From assembly GCA_022778585.1 (NCBI GenBank), contig JALFTI010000006.1, forward strand, positions 1 through 64,000: 64,000 nt of DNA. The letters are read 5' to 3'. The first letter of the stretch is position 1. Each line of letters opens with the position of its first letter. Positions 1-64,000 of this stretch are shown one piece after another. Both the position numbers and the translations under genes were made by a program. Below the pieces are notes generated by a model that did no database searches, was not told the origin of the DNA, and saw only the letters and a list, made by a program, of their open reading frames with translations. Source of the DNA: Pygmaiobacter massiliensis (GTDB taxonomy: Bacteria > Bacillota > Clostridia > Oscillospirales > Ruminococcaceae).

Positions 1-46
1 GCCTCTCACGCCGCAAACGGGAGTTCGATTCTCCCACGGGTCACCA
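1..46 (+). tRNA. tRNA-Glu (anticodon CTC), 5'-truncated by window edge
   Basis: Anticodon loop CTCTCAC flanked by GC/GC, T-arm GGGAGTTCGATTCTCCC, acceptor end CGGGTCA + CCA. Confidence 0.8.
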
Positions 47-51
47 GTTAT

Positions 52-127
52 TCCTCCTTAGCTCAGTCGGTAGAGCCCGCGGCTGTTAACCGCGTTGTCG
101 TTGGTTCGAGTCCAACAGGGGGAGCCA
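52..127 (+). tRNA. tRNA-Asn (GTT)
   Basis: Cloverleaf: acceptor TCCTCCT/AGGGGGA, anticodon arm CGCGG-CTGTTAA-CCGCG, T-arm GTTGGTTCGAGTCCAAC, encoded CCA. Confidence 0.95.
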
Positions 128-160
128 AAAAAAGCACGCCATTGGCGTGCTTTTTTCTTT
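127..160 (+). terminator. Rho-independent terminator after tRNA genes
   Basis: AAAAAAGCACGCC-ATT-GGCGTGCTTTTTT. Confidence 0.85.
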
Positions 161-326
161 TGCAAAAATAGCTGCAAAAGCTGGTTCTGCTGCCCAGGGC
201 AAGGCGGGACGCAGCTGGACGGGTCATATCCCACATGGTAAAATAAAAAAGAAATGCGGGCGGAAGCTTTTTAAAGGCAGGTGCCTGGCCCAAACAGGAC
301 AGACTGATTAGGGGGGAACCAACGAA

Positions 327-920
327 ATGACCGAGCAGGAAAAGATGGCGAGGGGAGACTGGTATGACGCAAACCATGACCCCTGCCTTTTAGAGATGCG
401 TGCAAAAGCGGAGCAGTTGTGCTTTGAACTCAACCAGCTTCCCCCTATGGCGAAAGACCGCCGAGCTGCGCTTTTGCGCCGACTTTTGCCTTACGCAGCG
501 GAAGATGTGGAAATATTGTCGCCTTTTTATACCGATTATGGCACAAACTGCCATATTGGCGGCAAAACCTTTATAAACCATAACGCCTATTTTATGGATG
601 GGGCTCTTATCACAATCGGTGAACGGTGTTTTATTGGGCCAAACTGCGGTATTTATACAGCGCTTCATCCCATGCACTGGGAAGACAGGGCCAAAGGGTT
701 GGAACGGGCGGTGCCGGTGATCATACAGGACGATGTATGGCTAGGAGCAGATGTGAAGGTTTTGCCCGGTGTTACCATTGGAAGAGGATGTGTGGTAGGG
801 GCAGGAAGTGTGGTTACTCGGGATCTGCCGGCCGGATGGCTGGCAGTGGGAAATCCTTGCAGGCCGCTGCGGCCCATTACCCAGGCAGACTTTATAGAAC
901 AGGACAAAGAAGCAGAATAA
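327..920 (+). CDS. Maltose/galactoside O-acetyltransferase family (hexapeptide repeat)
   Basis: Left-handed beta-helix repeats (DDVWLGADVKVLPGVTIGRGCVVGAGSVVTRDLP) and N-terminal Maa/LacA-like domain; GGGGGGA SD region. Confidence 0.9.
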   Translation: MTEQEKMARGDWYDANHDPCLLEMRAKAEQLCFELNQLPPMAKDRRAALLRRLLPYAAEDVEILSPFYTDYGTNCHIGGKTFINHNAYFMDGALITIGERCFIGPNCGIYTALHPMHWEDRAKGLERAVPVIIQDDVWLGADVKVLPGVTIGRGCVVGAGSVVTRDLPAGWLAVGNPCRPLRPITQADFIEQDKEAE

Positions 921-997
921 AGGTTGCAGCTGAAAGCCGGTGCGGCATAAAAACGACAGTTTGCCACGGAATTTTAGACTGCACAAATGGTTTGAAA

Positions 998-1034
998 GGG
1001 CAAAGGAAGCCAAAGAGACTTCCTTTGTCCTTTT
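998..1034 (+). terminator. Rho-independent terminator
   Basis: GGGCAAAGGAAG...CTTCCTTTGTCC-TTTT. Confidence 0.7.
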
Positions 1035-1395
1035 GGCATGTTTTCAATTTTGTAATTGGGTCAAACGCGTTTTTGGTAAGGACAGGTTTTGATGAAAGTG
1101 CAGGAAAAAAGGCTTGCAGATTTTTGGGATGTTCGCAGGGCCTTTTTTAGCAAGACATCAAAATGGTTTTTGGCAGGATTTTTCTGCCGATAAAAATAGA
1201 ATGCTTTTGTTGGGGGGATATGGAAAGGGTTGGAAGAGAAAATAAAGGCAAAGCAGCCAGTAGGCCTGGCTTTTATCCGGTAAAAAGCTGACAGATAAAA
1301 AGGCCTTTCTATTAAAATCAAAACTTTGCTTGCCAAATGTGCTTTATGGCGAACGGATATCTCTAAAATGCCTAAAATAAGCGACGGAATCTTCG

Positions 1396-1425
1396 TTGAC
1401 AAAGCTGCGGGTACAGCGGTATCAT
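1396..1425 (+). promoter_or_regulatory. Sigma-A-type promoter for the branching enzyme gene
   Basis: TTGACA-N18-TATCAT. Confidence 0.5.
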
Positions 1426-1547
1426 AAAGAAAACATAGCCTGGCAAAAGGAAAAGCAGGCCGTGGTTTCAGTGGCCATAAAATATGCAGGCAGATGAGTA
1501 AAAAGGTTGCTTTTTGCTGTTGGAACCTGCCTAAAAGGAGGAGCCAG

Positions 1548-3530
1548 ATGAGTAGTTACCCGATTTTACAGAAGGATCCGCTTTTGAAGCCTTACGAGGC
1601 GGATATTAACCTGCGGATGGAAAATTATAAAAGGGTTCGCAAACAGCTAGTGGAAGGCAGGGATAATCTGGCAGATGCAGCCAGTGATTTTCTCTATTAT
1701 GGCTTTCACCAGCAGGATGGCGGTTGGTATTATCGGGAAACGGCGCCCGGCGCCGATGCCATATATCTGACCGGGGATTTTAACCAATGGAACAAAACCA
1801 GCCACCCGATGAAGAAACTGCCCAATGGAGATTTTGAACTGTTTTTGCCGGGCGAAAATGCGCTGTGGGACGGCTGCCATCTGCTTGCTGTGGTTCACCG
1901 TAAGGGCAAAGCAATGGAGCGCATTCCGCTGTATGCCACCTATGTAGTCCAGGACCCGGATACCTATCAGTGGAGTGCGGTAATCTACCATCCTGAAAAG
2001 CCTTACCGGTGGCAAAACCGTACCTTTGTGCCTAAAAAGCCGCTGATGATCTACGAGTGCCATATTGGAATGGCCCAGGAAAAGTACGGGGTTGGCAGCT
2101 ATGCCGAATTCAAAGACCAGGTGCTGCCAAGGGTGAAGAAGCTGGGATATAACACCATTCAGATTATGGCCATTATGGAACACCCCTATTATGGTTCCTT
2201 TGGTTACCAGGTGTCCAATTTTTTTGCGGCCTCGTCCCGGTTTGGCACGCCGGATGAGCTGAAAGAACTGATTGATACGGCCCATGGCATGGGAATAGGG
2301 GTGCTTTTGGATGTGGTGCACTCGCACCTGGTGAAAAACACCCGGGAGGGCATCAGCGAATTTGACGGTACCGATTACCAGTTTTCCCCTTCGGGGCCAA
2401 AGGGGGACCACCCCGCCTGGGGAACCCGGCTGTTTGACTATGGAAAACCGTCGGTCCTGCGCTTTTTGCTTTCCAACCTGCGCTTTTGGATGGAGGAATA
2501 CCGGTTTGACGGATTTCGATTTGACGGTGTGACATCGATGCTTTACCATGACCATGGCCTTGGTATGGCGTTTGGTCCGTATGAGCGGTATTTTTCTTTG
2601 AATACCAATACCGATGCCGTTACTTACCTGCAGCTGGCCAACGAGCTGGTGCACCATTTGGGTGAGGGGGCGGTTACGATAGCCGAAGATACCTCTGCCA
2701 TGCCGGGCTTGTGCCTGCCCTTGTCCGACGGAGGAATTGGATTTGACTACCGCATGGCAATGGGCGAACCGGACATGTGGATTAAAATTTTGAAGGAGCG
2801 CAAGGACGAAGATTGGGATATCTGGAATATTTGGTATGAACTGACCGGCCGGCGGCCGGGTGAGCCGGTGATCGGGTATGTGGAGTCTCACGACCAGGCA
2901 CTGGTGGGAGATAAAACCATTATGTTCCGCCTGTGCGACAAAGAAATGTATTGGGGCATGGAAAAGCGCCAGCAGAACCTGGTAATTGACCGTGGCATGG
3001 CTCTGCACAAGATGATTCGGCTGGTAACCATGAGCCTTGGCGGCGAAGGGTATTTGAACTTTATGGGCAACGAGTTTGGACACCCGGAATGGATTGATTT
3101 CCCGCGGGAGGGCAACAACTGGAGCTACCACCATTGCCGCCGTCAATGGAGCCTGGTGGACGATAAAACCTTAAAGTTTGAATGGCTGAATGAATTTGAC
3201 CGAAAAATGGTACAGCTGGCAAATTCCACCAGTCTGCTCACCGGCAAGGCCCACAGCCTTTGGGTCGGCCAAGAGGAAAAAGTTCTGATTTATGAAAAGA
3301 AGGGGCTGCTTTTTGCCTTTAATTTTCACCCGACCCGTTCGTTTGAGGGTTATTTTGTTCCGGCACCGGCCGGCAGCTGGAAACCGGTGCTTACCACCGA
3401 CGCGGCTTGCTTTGGCGGCCAGGGCCGGATTGCCGAGGAGATGATCTACCAGGCAAAAGAGGCCCCAAAAGGCTACGGGTTCGAACTGTATCTGCCAAGC
3501 CGCACAGCTGTGGTGCTGGCCAAGGTGTGA
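1548..3530 (+). CDS. 1,4-alpha-glucan branching enzyme (GH13)
   Basis: CBM48-like N-terminus (AIYLTGDFNQW) and GH13 motifs (DVVHSH, GFRFDGVTSM, AEDTSAMPG, YVESHDQ). ATG at 1548 follows AAAAGGAGGAGCC; the listed ORF start (1494) is upstream of it. Confidence 0.9.
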   Translation: MSSYPILQKDPLLKPYEADINLRMENYKRVRKQLVEGRDNLADAASDFLYYGFHQQDGGWYYRETAPGADAIYLTGDFNQWNKTSHPMKKLPNGDFELFLPGENALWDGCHLLAVVHRKGKAMERIPLYATYVVQDPDTYQWSAVIYHPEKPYRWQNRTFVPKKPLMIYECHIGMAQEKYGVGSYAEFKDQVLPRVKKLGYNTIQIMAIMEHPYYGSFGYQVSNFFAASSRFGTPDELKELIDTAHGMGIGVLLDVVHSHLVKNTREGISEFDGTDYQFSPSGPKGDHPAWGTRLFDYGKPSVLRFLLSNLRFWMEEYRFDGFRFDGVTSMLYHDHGLGMAFGPYERYFSLNTNTDAVTYLQLANELVHHLGEGAVTIAEDTSAMPGLCLPLSDGGIGFDYRMAMGEPDMWIKILKERKDEDWDIWNIWYELTGRRPGEPVIGYVESHDQALVGDKTIMFRLCDKEMYWGMEKRQQNLVIDRGMALHKMIRLVTMSLGGEGYLNFMGNEFGHPEWIDFPREGNNWSYHHCRRQWSLVDDKTLKFEWLNEFDRKMVQLANSTSLLTGKAHSLWVGQEEKVLIYEKKGLLFAFNFHPTRSFEGYFVPAPAGSWKPVLTTDAACFGGQGRIAEEMIYQAKEAPKGYGFELYLPSRTAVVLAKV

Positions 3531-3856
3531 GCAGCATATTAAAAGCAATACTTTGGAACAAAATTAGTAAGAGCGGGATAAATTTTTGCCCAGAAAAAAG
3601 GAAAAGGAAAGGCGCGGCTGTCCGGAAGGGCAAAAAAGTCTTTTGGGCAGTGCGGTTATACCTGTAAAAATTTATGGCATTGTCTATGAAAAGTAAGACC
3701 CCTGGCACAGATTAAATGCCTGTAGGAAAAGTGCAGGTAAAAGAAATATACGGGTTCAAATAGAAAACATCGCCGCGCAGTACAAGCAGAGCTGTAAAGA
3801 GAGCAGAATATCCGGCTTTTATTTGGTTTTGGCACAAAAACAGCAAAATATATGAA

Positions 3857-3898
3857 AAAGGGGCTGCACAGGCTTTTAAAAGCCTGTGCAGCCCCTTT
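3857..3898. terminator. Perfect 42-nt palindrome, probable terminator between convergent genes
   Basis: AAAGGGGCTGCACAGGCTTTT/AAAAGCCTGTGCAGCCCCTTT, 21-nt arms; T-run on the minus strand. Confidence 0.75.
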
Positions 3899-4061
3899 AT
3901 GTATGAAAATAAGAAGGAGACATGAAAAGAAACGATACCGGCAGGCGCTTTGCAAAAGCCCTTCCAAACAGATTTTCTTTTAAAAGCAGAAATTCATTTT
4001 GTGTAGAAAATCACAGACGAAAGCGTCAAGCTTTTTTTAAAATTTTGCGACGGTTTGAAGG

Positions 4062-5489
4062 TTAGGCCGGCTGTTCTGGAATTGTGATATGAGGCTGTAC
4101 TTCGGGCGGAATGGGACAGTGGTACGGCTTCCCATCCGACTGTTCCCAAAATGCTTGCCTGGCGGATTCGGCCACGGCGGGATTTTTAAAAACATGGCAG
4201 GCTGCATCTGCCAAAACCTGGGCAGCGTAAAGCATGCCCTTCTGGGCAAAGCTGGTGGTTCCCTGGGCGGTCATCTGCCAGGAATGACCGGGCGTACCCG
4301 GCACAAAACAGCCCGCCACAAACTCGGCAGTGGGAACTACATGACTGCAGTCACCTACATCCGAAGAACCGGCAATATCCACTTCCAAATGTTCCCAGGG
4401 CGCTACGGTATCTGCCAAAACCATCTTGCTCAAGTGTTCTATCATTCTTTTGCGGACTGTAGCAGGCAGACCGGTCAGGGCAATGTCGCTGGCAATCTCC
4501 TGCGCACCGCCCACCTGGCTGCAAAACGCAGCGGCAAGCTGGCGTTCGGGCTCGGTGTATTCCGGCAGGGGAATCTTTTGCATGCTTTCATACAAAAGCT
4601 GCTCCAAAACGGGATTGGAGAGGATGTTGGAACAGCCTTTGTCAAACTGAATGGTCAGTTGTGTTTCGGTCATCAGGGCGGCACCCTGCGCAATTTTGCA
4701 AACCCGCTGATACAGCTTTTCCACCTTTTCGGAATCGGTGGAACGGATGAGGTAAACCACCTGAGCGTGGCTTTGCACAACATTGGGAGAAACGCCGCCG
4801 GTATCGGTAATAGCGTAGTGAATGCGGTCGGTTGGTTCCATGTGTTCCCGCAGGTAATTCACCCCTACATCCATCAGTTCCACTGCGTCCAGCGCGCTGC
4901 GGCCCAAATGCGGAGTGGCGGCTGCATGCGAAGCCTGTCCCCGGAAAGAAAAATAGGCCTGGCAGTTTGCCTGCATAGAGCCGGTCAGTACCGCATTTGC
5001 TCCGCCGGGGTGCCAGGTAAGGGCAATGTCCAGTTCATCAAAAAGGCCGGCGCGTGCCATATATGCCTTGCCAGAGCCGCCCTCTTCCCCTGGACAGCCC
5101 AGCAACACCACCGTGCCGGGCAGGTTGTTTTCGGCCAGATAATCCCGCGCCATCAATGCGGCACCCACCGCTGCAGCTCCCAAAAGATGGTGACCGCAGC
5201 CATGGCCGCAGGTGGTTTCGGGCCGCGGCTGCGGGTGTGGAACTCCACCGGCCTGGCTCAGGCCGTCCAGCGCGTCAAATTCCGCTAAAATACCAATAAC
5301 GGGATGCCCACTGCCCGCTGTGGCGGTAAAGGCGGTTTCCATACCGGCAACAGGCCGGCGCACGGCAAACTGCTCCTGGCAAAGCAGCTGGCAGATGGCA
5401 TCGGCCGAGCGAAATTCTCTGAATTTTAGTTCCGAAGCTTCCCATATGGTCTGGCTAAGTTCCATGAGCTGTTTTGAATAATCTTTCAT
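4062..5489 (-). CDS. M20 family amidohydrolase (AbgB-like p-aminobenzoyl-glutamate hydrolase subunit B family)
   Basis: M20 motifs: GHGCGHHLLGAAAVGA, GCPGEEGGSGKAYM, SHAAATPHLGRSALDAVELM, GSSDVGDCSHVVP. Confidence 0.85.
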   Translation of the reverse strand: MKDYSKQLMELSQTIWEASELKFREFRSADAICQLLCQEQFAVRRPVAGMETAFTATAGSGHPVIGILAEFDALDGLSQAGGVPHPQPRPETTCGHGCGHHLLGAAAVGAALMARDYLAENNLPGTVVLLGCPGEEGGSGKAYMARAGLFDELDIALTWHPGGANAVLTGSMQANCQAYFSFRGQASHAAATPHLGRSALDAVELMDVGVNYLREHMEPTDRIHYAITDTGGVSPNVVQSHAQVVYLIRSTDSEKVEKLYQRVCKIAQGAALMTETQLTIQFDKGCSNILSNPVLEQLLYESMQKIPLPEYTEPERQLAAAFCSQVGGAQEIASDIALTGLPATVRKRMIEHLSKMVLADTVAPWEHLEVDIAGSSDVGDCSHVVPTAEFVAGCFVPGTPGHSWQMTAQGTTSFAQKGMLYAAQVLADAACHVFKNPAVAESARQAFWEQSDGKPYHCPIPPEVQPHITIPEQPA

Positions 5490-5570
5490 ATAGCCCTCCT
5501 TTTTGCACGGTGAAATAAACCGGCCAAGCTGCCTGGCAGCCGGCCGGAAAGGAACTAGTTAATAATAAAA

Positions 5571-6611
5571 TTATACGCCAAACTGGTAGATGGTGGTTTC
5601 CTGCCAGCAGTCGCCCGCCTGCACAATCGGTTTGGGGAAATTGGGGCAGTTCATGGCATTGGGGTATTGCTGGGTCTCCAGGCAGACAGCCTCCCGGTCC
5701 TGGTAGGGAATCCCCGCTTTGCCTGCCGGGCCGCCAGCAAGGAAATTGGCGGTATAAAGCTGCAGGCAGGGGCAGCTGGTGGCACAAACCATTCGAATAC
5801 CGCTTTCATCTCCGGTAAGCATGGCTACTGCTGCCAGTGTTCCAGGGGCTTTATCCAAAATAAAATTGTGGTCATAGCCGCCGGCCAAAACAAGCTGCGG
5901 GCAGTCGGTGTCAATCTGCTCTCCCAGTGCTTTTTCGCTGGTGAAATCCAACGGGCTTCCTGCTACGGGCAAAATTTTTCCGGTGGCCAGCATCTGTTCG
6001 CCCTGTTCGGTATATTGGGAAGCAAGCAGCCGCAGTTTGTGGTTCAGTACGCTGCCATGACCGTTCAGGTTAAAATAGCTGTGGTTTGTCAGGTTAATCA
6101 CCGTATCCTGGTCGGCAAAAGCGGTATACTCCAGCACCAGTGCATTTTCCTCGGTGAGGGTATAGGTTACATTCAGCTGCAGGTTGCCGGGAAACCCTTC
6201 CTCGCCATCCAAAGAAATAAGGGAAAAACGCAGACGGTTTTCTTCATCGTCCGCCACGCAGGAAAAAAGCTTTTGGTCAAACCCGCATAGGCCGCCATGC
6301 AGCTGATTTTTGCCCTCATTTGCGGTCAGCTCGAAGCGTTTGCCGTCTATTTCCAAATATGCGCCGCCCAGTCGGTTGGCGTTGCGTCCCACCAGCGCCC
6401 CTACATAAGCCGTGGTAGCCTCATACCCTGCAAGGTCAGGATAACCCAGCACGACATCCCGCAAGGTGCCGGTTTTATCCGGTACTAAAATTTGCTGAAT
6501 ACAGCAGCCGCGATCTAGTACCGAAACGGACATGCCGCTGCTGTTTGTCATGGTATAGCGAAGAACCTCGCGGCCGTCATGTGTATGGCCGAACAGTTCC
6601 TGTTCAATCAT
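5571..6611 (-). CDS. galM: Aldose 1-epimerase
   Basis: GRNANRLGGA, NLTNHSYFNLNG, GGYDHNFIL motifs of galactose mutarotase. Confidence 0.93.
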   Translation of the reverse strand: MIEQELFGHTHDGREVLRYTMTNSSGMSVSVLDRGCCIQQILVPDKTGTLRDVVLGYPDLAGYEATTAYVGALVGRNANRLGGAYLEIDGKRFELTANEGKNQLHGGLCGFDQKLFSCVADDEENRLRFSLISLDGEEGFPGNLQLNVTYTLTEENALVLEYTAFADQDTVINLTNHSYFNLNGHGSVLNHKLRLLASQYTEQGEQMLATGKILPVAGSPLDFTSEKALGEQIDTDCPQLVLAGGYDHNFILDKAPGTLAAVAMLTGDESGIRMVCATSCPCLQLYTANFLAGGPAGKAGIPYQDREAVCLETQQYPNAMNCPNFPKPIVQAGDCWQETTIYQFGV

Positions 6612-6810
6612 ATGAAAATCCCTCCCTGTAAGCTGTTTTAAGCCTCTTTTATGCAGCTTTCAAACATTCAATAACAGTGTAACCTTGTGACAAGCGAATG
6701 TCAAATGCAGCCAAAATACCGCCCTGTACGGCATAAAAAGGTATTAAAAGCAAAAGTGGTAATACCACTGGGAGAACGCTATCTTAAGATAAAAGGCAAA
6801 AAACAATAAA

Positions 6811-6846
6811 ATGCGCAGCTGCCCCAAAAGACAGCTGCGCATTTTG
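6811..6846 (-). terminator. Rho-independent terminator of DUF3048 gene
   Basis: AATGCGCAGCTG...CAGCTGCGCATT with flanking A/T runs. Confidence 0.75.
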
Positions 6847-6856
6847 CATTTTATTT

Positions 6857-7927
6857 TTAGCCGGCCAAAGCGGTACCGTCCACCGTAAAGGTGGAAAGCT
6901 GGTTTTGACCCAAAATGGCAATATAGCTTTTGCCCGTATTTACCTGCAGGGTACTGCCGTCCTCTTTTTTGTAGGTAAGCTGATTTTCCACGCCGTTTTT
7001 CTCCCAGTGAATCTTTTCATAGGAGCCGTTCGAGAAATAATAGCCATCTCCAGAAGAAAGGTCAAATTCGCTGACAATACCATCCGATTTTAAGGTTACA
7101 TCCGTAATAAGTACCAGCACATTTTTAAAGGCAAGCTGCTGGCTGTTGTTGGAATCGGTGTGGGGCTGGCCAAACTGGCTTTGCAGGTACTGGCCGGTAG
7201 ATTCATTGTAGCTGAAAGAAGCATCCGCCACAGAGGAGAAGGAGAACGAGAACTGCGCAGCACTGCCACCGGAGGGAGTAACCGATTCATCGCGCGAAAA
7301 TTCAAACAGCGGAACCAGTGTACCGGTGGTGGGCAGGTTGCCCAAAAGGGTAATACCCGATTGAATCATACTGCCGTTGGTGTACCAGCAATGTTCCTGG
7401 CTCAGGGTTTTATTTCGCTCCGAATCAAACGCAAAGGCGTTGGTGCCAAGGTAATAACCGTCCACATCCTGGTAGCTGTAATAGTTAAGCAGGTTGGTAG
7501 CGTAAACGCTGCCGCCAATGTGCACCAGAATAGCATTCATAGGCATAGCAAGCTGTACAAACTGGTCTCGTGCCGAGCGAACAGGTCCCACTGTGGGAAT
7601 TTTGGTATAGTCAGAGTAGACCGCCATCAGCCGGGTAATGCCGCCTTCGGTCACTGTTTCATAGATAACATCTGCATCCGAAATACCGGCCTGTGGCCAG
7701 GCAGCCTGCAGGTTGTCGATCATAACAGCGGCGGGACGCTGACCGTCGGACAGATCTTCTGCTTTTTCCTCACCGGTAAGAATATTGTAATCGTACACAT
7801 TAACCGGTTGAGGAGTGGGAGTAGGCGCAGCCGAAGAAGCATCGGAACTGGCCGACGAGCTGGAGCAGCCGGCCAAAAGACCAAGCGCCAGCAAAACAGT
7901 GAGGGAAAGGGTGAACAGTCGTTTCAT
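6857..7927 (-). CDS. DUF3048 (YerB-like) lipoprotein, paralog 1
   Basis: Lipobox LLAGC after signal peptide (MKRLFTLSLTVLLALGLLAGCSSS); GPVRSARDQ motif shared with the neighbours; SD GAGGTCC before ATG at 7927. Confidence 0.88.
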   Translation of the reverse strand: MKRLFTLSLTVLLALGLLAGCSSSSASSDASSAAPTPTPQPVNVYDYNILTGEEKAEDLSDGQRPAAVMIDNLQAAWPQAGISDADVIYETVTEGGITRLMAVYSDYTKIPTVGPVRSARDQFVQLAMPMNAILVHIGGSVYATNLLNYYSYQDVDGYYLGTNAFAFDSERNKTLSQEHCWYTNGSMIQSGITLLGNLPTTGTLVPLFEFSRDESVTPSGGSAAQFSFSFSSVADASFSYNESTGQYLQSQFGQPHTDSNNSQQLAFKNVLVLITDVTLKSDGIVSEFDLSSGDGYYFSNGSYEKIHWEKNGVENQLTYKKEDGSTLQVNTGKSYIAILGQNQLSTFTVDGTALAG

Positions 7928-7981
7928 AAAAAGGACCTCTTTCTTGGCTATCAATAAAAAGGGATTGGTCCGGTCTGACAT

Positions 7982-9154
7982 TTAGGGCTTTGAGGAAAGC
8001 GTATTGGAACCGGCAGAAGACTGGCTGACGCTTTCCGCCAGCTCTTGCTCTGCAGGGGTAAGGTCTTCGGCCGGCTGACCCGACAAAGGATTGGTACCAT
8101 TGATGGTGAAATTCAAAAATTGGTCTAAGCCCACCACAGCAATATAACTTTTACCGCAATTTAGTTCGACCTCTTTTTCCTCGTTTCCAGGAGTCAAAAT
8201 CTTCAAAGGATCTTCGGGCGAACCTTTTGCCCAGCGGATGGGTTCGTAGCTGCCGTTTGAAAAGCAGTACCCGACACCGCCATAGCGATAATCTACTTTG
8301 CTTAATACCCCGTTGGGCTGGGTGGTAATTTCGGTAAACAAAACAATCAGGTTGGTAAAGGAAAGCTGTTGGCCAGTTAAGGCGTCAATTTGCGGTTCGC
8401 CCTGCTGGCTTTTTTGGTATAAACCCGAAACAGCATCATATGAAAAGTCGCTGTAGTAGGTAGAAGAAAACTGCAGATGCAGGTTCTCCGCCCCGCTAAT
8501 TGCAAGGGAGCGGGGGGCTTCCTTATAAGAGCGGAAATGGAAGATGGGATCATACTCTTCGCAGCTGGCAGAGAGCTTGTATTTTTCTATGCCTGCAGAT
8601 ATTAGCTGTGGGCTGGTATACCAGCAGTGTTCAATCAAACGGGACTCATGCCGCTCTTCATCCAGCCAGAAGGCCACATCCCGAACGGTGGACGGGTTTC
8701 CGTCCAGATCCTTGTCGGAATAATGGTAGGTTTCCAACAGATCACTGGCTGTGTTGGAAGAGCCAATATGCACCATCAGGGGACTAAACGGCAAGACCAA
8801 CTGCAGATGCTGGTCCCGGGCTGAGCGGACCGGTCCAATATAACCGCCGGCTTTTGAAATGTCTGAATAGACGGCCAAAAACCGGGTAATGCCCCCCTCG
8901 GTGACAATTTCGTAAATAAGATCTGCTCCTCCGATACCGGACTGCGGCAAGGAGTCGGAAATGTTGTTTACCATAACCGCTATCGGTCGCTGTCCGTAGG
9001 GATAGCCGGCATCTTTTTCGAGCCCGGTGAGGGGATTGGGGTTATATTCTGGCAAAACGGCGGGGCGAGCGCTGCTTTCGGCCTCCTTCCCGCAGCCGGC
9101 TAACAGGCAGCAGGCCAGCAGACAACAGGCAAAGCGTGTAAAAAAACGGTTCAT
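7982..9154 (-). CDS. DUF3048 (YerB-like) lipoprotein, paralog 2
   Basis: Lipobox LLAGC; YIGPVRSARDQHLQL. Confidence 0.88.
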   Translation of the reverse strand: MNRFFTRFACCLLACCLLAGCGKEAESSARPAVLPEYNPNPLTGLEKDAGYPYGQRPIAVMVNNISDSLPQSGIGGADLIYEIVTEGGITRFLAVYSDISKAGGYIGPVRSARDQHLQLVLPFSPLMVHIGSSNTASDLLETYHYSDKDLDGNPSTVRDVAFWLDEERHESRLIEHCWYTSPQLISAGIEKYKLSASCEEYDPIFHFRSYKEAPRSLAISGAENLHLQFSSTYYSDFSYDAVSGLYQKSQQGEPQIDALTGQQLSFTNLIVLFTEITTQPNGVLSKVDYRYGGVGYCFSNGSYEPIRWAKGSPEDPLKILTPGNEEKEVELNCGKSYIAVVGLDQFLNFTINGTNPLSGQPAEDLTPAEQELAESVSQSSAGSNTLSSKP

Positions 9155-9413
9155 CCCACACCTCCTGTACGCGGGCTGGCAGCAAAGCTGCCGCAGATAC
9201 CAGGCCTGTCTCCTAAATGGCCAAACCTGAAAAAGCGTTGATACACTGGTAGTATACCCGAAAAAATGCCTGCTGGCAAGGTGGCGATTTTACTGGTAAG
9301 CTGCTTGCAGGCTGGTAATATATGCATATGCCTGTAACAAGCAAAGGTATTTGGGACAGATTTTATTCTACCACACAGCAGCTGGGTACCAAGTCGAATC
9401 TGGCCGTAAAATA

Positions 9414-9449
9414 CACAGAAGGCAGCCGCCCACTGACAGCTGCCTTCTG
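9414..9449 (-). terminator. Rho-independent terminator of DUF3048 paralog 3
   Basis: CAGAAGGCAGC...GCTGCCTTCTG stem downstream of the stop codon on the minus strand. Confidence 0.7.
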
Positions 9450-9465
9450 CATCAATTTACAAAGT

Positions 9466-10674
9466 TCAGGATTCCGCGGTCTGCTCAGCGGCAGCTTCTG
9501 CGGCTGCGGCGCTGGCGTCCGCATCGGGGGCAGAGTCTGCCACGCTGGAATCAGCACCGGTGTAGGTGAAGTTGTCGTATTCATCCAGGTCCACAATGGC
9601 TACATAGCTGCGGCCGGTGTTTACCTTCAAAGCATTGTCGCCAGACATATCGGTAAAGCGCAGTACCTGGTTGGTCGCACCCTTGAACCAGCGAATCTGC
9701 TCAATAACACCGCCGTTTACATAGAAACCATAACCGCCAAACTCGTAGTCTACCTTCTGGTAATCCGGGTCACCCTTGTCATTGCCGTTGGCGTCCAGGT
9801 TGCCGCCCGGGTAGTAGTACGGCTCAATGTCGGCAAACAGTACAAACAGGTTATCAAAGGAAACCTGCTCCCCATCGTTCTCGTCATAGGTGGGGGTGAC
9901 ACCCTGGCTGGACGAGTACATGCTCATCTTATACTGGTTGCTGGTAGTATCGTAATCAAAATAAGTGCGGTAGCTGTCCGAGTGTACAATACCAAGGGAA
10001 AGTGCGCTTTCGCCCTCCAGCTGACGGGCGGGCTCGTCATAGTTTACAAAGTCGAAAATGGGGCTGGTCATGGTGTGTTCCATGTCCACATCGTTGTTTT
10101 CCAGGTAGCTGGTCAGCAGTTCCGCATTGGTGTAGGCGGTATGCTCCTGTTTGTAGCCTTGGGCCAAACGGTTCTCGTCAAAATAGGTGATTTTGGCGTA
10201 GCGGCCGTCCACATCAAACTCATTATAGTCGGAATCGTCAATATAAGTCTGGGTAATGCCGCTGCGGCCGATGTGCACATACAATGCCTGGTACGGCACA
10301 ATAAGACGGAAGAACTGGTCACGGCCGGAACGAACCGGGCCGACAGTGGGAAGGTTCTCGTAGTCATCAAAAAGACCCATAAAACGGGTAATGCCGCCTT
10401 CCACCTTGCTTTCAAACAGCACCTTGGCAGAATTCAAACCACGCTGGGGCCGGCAGGCGGAAATGTTATTGATCATGATAGCCACGACCCGTTCGTCTTT
10501 ATAATCGTCGGGCTTTTCCACACCAGTCAAGGGATCGGGGTCATAGACCGGGGTGGGGGTCGGTGTGGGTTCGGCAGAACTGGTGCTGCCGGAAGAAGAA
10601 CCCTTACTGCTGCAGCCGGTGCACAGTGAAAGTGCCAGCGCAGCGGCCAACAAAACGGCAAAAAAACGCTTCAT
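9466..10674 (-). CDS. DUF3048 (YerB-like) lipoprotein, paralog 3
   Basis: Lipobox LCTGC; PTVGPVRSGRDQFFRL; SD GAGGAG before ATG at 10674. Confidence 0.87.
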   Translation of the reverse strand: MKRFFAVLLAAALALSLCTGCSSKGSSSGSTSSAEPTPTPTPVYDPDPLTGVEKPDDYKDERVVAIMINNISACRPQRGLNSAKVLFESKVEGGITRFMGLFDDYENLPTVGPVRSGRDQFFRLIVPYQALYVHIGRSGITQTYIDDSDYNEFDVDGRYAKITYFDENRLAQGYKQEHTAYTNAELLTSYLENNDVDMEHTMTSPIFDFVNYDEPARQLEGESALSLGIVHSDSYRTYFDYDTTSNQYKMSMYSSSQGVTPTYDENDGEQVSFDNLFVLFADIEPYYYPGGNLDANGNDKGDPDYQKVDYEFGGYGFYVNGGVIEQIRWFKGATNQVLRFTDMSGDNALKVNTGRSYVAIVDLDEYDNFTYTGADSSVADSAPDADASAAAAEAAAEQTAES

Positions 10675-10982
10675 ACTAAAACTCCTCACAGGCGGAAATC
10701 CGCCCTTGTGTTAGTCGGCGCAGCAGAAGGTTCTGCTGCATGTGGATGGCGAACCAGACTTTATTAAATATACCCCAACCCACCGGTTTTGTAAAGGCGG
10801 GAAGAAAGGAAAAACGGGCCAAAACCTTTAACATTTTTTTAAAATGCACAAGCTTGTAGTTTATATAACGAAACAGAACAGGAAAATACTGCAAATTTTT
10901 GTTGGCTTTAAAATTCTTTTTTGTATTTCGGCGCTTGGCCCAAAAGCGGAAAAGGGCACCGATACAAATGAAAACATATGTC

Positions 10983-11011
10983 TTGACAGGTGTAAAATAT
11001 TAGAGTATAGT
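10983..11011 (+). promoter_or_regulatory. Sigma-A promoter for PTS IIC/PfoR-like gene
   Basis: TTGACA-N17-TATAGT. Confidence 0.7.
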
Positions 11012-11075
11012 ATGGGCATTGTCTCACAGGCAAAAGAAGGGCATAACAAAATAGGTGCCGAAAGCGAGGAAGAAA

Positions 11076-12161
11076 ATGGAAGAGGGAAAAGAAAAAGCGC
11101 AGAAGGGCTTGCATGCCTTTTTGAAACGGAAAAATGTGGAATTTTCGGCAAAAAGGTATGGTATTGACGCTTTGGGTGCCATGGCACAAGGCTTGTTTGC
11201 AAGCCTGCTGATTGGCACGATATTGGCAACGCTGGGCGAACAGCTGAATGTGGAAATGTTGGTGACCATTGGCGGCTATGCAAAAGCGGCTACCGGGCCG
11301 GCTATGGCAGTGGCCATTGGGTTTGCACTGGCCTGCCCGCCCTTGGTTTTGTTTTCTCTGGTGGCGGTTGGTGCTGCCGCCAACGAACTGGGGGGAGCAG
11401 GAGGCCCGCTGGCTGTTTTAATTGTAACAATTGTGGCGGCCGAGTGCGGCAAAATAGTCTCAAAAGAAACAAAGGTAGATATTTTGGTAACTCCTAGTGT
11501 TACCATTTGTGTGGGAGTGTTGTTGTCGGTAGTGGCTGCGCCGGCCATTGGCACGGCGGCAAGTTCGGTGGGAACTGCCATCATGTGGGCAACCGAACTG
11601 CAGCCGTTCTTTATGGGGATTATTGTGTCGGTGCTGGTGGGAATAGCACTTACTCTGCCTATTTCCAGCGCGGCCATTTGCGCAGCGTTGGGACTTACCG
11701 GTTTAGCCGGTGGTGCAGCGGTGGCTGGCTGCTGTGCACAAATGGTCGGTTTTGCGGTTATGAGCTTTCGGGAAAACCGCTGGGGCGGCCTGTTTGCACA
11801 AGGTTTGGGCACCAGTATGCTGCAGATGGGCAATATTGTTAAAAACCCCCGCATTTGGCTGCCGCCAACCTTAGCTTCGGCCGTTACCGGCCCGCTGGCC
11901 ACCTGTTTGTTTGGGCTTAAAATGAATGGCGCGGCGGTGGCCAGTGGTATGGGCACCTGTGGCCTGGTAGGGCAAATAGGGGTGTACACCGGTTGGCTGG
12001 CAGATATAGAGGCCGGAGTGAAAACAGCGATTACGGCCTGGGATTGGGCAGGGCTTATTCTGATTTGCTTTGTGCTGCCGGCAGTGCTGACTGTATTGTT
12101 TGCCGCGCCCATGCGCAAAAAGGGCTGGATTGGCAAAAATGATTTGAAGCTGGATTTGTGA
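11076..12161 (+). CDS. PTS EIIC-like membrane protein (PTS_EIIC_2 / PfoR-like)
   Basis: Polytopic Gly/Ala-rich protein with YGIDALGAMAQGLFASLLIGTI start and GTSMLQMGNIVKNPRIWLPPTLASAVTGPLAT, typical of the PfoR/PTS_EIIC_2 family; start 11076 preceded by GAGGA. Confidence 0.8.
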   Translation: MEEGKEKAQKGLHAFLKRKNVEFSAKRYGIDALGAMAQGLFASLLIGTILATLGEQLNVEMLVTIGGYAKAATGPAMAVAIGFALACPPLVLFSLVAVGAAANELGGAGGPLAVLIVTIVAAECGKIVSKETKVDILVTPSVTICVGVLLSVVAAPAIGTAASSVGTAIMWATELQPFFMGIIVSVLVGIALTLPISSAAICAALGLTGLAGGAAVAGCCAQMVGFAVMSFRENRWGGLFAQGLGTSMLQMGNIVKNPRIWLPPTLASAVTGPLATCLFGLKMNGAAVASGMGTCGLVGQIGVYTGWLADIEAGVKTAITAWDWAGLILICFVLPAVLTVLFAAPMRKKGWIGKNDLKLDL

Positions 12162-12189
12162 GAATGGAACCTTAAAACACCGAAAAAAC

Positions 12190-12226
12190 CAAAGGGAGCG
12201 TATGAAGTTCATACGCTCCCTTTTAG
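12190..12226 (+). terminator. Rho-independent terminator
   Basis: AAAGGGAGCGTATGAA-GTT-CATACGCTCCCTTTT. Confidence 0.85.
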
Positions 12227-12444
12227 TGTTAGTATATGGCATTTAGAAGAGCAGGCAAAATAAACAACAAAAAATAGGGTGTGGGGATGTTGTTGGCCAT
12301 GTTTTTTGAAAAATAGAGATAAAAGGATGGTTGGTAATAGTTATGGTGGATGCAGGAATCGTGCTGTTTTTCAAAAATAGATTTTGAGATGGGGAAAAGA
12401 GGGGCCATTTTGTTTTTATACTTTATAAATTACGGTGCTGCTTG

Positions 12445-13119
12445 CTACCTTTTTTCCATCCGCTTCCAATTGGTGAAAGCGTAAACATCGTTCATAAAAA
12501 AGGCAATAAAGCAAACAACTACCGAAACATAGGTATAATCTTCCATGGAAGCTAAAACCCACAGAACAATCAGTACCAGGTCGTTTGCTGCATAGCACAA
12601 AGCGTAGAGCGGACTTCTGCGAAGGGTTAGATAAGCTGCAAGGAAGCTGGTGGTGACGGATATAGTGCTTGGAATCAGATTTGCAGTGTGAAAATACCGG
12701 AGAATAAAATAAAACACAGCTGTTACCGCGATAGCCAGTATAATCATAAACCCATATTCTGCATATGTTAATTTATTTACCGTTACCTCTGCCTTGTTTC
12801 CCTGGTAAGGATTTTTGAGCCATGTGATGAGGGCAAAAACGGCCATCGGCGTGGTCATGCCCAAATAGGTTAGCATTTCTCCGTAATAGGCAAAGGAAAA
12901 GAAAATAACGCCGTATAACAGGCTGAAAACGATGGTAAGCGCTTGCCCCACCGGGTTCCCTTTGGCAATAAAAATCAAAGAAGACACACCAATGAGAGAG
13001 GCAATCAACTTAAAATAATCCTCACAGCGAAATGCAAAAAAGGATATGGTTATCATCAAAACGGAACCTGCCCACAAGGGAAGTTCTCCATTTGAAAAAT
13101 AACGGGATTTGGTTTTCAC
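12445..13119 (-). CDS. pnuC: PnuC-family nicotinamide riboside/mononucleotide transporter
   Basis: PnuC-like TM pattern (WAGSVLMITISFFAFRCEDYFKLIASLIGVSSLIFIAKGNPVGQALTIVFSLLYGVIFFSFAYYGEMLTYLGMTTPMAVFALITWLKNPY). GTG start at 13119 preceded by TAAGGAGGTCTTT; the upstream ATG in the ORF track (13155) lies inside an RNA hairpin. Confidence 0.8.
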   Translation of the reverse strand: MKTKSRYFSNGELPLWAGSVLMITISFFAFRCEDYFKLIASLIGVSSLIFIAKGNPVGQALTIVFSLLYGVIFFSFAYYGEMLTYLGMTTPMAVFALITWLKNPYQGNKAEVTVNKLTYAEYGFMIILAIAVTAVFYFILRYFHTANLIPSTISVTTSFLAAYLTLRRSPLYALCYAANDLVLIVLWVLASMEDYTYVSVVVCFIAFFMNDVYAFTNWKRMEKR

Positions 13120-13190
13120 AAAGACCTCCTTAGAAAAAAGCATCCGCAAACACATCTTCTAAGACCTAACGATGTGCAAACGGATGCTTT
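13117..13190 (-). promoter_or_regulatory. Candidate cis-regulatory RNA (hairpin with loop complementary to SD region) upstream of pnuC
   Basis: Minus strand: AAAGCATCCG-TTTG-CACATC-[GTTAGGTCTTAGAA]-GATGTG-TTTG-CGGATGCTTT-TTTCTAAGGAGG; loop CTTAGAA is complementary to TTCTAAG at the SD. Confidence 0.6.
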
Positions 13191-13350
13191 GTGCATTCTG
13201 CTACCCGGTGGCAGCTTGTTTTCGTTTCATTTAAACTGTATTGCAGCAGCTAAGCATGAAAAATACAACATGTTTTCCAGGCAATAACTGCCTCTAGCAT
13301 CAACATAAAAACTCATCTGGTTTTGCTGGCGCAGCCAAAACGGTTTGGTG

Positions 13351-14487
13351 TTACAGGCTTTTTACAAACCGCTCCATCCGGTCCATGCATTCGGCCAGCA
13401 CATCATCTGCATAGCAGTAGGAGATTCGCAGGTAGCCTTCCGCGTCAAAACACCAGCCGGGAACGGCGGCGACCAACGCTTCTTTGATCATGCGGCGGCA
13501 GAAGGTGTCGGAATCGAGGCCAAATTTTTTAATGGAAGGAAACACATAAAAAGCGCCTTCCGGCTTAACCGCTTCCAGCCCCATATCGGCCAGCCGGCTG
13601 CAAACAAAGTCGCGCCGGCGGCGGTAGGTTTCCCGCATAGCGGTGGTGTCCATGGTAAGGGCCGTTTCACAGGCATGCTGTACAAAAGCCGGTACCGAAA
13701 CAATGGTGTTTTGGTTTACTTTCTGCAGCTCGGCGCGCACGGGGGCATCGGCACAAATATAGCCAACCCGCCAGCCGGTCATGGCATAGGGCTTGGAAAA
13801 ACTGTTTACCAAAATCAGCCGGTTCCGCAGCTGCCGGAAAGAAGCCAAGCTGCGGTAGTTTTCGGTGAAGACCAGCTGGCTGTACACATCATCGCAAATA
13901 ACGAAAATATTCTTTTCCAGCGCAAATTGGCACACATTTTCCAGGCTTTTTTCGTTTAGCACGCATCCAGTGGGGTTGGTGGGAGAGTTAATGACAATAG
14001 CCTTGGTTTTGCTGCTGGCCGCTTTTTCCAGGGCCTCGCGGGTGATCTGGAACTGGTCATCGGCAGTGGGCATGGCCACATATACCCCGTGGTTCAGCTT
14101 AATAATGCTTTCATACACACCAAAAGCCGGGGTGGGTACAATCACTTCATCGCCCGGGTCGATTACCCCAGTAAGGGCACAAAAAAGTGCACCGGTGGCG
14201 CCGGCGGTAACAATTACCTCGTCAGCGGTGTAATCATAGCCGTTGCGCTCTGCTTCAAACCGGGCAATGGCCTGGCGCAGGTAAGGTTCGCCGTTTCCCT
14301 CTGGATAATGGGTCAGGTTGCTTTCAAGGTCTTCCGATACCTTGGCCTTGATTTTGTCATTGGTTTCAAAATCCGGCTCGCCGATGGTCAGCATCAAACA
14401 GCCTGGCTGTGCTTTTGCCAATGCGCCGTACTCGCGGATGCCGGACATTTTGACATCCAAAACGGCTTTGCTCATTCGTTCCTTCAT
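13351..14487 (-). CDS. Pyridoxal phosphate-dependent class I/II aminotransferase
   Basis: PLP-Lys motif NSFSKPYAMTGWRVGY; NSPTNPTGCV; start chosen at 14487 (MKERMSKAVLDVKMSGIREYG). Confidence 0.9.
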   Translation of the reverse strand: MKERMSKAVLDVKMSGIREYGALAKAQPGCLMLTIGEPDFETNDKIKAKVSEDLESNLTHYPEGNGEPYLRQAIARFEAERNGYDYTADEVIVTAGATGALFCALTGVIDPGDEVIVPTPAFGVYESIIKLNHGVYVAMPTADDQFQITREALEKAASSKTKAIVINSPTNPTGCVLNEKSLENVCQFALEKNIFVICDDVYSQLVFTENYRSLASFRQLRNRLILVNSFSKPYAMTGWRVGYICADAPVRAELQKVNQNTIVSVPAFVQHACETALTMDTTAMRETYRRRRDFVCSRLADMGLEAVKPEGAFYVFPSIKKFGLDSDTFCRRMIKEALVAAVPGWCFDAEGYLRISYCYADDVLAECMDRMERFVKSL

Positions 14488-14676
14488 ATTTCTCCCCGCA
14501 GTTTTGTAGATTTTTGGCAATAAGTTGTGGTATGATAGCCAGGGAACAAAAAACGGTTTGCAGTTTGCACCCGGGCTGGCAGTTTTGCCGTTTGTTTACT
14601 AATTTATCTTAAACCAAACGGCGCTGCTTGTAAAGAAAAAACGCACCGGCGCTGCTTTACAGGAAAGGAACGACCC

Positions 14677-15939
14677 ATGAAGACCCTGCCATTTACTAAA
14701 CAGCAGCTGGAAGAGATTGCTTCCCGCTGGCCCACCCCATTTTATTTGTATGATGAGGCGGGGATTCGTTCCACCGCTGCGGCACTGAAGGATGCTTTTG
14801 GATGGAACAAAGGCTTTCGGGAATATTTTGCAGTGAAAGCACTCCCAAACCCTTTTATTTTAAAAATTTTGGCCGAATATGGCTGCGGCACCGACTGTGC
14901 CAGCCGTCCGGAACTGCTGCTTTCAGAGCGGTGCGGCATTACAGGCGAAGATATTATGTTTAGTTCCAACGATACCCCCGCCAGTGAATTTTGCCTGGCC
15001 CGCAAAATGAGGGCAATTATCAACCTGGACGATATTTCCCATATTGAAATGCTGGAAGGAAATGGCGGAATTCCCGAAACGGTCTGCTGCCGGTATAACC
15101 CCGGCAGCAGCTTTTCCATGACCAACCAGATTATGGGGAACCTGTCGGACACAAAATTTGGTATGACTCGGCCCCAGCTTTTTGAGGCGCTGCGCATTTT
15201 GAAAAGCAAAGGTGCAAAGCGGTTTGGTGTGCATGCGCTCCTGGTTTCCTGTTCCATGGATGAAGAGTATTACCCGCAGCTTGCAGCCGAGCTGTTCCGC
15301 CTGGCGGTAGAAATAAAAAAAGAACTGGGCATCAGCCTTTCGTTTGTAGACCTGTCCGGAGGAATTGGAATTCCCTACCGTCCTCAGGAGCGGGCGGTGG
15401 ATATTGCCAGGGTAGGCGGGCAGGTTCGGCAGGAGTATGAAAAAATTCTGCTGCCGGCGGGGATAGAGCTTGCCATCTATACAGAGCTTGGCCGGTTTAT
15501 GACCGGGCCGCACGGCTACCTGGTCAGCCGGGTTATTCATGAAAAACATACCTACAAAAATTATTTGGGGCTGGACGCCACCGCCGCAAACCTGATGCGG
15601 CCGGCCATTTATGGCGCATACCACCATATTACGGTGGCAGGAAAAGAACAGCTGCCGGCCGATACCTTGTATGATGTAACCGGTAGCCTGTGCGAAAATA
15701 ATGATAAGTTTGCGGTGGACCGGCTGCTGCCGGCCTGCCAGGTTGGAGATCTGCTGGTGCTGCACGATGCCGGCGCACATGGGTATTCGATGGGGTATAA
15801 TTATAATGGCAAGCTGCGCTGCGCCGAGCTTTTGGTGAAGCCGGACGGAAGTGTGCAGATGATTCGCCGGGCGGAGACCGCAAAGGACTATTTTGCAACC
15901 TTTGATTTTACAGGTTTGTTTGACGATATTAAGGACTGA
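14677..15939 (+). CDS. lysA: Diaminopimelate decarboxylase family
   Basis: Fold-type III PLP decarboxylase: PFYLYDE, YFAVKALPNP, GCGTDCASRPEL, SGGIGIPYRP, GSLCENNDKF, HDAGAHGYSMGYNYNG. Confidence 0.85.
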   Translation: MKTLPFTKQQLEEIASRWPTPFYLYDEAGIRSTAAALKDAFGWNKGFREYFAVKALPNPFILKILAEYGCGTDCASRPELLLSERCGITGEDIMFSSNDTPASEFCLARKMRAIINLDDISHIEMLEGNGGIPETVCCRYNPGSSFSMTNQIMGNLSDTKFGMTRPQLFEALRILKSKGAKRFGVHALLVSCSMDEEYYPQLAAELFRLAVEIKKELGISLSFVDLSGGIGIPYRPQERAVDIARVGGQVRQEYEKILLPAGIELAIYTELGRFMTGPHGYLVSRVIHEKHTYKNYLGLDATAANLMRPAIYGAYHHITVAGKEQLPADTLYDVTGSLCENNDKFAVDRLLPACQVGDLLVLHDAGAHGYSMGYNYNGKLRCAELLVKPDGSVQMIRRAETAKDYFATFDFTGLFDDIKD

Positions 15940-15949
15940 ACCCAAATGA

Positions 15950-15992
15950 AAAAGGCCTTTTGTCTGGCTTTGGCCGGTCAAAAGGCCTTTTT
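15950..15992 (+). terminator. Rho-independent terminator of lysA
   Basis: AAAAAGGCCTTTTG...CAAAAGGCCTTTTT. Confidence 0.85.
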
Positions 15993-16167
15993 GTTTGCCG
16001 GTATTATAATTTTGCAGGGCCTGTTTAGAGGGCGCAATCTGTTTTAAAATACAAGCTTTTTACAGCAAGACAAAAATTTTGTAAGGCCTGTGCGGGCGCT
16101 TTGCGGTAAACGCGCCCAAAGGCGTGACAGCATAAAGGTAAAATGTTTTGTTGAAACACAAAGAAAA

Positions 16168-16203
16168 AACAGGGGCAAGCGGTTAGCTTGCTCCTGTTTT
16201 TTG
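16168..16203. terminator. Probable bidirectional terminator
   Basis: ACAGGGGCAAGC-GGTTA-GCTTGCTCCTGTTTTTT; T/A runs on both sides. Confidence 0.7.
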
Positions 16204-16264
16204 CTTTTTTATATGGGTGAACGCTCTGCCTATTGGAAGGCAACTTTGGGGTTTGGCCCCAGGT

Positions 16265-17167
16265 TTATTTTGCCGGGACATCCGAAACAATTTCCTTTAC
16301 GCTGGTTACCAGACCGGCCAGGTTTTGAATTTCGCTGGGGATGATAATCTTGGTGGCTTTGCCGTCGGCGACCTTTTCCAAAGCTTCCAGGCTCTTCAAG
16401 GTCAAAACCTTCTGGTTGGGGTCGGCCTCGTTCAACAGCCGCAGCGAGTCGGCCAGTGCCTGCTGAACCTTCAGCAAAGCCTGGGCTTCACCATCGGCCT
16501 CACGAATACGCTGCTCGCGCACGGCGTCGGCTCTCAGAATAGCAGATTCCTTCTCGCCTTCGGCCACCAGAATAGCGCTGGCCTTCTTGCCTTCCGCTTC
16601 GGTTACATAGGCGCGGCGCTGGCGCTCGGCCTTGGCCTGTTTCTCCATGGCGTCCTGCACCTCGGGAGGCGGCACAATGTTCTTAACCTCAACACGGGTA
16701 ACCTTAATGCCCCACTTGTCGGTAGCTTCGTCCAGAATGGTGGTAATTTTGGTGTTGATGATATCGCGGCTGGTGAGGGTTTCGTCCAGCGCCATGTCAC
16801 CGATGATATTGCGCATGGTGGTGGCGGACAGGTTTTCAATGGCCGAGAGCGGACGCTCTACGCCGTAAGTGTACAGCTTCGGGTCGGTGATCTGGAAAAA
16901 GACCACAGTGTCGATCTGCATGGTTACATTGTCGCGGGTGATAACCGGCTGGGGCTTAAAGTCCACAACCTGCTCTTTCAGGCTAACCTTTTTGTTGATC
17001 CGCTCAATGAACGGAACCTTGAGGTGTAGCCCCGCGCCCCAGGTGGTGTGGTAAATGCCCAGCCGCTCTACCACGAAGGCATAGGCCTGCGGCACAATGA
17101 CCACATTACGGATCAAAATGAGCAAGACCACAATTAAAAGAACCAGAAAAACAATTAGCATTGGCAT
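16265..17167 (-). CDS. SPFH/Band-7 (stomatin/QmcA-like) membrane protein
   Basis: VVIVPQAYAFVVERLGIYHTTWGAGLHLKVPFIERI; EKQAKAERQRRAYVTEAEGKKASAILVAEGEKESAIL. Confidence 0.93.
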   Translation of the reverse strand: MPMLIVFLVLLIVVLLILIRNVVIVPQAYAFVVERLGIYHTTWGAGLHLKVPFIERINKKVSLKEQVVDFKPQPVITRDNVTMQIDTVVFFQITDPKLYTYGVERPLSAIENLSATTMRNIIGDMALDETLTSRDIINTKITTILDEATDKWGIKVTRVEVKNIVPPPEVQDAMEKQAKAERQRRAYVTEAEGKKASAILVAEGEKESAILRADAVREQRIREADGEAQALLKVQQALADSLRLLNEADPNQKVLTLKSLEALEKVADGKATKIIIPSEIQNLAGLVTSVKEIVSDVPAK

Positions 17168-17604
17168 GATACTTCCTCCTTAATTGGTGAAACAATCAGG
17201 GTGGCGCCCTCTATTGCGTCCACCCGGCAAAACTCACCTACAGTAAGCGGATGGCTGCAGCGAGCAGCCCAGCTTTGGCCAGCTACCTCTACACGGCCGC
17301 CCTCTAGCGGGTCAATGGCAACCTGCACGCAGGCAGTGGTACCAATCACCCGGTCGGCATTGGTAGCAACCCGTTTGCCGGACAGCCGCTTGGCCAAAAG
17401 TGGCCGCGTAAAGGCCAGCGTAATGGCACTGACCAGCACAAAGACCGTAAGCTGTAAAAGCGGCCGGGGTGAAAACAGGCTGGTTACCAGTGCGGCCACA
17501 GACCCGGCCATAAACCAGATCGAGACCAACTGGGCAGTAGAAGCCTCCACTATGGCAAAAATTACCGTAGCGGCCAGCCACAGCCACGGATACAACGCAA
17601 ACAT
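17155..17604 (-). CDS. NfeD family protein
   Basis: TM segments followed by an OB-like NfeD C-terminal domain (RVIGTTACVQVAIDPLEGGRVEVAGQSWAARC); overlaps the SPFH gene start. Confidence 0.88.
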   Translation of the reverse strand: MFALYPWLWLAATVIFAIVEASTAQLVSIWFMAGSVAALVTSLFSPRPLLQLTVFVLVSAITLAFTRPLLAKRLSGKRVATNADRVIGTTACVQVAIDPLEGGRVEVAGQSWAARCSHPLTVGEFCRVDAIEGATLIVSPIKEEVSCQC

Positions 17605-17845
17605 AAATACTCCTTTCCTTCCAAAACGGCTGGTATGAGGCCGTTGCCTTTACAGGCGGGGTGAAAAGCCAGAGCCGCGGCACTGGCAAATTTCTTGCAT
17701 TTATGATACACCGGCCCACTGCAAAAAGCAAAGCCCCAAAACAGGCGTTTTTGGGCTTTTTAGGTGATTTTGAACGATTTTACCGCCAAGGGACTTTAAC
17801 GCGCGGCCGGTCGGGTTAAGACAACCTGTTATAAAAACAAAGTTG

Positions 17846-19789
17846 TCAGTTTGGTGCTTCCGAAAAAGAAATCGGGGATTTTTGTGTGCAAGCCGGCGGA
17901 TCCGAAAAAGACTGAGACAGTTTTGCCAAGGCAAAAGGACCTTTTTTTTGGACGGTCAGCGCGGTTTTGGGTACATCCAGCAGTTGAATGGAAAAATCCT
18001 GTCCGCCGCAGCATATTTCCACATCTTCCACCCGCCGCAGAACCGGCGCGCTGCCTCGATTTACCAAAAGCAGTACCCGGCCGTTTTCATCGTACCGTTC
18101 CAAGCCAATTACATCTCCATTTGCCTCAAAAAAGCGCAAAGCACCGCTTTTCAGCTGGCTGCGGTGACGGCGCAGGGCAGACAGCTTGCGAATACAGTTT
18201 CTAAGCCGGTTGTCGGTACAGTCCCACTCGTAAAAAGCCCGGTTGAAAGGGTCCTTGTACCCCTGCATGGCAATCTCGTCGCCATAGTAAATGCAGGGAA
18301 CACCCGGAAGAAAAAATAAAAGTGCATAGCACAGCTGCAAAAGCTGTTTGCCTTGCTCCAATGCTGCCGGCGAAAGCCTGCGGTGGCTTTGCCAGTAACG
18401 GTCATGGTTTGCCACATCCTCGCCCGCAATAGCGGTAATAGCCCGCACGGTATCGTGGGTGGACAAAAAGTTCATGGCAAGCTCCATGGCAGGGGGCGGG
18501 TAGTGTTCCACAATCTCCATAATACGGCTGGCCAACCGTTCCGCCCGGCCGTAGCGGGCAAAGTCGATAATGGCGTTGCAGAATGGGTAATTCATAACCG
18601 AATCCAGCCCGCCGCCCAAAAGGTAAGTGCGCCGGGTGTTGTAGCTCACCTTGCAGCTGGCATCCTCCCATACCTCGCCCAGCAGGTAGCAGTCCGGTCC
18701 GTTCCGCTTAACTGCCTTTCGAATTTCGGCAATGAAATCGTCGGGCAGTTCGTCGGCTACATCCAGCCTGAACCCCGAAGCGCCAAGCCCGATCCAATGG
18801 TCGATCACGCCGCCCTCCCCGCAGATAAACTGCCGGTAGCTGGGTTCCGATTCGTTTACCTCGGGCAGGGTTTCGAACCCCCACCAGGAGCGGTAACCGC
18901 ATGGGTACTGCGGGCCAAAGTCGTACCAGCAGCGGTAGGGGCTGTGCGGGTTATGGTAGGCTCCGCCCGAGCCATACCGCCCGTTTTTGTCAAAATAAAT
19001 GCTGTCTGACCCGGTGTGGCTGAAAACCCCATCCAGAATAATGCGAATGCCTTTTTCCCTAGCTTGTGCGCACAGCAGGGAAAACTCCTGTTCGGTGCCC
19101 AAAAGCGGGTCGGGCTTCATATAGTCAGCTGTGTTGTAGCGGTGGTTGGAATGTGCTTCAAAAATGGGGTTCAGGTAGATGCAGTTCACTCCCAGGCCAA
19201 CCAGGTAATCCAACTTCTGCCGAATTCCCTCGAAATCGCCGCCATAGTAGTCCAGGTTCAGGTATCCTTCCCGCTCTTCACTGGGCCAGAAATACGGTTC
19301 ACCGTCCTTATCCTGGCGGGGAATGCGGTCGGCAAACGGCATGGGTTTATTCTTATGTCCTTCACAAAACCGGTCGGGGAAAATTTGGTACATCGTGCCG
19401 CCTTTCAGCCAATCGGGCGTTTTAAAATCGGCACTGTAAACGGTAAGCTGATAAGCGCGTCCCTCACCGGTGGTACAAATCCCTTCGCCCATATCGCCCT
19501 GGTATACCTTGGTATAACCCACCCAAAGGTCAAACCAGTAAAACCAGGCTCCCGGGGTTTGGGCGGTAATCGTTAGCTGAAACAGATTGTCCTCCCCCCG
19601 GCTGCCAGCGCTGGAAAATTGGTGTTCCAGCAAAGCGCTGCCGTCTTTTCGGGAAAGGTAAAGTCTGGGAGCGGCGTTTCCCCAGCTTTTTGGAACCTTT
19701 AGCCGGAAGGTGACGCTGCTGCCGGCTTTCACCGCCCCAAACGGGGTTTTGTGGAAGCTGTCATAACTGTTATAGACGGACATAGGCAT
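17846..19789 (-). CDS. GH13 neopullulanase/cyclomaltodextrinase-type alpha-glycosidase
   Basis: GH13 motifs: DGVFSHTG, GFRLDVADEL, LGEVWEDAS, FLSTHDTVR. Confidence 0.9.
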   Translation of the reverse strand: MPMSVYNSYDSFHKTPFGAVKAGSSVTFRLKVPKSWGNAAPRLYLSRKDGSALLEHQFSSAGSRGEDNLFQLTITAQTPGAWFYWFDLWVGYTKVYQGDMGEGICTTGEGRAYQLTVYSADFKTPDWLKGGTMYQIFPDRFCEGHKNKPMPFADRIPRQDKDGEPYFWPSEEREGYLNLDYYGGDFEGIRQKLDYLVGLGVNCIYLNPIFEAHSNHRYNTADYMKPDPLLGTEQEFSLLCAQAREKGIRIILDGVFSHTGSDSIYFDKNGRYGSGGAYHNPHSPYRCWYDFGPQYPCGYRSWWGFETLPEVNESEPSYRQFICGEGGVIDHWIGLGASGFRLDVADELPDDFIAEIRKAVKRNGPDCYLLGEVWEDASCKVSYNTRRTYLLGGGLDSVMNYPFCNAIIDFARYGRAERLASRIMEIVEHYPPPAMELAMNFLSTHDTVRAITAIAGEDVANHDRYWQSHRRLSPAALEQGKQLLQLCYALLFFLPGVPCIYYGDEIAMQGYKDPFNRAFYEWDCTDNRLRNCIRKLSALRRHRSQLKSGALRFFEANGDVIGLERYDENGRVLLLVNRGSAPVLRRVEDVEICCGGQDFSIQLLDVPKTALTVQKKGPFALAKLSQSFSDPPACTQKSPISFSEAPN

Positions 19790-19958
19790 AATCCTTTCTG
19801 GCGCTTGTGAAATGGGTTGACCCTAGCAATACAAAGGCGGTACCAGGGCGCAAAAATATTTGCCGCCGGAGCTTGCAGCTTAGGCAAAATAAAAAGCAGG
19901 TTTGCGGCAGTTCTTTTTCCTTTATGGTACCACAAAACAGGGCAAAACAAAACAGAAA

Positions 19959-19995
19959 ACCGCCGCTGGCAAGGTGCCGGGCGGCGGTTTTTTAA
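19959..19995 (-). terminator. Rho-independent terminator of glgP
   Basis: AACCGCCGC...GCGGCGGTT stem downstream of glgP stop. Confidence 0.75.
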
Positions 19996-20009
19996 AAGGA
20001 AAATATTTC

Positions 20010-22433
20010 TTATTTTACCGGTTCCATTTTCCAAATATCGCGCGCGTAATCCTGCACGGCGCGGTCGGCCGAGAAAATACCGGCGGCGGCAATGTTGGCA
20101 AGGCTCATGCGGGCCCACCGCTCGCGGTCGGTATAGGCTTTGGAAACTTCGGCCTGCACCCGCCGGTAGTCGGCAAAATCTGCCAAAACCATATAAGGGT
20201 CCTGGTTGCGCAGGTTGGAAAGCACTTCGGAGAAGTTTTTGCCATCCAGCCCGGGCTCCAAAAAGCACAGAACCTTACGGGCAATTTCATCACCGGAAAG
20301 GAAGGACTGCGGCGTATAGCCAAACTGCTTCAGTTTTTCCACCTGGTCGGCCAGCATGCCGAACTGGAAGAAGTTTTCCTTGCCGGCCGCGGCGCAGATC
20401 TCCACATTGGCGCCGTCCAGTGTGCCCAAAGTTAAAGCGCCGTTCAACATAAACTTCATGTTGCCGGTGCCGGAAGCCTCGGTTCCCGCCAGGCTGATCT
20501 GTTCGCTTACCTCGCTGGCAGGCATCAAGCGCTCGCTGACCGTGACCGAATAGTCCTCTAGGTAGACAATCCGCAGTTTGTCCCGCACGGCGGGGTCGGC
20601 GTCAATAACCTTGCCCAATGTGCAGATAAGCCGGATAATCTGCTTGGCCATATAGTAGCCCGGCGCGGCTTTTGCACCGAAAATATAGGTTTTAGGCACA
20701 AAGTCGGCATTGGGATTTTCCTTCAGCCACAAATACTGGGCCGCAATGTTCAGCGCATTCAAATGCTGGCGCTTATATTCGTGCAGCCGCTTGACCTGTA
20801 CATCAAAAATAGAATCCGGGTCGATAAGCACGCCGGTAGTGCGGTGCAAATGGTCTGCAAACAGGCGTTTGTTCTGCTGTTTGGCCGACAATAGTTTTTC
20901 CAAAAAGGTCTTATCGTTGGCAAAGTTCTGCAGCCGCCGCAGTTGGGAAGCGTCGTGCTTAAACCCATCGCCAATGGCGCTTTCCACCAGATTGGTCAAA
21001 GCAGGGTTTGACTGCAGCATCCAACGGCGCCAGGCAATGCCGTTGGTTACATTTTTAAACGCGCGCGGTTTGAACAGGTAATAGTCGTGGAAGACGCTTT
21101 TTTTGATAATTTCGCTGTGCAGCTTGGACACACCGTTAATGGAATGGCACACATAAGCGCAGATATTGGCCATGCGCACCTGATTGTCGCCCAAAAGCGC
21201 CATATAGTTGACCTTACCTTCGTCGCCCGGAAATGCGCGGAACAGTTCTTCCCGGCAGCGCCGGTCCATTTCCTTCACAATTTCAAAGATGCGCGGCAAT
21301 GTGGTGCGGAAGATGTCCAGATTCCACTTTTCCAGCGCCTCGCTCATAACGGTGTGGTTGGTGTAAGCGAAGGTGCGCTGGCAGATGCTGTAAGCGGCGT
21401 CCCAACCATAGCCGCATTCATCCAGCAAAACCCGCATCAGTTCCGGAATAGCAAGGGTGGGGTGGGTGTCATTGATGTGGATGGCCACCTTGTCGGGCAG
21501 GTTATCCATGGTACCGTACTGGTCCAGGTGCCGGCGCACAATGTCCCCAATGGATGCGCAGGACAAAAAGTACTGCTGGCGCAGCCTTAAAATTTTGCCT
21601 TCCACATGGTTATCGTTGGGGTAAAGCACCTTGCTGATCAGCTCTGCGGTGCCGCCCTGGCGCAATGCGGCGTTGTAATCGCCCTGGTTAAAGGCGTTCA
21701 TATCAATGCCGGGCGCTTTGGCCGCCCAAAGCCGCAGCTGGGAAACCCCCTTGGAGTCGTAACCAGACACATACATGTCGTAGGGGATAGCCAATACCGA
21801 ATGATAATTGGAATGTTCAATATGGTGGAAATTGCCGTCCCAGGTTTCCCGCACTTCGCCGTCAAACCGCACTTCCACCGCCTGGTCTGGGTGGCTTTTC
21901 AGCCAAACGCCGCCGCCGGGCAGCCAGTCGTCCACCAGTTCCTGCTGCCAGCCGTCCACAATTTTTTGCCGGAAAATGCCGTATTCATACAAAATGGAAT
22001 ATCCCATGCCGGGCAGATCACAGGAGGCCATGCCGTCCAGATAGCAGGCGGCAAGCCGTCCCAGTCCGCCATTGCCCAGCCCTGCGTCTGGCTCCAGCTC
22101 GTAAAGGCTTGTAAGGTTCAGGCCATAGCTTTCCACCACCTTGTCGGCCACCTGGGTGAGCCCCAGGTTAAACAGGCTGGTTTTCAGCGAACGACCCATT
22201 AAAAATTCCATGCACAGGTAGTACACCTGTTTGCTGCCCTCGCCATAGGTCTGGGCCATAAAACGCTTGCGCTTGTCGCTCATCAGTTTTCGGCAAACCA
22301 GCGCCAGGGCACGGTACACCTGGTCTGCGGTGGCGCTTGCCACATCCTCCACCGAAAACTCGGCCAAAAGGCAGCGGCGCAGAAGCTGGTCAAATTCCGC
22401 TTGGGTGTAATTATAATTCTGGTTCAAACCCAA
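20010..22433 (-). CDS. glgP: Glycogen/starch/alpha-glucan phosphorylase
   Basis: Strong family match incl. EASGTGNMKFMLNGALTLGTLDGANVEI (PLP region), GLGNGGLGRLAACYLDGMA. Confidence 0.97.
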   Translation of the reverse strand: MGLNQNYNYTQAEFDQLLRRCLLAEFSVEDVASATADQVYRALALVCRKLMSDKRKRFMAQTYGEGSKQVYYLCMEFLMGRSLKTSLFNLGLTQVADKVVESYGLNLTSLYELEPDAGLGNGGLGRLAACYLDGMASCDLPGMGYSILYEYGIFRQKIVDGWQQELVDDWLPGGGVWLKSHPDQAVEVRFDGEVRETWDGNFHHIEHSNYHSVLAIPYDMYVSGYDSKGVSQLRLWAAKAPGIDMNAFNQGDYNAALRQGGTAELISKVLYPNDNHVEGKILRLRQQYFLSCASIGDIVRRHLDQYGTMDNLPDKVAIHINDTHPTLAIPELMRVLLDECGYGWDAAYSICQRTFAYTNHTVMSEALEKWNLDIFRTTLPRIFEIVKEMDRRCREELFRAFPGDEGKVNYMALLGDNQVRMANICAYVCHSINGVSKLHSEIIKKSVFHDYYLFKPRAFKNVTNGIAWRRWMLQSNPALTNLVESAIGDGFKHDASQLRRLQNFANDKTFLEKLLSAKQQNKRLFADHLHRTTGVLIDPDSIFDVQVKRLHEYKRQHLNALNIAAQYLWLKENPNADFVPKTYIFGAKAAPGYYMAKQIIRLICTLGKVIDADPAVRDKLRIVYLEDYSVTVSERLMPASEVSEQISLAGTEASGTGNMKFMLNGALTLGTLDGANVEICAAAGKENFFQFGMLADQVEKLKQFGYTPQSFLSGDEIARKVLCFLEPGLDGKNFSEVLSNLRNQDPYMVLADFADYRRVQAEVSKAYTDRERWARMSLANIAAAGIFSADRAVQDYARDIWKMEPVK

Positions 22434-22841
22434 TTCACTCCTAAAAATGAAAATGATTGTTTTATTTTAATTTGGAAAAACGGTGCAGGTGCGCAGAGTT
22501 TATTGTGAAAAAATCCACGAACTTGCCATTGTTATTATATCGGCACAAAAAAAGCTTTGCAACCATACAGGCGGGTACACCAGAATAATTCCGGCAGGTT
22601 TTCAAAAAATGCTGAAAAAGCGCTGCGGTTTCTCGTGCAAAACAGAAAGAAAAAAACGCCTGCCGCGGCCCCTGCAGCCGTTGTGTGCCGCGGTATGCCG
22701 CAGCTTTGCAGCAAACTGCAAATAGTGCAAAACCGGGCGGGATATGGTATACTAAATAAATCAAACATAAGCAAAATCGGTCGGGGCAGTCAGCACCGCT
22801 TTCCGGCCGCGAAAACTATTGTTGGAAACGAGGGAGTTTTT

Positions 22842-23195
22842 ATGCCGATGAACAAAATCAGAATGGAAATCTGCGGGTCCGAGTATATTATCTCCACCAC
22901 AGACAGTGAGGACTATACCCTTGCACTGGCCGAAAAGCTGGATAAGGCTATGAGCGAATTTATGACCGCGGTGCCCCAGGCATCGGTGACCACTGCCGCA
23001 GTAATGTGTGCGCTTTCCTACCTGGACGAGTTGGAAAAGAGCAGTGCCTCGGCTGATAATATGCGCAGCCAGATTACCGAATACCTGGATGATGCCGCAA
23101 AAGCGAACCTGGAAGCAGAGGATGCAAGGCGGGAACTGGAACGGCTGCGCCGGCAGCTGGGCAGCCTGCAAAGCGCACAGGACAAAGGGGAATAA
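22842..23195 (+). CDS. zapA: Cell division protein ZapA
   Basis: MPMNKIRMEICGSEYIISTTDSEDYTLALAEKLDKAM and C-terminal coiled coil; precedes U32 peptidase as in many Firmicutes. Confidence 0.85.
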   Translation: MPMNKIRMEICGSEYIISTTDSEDYTLALAEKLDKAMSEFMTAVPQASVTTAAVMCALSYLDELEKSSASADNMRSQITEYLDDAAKANLEAEDARRELERLRRQLGSLQSAQDKGE

Positions 23196-25280
23196 ATGAA
23201 CAACAGGCTGGATATTCTGGCCCCGGCCGGAAACTTTGAAATGCTGAAAGCGGCAGTGTACGCAGGTGCAAACAGCGTATATTTGGGGCTTTCAGGCTTT
23301 AATGCCCGGCGCAGCGCCGAAAACTTTGATTCGGCCACCCTGCCGCGGGCGGTGCAGTTTTGCCATGGGCGCGGAGTGCGGGTGAATGTGGCGCTTAACA
23401 CCCTTGTGGCGGACCGGGAACTGGGCGCATTGGAACAGGCGGTGCGCACGGTGGCCGAAAGCGGGGCCGATGCCGTTATTTTGCAGGACCTGGCGGTAGC
23501 CAAGCTGGTTCGACAGATGACGCCGGGCCTGGCGCTGCATGCTTCCACCCAAATGTCGGTGACCAGTTTGGAAGGCGCGAAATTACTGGCCCAAGCAGGT
23601 TTTTCCCGGGTGATACTGGCGCGGGAACTGACCGGCCCGGAAGTGGAATATATTACCAAAAACTGCGGCATTGAAACCGAGATCTTCATTCATGGAGCGC
23701 ACTGTGTCAGTGTGTCCGGCCAGTGCTATATGAGCGCGTTTTTCGGCGGGCGTTCCGGAAACCGCGGCGCCTGCGCCGGCCCCTGCCGGCTGCCCTATAC
23801 GGCCAATGGCAAAACGGGTGCGCTTTTAAGCCTGAAGGACCTGTCGCTTATGGACCAGTTGCCCCAGATTGCCCAGATGGGAGTTTGCTGTGTGAAAATT
23901 GAAGGCCGGCTGCGCAGCTGCGAGTATGTGGCGGCTGCGGTTAGTGCGGCACGGGCGGCGCTGGAGGGAAAGCCCTACGACCGACAGCTGCTGGCAAGGG
24001 CGTTCAGCCGGGATGGTTTTACCGAAGGCTTTTTTGAAAACCACTACCTGGACGGGCAGATGTTTGGCCAGCGCACCGAGGCAGACGGTGCCGATACAAA
24101 AGCCGCACTGCCCGCCCTGCGAGAGCTTTACCGGCGGGAATTTCCCGGTGTGGGGGTGCAGTTTGACCTTTCGCTTGTGGCGGATGAATTGAAGCTTGTG
24201 GTGTCGGACGGCGAAAACGGGGTGGTTAAAAGCTGCAAGGTGGAATGCCAGAAGGCCGAGAAACCGCAAACGGAAGCAATCTGCCGCAGTTTGGAAAAGT
24301 GCGGCGGGACGCCGTTTTATCCTAAACAGGTGATCTGCCATATACCGGATGAGGTATATGTGCCGCTGAAAGAGGTAAATGGGCTGCGCCGCCAGGTGCT
24401 GGAGGAACTTTTGCGCCAGCGGGAAGTTTTGCACCCATATCCCTGCGGCAAGGCGCCTGCACTGCCCCAGGGCCGCAAAGTGCGGCCAAAACAGCCGCTT
24501 GCGCTTTGGGCGCACTTTGAGTCGCCAAACCAGCTGACGGACCAGGCGCAGCAGCTTTTGGAAGGGTACACACTGCCGCTTTGCTGGGCGGCAGAGCATG
24601 ATCCTGCGCCCAAGGCGGCGGCAGCACTCAGCCGCGGCATTTTTGACGAAGCCGAAGAAGAGCAAAAACTGCTGAAAGCCTGGGAGAGAGGCTGGCGGGT
24701 ATTTGAGGCACAGTCGGTCTGCGGTTTGGGGCTTTTGCGCCGGGTGCTGCCGCAGGCGCAGCTGCGCTGCGGTTTTGGCTGCAATGTAACCAATACCCTG
24801 GCCCAGCAGGCTTACGAAGAGTGGGGCGCCAAAACGGTGACCCTGTCGCCCGAACTGCCGCTGACCGAAGCGGCAAAGCTTGGCGGCAGCGTGCCAAGGG
24901 GCGTATTGGTATATGGTCACCTGCCGCTGATGCTGCTGCGCACCTGCCCAATTCGGCAGACCACCACCTGTGACAAATGTGCCGCTAACGGCAGCCTGAC
25001 CGACCGCAAGGGGGAACAAATCCGGGTATTGTGCCAGGGGCAGCACCCGGGTGCAAGCCGTCAGCTGTTAAACCCGGTGCCGCTTTGGCTGGCCGACCGG
25101 CTGCAGGAGGTACAGGTGGAGTATGCGGTTTTGTATTTTACCACCGAAACTGCGGCCCAGGTGGATGCGGTGCTGCAGGCTTTCCAAAAGCAGCAGCCCT
25201 GCCCGGGCGGCTTTACCCGGGGCCTTGCCTATAAAAATATATTTGCCGGCCAGCCGGCAAGCAAACGGGAGGAAGTATGA
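23196..25280 (+). CDS. U32 family peptidase
   Basis: ILAPAGNFEMLKAAVYAGANSVYLG; EIFIHGAHCVSVSGQCYMSAFFGGRSGNRGACAGPCRLPY; C-terminal DUF3656-like region. Confidence 0.92.
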   Translation: MNNRLDILAPAGNFEMLKAAVYAGANSVYLGLSGFNARRSAENFDSATLPRAVQFCHGRGVRVNVALNTLVADRELGALEQAVRTVAESGADAVILQDLAVAKLVRQMTPGLALHASTQMSVTSLEGAKLLAQAGFSRVILARELTGPEVEYITKNCGIETEIFIHGAHCVSVSGQCYMSAFFGGRSGNRGACAGPCRLPYTANGKTGALLSLKDLSLMDQLPQIAQMGVCCVKIEGRLRSCEYVAAAVSAARAALEGKPYDRQLLARAFSRDGFTEGFFENHYLDGQMFGQRTEADGADTKAALPALRELYRREFPGVGVQFDLSLVADELKLVVSDGENGVVKSCKVECQKAEKPQTEAICRSLEKCGGTPFYPKQVICHIPDEVYVPLKEVNGLRRQVLEELLRQREVLHPYPCGKAPALPQGRKVRPKQPLALWAHFESPNQLTDQAQQLLEGYTLPLCWAAEHDPAPKAAAALSRGIFDEAEEEQKLLKAWERGWRVFEAQSVCGLGLLRRVLPQAQLRCGFGCNVTNTLAQQAYEEWGAKTVTLSPELPLTEAAKLGGSVPRGVLVYGHLPLMLLRTCPIRQTTTCDKCAANGSLTDRKGEQIRVLCQGQHPGASRQLLNPVPLWLADRLQEVQVEYAVLYFTTETAAQVDAVLQAFQKQQPCPGGFTRGLAYKNIFAGQPASKREEV

Positions 25281-25729
25281 ACCTGACCATACCGGTAAAA
25301 AAGCTGCGCTGCGGCGCAAAATTGCCCCAGCGGGCGACCGAAGGGGCGGCCGGAGCAGACCTTTATGCCTGCTGCCCCGAAGCAGGGGTGCGGCTTGCAG
25401 CAAATGGCGGGCGCGCTGTTGTGCCCACCGGAATTGCCGTTGAACTGCCTGGGCCGGAATATGTGGCGCTGGTTTTCGCGCGCAGCGGCCTGGGAATTCG
25501 TAAGGGAATTACCCTTTCCAACGGGGTGGGAGTAATCGATTCGGACTATCGGGGTGAAATCTCGGTGGGCCTTGTGAATCTGTCCGGCGAGGATTATCTG
25601 GTGAGGGATGGAGACCGCATTGCCCAGCTGGTTATCCTGCCGGTGGCATCGGCCCGGTTTGTGCAGGCGGAAAACTTGTCCGAAACCCAACGCGGAGAAG
25701 GCGGTTTGGGCTCTACCGGCCGGCGCTGA
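25277..25729 (+). CDS. dut: dUTP diphosphatase
   Basis: ATEGAAGADLYAC, RSGLGIRKGITLSNGVGVIDSDYRGEI, GDRIAQLVI, RGEGGLGSTGR; ATGA overlap with U32 gene. Confidence 0.95.
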   Translation: MNLTIPVKKLRCGAKLPQRATEGAAGADLYACCPEAGVRLAANGGRAVVPTGIAVELPGPEYVALVFARSGLGIRKGITLSNGVGVIDSDYRGEISVGLVNLSGEDYLVRDGDRIAQLVILPVASARFVQAENLSETQRGEGGLGSTGRR

Positions 25730-25807
25730 ACGGGATTGGTTTTCCCAAAGCGGGCAGGTTGCCTTTTAAGCTGCCATTCGGGCAAAGATGTGAGGAGAAC
25801 TTTTTTC

Positions 25808-26068
25808 ATGAAAAAGAATTTTTTGCTTATATTTTATCTGTTGGCGGGCATTTTGGCCGGCAGCCTTTTGGCAAGCCTGGCCGCAGGTGTGCCGTTTTTA
25901 TCCTGGCTGGCCTATGCGGCGTCGGTTGGGTTTGCGGCAGCAAATCCTGCCTGTCTGGACCTGATTGTCATCAAAATTTATTTTGGTTTTTCCATGGGGG
26001 TTTCGGTGGCGCAGGTGCTGTGCATTGGCCTGGCGCTGTTTTTGTATAATCGCAGCCACCTGCGCTAA
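25808..26068 (+). CDS. Small membrane protein, DUF4321-like
   Basis: 86 aa, two to three TM segments, MKKNFLLIFYLLAGILAGSLLASLAAG...; adjacent to maf/mreB as is common for DUF4321. Confidence 0.65.
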   Translation: MKKNFLLIFYLLAGILAGSLLASLAAGVPFLSWLAYAASVGFAAANPACLDLIVIKIYFGFSMGVSVAQVLCIGLALFLYNRSHLR

Positions 26069-26242
26069 GGCACTGGTGCTGGCCGTATTAACCCGGCCAA
26101 AACACGGAAGATTGTGACCAGCCTGGCTGGCAACCAGCGTTAGTAAGAAGGAAAATGAAATGGATATTTCTGGCAGCTTTTTTGCAAGGTTTGTAATATT
26201 TGCTGCACGGTGTTCGTTGTTTATCTGGAAAGGAGCTTTTTC

Positions 26243-26794
26243 ATGCTGATTCTCGCCTCTTCTTCTCCCCGCAGAAAAGAACTGCTTACACTTGTTACCG
26301 ATGAGCCTTTTCAGATAGAGGTAAGCGCAGTGGATGAGCGCGCCATCACGGCAGAAAATGCAGTGGAACTGGTAAAAAAGCTGGCTATGGCAAAAGCAAA
26401 AGCTGTAGCAGACCGCTTTTGGTCTGATACGGTGATTGGCTGCGATACGGTGGTGGAGCTGAACGGGGAGGTATTGGGAAAACCCGCCGATCAACAGGAG
26501 GCAACCCGCATGATCAAGGCGCTTTCCGGCGCGGAGCATCTGGTGCATACCGGTGTGTGCCTGTGCAGGCAGGACAAGTGCGATGTTTTTGCGGTGACCA
26601 CCCGCGTGGAGTTTTTGGACTGGAGGGATGACGAGATTCGCCGGTATGTTTTGACCTCTGAACCTTATGATAAAGCCGGCGGTTATGCCATACAGGGATA
26701 TGCTGCAAGGTTTGTAGCAAAAATTGACGGCTGCTATTTTAATGTAATGGGGCTGCCGGTATCGGCAGTTTATCACCATTTGCGCGATTTTTGA
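26243..26794 (+). CDS. maf: Maf-like nucleotide pyrophosphatase
   Basis: LILASSSPRRKELLTL; GCDTVVELNGEVLGKP; YAIQGYAARFV; SD AAAGGAG before ATG 26243. Confidence 0.93.
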   Translation: MLILASSSPRRKELLTLVTDEPFQIEVSAVDERAITAENAVELVKKLAMAKAKAVADRFWSDTVIGCDTVVELNGEVLGKPADQQEATRMIKALSGAEHLVHTGVCLCRQDKCDVFAVTTRVEFLDWRDDEIRRYVLTSEPYDKAGGYAIQGYAARFVAKIDGCYFNVMGLPVSAVYHHLRDF

Positions 26795-26844
26795 GGCAAA
26801 AACTTGGTGAAAAGAGGATAAATTGTTAAATTTTGTACAAGAGC

Positions 26845-26873
26845 TTGAGAAATGAAAAAACGGCGGTTATAAT
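26845..26873 (+). promoter_or_regulatory. Sigma-A promoter for mreB
   Basis: TTGAGA-N17-TATAAT. Confidence 0.65.
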
Positions 26874-26942
26874 AGTACCGTGAAAATAGGGCGTGTGGCG
26901 CCTTGCGATAGAGAGGAACAGCATACTAAGGAGAGTTTTGGA

Positions 26943-27977
26943 ATGTTCAAGATGAATTTGGGCTTTAATAAGGATATCGGCATTGACCTGGGCACTGCCA
27001 ACACGCTGGTGTATATGAAGGGCAAGGGCATTATTATGCGCGAACCCAGCGTGGTTGCGGTGGATACAAAAAGTGACACGGTGCGGTATATTGGCAACGA
27101 GGCGAAAGCGGTAATTGGCCGTACCCCCGGCAGCATTGTGGCAGTGCGCCCGCTGAAGGAAGGGGTTATTGCTGACTTTGACATTACGGCTGCCATGCTG
27201 AAAGAGTTTATCGGCAAAGCCTGCGGTACAGGGCTTTTGACCCATCCGCGGGTGGTCATCTGCATTCCGTCCGGCGTTACCGAGGTGGAAAAGCGCGCCG
27301 TGCGCGAGTCGGCCGAGCGGGCCGGTGCCAGGCAGGTATTCGTGATTGAAGAGCCTATGGCGGCAGCCATTGGCGCAGGGCTGCCTGTTTCGGAAGCGAC
27401 CGGCAGCATGGTGGTAGATATTGGCGGCGGCACCAGCGAAGTGGCGGTCATCAGCTTGGGCGGTATTGTGGCTGCCCGCAGTGTCCGCATCGGCGGCGAC
27501 GCGTTTGACAATGCCATCATTGCCTATATCAAACGCAAGTACAACCTGCTGATCGGCGAACGCACGGCCGAGGTGATTAAGATTGAGATTGGCAGCGCAT
27601 ATAAATTGGAAGAAGAGCTGTCGATTGAAATTAAGGGCCGCAACCTGGTGGATGGCCTGCCCAAAAATATCACCGTGCACAGTGAAGAAGTTCGCGAGGC
27701 GCTGGATGAAAATTTGCAGCGGGTGATTGAGGCCGTTAAGGAAACACTGGAGCGGACCCCGCCTGAGCTTGCAGCCGATATTATTGACCAGGGCATTACC
27801 CTGACCGGCGGCGGCGCGCTGCTGCGCGGCCTGGACCAGCTGGTGAACCACCATACCGGCATTGAGGTGCATGTGGCCGAAAATCCGCTGGACTGTGTGG
27901 CCACCGGCGCAGGATTGGTGCTGGACAATATGGATCTGCTGATGGAGATTGTGGCGGATTCGGAGCGCAAATTTTAA
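26943..27977 (+). CDS. mreB: Rod shape-determining protein MreB
   Basis: DIGIDLGTANTLVYMKGKGIIMREPSVVAVD; VDIGGGTSEVAVISLGG. Confidence 0.97.
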   Translation: MFKMNLGFNKDIGIDLGTANTLVYMKGKGIIMREPSVVAVDTKSDTVRYIGNEAKAVIGRTPGSIVAVRPLKEGVIADFDITAAMLKEFIGKACGTGLLTHPRVVICIPSGVTEVEKRAVRESAERAGARQVFVIEEPMAAAIGAGLPVSEATGSMVVDIGGGTSEVAVISLGGIVAARSVRIGGDAFDNAIIAYIKRKYNLLIGERTAEVIKIEIGSAYKLEEELSIEIKGRNLVDGLPKNITVHSEEVREALDENLQRVIEAVKETLERTPPELAADIIDQGITLTGGGALLRGLDQLVNHHTGIEVHVAENPLDCVATGAGLVLDNMDLLMEIVADSERKF

Positions 27978-28006
27978 GCTTAGCTGTAAAAGGCTGGGTG
28001 AGCAAA

Positions 28007-28049
28007 CACAAAGGCAGCGGGCAGCGGTTACTGCCTGCTGCCTTTTGTG
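28007..28049 (+). terminator. Intercistronic terminator-like hairpin between mreB and mreC
   Basis: CACAAAGGCAGCGGGCAG-CGGTTA-CTGCCTGCTGCCTTTTGTG. Confidence 0.6.
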
Positions 28050-28070
28050 ACAAAACGGGGGAAATACGCG

Positions 28071-29084
28071 GTGAAAGATTTTTTTAAAACCCTGCAGTTT
28101 AAAATTCTGGTGGGTGTGCTGGTGGTGTTGGCAGGGGTTATGACCTATGCCGCGGCCAACGGCAGGCTGACAGCCGCCCCCCAGGAGCTTTTGGGCGCGG
28201 CAGCAGTGCCGTTCCAAAAACTGGCGGCCGCAATCTCCAATGCTGGCACTCAACTGGCGGACCGCTATATTCATATTGATGAAATTTTAGAGGAGAACGA
28301 ACAGCTTAAACAGGAGAACGAACAGCTGCGCGAGCAGATGGTGGATTATGACACCATAAAAGCGGAAAACGAGCAGCTGCGCGAAGCCTGGGGCATTAAG
28401 GAAGAAAACCCAAGTTATGAAATGATCAATGCCAATGTAATTGGCCGTGACGCGCTGGAAAAATACTATGCCTTCACCATTGATAAAGGTGAAAAGGATG
28501 GGGTCAGCGTAAAGGACTGTGTGATCGGGACCAAAGGCATTGTGGGCCGGGTGGTGGAAACCGGACCCAACTGGGCCAAGGTTACCACTATTCTGGACCC
28601 GTCGGTTTCGGTGGGGGCCATTATCAGCCGTACCAGAGACAGCGGCCTGGTTGGGGGCGATAACCTGTATGCATTGGACAAAAAATGCACCATGACCTTA
28701 TTGTCCCGCGATACACTGGCCAGCAAGGGAGATACGGTGGTCACCACCGGACTGGGAGGGGTATTCCCTAAAAATTTGATTATCGGTACGATAGAGGATA
28801 TTCTTCCCGAAGCGAGCGGGACCTCGATGTATGCGGTTATTGAGCCGATTGAAGATGTGGAAAGTATTCGCATGGTGATGGTGATCACCGATTTTGACGA
28901 GACCCAAACAGAGATACCATCGACGCCTGCATCGGATTCAGAACCTCAAACGGCGGATGAAAGTACATCGACCCCGGATGCGTCCCAAACCGATACGGCC
29001 CAGCAGTCCGGTACAGATACCGGGGCTGATACAGCGGCCGCGACCGACCCAAACCAGCAAAATGATACTGCAGACGGACAGTAG
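28071..29084 (+). CDS. mreC: Rod shape-determining protein MreC
   Basis: N-terminal TM, coiled coil (EENEQLKQENEQLREQM), conserved NVIGRDALEKYYAFTIDKGEKDGV...GLVGRV-type beta domain; GTG 28071 after GGGGG. Confidence 0.92.
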   Translation: MKDFFKTLQFKILVGVLVVLAGVMTYAAANGRLTAAPQELLGAAAVPFQKLAAAISNAGTQLADRYIHIDEILEENEQLKQENEQLREQMVDYDTIKAENEQLREAWGIKEENPSYEMINANVIGRDALEKYYAFTIDKGEKDGVSVKDCVIGTKGIVGRVVETGPNWAKVTTILDPSVSVGAIISRTRDSGLVGGDNLYALDKKCTMTLLSRDTLASKGDTVVTTGLGGVFPKNLIIGTIEDILPEASGTSMYAVIEPIEDVESIRMVMVITDFDETQTEIPSTPASDSEPQTADESTSTPDASQTDTAQQSGTDTGADTAAATDPNQQNDTADGQ

Positions 29085-29118
29085 ATATAAAAAGTAAACT
29101 TGCCGGAAAGGAGCAGAT

Positions 29119-29640
29119 ATGGACCCAAGAAAACGCACAGCACAGGCTGCCTGCAAACATTTGTGCTATCTGGCTTTGGTATTTTTATTCTATCTGCTGC
29201 AAACCTGGCCGGGCCTTTTAACAGTGGCGTCGGTTAAACCAGCCTGGCTGGTGCCGCTGGCGGTATGTATCGCTGCAAGGGAAGGGGAATTTGTGGGTGC
29301 ATTGTACGGAGCGTTTGCCGGCCTTTTGTGGGAGGTTTCGGCAGGGCGAACCTCCGGTGCGCTCGCTATTCCGCTTTTGTTTTTGTGCTTTTTTGTAGGC
29401 ATTGCGGTTACCCTTTACCTGCAGGGAAATTTACTCAATTTGTCCCTTCTCACCTTGGCAGCGGCCTTTCTCGTTACCGGAATTGACCATGTGTTTACCT
29501 ACTGGTTGCAGGGACGGTTGGGCAGCGGGGGAATTTATCTACGGTATACTCTGCCCACGGTTTTTTATACGGCCTTGGTAACGGCAGTGGCCTGGTATCT
29601 AGTGCGGGCAGTATGGCGTAAGTTTTTAGTGGAAGAGTAA
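29119..29640 (+). CDS. mreD: Rod shape-determining protein MreD
   Basis: Small polytopic protein between mreC and PBP2; MreD-like pattern. Confidence 0.85.
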   Translation: MDPRKRTAQAACKHLCYLALVFLFYLLQTWPGLLTVASVKPAWLVPLAVCIAAREGEFVGALYGAFAGLLWEVSAGRTSGALAIPLLFLCFFVGIAVTLYLQGNLLNLSLLTLAAAFLVTGIDHVFTYWLQGRLGSGGIYLRYTLPTVFYTALVTAVAWYLVRAVWRKFLVEE

Positions 29641-29671
29641 GCCGGTTGCCTCCGGCGGGAAGGACGGTGCC

Positions 29672-31708
29672 ATGGAAAAGAAACTGAACAAGCGTGCGGT
29701 AATTATGCTGTGCGGTCTTGCCGCTGTGTTTTTGGTATTTGTCTTAAAGCTATTTCAGCTGCAGGTAGTGGAAGGTCAGGAAAATCTGGACAAGGCCACC
29801 TCCACGACCTCGGTTACTTTGCCGGTCACTGCGGCCCGCGGCGAGATTGTGGACCGCTATGGCCGCACGATTGCCGGCAACCGGCAGGCGTATGGGGTGA
29901 GGCTGATCTACGCGCTTTTGCCCCAGGAAAACCTAAACCAAACACTGTTGGCGCTGGTAAAGATTTTTGAGGAAAACGGCGAGGAATGGAATGACGATGC
30001 TCCGCTGACCGATACTGCTCCCTACGAGTTTGAAGAAGACCGGGAGAGCGCTGTGGAGCGGATGAAGGAAACCCTGGGTCTGGCCGAATATGCGACCGCC
30101 CAAAATGTGTACGACCGCATGGTGGAACGGTATGAGCTGGAAGAAATTCCCGAAGAATACCGCCGCGCGCTGGCCGGAATTCGATACCAGATGGAATATG
30201 AAGAGTACGGCCTTGTAACCCCCTTTACCATTGCCAGCGATGTGTCGATTGAAACGGTGTCTACCATAAAGGAAAATAACCTGGACCTGCCGGGGGTTGA
30301 TGTGGTGGAAGAGGCGGTGCGCAGCTATCCCAATACCACCTTAATGCCCCACATTCTGGGCATGATTGGCAAAATTGACGCCACGGAGTGGAAGAATCTG
30401 AAAAACCAGGGGTATCAAATGAATGACCTGGTGGGCAAAAGCGGGATTGAAAAAGCGTATGAAAGTGTGCTGGCTGGTTCAGATGGACGGGTCACTTTGG
30501 AGCGCAATACCAGCGGCCAGACTCTTTCCACCACCACCATCACCGAAGCCGAACCAGGTCAAACTGTGGTGCTCACCATAGATAAAAATCTGCAGGAACA
30601 AACCCAGGCGATTTTGGAAAATCAGATAGAGGTCCTGAAAGGGGTCAATGAAGCCAACAATGATCCCGCACCGGGTGGCGGCGCGGTGGTGGTGCTTGAT
30701 GTAAAGACCGGCGGTATACTGGCGGCAGCGACCAGCCCCAACTATGATATTGGGCTGTACCAGACCAGTGCCGGTTACGCTGCCTATGCGCAGGATGAAC
30801 AGCTGCCGCTTTTTAACCGGGCGCTTAACGGGCTTTACCGGCCAGGTTCTACCTTTAAATGTTCGGTGGCGGTGGCAGGCCTGGCAGAAGGGTATATTAC
30901 GCCGGAAGACACTACCTACTGCAGCCAGGTTTATACATTCTGGAGCGATTACCAGCCGAAATGTACCCATTACCATGGCACCGAAACGGTGGCAACTGCT
31001 CTGCGGGATTCGTGCAATATTTTCTTCTATGACCTGGGCCGGCGGATGGGTGTAGACCTGTTCAACAGTTATGCGTCGGCGTTGGGGCTTGGGCAGAAAA
31101 CCGGCCTGGAAATCAGCGAGGCGAGCGGAAATCTTTCCACCGAAGCATATTTCAACGAGCACCATGCCGGGGAACAGTGGCAAAAGGGCAATGTGGTGCA
31201 GGCAGCCATTGGTCAGATGGACACCCAGGTAACCCCAGTGCAGCTGGCTACCTATGCGGCATCCATTGCCAACAGAGGGGTACGGATGCGAACCCACCTG
31301 GTGGCGGGTATTCAGGACACCAATACCGGCGAGATGCTGAGCACAGTGGAGCCCAAGGTGGAAGCGGATCTGGAAATGGATGATGAAACCCGTGATATGG
31401 TGTTTGATGCCGTGGAGGAAGGTATGCTGATGGCCAGCCGAACCGGTACTGCCACAACCTTTTTGGGTAACTATGTATATAATGTAGCAAGCAAAACCGG
31501 TACGGCGCAGAATGCTTCGGGCTATTATGACGCTGTTATTGTGGCTTACGGCCCTACTGAGGACCCGGAGATTGCCATTGGCGCAGTGGTGGAAAACTGC
31601 GGCGACGGTTATCAGCTGGCCCGTATGGTGCGGGATATTTTTAATGCCTATTATGAAGATAAGAACGCCAATACCGATATTGCTGCGTATGGCGAGCTTT
31701 TGGAGTAA
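29672..31708 (+). CDS. mrdA: Penicillin-binding protein 2 (elongasome transpeptidase)
   Basis: AARGEIVDRYGRTIAGNR; STFK, SCN, KTGTAQ transpeptidase motifs (RPGSTFKCSV, RDSCNIFF, SKTGTAQNASG). Confidence 0.95.
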   Translation: MEKKLNKRAVIMLCGLAAVFLVFVLKLFQLQVVEGQENLDKATSTTSVTLPVTAARGEIVDRYGRTIAGNRQAYGVRLIYALLPQENLNQTLLALVKIFEENGEEWNDDAPLTDTAPYEFEEDRESAVERMKETLGLAEYATAQNVYDRMVERYELEEIPEEYRRALAGIRYQMEYEEYGLVTPFTIASDVSIETVSTIKENNLDLPGVDVVEEAVRSYPNTTLMPHILGMIGKIDATEWKNLKNQGYQMNDLVGKSGIEKAYESVLAGSDGRVTLERNTSGQTLSTTTITEAEPGQTVVLTIDKNLQEQTQAILENQIEVLKGVNEANNDPAPGGGAVVVLDVKTGGILAAATSPNYDIGLYQTSAGYAAYAQDEQLPLFNRALNGLYRPGSTFKCSVAVAGLAEGYITPEDTTYCSQVYTFWSDYQPKCTHYHGTETVATALRDSCNIFFYDLGRRMGVDLFNSYASALGLGQKTGLEISEASGNLSTEAYFNEHHAGEQWQKGNVVQAAIGQMDTQVTPVQLATYAASIANRGVRMRTHLVAGIQDTNTGEMLSTVEPKVEADLEMDDETRDMVFDAVEEGMLMASRTGTATTFLGNYVYNVASKTGTAQNASGYYDAVIVAYGPTEDPEIAIGAVVENCGDGYQLARMVRDIFNAYYEDKNANTDIAAYGELLE

Positions 31709-31731
31709 AAAGCAAAAAAATGCTGTGGCAA

Positions 31732-31763
31732 AAAGCAGGGGGCAAAGCTCCCTGCTTTTTTGT
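31732..31763 (+). terminator. Rho-independent terminator of mrdA
   Basis: AAAAAGCAGGG...CCCTGCTTTTTT. Confidence 0.85.
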
Positions 31764-31902
31764 GGCCAATACCCGGAAAAATGTAAATAGAAAGCAGTAT
31801 TTATGTGGCAGGTTTTTTGGTTGTGCAGAAGGCAAAAGGGCACAAAGCCAGCAACCGAGCCAAAAATTCCCGTTTGTTTTTTTGCGCAAAGGGCGAAATT
31901 TG

Positions 31903-31931
31903 TTGTACTTGGCAGACAGCTGTGCTATAAT
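31903..31931 (+). promoter_or_regulatory. Promoter for minD-like gene
   Basis: TTGTAC-N17-TATAAT. Confidence 0.55.
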
Positions 31932-32009
31932 AATTTTGCCTGTATGCAGAAAATGCTGCGCCGCATATGGGCGGCATAATGGACGCGGCAAAGAACGGAG
32001 AGAATTTTC

Positions 32010-32738
32010 ATGGGCGCAAGGATTATAATGGTGACCTCCGGCAAGGGGGGGACCGGGAAAAGCACGCTCTCCGTACTGATTGGCGCAGCCTTGGCGGCCC
32101 GGGGCAAGCGGGTGCTATTGGTGGAGCTGGACTCAGGGCTGCGCAGTGTGGATGTCATTGCCGGCGTTTACGGCAAGACCGTATACGACATAGAGGATAT
32201 TATGTCGGGGCGGTGCGAGCCGGACAAAGCGGTGATTGAAAGCCCAGTTTACCCCAATTTGTCGGTGGTGAGCGCGCCTTATTCGGGCGGGCAGATTGCT
32301 GCCCCTGCCTTAAAGGTGATGTGTGAGCGGATGGGCGATGTGTTCGACTTCATTCTGCTGGACACCGCTGCCGGTTTGGGCGCGCCGTTTCAGGCTGCCA
32401 AACAGGTGGCCAGCGGTGGCATTATTGTTATTACACCGGACCTTGTCACCATGCGGGACGGCCGGCTGGTGGCCGATGAACTGGAATCGATCGGTTGGCT
32501 GCGGTTGGTCATCAACAAGGTGTTCTGGGGCCGCGGCAAAGTAAACCCCATTAAAAACCTCGATGAGTGTATTGACACAGTGGGGGTGCAGCTTTTGGGG
32601 GTGGTGCCCTTTTCGGGGCACATTGCGCTTGCGGCTGCTTGCGGCGAAGCGCTGGATTCGGAATGTATTTCCTTTCAGGTAATCCGGTCCATTGCGGGGC
32701 GCATTTGCGGTGAGGATGCTCCGCTTATTATTCGATAG
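32010..32738 (+). CDS. MinD/ParA-family ATPase (septum site-determining MinD-like)
   Basis: Deviant Walker A SGKGGTGKSTL; LLVELDSGLRSVDVIAG; FILLDTAAG; no minC/minE found alongside. Confidence 0.85.
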   Translation: MGARIIMVTSGKGGTGKSTLSVLIGAALAARGKRVLLVELDSGLRSVDVIAGVYGKTVYDIEDIMSGRCEPDKAVIESPVYPNLSVVSAPYSGGQIAAPALKVMCERMGDVFDFILLDTAAGLGAPFQAAKQVASGGIIVITPDLVTMRDGRLVADELESIGWLRLVINKVFWGRGKVNPIKNLDECIDTVGVQLLGVVPFSGHIALAAACGEALDSECISFQVIRSIAGRICGEDAPLIIR

Positions 32739-32805
32739 ACCTGCCCTGTAGGGGCATTTTCCAGAGAAATAGATAGAGAAACATGAACGAAAGGATGTGG
32801 CAGCC

Positions 32806-33210
32806 ATGAATATTGCATTGATTGCACATGATTCCAAGAAAGAACTGATGGTGCAGTTCTGTATTGCATACTGCAGGGTTTTAAGCCAGCACAACCTGGT
32901 CGCAACCGGGACTACCGGCAAAATGGTGGCCGAAGCCACCGGCCTGCAGATTCATCGGTTCCTGTCGGGAACACATGGCGGCGACCAACAGATTGCAGCG
33001 CGGATTTCCTGCAACGAGATTGACCTGCTTTTGTATTTCCGAGACCCCATCAGCGCAAAGCCCAACGAGCCCAATGAGTTGAATCTGCTGAGATTGTGTG
33101 ATGTGCACAATATTCCTGTGGCCACAAACATTGCAACAGCAGAGGTTTTGATCCATGGCTTGGAGCGGGGCGACCTGGACTGGCGCAATATTGTCAACCC
33201 CAAGGGCTGA
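32806..33210 (+). CDS. mgsA: Methylglyoxal synthase
   Basis: [43 protein letters not shown]-like [25 protein letters not shown]. Confidence 0.95.
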
Positions 33211-33228
33211 TTTACACAGATAAAACCG

Positions 33229-33264
33229 TTACAGGCCCGCCTGCGGGGGGCCTGTATTTTGGTG
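33229..33264 (+). terminator. Terminator-like hairpin after mgsA
   Basis: TACAGGCCC-gcctgcgg-GGGCCTGTATTTT. Confidence 0.65.
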
Positions 33265-33297
33265 TAAGGGCTTTTTAAGCCCAAGGAAAGCGAGGAC

Positions 33298-34578
33298 ATG
33301 GAATCTATGGCAGAAAAGATCACAGCGCAGAAGGGCACAAAGGATGTGCTGCCTGCCGAAAGCTACCGCTGGCAGTACATTGAACAGGCGCTGCGCAGCA
33401 CGGTAGAATTGTTTGGCTATAAGGAAATTCGCCTGCCCACCTTTGAGGCGACCGAGCTGTTTAGCCGGGGCGTGGGTGAAACCACCGATGTGGTGGGCAA
33501 GGAAATGTATACCTTTAATGACAAAGGCAACCGCAGCATTACCCTGCGGCCGGAGGGTACCGCCAATACGGTGCGGGCCATTCTGGAACATGGCCTTTTG
33601 GCCGAAGCGTTGCCGGTGAAGGCGTATTATCTGCAAAGCTGCTTCCGGTATGAAAAGCCGCAGTCTGGCCGGCTGCGGGAATTTCACCAGCTGGGTATTG
33701 AAATGTTTGGTGCAGCCGGGCCGGATGCAGATGTGCAAACCATTGCAGTGGCAGCTGCCTGCCTGAAAAAGGTGGGAGTACACAGTGTTCGTCTGGAAAT
33801 AAACTCCATTGGCTGCCCCAACTGCCGGCCGGCTTATCACCAAGCATTGAAGGCGTATTTTAATATGCATCTGGATCAGCTGTGCGATACCTGTAAAGAC
33901 CGGTTGGACCGCAATCCGCTTCGTATTTTGGATTGCAAGTGCCCCAGTTGCGCCCAGGTGGCAAAGAACGCGCCGCTGATGCGGGACTTTTTGTGCCAGG
34001 ACTGCCGTGACCATTTTGAACAGGTGAAGCAGGGGCTTACAAACCTGTCGATTGAATGGGTGGAAAACCCCACCATTGTGCGCGGGCTTGATTATTACTC
34101 TAAAACCGTTTTTGAATTTGTGCATACCGGCGCCGGGGCACAGGGTACTGTTTGTGGCGGCGGCCGGTACGATGGCCTGGTGGAACAGCTGGGCGGTAAG
34201 CCGACCCCCGGTATTGGGTTTGGCATGGGGCTGGAACGACTTTTAATGGTAATGGAAGCAGAACAAGCCCCCATTCCCGCCGACCGCGTACCGGATATTT
34301 ACCTGTGTGATATGGGCGGTGAAAGCAAAATGCTTTGCCAGCGCATAGCAGCCGCTGTGCGCAGCGCAGGGCTGTGGGCGGAATGCGATGTGATGGGCCG
34401 CGGCTTAAAGCCCCAGATGAAGTACGCCAATAAAATAGGCGCCAAATATACCGCGGTGATAGGCGAAAATGAAGTAAACGCCGGCGCGGGGAAAATTAAG
34501 CGAATGGAGGACGGCGCTGAAGAGCTGGTGGCCTATGACCAGCTGGCCGGTTGGCTTTGCCAGCGGCTCTGCAAGTGA
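33298..34578 (+). CDS. hisS: Histidyl-tRNA synthetase
   Basis: AQKGTKDVLP, class II motifs, VRGLDYYSKTVFEF, GGGRYDGLVEQLGG. Confidence 0.97.
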   Translation: MESMAEKITAQKGTKDVLPAESYRWQYIEQALRSTVELFGYKEIRLPTFEATELFSRGVGETTDVVGKEMYTFNDKGNRSITLRPEGTANTVRAILEHGLLAEALPVKAYYLQSCFRYEKPQSGRLREFHQLGIEMFGAAGPDADVQTIAVAAACLKKVGVHSVRLEINSIGCPNCRPAYHQALKAYFNMHLDQLCDTCKDRLDRNPLRILDCKCPSCAQVAKNAPLMRDFLCQDCRDHFEQVKQGLTNLSIEWVENPTIVRGLDYYSKTVFEFVHTGAGAQGTVCGGGRYDGLVEQLGGKPTPGIGFGMGLERLLMVMEAEQAPIPADRVPDIYLCDMGGESKMLCQRIAAAVRSAGLWAECDVMGRGLKPQMKYANKIGAKYTAVIGENEVNAGAGKIKRMEDGAEELVAYDQLAGWLCQRLCK

Positions 34579-34607
34579 CCGAAAGCCAAGCGAAGGGAGA
34601 AAACAGT

Positions 34608-36413
34608 ATGGAAAGTATGGGCAATCTGCGCCGTACCGATTATTGCGGCGAGCTTTCTGCTGCGGATATTGGACGCCAGGTAGTGGTGGCAGGCTCCGTG
34701 GCAAAAAGCCGGGATCTGGGTGGTGTCATCTTTACTGACCTGCGGGACACCACGGGTATTTTGCAGCTTTCGTTTGATGATGCGACCGACCGGAATGTAT
34801 TTGAAAAGGCTTCCGGCCTGCACAGTGAATATGTGCTGATCGCCAAGGGCGTTTTGCGCCGGCGTGAGAGCGTGAATAAAGCGATTCCCACCGGTGAAAT
34901 TGAACTTGCAGTGGAAGAGCTGCGGGTACTGAGCGAAGCCGAGACCACACCTTTTGAAATTCGTGATGATGTGAAGGTGAAGGATGAGCTGCGGCTGAAA
35001 TACCGCTATCTGGACCTGCGCCGGCCGGTTATGCATCAGCCCATTGTGCTGCGCAGCCGTATCTGCCAAATTATTCGCAACTATTTCTGCGACCACCATT
35101 TTTGTGAAATTGAAACCCCGACCCTGATTAAGTCCACCCCGGAAGGTGCACGGGACTATCTGGTACCCAGCCGGGTGCAGCCGGGGCGGTTCTATGCGCT
35201 GCCCCAGTCCCCGCAGCTGTATAAACAAATTTTAATGCTCTCCGGCTTTGACCGGTATTTCCAGATTGCCCGCTGCTATCGGGACGAAGACCTGCGTGCT
35301 GACCGCCAGCCGGAGTTCACTCAGGTGGACGAGGAAATGAGCTTTGTGACGGCTGACGATGTGATGACCCTGAACGAGGGGTTGATGCAGAAGGTTTGGA
35401 AAGAGATGCTGGGGGTGGATATTCCCACCCCATTCCGCCGGATGCGCTGGGACGATGCCATGGACACCTATGGCTCGGACAAGCCCGACACCCGCTTTGG
35501 CCTGGAAATTCAAAATGTGACCGGCCTTTTTGCAAATACAGAGTTTGTGCCGTTTAAAAATGCGATTGCTGCGGGCGGCACAATTCGGGCAATTAATGCC
35601 AAGGGGCTGGCTGGTCAGCTTACCCGTAAAACCATCGACAAATTGTCGGATGTGGCAAAGACTTATGGAGCAAAGGGACTGGCTTATACCCGCATTACCG
35701 AGGAAAGCGTTGCTTCCAGCTTTGAAAAGAACCTGACCGAAGAGGAAAAGAATGCGCTTCACACCGCGTTGAACGCCGAAGTAGGGGATGTGCTCTTGCT
35801 TGTGAGCGATGCAAAGCGGGTGACAGCCTGCACCGCATTGGGGCAGGTCCGGCTGGAAGTAGGCCGCCGCTGCGGTTTGATTGACCCCGACCGGTTTGAC
35901 TTTTTGTGGGTGGTAGATTTCCCGCTGTTTGAGTACAGCGAGGAAGAAGGCCGCTTTAAAGCGATGCACAACCCGTTTACTATGCCTACCCAGGACAGCC
36001 TGGATAAGATTGAAACCGACCCGGCAGCCTGCTATGCCGACGCTTATGATATTGTGCTGAACGGTGTGGAGCTGGGCGGCGGCTCCCTGCGGGTAAACGA
36101 CCCCGCATTGCAAAACCGCATGCTAAAGGCGCTGGGCTTTACCGAGGAAAAGGCGCGGGAGAGCTTTGGTTTCCTGATGGATGCTTACCGGTACGGTGCA
36201 CCGCCTCATGGCGGCATGGCTTACGGGCTGGACCGCATGGTTATGCTGCTGCTTAAGCGGGATTCTATCCGGGATGTAATTGCCTTCCCCAAGGTACAAA
36301 ATGCAAGCGAATTGATGAGCGGCTGCCCGGAAACCGTGGAAGAAAAGCAGCTGCGGGAGCTTTCCATTGCATTGGATGTGCCTGCACAGGAGATGGCAGA
36401 GAAGGGCGAGTGA
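34608..36413 (+). CDS. aspS: Aspartyl-tRNA synthetase
   Basis: MESMGNLRRTDYCGELSAADIGRQVVVAGSVAKSRDLGGVIFTDLRD; FETPTL-type motif; APPHGGMAYGLDRMVML; start chosen at 34608. Confidence 0.97.
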   Translation: MESMGNLRRTDYCGELSAADIGRQVVVAGSVAKSRDLGGVIFTDLRDTTGILQLSFDDATDRNVFEKASGLHSEYVLIAKGVLRRRESVNKAIPTGEIELAVEELRVLSEAETTPFEIRDDVKVKDELRLKYRYLDLRRPVMHQPIVLRSRICQIIRNYFCDHHFCEIETPTLIKSTPEGARDYLVPSRVQPGRFYALPQSPQLYKQILMLSGFDRYFQIARCYRDEDLRADRQPEFTQVDEEMSFVTADDVMTLNEGLMQKVWKEMLGVDIPTPFRRMRWDDAMDTYGSDKPDTRFGLEIQNVTGLFANTEFVPFKNAIAAGGTIRAINAKGLAGQLTRKTIDKLSDVAKTYGAKGLAYTRITEESVASSFEKNLTEEEKNALHTALNAEVGDVLLLVSDAKRVTACTALGQVRLEVGRRCGLIDPDRFDFLWVVDFPLFEYSEEEGRFKAMHNPFTMPTQDSLDKIETDPAACYADAYDIVLNGVELGGGSLRVNDPALQNRMLKALGFTEEKARESFGFLMDAYRYGAPPHGGMAYGLDRMVMLLLKRDSIRDVIAFPKVQNASELMSGCPETVEEKQLRELSIALDVPAQEMAEKGE

Positions 36414-36466
36414 ACTGCCAGTAGCCAAACCGAAAAGTGTTTGGTGTGCGTTTATTTTTAGAAAAA

Positions 36467-36504
36467 CAAAAGGGTATGGCCCAATGGCCATACCCTTTTG
36501 TTTT
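36467..36504 (+). terminator. Rho-independent terminator of aspS
   Basis: CAAAAGGGTATGGCC-CAAT-GGCCATACCCTTTTG-TTTT. Confidence 0.9.
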
Positions 36505-36687
36505 AAAATTTTAGTAAAGCTGTAAGAGGCGTTTTGTCTGCAACACTTTGTTTTCAGGGCGGTGGCTTGCTTAGATGCGGACAGCAGATGCATAAACGAT
36601 TGGGCAAAACAAATTTTTCGCAGGTGGCTTTGGTGTCACACCAATCAGCTTGTGGGTATTTTGCTGCCAAATAAAGTGCAAGGTCAT

Positions 36688-36722
36688 AAAAAGAGAGCAG
36701 AATTTTTTCTGCTCTCTTTTTA
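36688..36722. terminator. Terminator hairpin
   Basis: AAAAAGAGAGCAGAA-TTT-TTCTGCTCTCTTTTT; A/T runs both sides. Confidence 0.75.
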
Positions 36723-36974
36723 TTTATAAAAAATAAGAAATTACAGCAGTGCAGGGAAGATGTCTGCATTGCAGAAAAATGCAAAAAAGAATATTTAGTG
36801 CAATTTCTATTCCTTCTTTTAAGAACAGTTTATATACCGGGCAGCTTGGGGCAATTTAGTATGCCTTCGCTTTTATACCGGTGGAAAATGTAAACGGTAA
36901 AAATATAAAAGAAATGGCACTTTGGGTAAAATACCAGCCGTGATTCTCTTTCCCTTTTGCTTTTGGGGCGCAGG

Positions 36975-37895
36975 TCAGTCTCTCACTTCCAAATGCAACA
37001 CATCCGGCCGTGCGTAGTGTCCGCAGGGGTCAAACTCCATTCGGCTGGCGGAAACCTTAGCCATATCCAGTTCGGCATATACAATCCCTTCCTGGTCCCA
37101 AAGCGGCTGGGTAACATAGTGGCCGTAAGGATCCACCACGCAGCTGCCTCCCCGGCATACAACCTGGTTTAGCGCCGCTATTTCCTGGGGGCAGTTTAGG
37201 TCTTTGGGGTAAATATCCTTGGTGAAATACATATTGCAGTTGATAAAATAGCACCGGCCTTCCAGCGCAATATGGCAGATGGTATTCTGCCATTCCGGGT
37301 TGTCGTTGGTATTGGGGGAAAGGTAAAGTGTAACCCCTTTTTGGTAAAGTGCCACCCGCGCTAAAGGCATATAGCTTTCCCAGCAGATCAAGCTGGCCAT
37401 TGGTCCCCAAGGAGTATCTGCAATCGGAAAATAATCGCGGTTGGCATCTGCCCATACCACACGCTCCGCACCAGTGGGCTTCAGCTTGCGGTGTATCGAT
37501 TCCAAAGCGCCGTCGGGATTAAAAATTAAATTGGTATTGTATAGGGAAGCTGTAAGCCTATCTCGTTCCGACACGCCGATGCTGATATACACGCCCAGTT
37601 TTGCGGCGGCTTGAGCTAACTGGGCAGTTTCAGGCCCGGGCACCAGAATGGAATTTTCATAATAGCGCACCCAATCTGCTCGCCCTTTTTCACTGCGGGC
37701 TCCAACCGTAAAACCAAAGGTCATTCCATAAGGATACCCCGGCACGAAAAGCTCGGGCAGAACAATCAGTTGGGCCCCCTGCCCGGCTGCGGTATCAATT
37801 AGTTTTAAGGCTTTGTCTATACAGGCCGCTTTGTCAAACAGTACCGGCGCGGCCTGTATTACAGCAATTTTGCAAACAGATTTTAAATCTTTCAT
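36975..37895 (-). CDS. Nitrilase / carbon-nitrogen hydrolase family protein
   Basis: Glu-Lys-Cys triad regions: VLPELFVPGYPYG, HRKLKPTGAERVVWADA, ASLICWESYMPLAR. Confidence 0.9.
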   Translation of the reverse strand: MKDLKSVCKIAVIQAAPVLFDKAACIDKALKLIDTAAGQGAQLIVLPELFVPGYPYGMTFGFTVGARSEKGRADWVRYYENSILVPGPETAQLAQAAAKLGVYISIGVSERDRLTASLYNTNLIFNPDGALESIHRKLKPTGAERVVWADANRDYFPIADTPWGPMASLICWESYMPLARVALYQKGVTLYLSPNTNDNPEWQNTICHIALEGRCYFINCNMYFTKDIYPKDLNCPQEIAALNQVVCRGGSCVVDPYGHYVTQPLWDQEGIVYAELDMAKVSASRMEFDPCGHYARPDVLHLEVRD

Positions 37896-37936
37896 AAACC
37901 AAAACCCCCCGTGTTGTACAAAAACACATTTTCTTC

Positions 37937-37966
37937 CTTATAACATTTCACACCGGGCAGTGTCAA
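37937..37966 (-). promoter_or_regulatory. Promoter for nitrilase gene
   Basis: Minus strand TTGACA-N18-TATAAG. Confidence 0.6.
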
Positions 37967-38524
37967 GCAATGCGCAGATACGGAGGGAGGGTGCCGCAAA
38001 AGTTAAGGCGATATTTTCCTATCCTACCTTTGGCCAAGAAAAGTATTTTAGCCAATGAAAGAAGCTTGTATTTAAATATGTCCGATGGGCGCTTTGTTTT
38101 TGCCGATCTGCTGGAGCATATAAAAAACTGGAAACAGTTTTCGATTGACTGCGCGCTGGCTGTAGGTGCATACTGGTATTGCTTTGGAAAGCATTTGGTG
38201 AAAAGTACCAGGCTTTGCGGGTGAAAGTACTGTGTTCATAACCGAAACAAAATTTGGTAAAGTGCTTTTTAAATAAAAATAAAGGCGAGGTTTAGGCAAA
38301 ATTACAATATATGTGAAAGTTTAGCCTTGTGTGAACAGGCTGAAAAAACACGAAAATTTGGGCCTGTTTCTGTACAAAATGTGAGAAAAAAGTTTTACTG
38401 TGCAAAAAAAATATTTTTCTCCATGGTGTTTTTTACAAATTCAATAACAATTTTCTGGAGATTCTTTACAAAATTCATATTATAACTATATATAACAAGG
38501 TATTACTTTATAAACGGCCCATAA

Positions 38525-38553
38525 TTGACTTTCCAGAAAGATTCTGTTATAGT
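38525..38553 (+). promoter_or_regulatory. Sigma-A promoter for M20 peptidase-dpp operon
   Basis: TTGACT-N17-TATAGT about 165 nt upstream of the start codon, in an A/T-rich leader. Confidence 0.65.
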
Positions 38554-38718
38554 AAAGCCACATGGTGAACATGAACGAAAAAGTGTCGTTCCTTCTTCGG
38601 AAATTGGGCATTTAGTAATGATTCATGGATAAATGATGATTTTTAAGTAAAATTTGAGTGTTGCCTTATAAGAAAAAAGAAAAAATGACATTTTCGTGAA
38701 AAAAGGAAGTTGTCAGCT

Positions 38719-39858
38719 ATGTTTGAACTGAAAGATTATCTGGACCGGCTGGAAGCGTTGGTCAATACCGAAAGTGGTTCGCTGAATGCGGCGGGCATTA
38801 CCCGCGTGGCGGACCAGTTGGCTGGCTGGTATAAAGAGCTTGGCGGCTGGCAGGTTACCTATCACCATCTGGATGACCGCACCGGCCCGCTTTTGGAGAT
38901 TACCAACAAACCCGGCGCGGAGCGGTATGATGTGACCTTTGTGGGACATATGGACACGGTTTTTCCCGACGGAACAGTGGCTAAGCGTCCGTTTACGAAG
39001 GATGAAGAAAATTGCTATGGCCCCGGCGTGGGGGATATGAAAGACGGCGATGTAGCTATGTACGAGATCGCCAAGAACCTTTCAAAGGACACATTGGACA
39101 AACTGGCTATTTGTATGGCCTATAACCCGGATGAAGAGATTGGCAGTATGTACTCCCGGGAAGAGCTGGACCGCATTGCAGCCAAGAGCGATTACATATT
39201 TGTGATGGAATCGGCCGGCGGCCGCGGTGAAAAGCATTGCTTTGCACGCAAAGGCATGGTGGCCTATGATCTGGAGTTTACCGGTAAAGCCGGCCATGCG
39301 GGCTTTATGTTTGAACTGGATGTAGCCAGCGCGGTGGAGGAGATGGGCCACTGGATTTTGGACCTGTGTGCCTTGGCAAGCCGTGAGGATAACACCACCG
39401 TGAATGTGGGGGTGGCACAAGGCGGTACCGCTGTAAATGTAGTGCCGGAACATGCCGTTTTGCGCATGGAGTCGCGCTTTGTAAAATATTCCGAGCGTGA
39501 CCGGGTGGAAAAGGCCATCCAGGCAATGCTCAATACACCCTGCAAGGTGGAAGGGGTTACGGTAAAGGCCATTGCTCACCGGCAGTCTCCGCCTTGGGTA
39601 CGGACCGAAAAAGCTCAGGCCTACTATGACCACATTTACAAACTGGCAGAACAGGCCGGGCTGCCGTTTACCGACAAAGACCGGGGCGGCCTTTCGGATG
39701 CAAACCATATGTCCCAGTTTGGCGCCATTTGTTTGGATGGTATGGGACCCCATGGTGCGTTGGATCACAGCGACAAGGAATACAGCGTGATCGAATCTGC
39801 TGAATATTGCGTAAAGCTGTGTAGTTTGTTGCTGGATGATCTGGCAAAAAATAAATAA
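38719..39858 (+). CDS. M20 family metallopeptidase (ArgE/DapE/carboxypeptidase G2-like)
   Basis: VTFVGHMDTVFPDGT, GPGVGDMKDGDVAMYEI, NPDEEIGS, GRGEKHCFARKGMVAYDLEFTGKAGHAG. Confidence 0.9.
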   Translation: MFELKDYLDRLEALVNTESGSLNAAGITRVADQLAGWYKELGGWQVTYHHLDDRTGPLLEITNKPGAERYDVTFVGHMDTVFPDGTVAKRPFTKDEENCYGPGVGDMKDGDVAMYEIAKNLSKDTLDKLAICMAYNPDEEIGSMYSREELDRIAAKSDYIFVMESAGGRGEKHCFARKGMVAYDLEFTGKAGHAGFMFELDVASAVEEMGHWILDLCALASREDNTTVNVGVAQGGTAVNVVPEHAVLRMESRFVKYSERDRVEKAIQAMLNTPCKVEGVTVKAIAHRQSPPWVRTEKAQAYYDHIYKLAEQAGLPFTDKDRGGLSDANHMSQFGAICLDGMGPHGALDHSDKEYSVIESAEYCVKLCSLLLDDLAKNK

Positions 39859-39933
39859 AACAGTTGGATTTTTATGCGGTCCGCAGCGGGGCTGCATGGG
39901 AATAAAAGCAAAATGAAAAAGGAGGAAAAACAA

Positions 39934-41505
39934 ATGAAAACCAAATTTCGCGTTGTCAGCCTGGTTATGGCACTGGCAATGGCCGTAGGCGTACTGGCGG
40001 GCTGCTCTGGCTCTTCCAGCTCCAGCGGTAGCACTGCTGCTTCCGGCAGCACCACTACTTCTGGTGCAAGCACTGCGGGTAAGACCGACCTGGTCATTGT
40101 TATGCCGGAGGATCTGGAGACCTTTGACCCGGTCAACTCTTCCGCTCGGTGTACCATGGCCATTACCCGTATGCTGTACACCACCCTGTATGTGCCCGAT
40201 GCCGAGGGTCAGCCCCAGCCTCTGCTTGCTGAGAGCATGGATGTTATCTCCGACACCGAACTGCACTTTAACCTGGTAAAGGGCGCTAAGTTCTCCGATG
40301 GCTCCGAGATCACTGCGGACGATGTGGTCGCCAGCCTGAACCGCGCACTGGCCAGCCCCAACTTCAGCACTTTGATGGGCGCTATCGAGAGCTTTGAAAA
40401 GGTGGATGACTACACCGTGAAAGCTGTTACCAGCGGTCCGGCTCCGTCCATCCAGCTGGCTCTGTCCCACAACGGTACCTCCATTCTGCCGGCCGAGTAC
40501 ATCGAAGAAGCTGAGGCTTCCGGCGACTGGAGCAATCCGATCTGCTCCGGCCCCTATGTGCTGGATCACCGTACCATCGGCCAGGAAGTTAAGGTCGTCA
40601 AGAACGAAGACTACTTCTGCACCGAGCGCGCTGCTCAGAACACCTCTATCACCTTCAAGTATGTGCCGGAAGCTTCCAGCCGTACCATCATGGTAGAGAC
40701 CGGCGAGGCCGATGCCAACTATATGTTTGCCGCTGCCGATAAGGACACCGTTGCCGGCAACAGCGATCTGACCTTGCACACCAACACTGGTACCGTGGTC
40801 AGCTACTTCGGCTTCGATACCACCATGGCTCCGTTTGACGATGTCCGCGTTCGTCAGGCCATGTGCTATGCCTTTGACCGCGAGGCCATCATCGACATGG
40901 TCTGCGAAGGCTTGGGCAAGCCCTCCTATACCATTATGCCTCCCTCTACCCTGGGCTATGTAGAGAACGCTGGCGGCTACAGCTATGACCCCGAGAAGGC
41001 CAAAGAGCTGTTGGCTGAGGCTGGCTATGCGGATGGCTTCACCACCGATCTGCTGGTCTTCAACGATGCCGGCGCCGCTGCTGCTCCGGTTCTGCAGAAC
41101 TACCTGGCCGCTGTGGGCATTACTGCCAATATTCAGCGTTATGAGTCTAGCGTCCGTATGGATATGCTGGCCAACCACGAGGTTCCCACCTTCTTCGGCA
41201 GCTGGGGCGCTATGTCCGACGCCGACCTGGTGCTGCCCCGTCTGTTCACCGAAGCGGCCATCGGCGGCATGAACTTCTCGTTCTGGTATGACGAGGAATG
41301 CACTGCTCTGCTGGAGGATGCCCGTAACACCTATGACACTGAGGAGCGTGTCTCCCTGTACAACGAGGCTGTTACTATGATTGACCAGGACGCCGCTTGG
41401 GCTCCGCTGTATATCGCCGATGTGTTCGCACTGACCCGTGCTGATCTGCAGGGTGTTGTGCTGGACGGCGAAGGCCTGATCGACTTCTGGGCTCTGCACT
41501 ACTAA
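39934..41505 (+). CDS. ABC transporter substrate-binding lipoprotein (dipeptide/oligopeptide, SBP_bac_5)
   Basis: Lipobox VLAGCSGSSSSSGS; SBP_bac_5 pattern (LNLVKGAKFSDGSEITADDVVASLNRA; VRQAMCYAFDREAI). Confidence 0.93.
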   Translation: MKTKFRVVSLVMALAMAVGVLAGCSGSSSSSGSTAASGSTTTSGASTAGKTDLVIVMPEDLETFDPVNSSARCTMAITRMLYTTLYVPDAEGQPQPLLAESMDVISDTELHFNLVKGAKFSDGSEITADDVVASLNRALASPNFSTLMGAIESFEKVDDYTVKAVTSGPAPSIQLALSHNGTSILPAEYIEEAEASGDWSNPICSGPYVLDHRTIGQEVKVVKNEDYFCTERAAQNTSITFKYVPEASSRTIMVETGEADANYMFAAADKDTVAGNSDLTLHTNTGTVVSYFGFDTTMAPFDDVRVRQAMCYAFDREAIIDMVCEGLGKPSYTIMPPSTLGYVENAGGYSYDPEKAKELLAEAGYADGFTTDLLVFNDAGAAAAPVLQNYLAAVGITANIQRYESSVRMDMLANHEVPTFFGSWGAMSDADLVLPRLFTEAAIGGMNFSFWYDEECTALLEDARNTYDTEERVSLYNEAVTMIDQDAAWAPLYIADVFALTRADLQGVVLDGEGLIDFWALHY

Positions 41506-41539
41506 GAAAAATCACGCGGGAGTCCCTGTCGTGAAACAT

Positions 41540-41599
41540 GTTTGAGGATGCGCCCGTCCTGTCCTGCACTTGGCAGCCCAGGGCGGGCCTTTCTCAAAT
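41540..41599 (+). promoter_or_regulatory. Intercistronic stem-loop between SBP and permease
   Basis: TTTGAG...GCCCGTCCT...AGGGCGGGC...CTCAAA nested complementarity. Confidence 0.6.
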
Positions 41600-41638
41600 T
41601 ACAGTCCCGACATATTCCCTCTTTTGGGAGGAGAACAG

Positions 41639-42574
41639 ATGTATAAATATGTCATTAAACGCCTTTTGGCGTTGATTCCTGTCATCCTGGGCGTCATCTT
41701 TATCATCTACCTGATTTTGTACCTGACCCCCGGCGATGCTGTCACTACCATTTTGGGTGTGAACTACACAGAGGAAGCCGCCGAACGAGTCCGTGAAGAA
41801 TTGGGGCTGAATCAGCCTTTCTTGGTGCAATTTGGCACCTATGTGCTAAATCTGTGCCGGTTGGATTTCGGAAATTCGTATATTACGGGTCTGCCGGTAA
41901 TTGAACAGATTGCTGCTCGGTTCCCCGCAACCTTTATTCTGGTTTTTGTCTCGATGGCGTTGTGCACCATCCTGTCGCTGCCGGTAGGCGTTCAGTCCGC
42001 TGTAAAGCCTAACTCCTTTTTCTCGAACTTTACCTCTGCCCTCAGCATGATCGGTATTGCGCTGCCCACCTTCTGGCTGGGTCTTATGCTGATTTTGTGG
42101 TTCTCGGTGGGTCTGGGCTGGCTGCCTTCCACTGGTTCGCTGAGTGTAAAAGGTCTTATCCTGCCTTCCATTACCCTGTGTGCTTCTTTTATGGCTGGTA
42201 CCATGCGTACCACCCGTTCTTCCATGCTGGAAGCGCTGAACCAGGATTATATCCGCACCGCCAAAGCCAAGGGTGTTGCGCACAAAGATGTAATCAATAA
42301 GCATGCTTTGAAGAATGCTTTGCTGCCGGTTATTACGGTTATCGGTATGAATGTAGGTTCTCAGCTGGGCGGTTCGGTTTTGACCGAGACGGTATTTGCT
42401 TTCCCGGGCTTGGGTCGGTTGCTGATGGACGGCATTAACACTCGTGACACGCCCACCGTTTTGGGTGCGCTGGTGGTCATGGCGCTTTGCATTGGTCTGT
42501 GCAACCTGCTTGTCGACATCATCTTTGCGTTTGTCGACCCGCGCATCAAATCCCAGTACAGCAAGGGGAGGTAA
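41639..42574 (+). CDS. ABC transporter permease (DppB-like)
   Basis: MYKYVIKRLLALIPVILGVIFIIYLI; EAA loop LEALNQDYIRTAKAKGVAHKDVINKHALKNALLPVIT. Confidence 0.94.
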   Translation: MYKYVIKRLLALIPVILGVIFIIYLILYLTPGDAVTTILGVNYTEEAAERVREELGLNQPFLVQFGTYVLNLCRLDFGNSYITGLPVIEQIAARFPATFILVFVSMALCTILSLPVGVQSAVKPNSFFSNFTSALSMIGIALPTFWLGLMLILWFSVGLGWLPSTGSLSVKGLILPSITLCASFMAGTMRTTRSSMLEALNQDYIRTAKAKGVAHKDVINKHALKNALLPVITVIGMNVGSQLGGSVLTETVFAFPGLGRLLMDGINTRDTPTVLGALVVMALCIGLCNLLVDIIFAFVDPRIKSQYSKGR

Positions 42575-42580
42575 CGAAGG

Positions 42581-43483
42581 ATGGAAGAGACCAAAAAAAT
42601 TATAACCCGGAAAGAGATCCTCAAACAGTTTAAGAAAAAGACCCAGTTCCAGGAAATCTTGACCCGGTTTTTGCGCAACAGACTGGCTATTGTAGGCATT
42701 GTTATGTTTGCAATTATTCTTCTGATTGCCATTTTTGCGCCGCTGTTGGCCGACTACCAAACCGAAGCGTTGGGTATGAACCCCAGCGAGCGTTTGCAGG
42801 GGCCCAGCATGGCCCACTGGTTTGGTACCGATGAAATGGGCCGTGATGTGTTTGCCCGTGTGGTGCATGGGGCCAGAACCTCGCTGTCTATCGGCTTTAT
42901 TGCCACGCTATTTTCGCTGTTAATTGGCGGTGCGCTGGGCGCTATTGCCGGTTATGTGGGCGGCTGGCTGGACGAAGTGATCATGCGTGTCATGGATGTT
43001 ATGCTGTGCTTGCCGGAAATGCTTTTGGCCATTGCCATTGTGGCGGCATTTGGTACCAGTACTACCAACATGGTTATCGCTATTGGTATTAGCCGTGTGC
43101 CGCGTTTTGCGCGTATTGTGCGCTCTTCGGTGCTTACAGTACGCGGTATGGAGTATGTGGAAGCTGCCCGCGCTATTGGCGCAAACAGCTTTACCATTGT
43201 AACCCGCCATGTGCTTATGAACTGCTTAGCTCCGATCATTGTGCAGATTTCGCTGATCTTCGCCAGCGCTATTCTGGCCATTTCTTCGCTGAGCTTCCTG
43301 GGTCTGGGCATTCAGCCCCCCGCTCCGGAATGGGGCAATATGCTGGCGACCGGCCGGCAGTACATGCGCGGCAACTCGCACTTGGTGCTCGCTCCGGGCC
43401 TTGCCATCTTCTTCTCGATCTTTTCGCTGAACCTGTTGGGCGACGGTCTGCGCGATGCGCTTGACCCGAGACTGAAACAATGA
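42581..43483 (+). CDS. ABC transporter permease (DppC-like)
   Basis: [52 protein letters not shown]. Confidence 0.94.
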
Positions 43484-43493
43484 GGAGGGCAAC

Positions 43494-44489
43494 ATGGCTG
43501 ACGAAATCCTGAAAATTAAAGATCTGGTTATTCAGTATGTGAGCGATGGCGAAGTGACCGAAGCGGTCAACGGCATCGATCTGGAACTGAAAGAGGGCCA
43601 GACCCTTGGCCTGGTCGGTGAGACCGGCGCAGGCAAAACTACTACGGCCCTTTCGGTCTTGAATCTGGTTCCAAAGCCCCAGGGCCGTGTCGTTTCCGGC
43701 GAGGTTTTTCTGGATGGCGAAAATGTGCTGGAAAAGTCTGAACGGGAGATGGAAGCGATCCGCGGCAATAAGGTGTCGATGATCTTCCAGGACCCGATGA
43801 GCTCTTTGAACCCGGTTATGACGGTGGGCGAGCAGATTGCCGAAGTAGTCCGCATTCACGACAATGTGGATGAAAAGACGGCTATGGCCCGTGCACGGGA
43901 AATGCTGGAAACGGTGGGCATTCCCGGCGAGCGCGCCGGCGAGTATCCGCACCAGTTTTCCGGCGGCATGAAGCAGCGTGTGCTGATTGCGATTGCCTTG
44001 GCCTGCTCGCCGAAGCTGCTTTTGGCCGACGAGCCCACCACCGCATTGGATGTGACCATTCAGGCACAGGTTTTGGAATTGATGCGCGGGCTGAAGAAAA
44101 AATTCAATATGGCTATGGTCATGATCACCCACGACTTTGGTATTGTGGCCGAGGTGTGTGACGAGGTTTCGGTTATGTATGCCGGCCGCATTGTGGAACA
44201 TGGCAATCTGCAGGATATTTTCGACAACAAGCGCCATCCCTATACCGAGGGTTTGTTTAACTCGCTGCCGGATATTAACAACCGCAAATCCTCTTTGAAG
44301 CCCATCAAGGGCCTGATGCCGGATCCCACCAACCTGCCTTCCGGCTGCCCGTTCCATCCCCGCTGCGATTATGTGTGCGAGAAATGCTCGAAAGAGATGC
44401 CGCCCAAGACCTGGATCAATGACACCCATTATGTGCGCTGCTGGCTGTACGAAAATACGACCGAAAGCCGCCTGACAGAAGGGGAATAA
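43494..44489 (+). CDS. ABC transporter ATP-binding protein (DppD-like)
   Basis: [11 protein letters not shown] Walker [11 protein letters not shown] signature, oligopeptide C-terminal Cys motif ([15 protein letters not shown]). Confidence 0.95.
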
Positions 44490-44502
44490 GGAGGGACGAG
44501 CT

Positions 44503-45537
44503 TTGGCAGATGTATTGCTTGAAGTCAAAAACTTAAAAAAATATTTTAAAACACCCAGAGGTCTGCTTCACGCAGTGGACGATGTGAGCTTTACGCTGGA
44601 GCGCGGTAAAACCCTGGGCGTAGTGGGCGAGTCCGGCTGCGGCAAGTCCACCACTGGCCGTACGATTCTGCGGCTGGAAGAACCTACCTCCGGTGAGATT
44701 TGGTTCGAGGGTGAGAATATTACCCATGCGGATAAACACAAAATGCGCAAGCTGCGTCAGGACATGCAGCTGATTTTCCAGGACCCGTTCTCTTCGTTGG
44801 ACCCCCGCCAGACCATCAGCGAGGCCATTGAAGAACCGCTGAAGCTTTCGGGTACCATTAAAAACCACGATGAGCGGTTTATGCGGGTGCTGGAGTTGAT
44901 GAAAACGGTAGGCTTGGCCGAGCGTTTGGTGAACACCTATCCGCACGAGCTGGACGGCGGCCGCCGTCAGCGTATTGGCATTGCCCGTGCGTTGGCTATG
45001 AACCCCAAGTTCATTGTTTGCGACGAACCGGTTTCCGCACTGGATGTGTCGATTCAGGCGCAGATTTTGAACCTGATGAAAGAGGTTCAGAAAGAGATGA
45101 ACCTGACCTACATGTTCATCACCCACGACCTGTCGGTTGTTAACCATTTTTCGGATGACATTGCCGTTATGTATCTGGGCCGGCTGATCGAGAAGGCACC
45201 TTCTGAAAAGCTGTTTGAAAAGCCGATGCATCCGTATACGCAGGCGCTTTTGTCGGCAATTCCTATTCCCTCGCTGCATAACCGCAAAGAGCGGATTATC
45301 ATTAAGGGCGAAATTACTTCGCCCATTGACCCGAAGCCGGTATGCCGGTTTGCAAACCGCTGCCCGTACACCGAAAAAATTTGCACCGAAAAAGAGCCGC
45401 CCCTGGTGGAGCTGGAGCCGGGCCACTTTGTGGCCTGCCATATGTGCCAGGGCAACTGCTCGAAGCCTGCGCCCACTATGGAAGAGGCCGAGGCGCATGC
45501 AGCGGCAGAGGCACACGCAGGTGCTGCTGAGGCGTAA
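44503..45537 (+). CDS. ABC transporter ATP-binding protein (DppF-like), TTG start
   Basis: [12 protein letters not shown] Walker [17 protein letters not shown] signature; SD AAGGAGG before TTG 44503. Confidence 0.94.
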
Positions 45538-45578
45538 AATGGCAGAATAAAGCAATTAATTTATTCAGCAATGAAAAG

Positions 45579-45612
45579 AACCCGACAGGTGGATTTCCTG
45601 TCGGGTTTTTTT
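45579..45612 (+). terminator. Rho-independent terminator of dpp operon
   Basis: AACCCGACAGG...CCTGTCGGGTTTTTTT. Confidence 0.9.
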
Positions 45613-45789
45613 ATTTTAAGATTTATTTACTAGCGTTGCCAACATTTTTGGTGAAAAAGAAAAGGCTGACGGCTATTTTGCTTATCAAATTTTGCAGGCT
45701 TTTCTATTAGATTGATGCCGGTAAACAAAATTGTAAAAACAGCATACAAGCGACTCGCTATTAAAGCAAAAGATAGTAGAGTAAGCGAA

Positions 45790-45835
45790 AGTCCCGCAGA
45801 ATTGGCCGAAAAAACGGCACAATGCGGGACTTCTA
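45790..45835 (-). terminator. Terminator-like stem at end of aro operon
   Basis: AAGTCCCGCA...TGCGGGACTT downstream of tyrA stop on the minus strand. Confidence 0.6.
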
Positions 45836-45898
45836 TTTGCTAAAAATTAAAAAATGGAAAGGGCTTTTTGCCAATTTTGCAAAAAAGGAATACAGACT

Positions 45899-46750
45899 TT
45901 AGCGGTCAAATAAAGCACGGCGAGCGGTAGAACGGCGGAACAGCTCCTTCATGCCGTCAAAATCCTCCTGGTCAATCATCTGGCGTAGTTTTCCAAGCTG
46001 TGCCTGGAAAGCATCCAGCTGGGCCAGTAAGGGGGCCTTGTTCATAACAAACAATTCGCTCCACATATTCTCGTTAATCCGGGCAATGCGGGTTAAATCC
46101 CGGAAAGAATCGCCGGTATAATTCTGCAAGTTTTCGTCTTCGTTGCAGGTCATTAAGGAAACGGCGATCAAATGGGTTAACTGTGAAACAAAGCCAATAA
46201 TCTCGTCATGCTGGGCGATGGTAAGCCGCGTAACCTTAGAAAAACCCAAAAGTGCCCCCAGCTCAATGGCCGTTTGAATGCCTTCTTCGGTGTTATGGTC
46301 GGTAGGAACAACAATAAAGTTTGCCGCACCAAAAATGGCATCTGTGCTGTTACGCACACCATACACTTCCCGGCCAGCCATTGGGTGACAGCCTACCAGT
46401 TCCAGGTCCGGGCGCAAAAAGTTTTGAATCACATCCAATACGCCGCCTTTTACGCCGGAAACATCGGTCAGCAAGGTTCCGGGAGCAAACAAATGCTGGT
46501 ACTGGCGTACCCATTCAATTTCTACCTTCGGGTAAAGGCCCAAAATGACCAGCTGTGCCTGGCCGATCATTTCGGGGTCTGGGCGGGTAGAACCGGCTTT
46601 AATAAAGCCTTCGTGCAGTGCATAGCCAATGCTGTCGGGATTTTGGTCAATGGCCTCCACATGGCACCCGGCTTTGTGCAGTGCCCGGGCGTAGCTGCCG
46701 CCAATGAGTCCCAACCCTACAATTAAAATGTGAGTATTTTTATGGATCAT
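45899..46750 (-). CDS. tyrA: Prephenate dehydrogenase (no obvious ACT domain)
   Basis: ILIVGLGLIGGSYARAL; LVGCHPMAGREVYGVRNS; ATG 46750 overlaps aroA stop (ATGA). Confidence 0.88.
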   Translation of the reverse strand: MIHKNTHILIVGLGLIGGSYARALHKAGCHVEAIDQNPDSIGYALHEGFIKAGSTRPDPEMIGQAQLVILGLYPKVEIEWVRQYQHLFAPGTLLTDVSGVKGGVLDVIQNFLRPDLELVGCHPMAGREVYGVRNSTDAIFGAANFIVVPTDHNTEEGIQTAIELGALLGFSKVTRLTIAQHDEIIGFVSQLTHLIAVSLMTCNEDENLQNYTGDSFRDLTRIARINENMWSELFVMNKAPLLAQLDAFQAQLGKLRQMIDQEDFDGMKELFRRSTARRALFDR

Positions 46751-48018
46751 TCCAATACCTCCACCCGAATGCCGGCTTTTGATAAATCCTGCCAAAAGTC
46801 TGGGTAGCTTTTCGCCACAGCTTCGGCGCCTTCTATCACGGTGGGCACTTCCAGTGCGGCAGCGGCTACCGCCAGTGCCATGGCAATGCGGTGGTCATTA
46901 TGGGAGAATACGGTGTACTCTTTGACCGACCGAAGAGTCCGGGCGCAGGAAAGCTCAATTTCATTTTCCGAAGCTTTGGCAGCAAAGCCCAGCTTTGCAA
47001 GCTCTTGGCACATGGCGTCGACCCGGTCGCTTTCTTTATACCGCAGCCGGGCGGTGTTCAAAAGGCGCAGACCGTTTTGGGTAAAACAGCCCATCACCAT
47101 GGCAACAGGGCCCAGGTCCGGGCAGTCTGCCAGGTCCAACTCGCCGCCGGTCAAAGTGCCGGCAGCTACCGTTATTTTGTCGGGCAAAGGTTTTACTTGC
47201 GCGCCCAAACGGGAAAGAAATTTGAAAAACACGGCATCGCCCTGACAACTGTCCGGGCGAAGACCCATGCACTGCATACGCCCGCACAGCGCACCCAAAA
47301 GCGCAAAAAAGGCAGCGCCGCTGTAATCACCCTCTATTTCCAAAACAGTTGGCCGGTAGTGTTGGCCGCCCGGAATAAAAAGAGTGTTTTCCGAGGAAAA
47401 TTCGGCTTTTACGCCAAACTGCCGCAGCACCGACACGGTCATGGAAAGATAACTGCGGGATTCAAAAGGAGGCAGAATTTCGAGCGTACTGTCCTGCCCG
47501 CACAGCGGCAGCGCAAATGCAAGACCTGAAAAAAACTGGCTGGAAATGCTGCCTGCAAGCCGGTAGTGACCGGCTTTAAGCGGACCCGCTGCCCGAATGC
47601 AGTCGGCAGATTGTTCGAATAAAAGACCATTTTGGGCGAAAAGTTCAGCGTATACCGACTGAGGCCGCGCCAAAAGCCGGCCGTTACCGGTAAAGCGGTG
47701 CTCCGCTGTGCCCAGTGAAAAAATAGGGATCAAAAAGCGCAGGGTGGAACCGGATTCCTGGCAAAACACCTCGCCGGGCGCCGCCAGCCGAGGGTCGCAG
47801 CCGGTTACCCGAACAGTGTCGCCCAATATTGTGACCTGTGCGCCCAATGTCTGCAAGACATTTACAGTGGCGGCAATGTCCTGGCTGGTGCCAACCCCTT
47901 TTATTACGCTTTCACCACCGGCCAAGGCTGCGGCAATAAGGGCCCGGTGGGCCATGCTTTTGGAAGCAGGCGCCGTTACGCAGCCGTCCACCCGGCCGGG
48001 CCATACCCGCACCCGCAT
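46747..48018 (-). CDS. aroA: 3-phosphoshikimate 1-carboxyvinyltransferase (EPSP synthase)
   Basis: SKSMAHRALIAAALAGG; SGSTLRFLIPI; RYKESDRVDAM; NDHRIAMALAVAA. Confidence 0.95.
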   Translation of the reverse strand: MRVRVWPGRVDGCVTAPASKSMAHRALIAAALAGGESVIKGVGTSQDIAATVNVLQTLGAQVTILGDTVRVTGCDPRLAAPGEVFCQESGSTLRFLIPIFSLGTAEHRFTGNGRLLARPQSVYAELFAQNGLLFEQSADCIRAAGPLKAGHYRLAGSISSQFFSGLAFALPLCGQDSTLEILPPFESRSYLSMTVSVLRQFGVKAEFSSENTLFIPGGQHYRPTVLEIEGDYSGAAFFALLGALCGRMQCMGLRPDSCQGDAVFFKFLSRLGAQVKPLPDKITVAAGTLTGGELDLADCPDLGPVAMVMGCFTQNGLRLLNTARLRYKESDRVDAMCQELAKLGFAAKASENEIELSCARTLRSVKEYTVFSHNDHRIAMALAVAAAALEVPTVIEGAEAVAKSYPDFWQDLSKAGIRVEVLE

Positions 48019-49034
48019 TACAGGCTCCGGCCCACCACCTTGGCGATGGCGCGGCCCTTTTCCATTAAGCTGGCAAACTGTTCGGGGTACAGGCTTTGGG
48101 CACCGTCCGAAGCGGCATGGGGCGGGTCGGTGTGAACCTCAATGATCAGCCCGTCGGCACCGGCCGCAATGGCTGCAAGCGACATGGCTTCTACCAGCTT
48201 GCGGTCGCCGGTAGCGTGGGAAGGATCAATTACAATGGGCAGATGGCTGCGCTGCTTAATGATAGGCACCACCGACAGGTCCAAGGTATTGCGGGTATAT
48301 TTTTCAAAGGTGCGAATGCCTCTTTCGCACAGAATAACCTTTTCGTTGCCGCCCGCCATAATATATTCGGCGCTCATAAGCCATTCTTCAATGGTATTGG
48401 CAAGACCACGCTTGAGCAAAATGGGTTTATCAATACGGCCCAGCTCCTTGAGCAGCTGAAAGTTCTGCATGTTGCGGGCACCTACCTGAATCAGATCCAC
48501 ATGCTCCACAAATTCGTCAATTTTATCAGCGCTCATCAATTCTGTAACGATTGGCATATGGTACCGCTCGCGCACTTCGGCCATGTACTGAATACCTTCC
48601 AGTCCAAGCCCCTGGAAGGAGTAGGGGCTAGTGCGGGGCTTATAGGCGCCGCCCCGGAACAAAACCGCACCGGCCTTTTTTACTTCGCAAGCGATCTGAT
48701 CGGTCAGTTCCCGGTTTTCAATAGCACAGGGACCGGCCATAACGGCGATGGGCTGCCCTGCACCAATTTTAACGCCGCCCACATCCACTACGGTATCTTC
48801 CGGGTGAAATACGCGGTTGGCCAGCTTATAAGGGGCGCTCACCCGCTGCACATTATCCACAAAGGGCAAACCTTCAATTTTGCGGGCGTCCAGCGAGGTG
48901 GTGTTGCCCACCAGACCAAATACATTGTAGTCGGTACCTTGAATTTCGGTGGCAGAGATGCCCTGGCTTTCCAGCTCGCGCAGCAGGCGGTCGATCTCCT
49001 GGCGCGGAGCATTTTTCTTCATCGTGATAATCAT
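48018..49034 (-). CDS. aroF: 3-deoxy-7-phosphoheptulonate synthase with N-terminal ferredoxin-like domain
   Basis: IAVMAGPCAIENREL; FRGGAYKPRTSPYSFQG; PIVIDPSHATGDR; TAATG overlap with aroA. Confidence 0.95.
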   Translation of the reverse strand: MIITMKKNAPRQEIDRLLRELESQGISATEIQGTDYNVFGLVGNTTSLDARKIEGLPFVDNVQRVSAPYKLANRVFHPEDTVVDVGGVKIGAGQPIAVMAGPCAIENRELTDQIACEVKKAGAVLFRGGAYKPRTSPYSFQGLGLEGIQYMAEVRERYHMPIVTELMSADKIDEFVEHVDLIQVGARNMQNFQLLKELGRIDKPILLKRGLANTIEEWLMSAEYIMAGGNEKVILCERGIRTFEKYTRNTLDLSVVPIIKQRSHLPIVIDPSHATGDRKLVEAMSLAAIAAGADGLIIEVHTDPPHAASDGAQSLYPEQFASLMEKGRAIAKVVGRSL

Positions 49035-49085
49035 GGGTCTTTTCCTCTTTTCTTGTGTGATTTTCGGCGCAACGCTGCGCTTATT

Positions 49086-49547
49086 TTACAATGTTTTTTC
49101 CTCCGGCAAGTTGTTTGAAAGCAGATGGGCTTTCAAAAGCCGAATGGCATGGGCGTAGCCGGAAAGCCCCTCGCCCGATATGGTAGCAATACAAGCGGCA
49201 CGGATATAACTGATCTGACGAAAATCCTCACGGCTTGCCACATCCGATATGTGAACTTCTACTGTGGGCAGAGATACCGCTTTCACCGCATCCAGCAGTG
49301 CCACACTGGTGTGGGTATAGGCGGCGGGGTTTATTACAATGCCGTCGCAATCGCCCAAAGCCTGCTGAATCTGATCCACCAGGTCGCCTTCGTGGTTGGA
49401 TTGAAAACAGCGAAACGCAATGTTTTCCTGCCGGCAGGTATCGGCAACCAGCTTTTCCAGGTCCTGGTAGGTTTCACGGCCGTACACATCCGGTTCCCGA
49501 ATACCCAAAAGGTTTAGGTTGGGGCCATTCAAGATTAAAAATTTCAT
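49086..49547 (-). CDS. aroQ: Type II 3-dehydroquinate dehydratase
   Basis: MKFLILNGPNLNLLGIREPDVYG; QSNHEGDLVDQIQ; GIVINPAAYTHTSVAL. Confidence 0.95.
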   Translation of the reverse strand: MKFLILNGPNLNLLGIREPDVYGRETYQDLEKLVADTCRQENIAFRCFQSNHEGDLVDQIQQALGDCDGIVINPAAYTHTSVALLDAVKAVSLPTVEVHISDVASREDFRQISYIRAACIATISGEGLSGYAHAIRLLKAHLLSNNLPEEKTL

Positions 49548-50782
49548 AAAGCACACTCCCCGATCCGGTCTGCTGCCTGCTGCAGGCTGCCGGCGTTTTC
49601 AATACGGTAATCGGCACAGGCGCAGTAAATGGGGTAGCGCTCTTCATAGCGTTTGCGGCTGGCAGCCCGGTCTGCTGCCAGCGGGCGGCCGTGCCCCACC
49701 TCCAAAAGCTCCAGTGGACGGTCCAAAAAGAACAGCCTGCCGTTTTGGCGAAGGTTTTCCAAATTTTTCTGGCGCAGCACCGCACCGCCCCCAGTGGCAA
49801 TCACCAGGCCGTTCTTTGCGCCGAAGCGAGCACAAATCTGCTCTTCCATCTGCCGGAAAACCTCTTCGCCCTGTGTTTGGAAAATTTGTGCGATCGGGCA
49901 GCCTGCCTCCTTCACGATCTCTTCATCCAGATCCACAAAGGTGCGGCCGGTAGTTTGGGCTAAAAGTTTGCCCACGGTGGACTTTCCGCTGCCGGGCATG
50001 CCGATCAGCACAAGGTTGGTTTTTTGAAAAAGAAGATCCGCATAAACTTGGTCAATTTTTTGGGGGTCAAGAGGATGGTCCAAAAATTTTTCGCAGGCGT
50101 AAACCGCCTGAGCTACCAGCATATAAAGCCCGCCTTCGGCAATATGGCCGGCAGCCTGTGTGCGCAAAACCAGGCGGCTGCGCAGCGGGTTGTAAATGGC
50201 GTCCAGCGCTGCTTCCAGTTTGGGAAAACAGCCGGGATCAATGGGACAATCCTGGGCGTTGGGGTACATACCGCAGGGGGTGGCGTTTACAATAATTTGA
50301 ATGTCGGACCGCTCGCTGGCCTGCTGGTAGGTGAGCGCACTGCCTTTGCCGGTTCGGCTGGCCACCAAAACTTCCCGCGCGCCTAGATGAGCCAGCACCG
50401 CGCGGGCGGTTTTGCTGGTACCGCCGGTACCCAACACCAGGCAGACCTTGCCGGCGGGGTTTGTCCCGCTGTGGGAAAACAGCGCTTTCATGCCGTCAAA
50501 GTCGGTGTTGTAACCGCAAAGCCGTCCGTTTTTGTTTACAATAGTGTTCACCGCCCCAATGGCTTGGGCCTGCGGGTCGATCTCGTCCAAAAAGGGGATG
50601 ACTGCTTCCTTATAGGGAATGGTGACATTCAGCGCCTGGAAAGCTTTCTGTTCGAGAAAGCCGGCCAATTGGTCAGGGGCAAGTTCAATCAGGTCGTAAG
50701 TATAATCGGCGAGCTGCTCGTGAATCTGCTTGGAAAAGCTGTGGGAGAGGTGTTCGCCCAAAAGTCCGTACCGTTGTATCAT
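49544..50782 (-). CDS. Fused shikimate dehydrogenase (N-term) / shikimate kinase (C-term)
   Basis: AroE motifs GLLGEHLSHSFSKQIH, NVTIPYKEAV, GAVNTIV, NTDFDG, then AroK motifs LIGMPGSGKSTVGKLLA, DLDEEIV, GGGAVLR in one frame. Confidence 0.94.
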   Translation of the reverse strand: MIQRYGLLGEHLSHSFSKQIHEQLADYTYDLIELAPDQLAGFLEQKAFQALNVTIPYKEAVIPFLDEIDPQAQAIGAVNTIVNKNGRLCGYNTDFDGMKALFSHSGTNPAGKVCLVLGTGGTSKTARAVLAHLGAREVLVASRTGKGSALTYQQASERSDIQIIVNATPCGMYPNAQDCPIDPGCFPKLEAALDAIYNPLRSRLVLRTQAAGHIAEGGLYMLVAQAVYACEKFLDHPLDPQKIDQVYADLLFQKTNLVLIGMPGSGKSTVGKLLAQTTGRTFVDLDEEIVKEAGCPIAQIFQTQGEEVFRQMEEQICARFGAKNGLVIATGGGAVLRQKNLENLRQNGRLFFLDRPLELLEVGHGRPLAADRAASRKRYEERYPIYCACADYRIENAGSLQQAADRIGECAL

Positions 50783-50812
50783 ATTTTTTATACTCCTTTG
50801 TGGGGGCAAACC

Positions 50813-51928
50813 TTAGGTGTTATGCCCCAGCTGCCAGTCGGTTCCATACCGCAGGCTGCACAAATCCACAAGGCCAATGGCAACCACACTGTCCATAACA
50901 ACCCGTGCCCGGTGTACAATAGCCGGGTCGTGCCGGCCCTCTATGGTAATGGTGGCAGGGGTTTTTTCTGCCAGGTTTACGGTTTGCTGCGGTTTATAAA
51001 TGGAAGGGGTGGGTTTCACAGCGCTGCGCACCACCAAAGGCATTCCATTGGTAATACCGCCGTTAACGCCGCCGTTATGGTTGGTGGCGGTATAAACCTT
51101 GCCGTCGGCATCCAAACAAAAAGGATCATTGGCGGTGCTGCCATGCATATTTGCCAATGCGAAGCCGGATCCAAATTCGACCCCCTTCACGGCGGGAACC
51201 GAAAATAAAAGTTTGGCCAAAACGCCTTCCACTGTGTCAAACCAGGGTTCCCCAAGTCCGGCCGGAAGGCCGGTCACCACCGTTTCCACCACACCGCCTA
51301 CCGAGTCGGCGTCCTGGCGGGCTGCTTCGGCTGCTTTCTGCATCTGTTCGGCTGCCTGGGGAGAAACCGTGGCGAAAACCGATTGGTTGAGCTGCTTGAG
51401 GGTAGCGGTCAGGGCGGGCTCGGCCATGGGCAGCGGGGCGTCGGGAATGCCGGCGCAGGAGGCAATATGGCTTGCCACCGTAATATTATGGTTTTGCAAA
51501 ATTTGCACCGCCACGGCACCGGCTGCCACAAGCGCTGCGGTAATGCGGCCGGAAAAATGTCCGCCCCCCCGCGCATCCTGAAACCCGTGGTATTTGCACT
51601 GGGCGGTGTAGTCGGCGTGGGATGGACGCGGCCGGTTTTTAAGCGAATCGTAATCGGCGCTGTGCTGTTGGGTGTTGGGAATTAAAATGGTAAGCGGGGA
51701 ACCGGTGGTATACCCCTGCGAAAGGCCGCTCACAATGGAAAATTCATCCTGTTCCTGGCGGGCAGTGGAAATTTTGCCGGCGGGCCGGCGCAGGGTCAGC
51801 TGGTGGCGAATTAGGTTTAGGTCCAACGCAATACCGGGCGCTACGCCGTCCAGCACTGCGCCGATCATCTCCCCGTGGGATTCGCCAAATAAAGTAACGG
51901 CAAAGCTTTCGCCGATGGTGTTTTTCAT
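50813..51928 (-). CDS. aroC: Chorismate synthase
   Basis: GESHGEMIGAVLDGVAPG; RPSHADYTAQCKYHGFQDARGGGHFSGR. Confidence 0.96.
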   Translation of the reverse strand: MKNTIGESFAVTLFGESHGEMIGAVLDGVAPGIALDLNLIRHQLTLRRPAGKISTARQEQDEFSIVSGLSQGYTTGSPLTILIPNTQQHSADYDSLKNRPRPSHADYTAQCKYHGFQDARGGGHFSGRITAALVAAGAVAVQILQNHNITVASHIASCAGIPDAPLPMAEPALTATLKQLNQSVFATVSPQAAEQMQKAAEAARQDADSVGGVVETVVTGLPAGLGEPWFDTVEGVLAKLLFSVPAVKGVEFGSGFALANMHGSTANDPFCLDADGKVYTATNHNGGVNGGITNGMPLVVRSAVKPTPSIYKPQQTVNLAEKTPATITIEGRHDPAIVHRARVVMDSVVAIGLVDLCSLRYGTDWQLGHNT

Positions 51929-51978
51929 ATTGCTCTCCTTAAAAACCGGTCTTGGCCGGAGTTTTGCTGCAAAAAAGG

Positions 51979-52980
51979 TTACAATAGCTGGCGCAGCGAA
52001 GCGGTGGGTACTTGTTCCAGCCGCGCCTGGCCGGGCAGGTCCACCTTTACTACGGTGGTGGTGGTTCCGCTGCCTTTTTTGTCATGGCAAATGGCCTGGT
52101 AGGCCGCCTCGCGGTCAAAGGAGGCGCTGGTGGGAAGACCGTATTTTTCCAATGTGGCCTTTACCCGTGCACGCAGTTCGGGGGTTTGGCACATGGGCAG
52201 CATGCCAATACCTACGCATTCCCCGTGTAAAAGCTCTCCAAGCCCCACTGCGCTTTCAATGCCATGACCCAATGTGTGACCAAAGTTTAAGGTTTTGCGC
52301 AGGCCAGATTCCTTTTCATCCTTTTCCACCACATATTTTTTTACCACCAGGCTGCGCCAGATTACTTCGTCCAGCTTTTCCAGTGCATTTTCCTGTTCAA
52401 AAATATGAAACAGCACCTCGTCGCCAATCAAGCCGGTTTTCAGCGCCTCGGCTAAACCGTTCACCAGTTGGCGGTGGTTTTGGGTCGAAAGAGTGTCCGG
52501 GTCAATCAGCACCCGTTTGGGCTGGTAAAAAGCCCCCACAATGTTTTTCACCCCATTAAAATCGATGGCGACCTTGCCGCCAATGGAAGAATCTACCTGG
52601 GAAAGAGTGGTGGTGGGAATGTTGTAAAAATCCACTCCGCGCATATAGCTGCTGGCCACAAATCCGGCAAGGTCTCCCACCACACCGCCACCTACTGCCA
52701 CCACGCAATCGGCGCGGGTAAAGCCGGCGGCAAGCATCTGTCCAAGCAGGTCTGCATATACCGAAAGGCATTTGCTCTGTTCGCCTTCCGGCACACAGGC
52801 AATGGTAGGCGCCTTGCACTGGGCGGCCAGCCGCTGTGCATACTGGGCGGGCACGCCGCTGTCGGTTACAACAAATACCCGGCGTTCCAGGTTCAGGTGT
52901 TCTTTGGCCTTATCCAAAAGGCCGTGTCCCAAAAGAATGTCGTAACTGTCGGCGCCCAGATCCATATGCAAAATTTTCAT
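51979..52980 (-). CDS. aroB: 3-dehydroquinate synthase
   Basis: CVVAVGGGVVGDLAGFVASSYMRGVDFYNIPTTTLSQVDSSIGGKVAID; LNFGHTLGHGIES. Confidence 0.96.
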   Translation of the reverse strand: MKILHMDLGADSYDILLGHGLLDKAKEHLNLERRVFVVTDSGVPAQYAQRLAAQCKAPTIACVPEGEQSKCLSVYADLLGQMLAAGFTRADCVVAVGGGVVGDLAGFVASSYMRGVDFYNIPTTTLSQVDSSIGGKVAIDFNGVKNIVGAFYQPKRVLIDPDTLSTQNHRQLVNGLAEALKTGLIGDEVLFHIFEQENALEKLDEVIWRSLVVKKYVVEKDEKESGLRKTLNFGHTLGHGIESAVGLGELLHGECVGIGMLPMCQTPELRARVKATLEKYGLPTSASFDREAAYQAICHDKKGSGTTTTVVKVDLPGQARLEQVPTASLRQLL

Positions 52981-53000
52981 CCGTTCACCCTCCCTTTCTC

Positions 53001-53041
53001 AAATAAAAAACCGGCGGTCTGCTGTGCGCAGTCCGCCGGTT
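53001..53041 (-). terminator. Attenuator terminator upstream of aroB
   Basis: Minus strand AACCGGCGG-A-CTGC-GCACA-GCAG-A-CCGCCGGTT-TTTTATTT, between leader ORF and aroB. Confidence 0.9.
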
Positions 53042-53070
53042 CTGATCCTCTTTGATTATTCCCCGAAAGA

Positions 53071-53163
53071 TCAGCCCTCATTGGCACAGCAGAAATAAGC
53101 CTTGGTAAAGTAAAAACCAAAGCGAAAGGAAAAATATTCTGCTGCGAGATTGAGCCGATCCAT
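53071..53163 (-). CDS. Phe/Tyr-rich attenuation leader peptide of the aro operon (30 aa)
   Basis: Translation MDRLNLAAEYFSFRFGFYFTKAYFCCANEG*: 6 Phe + 3 Tyr; SD GGGAG 5 nt before ATG; followed by terminator, then aroB. Confidence 0.88.
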   Translation of the reverse strand: MDRLNLAAEYFSFRFGFYFTKAYFCCANEG

Positions 53164-53218
53164 AAAAACTCCCAAACCACACCGCATTGCGGCAAATGTA
53201 ACAGAATGTTATAGGTCG

Positions 53219-53247
53219 ATTATATGCAAACTTTTTAGGAAAGTCAA
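53219..53247 (-). promoter_or_regulatory. Sigma-A promoter of the aro operon leader
   Basis: Minus strand TTGACT-N17-TATAAT, located between pheA stop and the leader ORF. Confidence 0.85.
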
Positions 53248-53279
53248 GCCTTCCAAGCGGTTTTTGGCACACCAAAGTT

Positions 53280-54356
53280 TCATTCCACTCTGGTATAACA
53301 GCCCAGTGTACGCAAACTGCCGCAAACGGTACCAAGCTTTTGCAGCATGGTTTGGGCGGCAGGGTCTGCCAGGTTGCCGTCCAGTTCGGCATAAAAATAA
53401 TATTCCCAGGGTAAATTTTTCATGGCACGGCTGCGCAGGCAGTGCATGTTAAAACCATGCTCGCTGATAATATCGACCGCCCGGGCAAGACAGCCTGTGT
53501 CGTTGGTTACCGTAAAGAACAGCCCGAACCGGTCGCCCGAAAGCCGCTCCTGCCGTGTAATGATGGCAAAGCGGGTGGTATTCACACTGCTGGAGTTGAT
53601 CTGCCGTTCCAGCACCGTAAGCCCGTAAAGTTCCGCCGTCTCTTCAGAAGCGATAGCGGCCTTGGAAGGATCTCCCGATTCGCTTACATAGGCTGCGGCT
53701 GCGGCCGTGTTGGGGTAGGGAACAAGCTGCCAGGGGCGCCCACGCAAAAAGTCAGAAGATTGATCCAGCGCCTGCTGGTGGGAATATACCTGGCGAATCT
53801 GTTCCATTTTGGTGCCGGGAAGCACCAAAAGATTTTGCTGAACAGCCAGGTTATACCAGCCGCTCACATAGCAATCCGGATGGGTAAACAACAGGTCCAT
53901 AACCTCGCCCACCTCGCCGGTGGTGCTGTTTTCAAAGGGCAGTACCCCAGCTTGAACTTCGCCGGATTCCACTGCTTCGATCACCTTTGCAAAGGTGGGA
54001 AAGGCAACGAGACCACTTTCCGGAAAAAGCCGCCTGGCAGTTATATGGGAAAACGCGCCCCGCATGCCCTGAAAGGCGACCTTTTCGCCAAATAAAAGCC
54101 GGGTTTGGTAGCGGCGGCTGGCTGCCATAACGGCCCGCATAAACGCGGCATAGTCTTCCTTCAGCGAAGCATCCTGCAAAAAGGCAGAATTTCGCTCAAT
54201 CACCAAAGCTTCCCGCGCAGGGTCAAAAATGGGTTTGCCGGTCTGCTTTTTATATTCGGCCACCTGGCCCACTGCTGCCATGCGCTCTTCAAAAAGGGCA
54301 GCCATCTGGCGGTCTACCCGGTCAATATCAGCCCGGGCCTGTTGTAAAAGATCCAT
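53280..54356 (-). CDS. pheA: Bifunctional chorismate mutase / prephenate dehydratase
   Basis: N-terminal CM (ARADIDRVDRQMAALFEERMAAVGQVAEYK), PDT (GMRGAFSHITARRLFPES...PFENSTTGEV), C-terminal ACT. Confidence 0.93.
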   Translation of the reverse strand: MDLLQQARADIDRVDRQMAALFEERMAAVGQVAEYKKQTGKPIFDPAREALVIERNSAFLQDASLKEDYAAFMRAVMAASRRYQTRLLFGEKVAFQGMRGAFSHITARRLFPESGLVAFPTFAKVIEAVESGEVQAGVLPFENSTTGEVGEVMDLLFTHPDCYVSGWYNLAVQQNLLVLPGTKMEQIRQVYSHQQALDQSSDFLRGRPWQLVPYPNTAAAAAYVSESGDPSKAAIASEETAELYGLTVLERQINSSSVNTTRFAIITRQERLSGDRFGLFFTVTNDTGCLARAVDIISEHGFNMHCLRSRAMKNLPWEYYFYAELDGNLADPAAQTMLQKLGTVCGSLRTLGCYTRVE

Positions 54357-54389
54357 AGCCTCTCCTTTGTTTGTGGACATATACTGGGG

Positions 54390-54881
54390 TCAATATCCCA
54401 TTTTGCCGGTCAGGCTGTCATCCGTTTCCACCCATTCGGCAGCCACATTTACGGTGCGGTAGTGGTCGTCGTCGGCCCGGACAATTACGGTGGTAATTCC
54501 TGCATTAATAACCATGCGCTTGCACATGCCGCAGCACATAGCGTCGGGAATATAGGCGCCAGTTTTGGCATCCCGCCCGCACAAATACAAGGTGGCTCCC
54601 AGCATTTCTTCCCGGCTGGCGCTTATAATGGCGTTTGCCTCCGCGTGAACGCTGCGGCATAACTCGTACCGCTCACCGCGGGGAACATTCAATTGCTCCC
54701 GAATGCAGACCCCCAGGTCTGAACAGTTTTTGCGCCCGCGCGGAGCACCCACATACCCGGTGGAGATGATCTGGTCATTCTTGACGATAATAGCCCCGTA
54801 GTTGCGCCGCAGGCAGGTGCCCCGGCGGGATACGGCGTCTGCAATATCAAGATAATAGTTTGTTTTGTCGCGTCGGTTCAT
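54390..54881 (-). CDS. dCMP deaminase family (ComEB-like) cytidine/deoxycytidylate deaminase
   Basis: SVHAEANAII, PDAMCCGMCKRMVINAGI zinc motifs; start chosen at 54881 (MNRRDKTNYYLDIADAVSRRGTC) with SD GAGGTG. Confidence 0.9.
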   Translation of the reverse strand: MNRRDKTNYYLDIADAVSRRGTCLRRNYGAIIVKNDQIISTGYVGAPRGRKNCSDLGVCIREQLNVPRGERYELCRSVHAEANAIISASREEMLGATLYLCGRDAKTGAYIPDAMCCGMCKRMVINAGITTVIVRADDDHYRTVNVAAEWVETDDSLTGKMGY

Positions 54882-54923
54882 ACAGCACCTCAAAGTCCCA
54901 TTTTGTCTGGACATTTTCTTTTT

Positions 54924-54952
54924 ATCATAGCCTTTTTTTAAGCACATTTCAA
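54924..54952 (-). promoter_or_regulatory. Promoter for deaminase (and possibly pheA)
   Basis: Minus strand TTGAAA-N17-TATGAT. Confidence 0.55.
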
Positions 54953-55489
54953 CAAATATCCGCGCAATATGGTATAATAGCCGCGTAATGGTTATCATCC
55001 TTTTCTTTCCATACCGGTTTTTTGCCCCTTGTGGGGCAGCCGAAAACCATACCGGCGCTACCTGCATGGTATAAGGGCCGCATAGCGGCTGGTACTTAGG
55101 GTTATACCGCATTTTTGCCCTCGCGCGCAGGTGAATGGTATGGCAGCTGAATGATTTTTGCGCCATAACATAATATGCCTGCTGTACAGAGATTGGCGCC
55201 AAATGGCCTATCCATAAAAACGCCAATGCATCTGTGTGGACTGCACAAAGATAGTTTTTGTTTTCAATATGGCAGCAAACCTCAACCCTTATTTTGTTTA
55301 TGCACAATTTGGTATAAAAAACGGTTTACCAGAAAAACACAAACATACACAGCCAAGTTTTGTAAGCACAAATAAAAGCGGCAAGGTAGCTTTTGGGAAA
55401 ACCCCTAAAGATTGTTTGCCAGTTTTTTCGCATTTCAAAACAGAAAATCAGTCTGCCAGGCTGGGCGGACTTTTAGCAAAGGAGGAACT

Positions 55490-56338
55490 ATGCCCGAACT
55501 TACCGACCTTTCCTATATCCGTTCGCTGTGTGAGCGGCACGGCTTTGCTCTTTCCAAAGGGTTTGGGCAAAATTTTATTGTAAACCCTTCTGTCTGCCCG
55601 CGCATGATACAGGCGGCTGGTATTGGACCGGAATACGGTGTGTTGGAGATTGGCCCCGGTATTGGAGTACTGACCCAGCAGGCCGCCCGCGCGGCTGCCC
55701 GGGTGGTGGCGGTGGAGGTGGACAGCCGGCTGCCCGCATTGCTTGCCGAAAGTTTGGCCGATTGCCTGAATGTAAAAATTGTGCTGGAAGATGTTTTGAA
55801 ATGCGACCTGAAGGGTTTAATTGAGAAAGAATTTTCCGGCCGGAAGGTGGCAGTGGTGGCAAACCTGCCCTACTATATTACTAGCCCTATCTTAATGAAG
55901 CTGCTGGAAGAGCGGCTGGATGTGGAATCGATTACCGTTATGGTGCAAAAAGAGGCGGCAGAGCGGATTACTGCCCCGCCGGGCAGCCGCCAGTCGGGGG
56001 CAATCAGCCTGGCAGTACGGTATTTTGCTTCGCCTAAACTGTTGTTTACAGTGTCGCCGGGCAGTTTTACACCGCCCCCCAAGGTGACCAGTGCCGTTAT
56101 TCAGCTTTTGCCGCATAAGGTTTTGCCGGTGGTGCCGGCCGATGAAAAGCGCATGTTTGCTATTATTAAAGCGGCGTTCGGCCAGCGGCGCAAAACGGCA
56201 GTAAATGCAATAAGTGCCGGGTTAGGCCTTCCCAAAGAGCAGGTGGCCGACGCAGTGGCAAGCCTGGGCAAAGGTGAAATGGTTCGGCCTGAAAAGCTGG
56301 AACTGGGCGATTTTGCAGCGCTTTCCGGCCTGCTTTGA
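55490..56338 (+). CDS. rsmA: 16S rRNA (adenine1518-N6/adenine1519-N6)-dimethyltransferase
   Basis: GFGQNFIVNPSVCPRMI; VLEIGPGIGVLT; VVANLPYYITSPIL; ATG 55490 after AAAGGAGGAAC. Confidence 0.95.
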   Translation: MPELTDLSYIRSLCERHGFALSKGFGQNFIVNPSVCPRMIQAAGIGPEYGVLEIGPGIGVLTQQAARAAARVVAVEVDSRLPALLAESLADCLNVKIVLEDVLKCDLKGLIEKEFSGRKVAVVANLPYYITSPILMKLLEERLDVESITVMVQKEAAERITAPPGSRQSGAISLAVRYFASPKLLFTVSPGSFTPPPKVTSAVIQLLPHKVLPVVPADEKRMFAIIKAAFGQRRKTAVNAISAGLGLPKEQVADAVASLGKGEMVRPEKLELGDFAALSGLL

Positions 56339-56386
56339 ACCTGAAAGATGAAATAGGTGCCCCAATATCATATTTGCTGATGGATA

Positions 56387-56432
56387 AAAAGTCCGGCCGA
56401 GGTGGTTAGAGCTGCCTGGGCCGGATTTTTTG
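56387..56432 (+). terminator. Terminator of rsmA
   Basis: AAGTCCGGCC...GGCCGGATTTTTTG. Confidence 0.7.
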
Positions 56433-56705
56433 TTTGGCTAAAAGCGTCATAAGACGGCTAGAGCCGCAAAACAGCAAATAAGCGGCCCTCGACCGCTAAA
56501 AGGACCTTTTGCAAAAAGAGTAAAAGGCGGCAAAGCACGGCTATCCATGTAAGTTGGCGGGGGGAATAATGATATTGTATGGATAATTATAGTATGATAG
56601 GGTGCTGTGCAAAGGTGAGGTGACCGGTTTAGGAAAGGAAAAGCAAGACTAAAAACTATTGAATGGAACCTTTGTAGCTTTTAAAGGTTTTTGCAAAAAA
56701 GCCCC

Positions 56706-56734
56706 TTGACATTTTTGGTACGCAGGGGTATACT
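56706..56734 (+). promoter_or_regulatory. Sigma-A promoter of second DAHP synthase leader
   Basis: TTGACA-N17-TATACT. Confidence 0.85.
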
Positions 56735-56796
56735 ATGCGCAGATTGATGCTTTATTGCATAGAAGCATCGAAGCAGCAGAGTAAAAGGAGTACAAC

Positions 56797-56892
56797 ATGG
56801 CACACCTGCACACCACAGCGGTATACGCATATTATTACAGCTTCGGTTACCAGTTTACCGGGGCTTTTTTGGCTGTGCAACGCTGTGTGTGA
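56797..56892 (+). CDS. Tyr-rich attenuation leader peptide (31 aa)
   Basis: Translation MAHLHTTAVYAYYYSFGYQFTGAFLAVQRCV*: 5 Tyr + 3 Phe; SD AAGGAG 6 nt before ATG; followed by terminator, then DAHP synthase. Confidence 0.85.
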   Translation: MAHLHTTAVYAYYYSFGYQFTGAFLAVQRCV

Positions 56893-56913
56893 CCGCTTAG
56901 TTTGGGTAAGCGC

Positions 56914-56950
56914 AACGCCCGCCTGCACCAGCAGGCGGGCGTTTTTTGTT
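56914..56950 (+). terminator. Attenuator terminator upstream of second DAHP synthase
   Basis: AACGCCCGCCTGC-ACCA-GCAGGCGGGCGTT-TTTTGTT (13-bp stem). Confidence 0.92.
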
Positions 56951-57012
56951 GGCAGTGTAAACCGTTTTATAGGGCCAGCTGGCCTTTAGCAGTTTAAAAG
57001 GAGCGTTGCGGT

Positions 57013-58026
57013 ATGATTATTGTTTTTAAGAAAAATGCCACCGAAGGACAAATTAAAACATTGGAAGGCGAGCTGCGAGCAATTGGGCTTGGTATTCACG
57101 AAAGTATAGGGGAACATTCGCGGCTGATCGGTTTAATTGGGGATGTTTCCCGGGTAGATATTGACCAACTGCAGGCAAACGATTTTATAGAAGAAATCAA
57201 GCGGATATCGGAGCCTTACAAAAAGGCAAACCGCAAATTCCACCCGGAAGACACGGTGATAGAAGCGGCCGGCGTTCAAATTGGTGGCGGCAGCTTTACG
57301 GTAATGGCTGGCCCTTGCAGTGTAGAGAGCGAAGCACAGATTGTGCAGGTAGCGAAAGATGTAAAAGCTTCCGGGGCAGCCTTTTTGCGGGGCGGCGCGT
57401 TTAAGCCGCGCACCAGTCCTTACTCATTTCAGGGGCTGCGGGGAGAAGGCCTTCATCTGCTGCAGACGGCCCGCAGCGCTACCGGTTTGCCGATTGTGAC
57501 CGAAATTATGAACACCGAGGATTTGCCCCTGTTTGAGGATGTGGATATCATACAGGTTGGGGCAAGAAATATGCAGAATTTTGAACTATTGAAGGCATTA
57601 GGCAAGCTGGGTAAACCTGTACTGCTCAAGCGCGGGCTTTCGGCCACTATTGAAGAATGGCTTATGAGCGCCGAATACATTATGGCCGGCGGCAATGAAA
57701 AGGTCATTCTCTGTGAACGGGGAATTCGCACCTTTGAGACCAGCATGCGCAACACGCTGGATATTTCTGCAGTTCCCATGGTCAAAGCAAAAAGTCATCT
57801 GCCGGTTGTTGTGGACCCGTCTCATGCGGCGGGAATTGCCTGGATGGTTGAACCGCTGGCGATGGCAGCCATTGCAGCCGGCGCGGATGGGCTGATGATT
57901 GAGGTACATAACGACCCCAAGCATGCTCTTTCGGATGGTGCTCAGAGCTTGACCCCGGCCCGTTTTGATGAATTGATGACGAAAATACGGCCCACTGTTG
58001 AATTCTTTGGCAAAAAAATAGGGTAA
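57013..58026 (+). CDS. aroF: 3-deoxy-7-phosphoheptulonate synthase, second isoenzyme
   Basis: Collinear with the 48018..49034 product: FTVMAGPCSVESEAQ, FLRGGAFKPRTSPYSFQG, PVVVDPSHAAG. Confidence 0.95.
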   Translation: MIIVFKKNATEGQIKTLEGELRAIGLGIHESIGEHSRLIGLIGDVSRVDIDQLQANDFIEEIKRISEPYKKANRKFHPEDTVIEAAGVQIGGGSFTVMAGPCSVESEAQIVQVAKDVKASGAAFLRGGAFKPRTSPYSFQGLRGEGLHLLQTARSATGLPIVTEIMNTEDLPLFEDVDIIQVGARNMQNFELLKALGKLGKPVLLKRGLSATIEEWLMSAEYIMAGGNEKVILCERGIRTFETSMRNTLDISAVPMVKAKSHLPVVVDPSHAAGIAWMVEPLAMAAIAAGADGLMIEVHNDPKHALSDGAQSLTPARFDELMTKIRPTVEFFGKKIG

Positions 58027-58037
58027 ACAAAATGGAA

Positions 58038-58070
58038 TAAAAAAGCGCCCGGCATAGGGCGCTTTTTCAT
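58038..58070. terminator. Terminator between convergent genes
   Basis: AAAAAAGCGCC-CGGCATA-GGGCGCTTTTT. Confidence 0.85.
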
Positions 58071-58146
58071 ACACAAGCTATTAGCGGTAAAAAATTGCGG
58101 TATGGGAAAAAAGGCAACGCTTTTAGTGTGTTTACCGCTTTGCTTT

Positions 58147-59010
58147 TTAGCCCAGCTCTCGCAGGTAGCGTACCATAGCAAGCCCGGCTTCGGCCCCTTC
58201 ATGTACAGCCTTTGCTACCTGCAAAAGTCCGCCGGTGCAGTCTCCTGCGGCATATAAGCCAGGAATAGCGGTGGCACCGGTTTGGTCGGTGACAATATTG
58301 CTGCCCGATATTTCGGCACCAAGCTTTCGGGCAATTTCAGCGCTGCCGGCAACCCCCAGCGCCACAAATACGCCTGCGCAGGCAAGCGACGGGGTGGCAT
58401 CGGCAAACTGTACACCGGTTACCTTTTCGCTTCCTTGAATAGCGGCAATAGGGGCGGTGCAGACCGAAAGCCCGTTGAAAAGTTCGGCAGGGGCCGGCTG
58501 ACCATTGGTCAAAAGGGTGACCGAACTGGCAATGGGAGCCAGATGAGCGGCTTCATGCAGTGCGTACTCTCCCGCGCCAACTACAGCTACCGGCAGGTTG
58601 CGGTAGAAAAAAGCATCGCAGGTGGCGCAGTAAGAAACACCTTTGCCCTCCAGCTCTTTAATGCCGGCAATAGCGGGGGCGCGTCGGGCAGCGCCGGTAG
58701 CCAAAAGTAAGGCCGGGGCGGTGTAGCTGCCAGCCGTGGTGTCCACCGTGAAAGAGCCATCCCAACTTACCCCAACGGCTTCGGTCTGGACAAAAGTTAC
58801 CCCCAGCCGCCGTGCGTTTTCCATGCCTTGCTCTGCCAATTGAACACCGCTGATGGGGCCAGAAGGACCGTAGTAGTTTTCAATGGCTTCCGCCCGCGCC
58901 AGAGCGCCGGTATCCTTATAAAGAACGGTGACCTTTTTGCCGGCCCGCACCGCGTACAGTGCAGCCGATACCCCCGCCGGGCCTGCACCGATAATTAAAA
59001 TGTCCTGCAT
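58147..59010 (-). CDS. Thioredoxin reductase-like NAD(P)/FAD-dependent oxidoreductase
   Basis: ILIIGAGPAGVSAALYAVRAGKKV; YCATCDAFFYRN (CxxC); GLYAAGDCTGGLLQVAKAVHEGAEAG. Confidence 0.9.
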   Translation of the reverse strand: MQDILIIGAGPAGVSAALYAVRAGKKVTVLYKDTGALARAEAIENYYGPSGPISGVQLAEQGMENARRLGVTFVQTEAVGVSWDGSFTVDTTAGSYTAPALLLATGAARRAPAIAGIKELEGKGVSYCATCDAFFYRNLPVAVVGAGEYALHEAAHLAPIASSVTLLTNGQPAPAELFNGLSVCTAPIAAIQGSEKVTGVQFADATPSLACAGVFVALGVAGSAEIARKLGAEISGSNIVTDQTGATAIPGLYAAGDCTGGLLQVAKAVHEGAEAGLAMVRYLRELG

Positions 59011-59088
59011 ACAAACCTCCATGCTGAATAATATTGAAAAATAATACAATTTGTATTGTTGCGTGAGAAATATAAGGGCAGGTGCTTC

Positions 59089-59250
59089 TTACCGGGATGT
59101 TTTTGAACGGCTGCAGTTTGAGGAGCAGCTGCCTTGGTGCATGCAACCGGCACAGCTGCCCCGACAACCCCCCCGGCGATGGATGGCGCGTATGGCTGCC
59201 GCAATCGCAACACCGAGCAAGGTCAGAAGAAACCAATCCGCACCGTTCAT
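59089..59250 (-). CDS. 53-aa Cys-rich membrane protein (FeoB-associated Cys-rich-like)
   Basis: Translation MNGADWFLLTLLGVAIAAAIRAIHRRGGCRGSCAGCMHQGSCSSNCSRSKTSR*: one N-terminal TM then 5 Cys in a basic tail. Below ORF-track length cutoff. Confidence 0.7.
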   Translation of the reverse strand: MNGADWFLLTLLGVAIAAAIRAIHRRGGCRGSCAGCMHQGSCSSNCSRSKTSR

Positions 59251-59671
59251 GTTTTACCCCTCACAGTTCTATTTAGTGTTTTGCATAACGCATGAAACTT
59301 TTTTAAAGATACCGGGTTTTTAAAAGGTTGTCAATAAAAAGCGGTCGTAAGCTTGGCAAGGATAAAAGAAAAACTGAAAAATTTTTATTCCGAAAGGTGT
59401 ACATTTTTCTAAAAATAAAATAGACTTGTTTTAAAGTGGCAATTGGTGATAGTATGCCAAAGTTCTGTAATGTTTTGCAAGGAAAAATGTTTTAATATAT
59501 CCCTGTTCTGCCAGATAAAGGTGCAGAGGCTTTGGCAGGCAGATTGAGAAGATAAATGGAATGGGAGAAAAGTGCTTAAGAAAAGTCGCTTTTGGTGAAT
59601 CATCGATTTATACAAAACAAAAATATATTATAAATAATAACAAATTGTATAAATTGGTCGTGCAAATCCGG

Positions 59672-59700
59672 TTGCTTTTTTATGAAAGTTTCGCTATAAT
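59672..59700 (+). promoter_or_regulatory. Promoter for tRNA-Arg
   Basis: TTGCTT-N17-TATAAT. Confidence 0.6.
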
Positions 59701-59739
59701 AATATACTGCGTATGAAAAATATGAAATTACAGACATAA

Positions 59740-59816
59740 GTCTTCGTAGCTCAGCAGGATAGAGCGTTCGCCTCCTAAGCGAAAGGCCGGCGGTTCGAAT
59801 CCGCCCGAGGACACCA
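59740..59816 (+). tRNA. tRNA-Arg (CCT)
   Basis: Acceptor GTCTTCG/CGAGGAC, anticodon arm TTCGC-CTCCTAA-GCGAA, T-arm GGCGGTTCGAATCCGCC, encoded CCA. Confidence 0.95.
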
Positions 59817-59817
59817 A

Positions 59818-59860
59818 AAAAGACAGCCAGTGTATTTTCGCTATGCACTGGCTGTCTTTT
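59818..59860 (+). terminator. Terminator of tRNA-Arg
   Basis: AAAGACAGCCAGTG...CACTGGCTGTCTTTTT. Confidence 0.9.
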
Positions 59861-60317
59861 TGCTGTGTATGCGATTTGGCAGTTTCCTTACGGTACGGAT
59901 ATTATCGATATGCTTTTTGTTGGTCGGTCAAGACCAGTTTGAGGAAAAAAGGCCTTGCGTCCAAAACAGCAGACTTTGCAGGAAAAAAACAGCTGTTTTG
60001 GGTGGCATGGAAAGCACCAAACAGAATTTTGTGCCCGTTTGCGCAGCTGTGACAGACAGCACAGAATTTCATGATGCCCCAGTAAAGCTGAAAGGAAAAA
60101 TACAAAATATAATTGAAATTTTGGATGACAAAATCATTTGGTAAAACGAAGGTAGCTTTTTAAACAGTATTTGACACAGGCTGCTTTGCCGGTGTAAGAT
60201 AACATTATTGTTTTGCGGCCCGCCAACTGGCCATAAAAAGGAAACACGCCAACGAAAGAACTTTTACTCTTTTGATCAACAGGTGTGGGAATGCAAAAGT
60301 CTTCCTGCAGCATACTG

Positions 60318-60352
60318 CGCCGCAAAGCATTTGCTTTGCGGCGTACTTTTTT
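60318..60352 (+). terminator. Terminator-like hairpin in the leader of the aminotransferase gene
   Basis: CGCCGCAAAGC-ATTT-GCTTTGCGGCG-TACTTTTTT. Confidence 0.6.
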
Positions 60353-60403
60353 CGGCGCAGGTTTAAAAAGGCGGGCAAAAAAAGAAAGAGGGGTGCCAAA
60401 AAC

Positions 60404-61555
60404 ATGAGAAATATTGTTGCAGAGCGTTTTGCAGGCGGCGAGGATAATGCAATGAACGCAGCGGCGGCAAGCGCTGCAGATTTTGAGGATATGATCAACC
60501 TTTCCATAGGGGATACAGACTTTACTACGGATGAAAGAATTATTCGGGCGGCTATGGCGGACGCGCTGGCCGGACATACTCATTATACGGCATCCAAAGG
60601 GGACCCGGAGCTGATTGAGGAGGTTTGCCGCTATTATCAGCAGGAATATGGCCTTTGTGTAAAAAAGGAAGAGGTTTTTGTTACCACCTCCAGCTGCTTT
60701 GGCATGGAACTGGCCTTGATGGCCGTTCTCAACCCGGGAGATGAGGTGATTGTGTTTTCCCCTTATTTTACCCCGTATAAAGAGCAGATCGAATTAGCCG
60801 GCGGCGTAACGGTAGAGGTGGAATGCCGGGAGGAGGACGGCTTTGCCATCAGCCGGCAGGCGCTTGAGGCGGCGGTAAGCCCACGCACCCGCGCTATGAT
60901 TTTAAATAACCCCTGCAATCCTACCGGCGCGGCCTATGGGCCGGATTGCCTTGCCATGATTGCCGAAGTGGCCCAAAAAAATGACCTTTTGGTACTGGCA
61001 GATGAGATCTACACCGACTATATGTACCAAATTCCGTTTGTGCCGCTGCGCAGCCTGCCAGGTATGGCCGAGCGGACCATTACCCTGAACAGTTTTTCCA
61101 AAAACTATATCATGACAGGTTGGCGCATTGGGTATATTATTGCCCAGCCGGCCCTGGTGGAGGTATTGGACCGCATTAATGGCAATATGGTCTATTCGGC
61201 CCCCTCTATTTCTCAGCGTGCGGCTATTCATGCACTGCGGCTGCGTGGTGAGATTGGCGGCCAGTATACCAGTTCCTATGCCCAGCGGGTGGCCTATGCG
61301 GCGGACCGGATTAATGCTATGGAGAAACTTTCGGTATTAAAGCCGCAGGGAACCTTTTACCTGTTCCCCAACATTACCGCCACCGGCCTTTCCAGTGCGC
61401 AATTTTGTGCCAAACTGCGCACAGAGGCCCATGTGGTGATGGTGCCGGGCAGTGCTTTTGGCAAAGCAGGAGAAGGCTATGTGCGCATCGCCTGTACCGT
61501 AAGCCAGGAAAAACTAAAAGAAGCCTTTGACCGTATTGAAAAGCTGCAGTTTTAA
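60404..61555 (+). CDS. Pyridoxal phosphate-dependent class I aminotransferase
   Basis: NNPCNPTGA, NSFSKNYIMTGWRIGYI; start chosen at 60404 (MRNIVAERF...). Confidence 0.9.
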   Translation: MRNIVAERFAGGEDNAMNAAAASAADFEDMINLSIGDTDFTTDERIIRAAMADALAGHTHYTASKGDPELIEEVCRYYQQEYGLCVKKEEVFVTTSSCFGMELALMAVLNPGDEVIVFSPYFTPYKEQIELAGGVTVEVECREEDGFAISRQALEAAVSPRTRAMILNNPCNPTGAAYGPDCLAMIAEVAQKNDLLVLADEIYTDYMYQIPFVPLRSLPGMAERTITLNSFSKNYIMTGWRIGYIIAQPALVEVLDRINGNMVYSAPSISQRAAIHALRLRGEIGGQYTSSYAQRVAYAADRINAMEKLSVLKPQGTFYLFPNITATGLSSAQFCAKLRTEAHVVMVPGSAFGKAGEGYVRIACTVSQEKLKEAFDRIEKLQF

Positions 61556-61686
61556 AAATGGCAGCCTGAAGGGCTGATTTTTCTTGCAGTGTGATGTATA
61601 GATACGCTTTCGCTGTTACCCCTTTTGTTTTAAAAACCTTGATAATGGCGTACAGCGGTGTGTTTGTGGTAAAAAGTAAAATGCTA

Positions 61687-61733
61687 AAAAAGCGTTCTGG
61701 CTCAGGTTAATCTGCGCCAGAACGCTTTTCTTT
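61687..61733. terminator. Bidirectional terminator between convergent genes
   Basis: AAAAGCGTTCTGGC...GCCAGAACGCTTTT. Confidence 0.85.
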
Positions 61734-61845
61734 TGGCATGGGGGAAAATAACCGCACAAAGCGGCTGCCCCCCAATAGAGATAAATGGATGCGATCCGAG
61801 TTTCTAAATTCTGTGTACAAGGCAACTGCCAAGGTCAGGCAAAGT

Positions 61846-62805
61846 TTAATTTTTTTCCATATGGGCCTGGGGCAGATTCTTTGTTTCAACGGCCAGAGTT
61901 TTCAGGTCGTAGGGAGTATCCTGATAGACATAATAGTTAAGCCAGTTTGAGAACAAAAGGTTTGCGTGGCTGCGCCAACGGAACAGAATGGGGCCATTGG
62001 GGTCATCGCCGCGGTAGTAGTTTGCGGGCACTGCGGTGCCAAGGCCTTTCGCTTTGTCCCGCAAATATTCGTTCTGCAGGGTTTCTTTGTCGTATTCCAG
62101 GTGCCCGCAGACAAATACCTGCCGGCCGGAGTCGGTGCTTAGCAAAAACAGTCCGGCCTCGTCGCTTTCGGCAAGCGTCCGCAGGGCACTGCACCGGTCC
62201 ACATCCTCCCGGCGTATTTCGGTGTAGCGGGAGTGCGGGGCATAGAACAGTTCGTCAAACCCACGTACCAGCGGGTTTTGCGGGCGGGTGAGATGGTGTT
62301 CAAAAATGCCAAACAGCTTTTGAGAAAGCGGGTATTTGGGAATTCCGTAATGGTAGTAAAGTGCTGCCTGTGCTCCCCAGCAGATGTGCAGGGTACTGTA
62401 CACATGGGTTTTGCTGTATTCCATCAGCTGGCAGATTTCCGGCCAGTAGTCCACCTGCTCGTACTCCATCTGCTCCACCGGCGCGCCGGTGATAATCATG
62501 CCATCGAACCGCCGGTCACAAATCTGGTCAAAGGTCTGGTAAAATGCCGCCAGATGCTCTTCCGGCACATGGCTGCTTTCATGGGTGCCCATGTGCAGCA
62601 AGGTCAGCTGTACCTGCAGGGGCGTGTTTGCCAGCATGCGGGCCAGCTGGGTTTCGGTGGCAATTTTGGTGGGCATTAGGTTCACAATCAGAATCTGCAG
62701 CGGGCGGATATCCTGTGTACAGGCTCTGCCCTCATACATCACAAAAATATTTTCCTGGTTAAGCGCTTCGGCAGCAGGCAGGTTTTGGGGAATAATGATG
62801 GGCAT
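61846..62805 (-). CDS. metA: Homoserine O-acyltransferase, MetA family (acetyl-CoA type predicted)
   Basis: MPIIIPQNLPAAEALNQENIFVM; ILIVNLMPTKIATETQ; LHICWGAQAALYYHYGI; residue 111 is Glu. Confidence 0.93.
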   Translation of the reverse strand: MPIIIPQNLPAAEALNQENIFVMYEGRACTQDIRPLQILIVNLMPTKIATETQLARMLANTPLQVQLTLLHMGTHESSHVPEEHLAAFYQTFDQICDRRFDGMIITGAPVEQMEYEQVDYWPEICQLMEYSKTHVYSTLHICWGAQAALYYHYGIPKYPLSQKLFGIFEHHLTRPQNPLVRGFDELFYAPHSRYTEIRREDVDRCSALRTLAESDEAGLFLLSTDSGRQVFVCGHLEYDKETLQNEYLRDKAKGLGTAVPANYYRGDDPNGPILFRWRSHANLLFSNWLNYYVYQDTPYDLKTLAVETKNLPQAHMEKN

Positions 62806-62819
62806 ATTTACAGGCTCCT

Positions 62820-64000
62820 TTACCCTTCGCAGGCTGCGGCCAGTGCTTGGTCGAAGTCAGCGATAATGTCCTTGATATTTTCAATGCCCACCGATACACG
62901 GATCAATTCCGGCTGGATGCCGGCAGCAATCTGGTCCGCTTCGGAAAGCTGGCGGTGGGTAGTGGAAGACGGGTGCAGTACGCTGGTGCGGATATCACCC
63001 ACATGTACGACCAAACTGGTAAGCTTCAAATGTTCAATGAACCGTGCGCCGGCTGCAAGACCTCCCTTTACCCCAAAGGTGAGCACGCCGGACTGGCCGT
63101 TTGGCAGATATTTTTGCGCCAGTTCAAAATACGGGCTGGAGGAAAGACCAGGGTAGTTTACCCAGGCAACATAGGGGCTTTGCTCCAAGTGAGAGGCAAG
63201 CGCCAGGGCATTTTCACTGTGGCGCTCCATGCGCAGGTGCAAAGTATCCAGCCCCAGATGGGTCAGGTAAGCGTTCATGGGGGCCATGGTGCAGCCAAAG
63301 TCCCGCAGCAGGTGGCTGCGCAGCTTGGCGGCAAAGGCGGCTGCGCCGAACTTTTCGGTATAAATCAGGCCGTGGTAGCTCTCGTTGGGTTCGGTCAGAC
63401 CCTTAAATTTGCCCGAAGCCTTCCAGTCAAAATTGCCGCCGTCAATTACCATGCCGCCCACGCTGGTGGCGTGGCCGTCGGAATATTTTGTAGTGGAGTG
63501 GATGACAATGTTGGCGCCATACTCCAGCGGGCGGCACAGGGCGGGGGTAGCCAGGGTGTTGTCCACCACCAGCGGCACCCCTAGTTTTTTTGCGGCCGCA
63601 GACCATTTTTCAAAGTCCAGTACCGACAAAGCGGGGTTGCCCAGTGTTTCGGCGAACAATACTTTGGTGTTGGGCTTTGCCGCAGCCAAAAGTTCATCTA
63701 AACTCACATCCGGGTTGATGAGGGTGCAGTCGATCCCCATACCGGCAAAGGAAACGGTGAGCAGATTGTTAGAGCCGCCGTAAATGTTGGTGGAAGCCAG
63801 AATATGGTCTCCCTTTTCGCACAGGTTCAGCATGCACATTAAAGTGGCGGCCTGGCCGCTGGCGGCGCTTACTGCGGCGACGCCGCCTTCCAAAAGCGCC
63901 ATTTTTTCTTCCAGTACGGCCAAGGTGGGGTTACCCAGCCGGGTATACATAAACTCGGGGCTTTCCAGGTCAAACAGGGCGGCTACATCCGCATTATTGT
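62820..64000 (-). CDS. metY: O-acetylhomoserine aminocarboxypropyltransferase (MetY-like PLP enzyme), 5' end beyond window
   Basis: Reading frame stays open to the window end (NNADVAALFDLESPEFMYTRLGNPT...); HSTTKYSDGHATSVGGMVIDGG PLP-Lys region. Confidence 0.88.
   Translation of the reverse strand, partial: NNADVAALFDLESPEFMYTRLGNPTLAVLEEKMALLEGGVAAVSAASGQAATLMCMLNLCEKGDHILASTNIYGGSNNLLTVSFAGMGIDCTLINPDVSLDELLAAAKPNTKVLFAETLGNPALSVLDFEKWSAAAKKLGVPLVVDNTLATPALCRPLEYGANIVIHSTTKYSDGHATSVGGMVIDGGNFDWKASGKFKGLTEPNESYHGLIYTEKFGAAAFAAKLRSHLLRDFGCTMAPMNAYLTHLGLDTLHLRMERHSENALALASHLEQSPYVAWVNYPGLSSSPYFELAQKYLPNGQSGVLTFGVKGGLAAGARFIEHLKLTSLVVHVGDIRTSVLHPSSTTHRQLSEADQIAAGIQPELIRVSVGIENIKDIIADFDQALAAACEG

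Follow-up and report, generated by a model that had tools for sequence, protein, structure and literature searches.

The pnuC gene on the minus strand of the window (the whole 64,000-nt stretch of Pygmaiobacter massiliensis DNA that was analysed) is preceded by a structured RNA that very probably belongs to the guanidine-IV (mepA/GGAM-1) riboswitch class and would act as a transcriptional ON switch in the pnuC leader. As such, it is another member of a known riboswitch class, located at a kind of target (pnuC) that has already been reported. The assignment draws on the structure of the RNA, its conservation and covariation, its gene context and its mutually exclusive folds; guanidine as the ligand and the direction of switching are what membership of the class would predict.

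Architecture and conservation of the pnuC leader

The initial annotation had described a minus-strand hairpin upstream of pnuC and interpreted it as a terminator-like structure within a cis-regulatory RNA. Direct reading reproduced the sequence it gave, and the 10-bp outer stem, the UUUG/UUUG internal loop, the 6-bp inner stem and the U-run are all present. The minimum free energy of the region 13200–13100 is -29.7 kcal/mol versus -20.5 ± 3.1 kcal/mol for shuffled sequences (z = -2.99; 0 of 200 as good). A terminator-like hairpin in a structured cis-regulatory RNA before pnuC is supported. The reported hairpin is real, but it is only the 3' half of the switch. The overlooked 5' half (13214–13191) contains a further hairpin, the loop of which is paired to that of the reported one, and the conserved block in the upstream regions of PnuC relatives opens 24 nt 5' of the reported hairpin. 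The features, with the evidence for each, are as follows (all on the minus strand).

13130–13214, minus: whole probable guanidine-IV-type riboswitch (aptamer and terminator); covariance models R1 (94.5 bits) and R2 (69.6 bits)
13201–13214, minus: P1 hairpin CUGCC-ACCG-GGUAG, 5 bp; fully paired (100% of cells) across 35 pnuC leaders, 99.3% with compensatory changes in 28 MATE/SMR leaders
13207–13209, minus: 5' strand of the kissing loop, ACC, in the P1 loop; covariation with 13166–13164
13193–13196, minus: linker strand AUGC of the candidate antiterminator helix; partner GCAU at 13187–13184, covarying in the pnuC group
13184–13187, minus: GCAU, used by both the candidate antiterminator helix and the 5' strand of the terminator; linker covariation test and growing-transcript folding
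13181–13190, minus: terminator outer stem, 5' strand AAAGCAUCCG; folding and covariation
13171–13176, minus: P2 inner stem, 5' strand CACAUC; covariation in pnuC and MATE/SMR leaders
13157–13170, minus: P2 loop GUUAGGUCUUAGAA, the conserved core; invariant or nearly invariant alignment columns, published mutation data (PMC11611296, PMC7736828)
13164–13166, minus: 3' strand of the kissing loop, GGU; covariation in pnuC and MATE/SMR leaders
13151–13156, minus: P2 inner stem, 3' strand GAUGUG; covariation in pnuC and MATE/SMR leaders
13137–13146, minus: terminator outer stem, 3' strand CGGAUGCUUU; folding and covariation
13134–13139, minus: U-tract; direct reading, U-rich in aligned leaders
13125–13131, minus: Shine-Dalgarno sequence AAGGAGG; direct reading
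12445–13119, minus: pnuC with GTG start, PnuC-family transporter, the putatively regulated gene; PF04973 (E 1e-30), TIGR01528

The proposed start of pnuC at GTG 13119 is supported as the likely one: the codon comes after AAGGAGG (13131–13125), and orthologous starts sit just past their U-tracts. It is preferred over the longer ATG frame, whose ATG 13155 begins within the terminator hairpin. The sequence immediately upstream of the window copy yielded no sigma-70 promoter; across orthologs, a TATAAT-like box within one mismatch occurs there in 71 of 79 upstream regions versus 49 of 79 after shuffling. Elsewhere in the window, two adjacent minus-strand genes (7982–9154 and 9466–10689) encode similar lipoprotein-like products and appear to be tandem paralogs.

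The element is present at 43 of the 51 loci that encode a relative of the window PnuC, 39 of them recognized by pattern search and four (L003, L014, L026, L048) by covariance model. Across 35 pnuC leaders, P1, the ACC/GGU kissing loop, the inner stem and the terminator stem are paired in 96.4% of the alignment cells, with both-sided changes at 11 of 23 pairs, more than in any of 500 shuffles or any slid control. The kissing pair is AU, GC or GU in 32, 2 and 1 of these leaders, respectively, and the first kissing pair of 28 MATE/SMR leaders is A-U in 14, G-C in 13 and G-U in one, so that all 28 are paired; relatedness inflates such counts, and the AU/GC exchange is nevertheless seen across many genera. 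The covariation is evidence for the kissing loop as well as for both stems.

A pseudoknot mediated by the P2 loop had been proposed previously, with the loop sequestering the Shine-Dalgarno region and thereby controlling translation. The loop does pair; its partner is the ACC of the upstream P1 hairpin and not the Shine-Dalgarno region. The 7-nt complementarity CUUAGAA/UUCUAAG is present in the window, and none of 200 shuffles reaches it locally. Complementarity of at least 6 nt linking the 3' part of the loop to the U-tract/Shine-Dalgarno region was found in 1 of 77 pnuC leaders, that of the window alone, and the loop covaries with P1 instead. The pairing with the Shine-Dalgarno region is a coincidence private to the window. 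In most orthologs the Shine-Dalgarno sequence comes directly after the U-tract and is unsequestered, which points to control by transcription termination rather than translation.

Gene context and the encoded transporter

A covariance model built only from pnuC leaders, with the window among its training rows (R1), scored 94.5 bits on the window, the top score of its own genome. Searched against overlapping sets of 392 genomes from the class and 399 from the phylum, R1 matched 73 and 21 genomes, respectively. The first downstream gene at 90 further R1 loci, classified by blastp against representatives, was pnuC (44), MATE (22), SMR/SugE (6), PNPOx-like (6), radical-SAM-like (2, a label read from the sequence) or DUF1989 (1), with no class given at nine. 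When 60-residue pieces of the representatives were searched with Pfam, SMR, DUF1989 and Pyridox_ox_2 exceeded their cut-offs, and MatE (E 5e-4) stayed below its own.

A second model (R2) was made of MATE/SMR-linked RNAs only, which had themselves been fetched with the pnuC-trained, window-containing R1. It recovered the window element with 69.6 bits (E 3e-13), the next hit in the window reaching 12.2 bits. Across the 2.0-Mb own genome, R2 found nothing besides the window element, and a Pfam search detected no SMR gene there.

Several arrangements were observed at individual loci. In a genome of the same genus (L003/L148; L148:1501-2823), the riboswitch is followed by a PNPOx-family-like gene and then by pnuC, which suggests a shared pathway. 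A PNPOx-like gene also lies directly behind the RNA at L094, L096, L097, L106, L112 and L144. One genome carries two riboswitch copies about 2.9 kb apart on the same contig (L085 and L114), one of them before pnuC. A MATE-linked example had no blastn match among plasmids.

No match to Rfam was obtained for the window at the gathering score or at E ≤ 10, the presence of the NAD-II model in the copy used being taken as given; the suggested scans, run on both the window and the local region, returned nothing relevant. Six loci with SugE-, MATE- or DUF1989-linked examples, used as a positive control, were not matched either. Since these control examples are also missed, the family is absent from the Rfam copy used, and this is why the window element goes unrecognized. 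Absence from Rfam is here no evidence of novelty, and leaders of this kind would be missed by routine annotation.

A guanidine-type switch in front of a gene whose annotation is nicotinamide riboside (NR) transporter corrects the automatic reading of that gene: an NAD precursor is probably not what the protein transports, a doubt that may extend to other gut Firmicutes carrying this PnuC clade. The only PDB relative of the window PnuC is the PnuC structure 4QTN. Two aspartates, D180 (88/88) and D211 (86/86 readable sequences), are found throughout the clade; the residues aligned to them in Neisseria mucosa PnuC (4QTN) are I190 and S221, and E. coli PnuC is likewise not acidic there. The WxxW motif of the two proven NR transporters (W182/W185 in 4QTN; NWLLW in E. 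coli) is replaced in the window clade, the first position being Y or F and the second mostly A, G or C. Riboswitch-less pnuC genes of the same clade have the same aspartate and WxxW pattern. Judged from the protein sequences, the aspartates and the loss of WxxW speak against NR and would fit a small cation. The window-clade PnuC is probably not an NR transporter and, as Lenkeit et al. suggested, probably transports guanidinium; no published test of PnuC for guanidine transport was found in the literature searched.

Proposed switching mechanism

By analogy with the class, the second hairpin would complete its outer stem when no ligand is present, the U's would follow, and transcription would terminate. 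With guanidine bound, the ACC of the P1 loop would kiss the GGU of the P2 loop while the polymerase is still synthesising the outer stem; the full terminator would then fail to form and pnuC would be transcribed. In the pnuC-linked branch, a helix between the linker and the strand also used by the terminator probably assists as an antiterminator.

In folding of the growing transcript, the aptamer is complete at 66–68 nt, and the aptamer together with the linker helix is predicted at 66–71 nt. From 75 nt the linker helix is gone and the full terminator has formed, which places the takeover between 71 and 75 nt. The linker helix of the window, AUGC/GCAU, is short (4 bp, -2.6 kcal/mol); the orthologs L110 and L063 have a longer one. 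Among pnuC leaders, the linker tends to pair with the terminator 5' strand through different sequences, such as AAUGC/GCAUU, GAAUGUU/AACAUUC, GGUAC/GUACC, ACGAAU/AUUCGU and UAGAUGC/GCAUCUA, among others. Summed over 25 sequences whose terminator strands differ from one another, the linker-helix score was 233, compared to 182 ± 13.5 after swapping strands (reached in 1 of 1000 swaps) and 163.5 ± 11.9 after shuffling linkers (0 of 500); the sequences are related, and these frequencies are therefore not strict probabilities. This test superseded an earlier, noisy one that had taken the terminator boundaries from raw minimum free energy folds. The signal is absent in the MATE-linked leaders (90.5 vs 90.4). 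We regard the linker helix as a candidate antiterminator. It would offer a concrete answer, at least for the pnuC branch, to the question of how a guanidine-IV switch prevents termination; the text of the discovery paper considers steric exclusion without settling on a mechanism (PMC7736828).

Relation to known riboswitch classes

Gd4v RNAs share the overall fold and most of the conserved nucleotides with guanidine-IV, have a residue other than G at a position named D1, occur mostly in gut bacteria and also control MATE genes, according to the text of Lenkeit et al. 2022 (PMC9788692), and the window element might on these grounds be a variant of that kind, folding as guanidine-IV and sensing a different ligand. 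One pnuC leader (L015, 1375–1476) indeed has an extra apical hairpin in its P2 loop that resembles the Gd4v feature D2. The window P2 loop, however, is 14 nt long, with no predicted hairpin and no D2, and the window core is identical to the core of many MATE-linked RNAs. The genes behind the element are those of guanidine-IV and not the transaminase and GNAT genes of Gd4v; pnuC and SugE belong to the guanidine-IV gene set, while that paper states that Gd4v is never linked to SugE, and its text does not mention pnuC. We consider a Gd4v-like identity improbable. L015 keeps the conserved G despite its D2-like hairpin and is a possible intermediate between guanidine-IV and Gd4v. A ligand-switched subclass within the pnuC set was also considered and dropped, the core nucleotides being the same as in MATE-linked RNAs. 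The gene upstream of the element (13351–14520, minus) encodes an aminotransferase, and Gd4v RNAs control transaminases; the link looks like a coincidence because this gene is located 5' of the element and carries none of its own.

It is very improbable that the element is a plain intrinsic terminator of this aminotransferase gene with no switching function. The hairpin and U-tract do make a good terminator and the upstream gene has the same direction, but unpaired nucleotides are conserved in both loops, the kissing loop covaries, and the element stays fixed directly before the downstream gene across genera and gene families.

An NAD-precursor sensor whose P2 loop blocks translation, the reading proposed by the initial annotation from the exact 7-nt complementarity and the PnuC annotation, is hardly tenable even though pnuC is an NAD+-II target in Streptococcus (PMC7749635), since P1 is the conserved partner of the loop, the same RNA precedes SugE and MATE genes, and the RNA matches guanidine-IV and no Rfam family, NAD-II included. 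NAD+-II (the pnuC motif) likewise lies before genes annotated pnuC; it has a motif of its own, with P1, P1a and a possible pseudoknot, and its consensus figure includes the ribosome-binding site and start codon. It was first found only in Streptococcus (PMC7749635), and the window has no sequence match to it.

The guanidine-IV class is the closest comparison for the pnuC leader. The text of Lenkeit et al. 2020 (PMC7736828) describes an ON switch made of two pseudoknotted hairpins, of which the second is a terminator, with a KD of about 0.2 mM; its targets include the PnuC and MATE families, suggested as possible guanidine exporters. In the window element, too, a kissing loop (13209–13207 with 13166–13164) connects P1 with a Rho-independent terminator hairpin, and SugE/SMR, MATE and PnuC are common to the published gene list and the R1 loci.

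The correspondence extends to single nucleotides, as mapped from the positions stated in the text of the papers. In the C. botulinum RNA, single-molecule work identified A29-U72 and C30-G71 as kissing pairs and G77 as important (PMC11611296); these equal A6-U51, C7-G50 and G56 of the window element. Mutation of L. lactis G66, U67 or G72, or of C. botulinum G71 or G77, abolishes binding or kissing (PMC7736828, PMC11611296); the three L. lactis positions equal G50, U51 and G56 with identical spacing, and G 13159 is the counterpart of C. botulinum G77 as well as L. lactis G72. The 90% conserved G62 of the L. lactis RNA could be matched to the window only if the L. lactis loop is one nucleotide shorter. 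The ligand-sensitive window of the C. botulinum RNA peaks at nt 88 and its terminator construct is at 105 (PMC11611296), which, counted from U72, correspond in the window element to nt 67 and nt 84.

A difference from the guanidine-IV RNAs as described in the texts consulted lies in the pnuC branch, where a covarying linker helix competes with the terminator; those texts mention none. We tentatively suggest that the pnuC-linked guanidine-IV RNAs could form a mechanistic subtype with a linker antiterminator, controlling a clade of PnuC-fold guanidinium transporters in which D180 and D211 are probably intramembrane and WxxW has been lost.

Follow-up and report, generated by a model that had tools for sequence, protein, structure and literature searches.

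The leader region between pheA and aroB, at 53 kb on the minus strand of the window (the whole 64,000-nucleotide stretch of DNA that was analysed), is very probably a ribosome-mediated transcription attenuator by which the aroB-tyrA operon is regulated according to the supply of Phe-tRNA and Tyr-tRNA, with a paralogue serving a second DAHP synthase gene. This reading had been proposed in an initial annotation of the window, and it is supported by conserved leaders, covarying pairings and a predicted switch limited to ribosomes on or near the Phe/Tyr run. The seven-gene aro operon described downstream was confirmed as seven ORFs from aroB to tyrA, and pheA lies upstream of the attenuator:

51979-52980, minus strand: aroB, at the head of the operon under predicted control (TIGR01357 above cut-off)
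50813-51928, minus strand: aroC (profile match)
49544-50809, minus strand: aroE-aroK fusion (best matches, under equivalog cut-offs)
49086-49556, minus strand: aroQ, type II dehydroquinase (profile match)
48018-49034, minus strand: DAHP synthase, operon copy (profile match)
46747-48018, minus strand: aroA (profile match)
45899-46756, minus strand: tyrA, last operon gene (best matches, under equivalog cut-offs)
53280-54380, minus strand: pheA, chorismate mutase-prephenate dehydratase, outside the control of the attenuator (best matches, under equivalog cut-offs)

The leader locus consists, in the order in which it is read on the minus strand from 53247 to 52980, of a promoter, a Shine-Dalgarno sequence, the leader ORF, an intrinsic terminator and the Shine-Dalgarno sequence and ATG of aroB. 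Its parts, including the three pairing regions, are as follows:

53219-53247, minus strand: sigma-70-type promoter TTGACT-N17-TATAAT, 11 of 12 consensus positions
53169-53173, minus strand: Shine-Dalgarno GGGAG of the leader ORF, read from the sequence
53071-53163, minus strand: leader peptide ORF of 30 codons, MDRLNLAAEYFSFRFGFYFTKAYFCCANEG and stop, with 9 Phe/Tyr codons (translation; orthologues throughout the genus)
53138-53144, minus strand: region 1, CAGCAGA, codons 7-9, partner of region 2 (sequence; partner-swap test)
53099-53123, minus strand: inner hairpin, GCUUUGGU, 9 nt and ACCAAGGC, within the Phe/Tyr codons (fold; covariation)
53084-53101, minus strand: region 2, TCTGCTGTGC/UCUGCUGUGC at 53093-53084 plus GGC at 53101-53099 (sequence; pairing tests)
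53013-53027, minus strand: region 3, GCACAGCAGA at 53027-53018 plus GCC at 53015-53013, forming the terminator loop and inner 3' arm (sequence; co-variation with region 2)
53005-53041, minus strand: intrinsic terminator, hairpin 53041-53009 then T run (sequence and fold; dG -24.1 kcal/mol)

The promoter, the Shine-Dalgarno sequence with its ORF, and regions 1, 2 and 3 lie exactly where the initial annotation had placed them, the 6 Phe and 3 Tyr codons which it counted in codons 10-24 were confirmed by translation, and its perfect 10-bp match of region 2 to region 3 and its strong terminator ahead of the aroB Shine-Dalgarno sequence and ATG (52980) were recovered. The constituents of a leader-peptide attenuator are thus present at the locus, namely a Shine-Dalgarno sequence, a start codon and an ORF with a Phe/Tyr run, with a terminator between this ORF and aroB. 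The leader stop is 90 nt from the aroB ATG, and the aroB Shine-Dalgarno sequence is about 20 nt past the terminator. With folding energies computed in ViennaRNA, without pseudoknots or tertiary effects, the leader RNA folded at -76.5 kcal/mol compared with -56.1 (sd 4.3) for shuffles (z = -4.7). The minimum-energy fold combines the 1:2 hairpin, the inner hairpin at 53123-53099 in the Phe/Tyr codons and the terminator. The inner hairpin, which is the best-supported structural part, and the second leader copy of the window had been missing from the initial annotation. This second copy is found on the plus strand:

56706-56734, plus strand: promoter TTGACA-N17-TATACT, read directly from the sequence
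56797-56892, plus strand: second, paralogous leader ORF of 31 codons, MAHLHTTAVYAYYYSFGYQFTGAFLAVQRCV and stop (covariance-model match of 62 bits, E 1.3e-11, both window copies having belonged to the set from which the covariance models were built)
56915-56947, plus strand: terminator of the second copy (dG -26.7 kcal/mol)
57013-58026, plus strand: second DAHP synthase gene, predicted to be controlled by the second leader (TIGR01361/NF006421 above cut-off)

The peptides of two leaders from one genome are alike (AAYFYFSFGYFFT and AAYYFSFGYYFT), and the two leaders of the window are therefore most simply read as paralogues. The nearest named relative of the host is Pygmaiobacter massiliensis, whose AroB is 70 % identical, and there the orthologous pair consists of the leader MNHINCTAAYYFSFGYYFTGASSAVPKRDL and a DAHP synthase 81 % identical to that of the window.

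Conservation of the leader ORF and of the pairing regions in relatives, on which the initial annotation had suggested that its reading be judged, was examined and spoke in its favour. A leader is found between pheA and aroB in all seven genomes of the genus (7/7), with promoter and terminator conserved; the six other genomes have the promoter TTGACA...TATACT at the equivalent place. The Phe/Tyr run of the genus leaders, which include MEKRNFKAAYFYFSFGYFFTEANLCCANPV (P. massiliensis), MNRLNTTAAYFYFSFAYFYGKATLCCAKPV and MQNLSSCAAYYFYFDFAFYFSKVRSVLHKIGLSIR, starts at codon 10, and 144-160 nt separate the ATG from the T run. Conservation of the peptide exceeds its Phe/Tyr content and can be written AAxYFxFSFxFYFxKA. 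Within the genus, a covariance-model search returned nothing beyond the copies already known, of which the host's own genome has two. A genome-wide search with the pattern TWYTWYTTYACNGGNGC for YYFTGA leaders was abandoned, its matches being mostly chance ones inside proteins, and a metagenome scan with an AroB alignment returned no further members of the genus, the patterns used being too general. In the terminators of L003 and L005 (genomes G003 and G002, respectively) a change in the 3' arm results in a G-G mismatch, and region 2 pairs with this arm over 12 nt; only in these two copies does the antiterminator prevail at equilibrium for ribosomes on most of the Phe/Tyr run. Between genera the position of the leader differs: pheA and aroB are directly adjacent in most relatives, where a leader, if there is one, precedes pheA. 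It seems that the leader element was inserted at the pheA-aroB junction in this genus.

The element extends beyond the genus. A covariance model of 90 positions (model R1), built from the nine genus elements with the inner hairpin as its sole structure, was used to search 299 genomes of the order and gave 16 matches outside the genus, in 15 genomes; E-values of the model searches are rough throughout. All 16 are Phe/Tyr-rich leader ORFs, and the next gene encodes DAHP synthase in 15 cases and is tyrA in one. Since the model held no gene information, this association with genes of the pathway speaks independently for homology and function. A second covariance model (model R2), built from 25 elements, had matches in 47 of 398 genomes and 30 of 169 genera of the order, and in 16 of 393 genomes of the class. 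Inspection of 32 of its loci left 27 after four repeats of earlier elements and one locus at a contig edge had been removed, and these 27 are likewise Phe/Tyr leaders, before DAHP synthase (25) or pheA (2). Altogether 43 checked elements outside the genus, in 17 families, all precede DAHP synthase, pheA or tyrA. A terminator was detected by pattern in 25 of 31 R2 loci and is visible in further ones. One genome (G173) has two copies of the element, L353 and L365, which lie before tyrA and DAHP synthase.

The residue content of 48 leader peptides was 19.2 % Phe, 12.1 % Tyr and 0.2 % Trp, with a mean of 9.8 Phe/Tyr residues each. At 0.2 %, Trp is evidently no signal, though the pathway also feeds Trp, and Phe and Tyr are inseparable by sequence as the residue which would be sensed.

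The pairings themselves co-vary. In an alignment of 25 sequences, 97.3 % of the cells of the inner hairpin were paired, a percentage inflated because the alignment had been fitted to the model and so to that hairpin; seven of its nine pairs had changed on both sides, with 40 two-sided cells. None of 500 shuffles reached any of these measures, and registers slid along the alignment paired at 31-59 %. The long-range pairings were assessed with a partner-swap test, in which the mean native pairing energy was compared with that obtained when terminators were dealt to other species (20,000 permutations). For 2:3, 12 non-redundant elements had a native mean of -17.1 compared with -13.1 (sd 0.8) after swapping, a value reached in 0/20,000 permutations. 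This was replicated with 16 elements outside both models (-17.1 compared with -11.8, sd 0.8; 0/20,000). The 1:2 pairing gave 0/20,000 across other families and 47/20000 inside the genus. The swap tests at 0/20,000 imply that regions 1, 2 and 3 evolve together. Swapping 2:3 within the genus was not significant (3035/20000), a comparison without power because region 3 hardly varies there. A register drawn up by hand for the outer pairs of 2:3 was post hoc and was set aside in favour of the unbiased swap tests.

In the window, UCUGCUGUGC of region 2 pairs with GCACAGCAGA, which covers the loop, the inner 3' arm and the edge of the inner 5' arm of the terminator, and a GGC:GCC helix extends the pairing deeper into the terminator 3' arm. 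The 3' strand of the 2:3 helix nearly adjoins the outer 3' arm, and this geometry suggests that a complete 2:3 helix and a complete terminator are mutually exclusive. When the region 2 stretch was shuffled, 17 of 2000 shuffles reached the energy of the window's 2:3 pairing with region 3; the counts per 2000 were 9 for G001, 2 for G002, 6 for G003, 3 for G005 and 97 for G004. The same test gave no support for 2:3 in G004b (712/2000) and G006 (336/2000), and the 2:3 pairing of the second window copy was not better than shuffled (1790/2000).

Switching was modelled by folding the RNA downstream of a ribosome placed at each position, with the terminator hairpin 62-100 % transcribed and the ribosome assumed to cover 12 nt downstream. 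At 88 % of the hairpin, about 13 antiterminator pairs are predicted in the window leader for a ribosome on any of codons 5-20, and the terminator for one on codons 1-3 or from about codons 21-22 to the stop. The copies of G001-G003 and G005 behave as that of the window does, and P. massiliensis switches for codons 11-17; G006 switches clearly only with 75 % of the hairpin, and the second window copy switches partly. This pattern on partly transcribed RNA is common to most of the nine genus copies. In 13 elements of other families, with 75 % of the hairpin made, a ribosome on the Phe/Tyr run is predicted to let upstream RNA pair with the part-made terminator; with the ribosome just past the run, this pairing is lost or weakened. 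Folding of the full-length leader at equilibrium was rejected as a switching test, because it fails in seven of the nine genus copies, that of the window included, where the terminator wins whatever the ribosome position; G002 and G003 are the exceptions, with terminator probabilities down to 0.01-0.54 for ribosomes on codons 12-19. The switch consequently needs co-transcriptional kinetics, in which the antiterminator forms first, and the folding model suggests that it would win by doing so, the usual way of attenuators.

In the mechanism which we propose, transcription would start at the predicted promoter, and ample charged tRNA, or the lack of translation, would lead to the 1:2 pairing and the inner hairpin and so leave region 2 sequestered. 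With region 2 unavailable, the terminator would form and transcription would stop before aroB. A ribosome stalled on the Phe/Tyr run would cover region 1 and open the inner hairpin, and the freed region 2 could then capture the loop and inner stem at the tip of the emerging terminator, whose 3' arm would still be unfinished. With the 2:3 antiterminator in place, RNA polymerase would read through into the operon.

Other explanations of the locus were weighed against this mechanism. The hairpin could be just the 3' terminator of pheA, with the short ORF there by chance; pheA ends about 240 nt upstream of it on the same strand, so the hairpin would stop pheA transcripts too. The interval from pheA to the hairpin nevertheless contains a promoter and an ORF preceded by a Shine-Dalgarno sequence, both conserved within the genus, homologues are found before DAHP synthase with different upstream genes in 17 other families, and the pairings co-vary. 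Conservation thus refutes this account in the main, and we regard it as extremely improbable. Equally far-fetched is control by a T-box, a TRAP-type protein or a metabolite riboswitch with the ORF as an incidental feature. T-boxes are common in this genome, with 14 matches whose downstream genes include tyrS, pheS, trpS, leuA and a gene for a TrpX-like binding protein, and further ones which we take to be ilvD, thrS, cysS, alaS and asnB. Neither the aro operon nor the second DAHP synthase gene yielded a T-box match (RF00230), however, whether in the window at the gathering threshold or in a whole-genome search; TRAP (PF02081) was found in none of the seven genus genomes, the B. subtilis control being positive; no Rfam family reached its gathering threshold at the locus; and the coding run itself contains the strongest RNA structure, for which no ligand pocket is needed.

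The leader peptide might itself act, either as a nascent chain which stalls the ribosome or, after release, in trans like the rhizobial peTrpL. Its conservation beyond Phe/Tyr content would fit, and a trans-acting attenuator peptide has been described (PMC7298713). Most of this conservation, however, coincides with RNA pairing segments, AAE with region 1, SFG..FTKA with the inner hairpin and the C-terminal residues with region 2, and tandem Phe/Tyr codons suffice to explain a stall, which makes action of the peptide very unlikely. Translational control, with translation of the leader exposing the aroB ribosome binding site by coupling, can point to the aroB Shine-Dalgarno sequence so close behind the terminator. 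Against it stand the GC-rich hairpin with its T run, the distance of the leader stop from the aroB ATG and the retention of the terminator in homologues while the gene spacing varies, and we consider it highly improbable. Transcription attenuation by a ribosome on the Phe/Tyr codons therefore remains the preferred reading.

Leaders of a comparable kind are found in front of pheA genes. A Phe/Tyr leader with a terminator, by a strict definition, was present in 19 of 77 pheA upstream regions; in these regions Phe/Tyr scored highest of all residue pairs, and the antisense strand had none. In 40 stretches upstream of distant pheA genes (<40 % identity), which serve as a negative control, no convincing leader was found. 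Upstream of the pheA-aroB operons of other Clostridia there are more Phe/Tyr leaders with terminators, of at least three sequence types (...NNYFTFTYARFYAGFYCF..., ...KYFFSFSVVFYFGYAYFAMKKLLVR... and ...YYYF..AMD...). The second of these types was matched by model R2 (L388, L389) and may be remotely homologous to the family; the remaining types may be independent of it. Such leaders of other sequence types, most of them with terminators, lie directly before pheA-aroB operons in L039, L043, L044, L049, L050, L052, L057, L062, L063 and L068, and in the same setting in L069, L077, L081, L095, L109, L110, L288, L291, L294 and L295.

The attenuation mechanism is of a known kind and follows the classical trp/phe logic. 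In E. coli trp the antiterminator occupies the 5' arm of the terminator. The initial annotation had equated the window leader with this logic, which holds for the competing pairings; the antiterminator, however, takes the terminator loop and inner stem here and not the outer 5' arm. Proteobacterial trp, phe and his attenuators (RF01859 for pheA) share with the present element a promoter, a short residue-rich ORF, the competition of 1:2, 2:3 and the terminator, and a biosynthetic operon. Unlike them, the present element has the inner stem and loop of the terminator as its region 3, and its Phe/Tyr codons themselves contain a covarying hairpin; its host is a relative of Clostridium, and its main target family is DAHP synthase. 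No Rfam 15 family matched the window element at threshold; the best was Phe_leader (RF01859) with 19.3 bits against the required 55 (E 0.72), a match which spans the full model length though under the gathering score. At ten tested loci no Rfam family fitted at the leader position.

Control of aromatic amino acid genes in Firmicutes is usually ascribed to T-boxes, TRAP and DNA-binding repressors. The T-box (RF00230) resembles the present element in that it senses tRNA aminoacylation and differs in being absent from both aro loci. A T-box was observed just past the window end, at 64182-64442 of contig C8 of G000 (L274), before an O-acetylhomoserine sulfhydrylase-like gene. The initial annotation had considered the arrangement notable for Firmicutes; leader peptides are indeed unusual there, but precedents exist in S. 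aureus ilv, bacilli hisS and Acholeplasma aroF. The ilv-leu attenuator of S. aureus (PMC5794164) is also leader-peptide attenuation in a Firmicute, supported there by mutants and a reporter, but it has Leu/Ile codons, serves the ilv-leu operon and uses an antiterminator which pairs with the terminator U tail. The hisS/hisZ leaders of bacilli (PMC2965389) are Firmicute leader peptides with His codons in place of a T-box, and thus concern another residue and gene. The uORFC-13-1 motif (PMC8632094) is reported upstream of aroF in Acholeplasma and environmental sequences only (24 examples), and attenuation via the speed of Phe incorporation was suggested. It likewise combines a predicted uORF, containing one Phe codon or more, with an intrinsic terminator ahead of DAHP synthase; the text of that paper describes neither a Tyr run nor 1/2/3 pairings. 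Two candidate Phe/Tyr uORFs at shikimate genes are given one legend sentence in Stav et al. 2019 (PMC6429828, Fig. 6b), a study of five genomes, one of them that of Clostridium novyi; going by that legend, they may be members of the family or relatives. In a literature search with thin coverage of subscription journals, partial precedents only were found, and no prior description of the clostridial family, its inner hairpin or its loop-directed antiterminator.

The elements lie before aromatic genes in 18 families, that of the genus included; this distribution was likewise absent from the papers searched, though an earlier description is possible. A short covariance model suffices to annotate the family. 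Routine gene calling passes over leaders of this length, and 'no known regulation' at such operons may therefore be an annotation gap. It is conceivable, though we hold it doubtful, that the elements form a separate Clostridia-wide RNA family at the shikimate entry, with loop-capture antitermination and with the inner hairpin as a second device, for example a polymerase-pausing timer, and not a spacer. If the hairpin is such a timer, it would keep ribosome and polymerase in step. In the genome of the window, where T-boxes precede the tRNA synthetase genes for Phe, Tyr and Trp and leaders precede biosynthetic genes, two readouts of tRNA charge are split by gene class. A large part of Clostridia, gut lineages included, appears to control the first enzyme of the pathway by stalling on Phe/Tyr codons.
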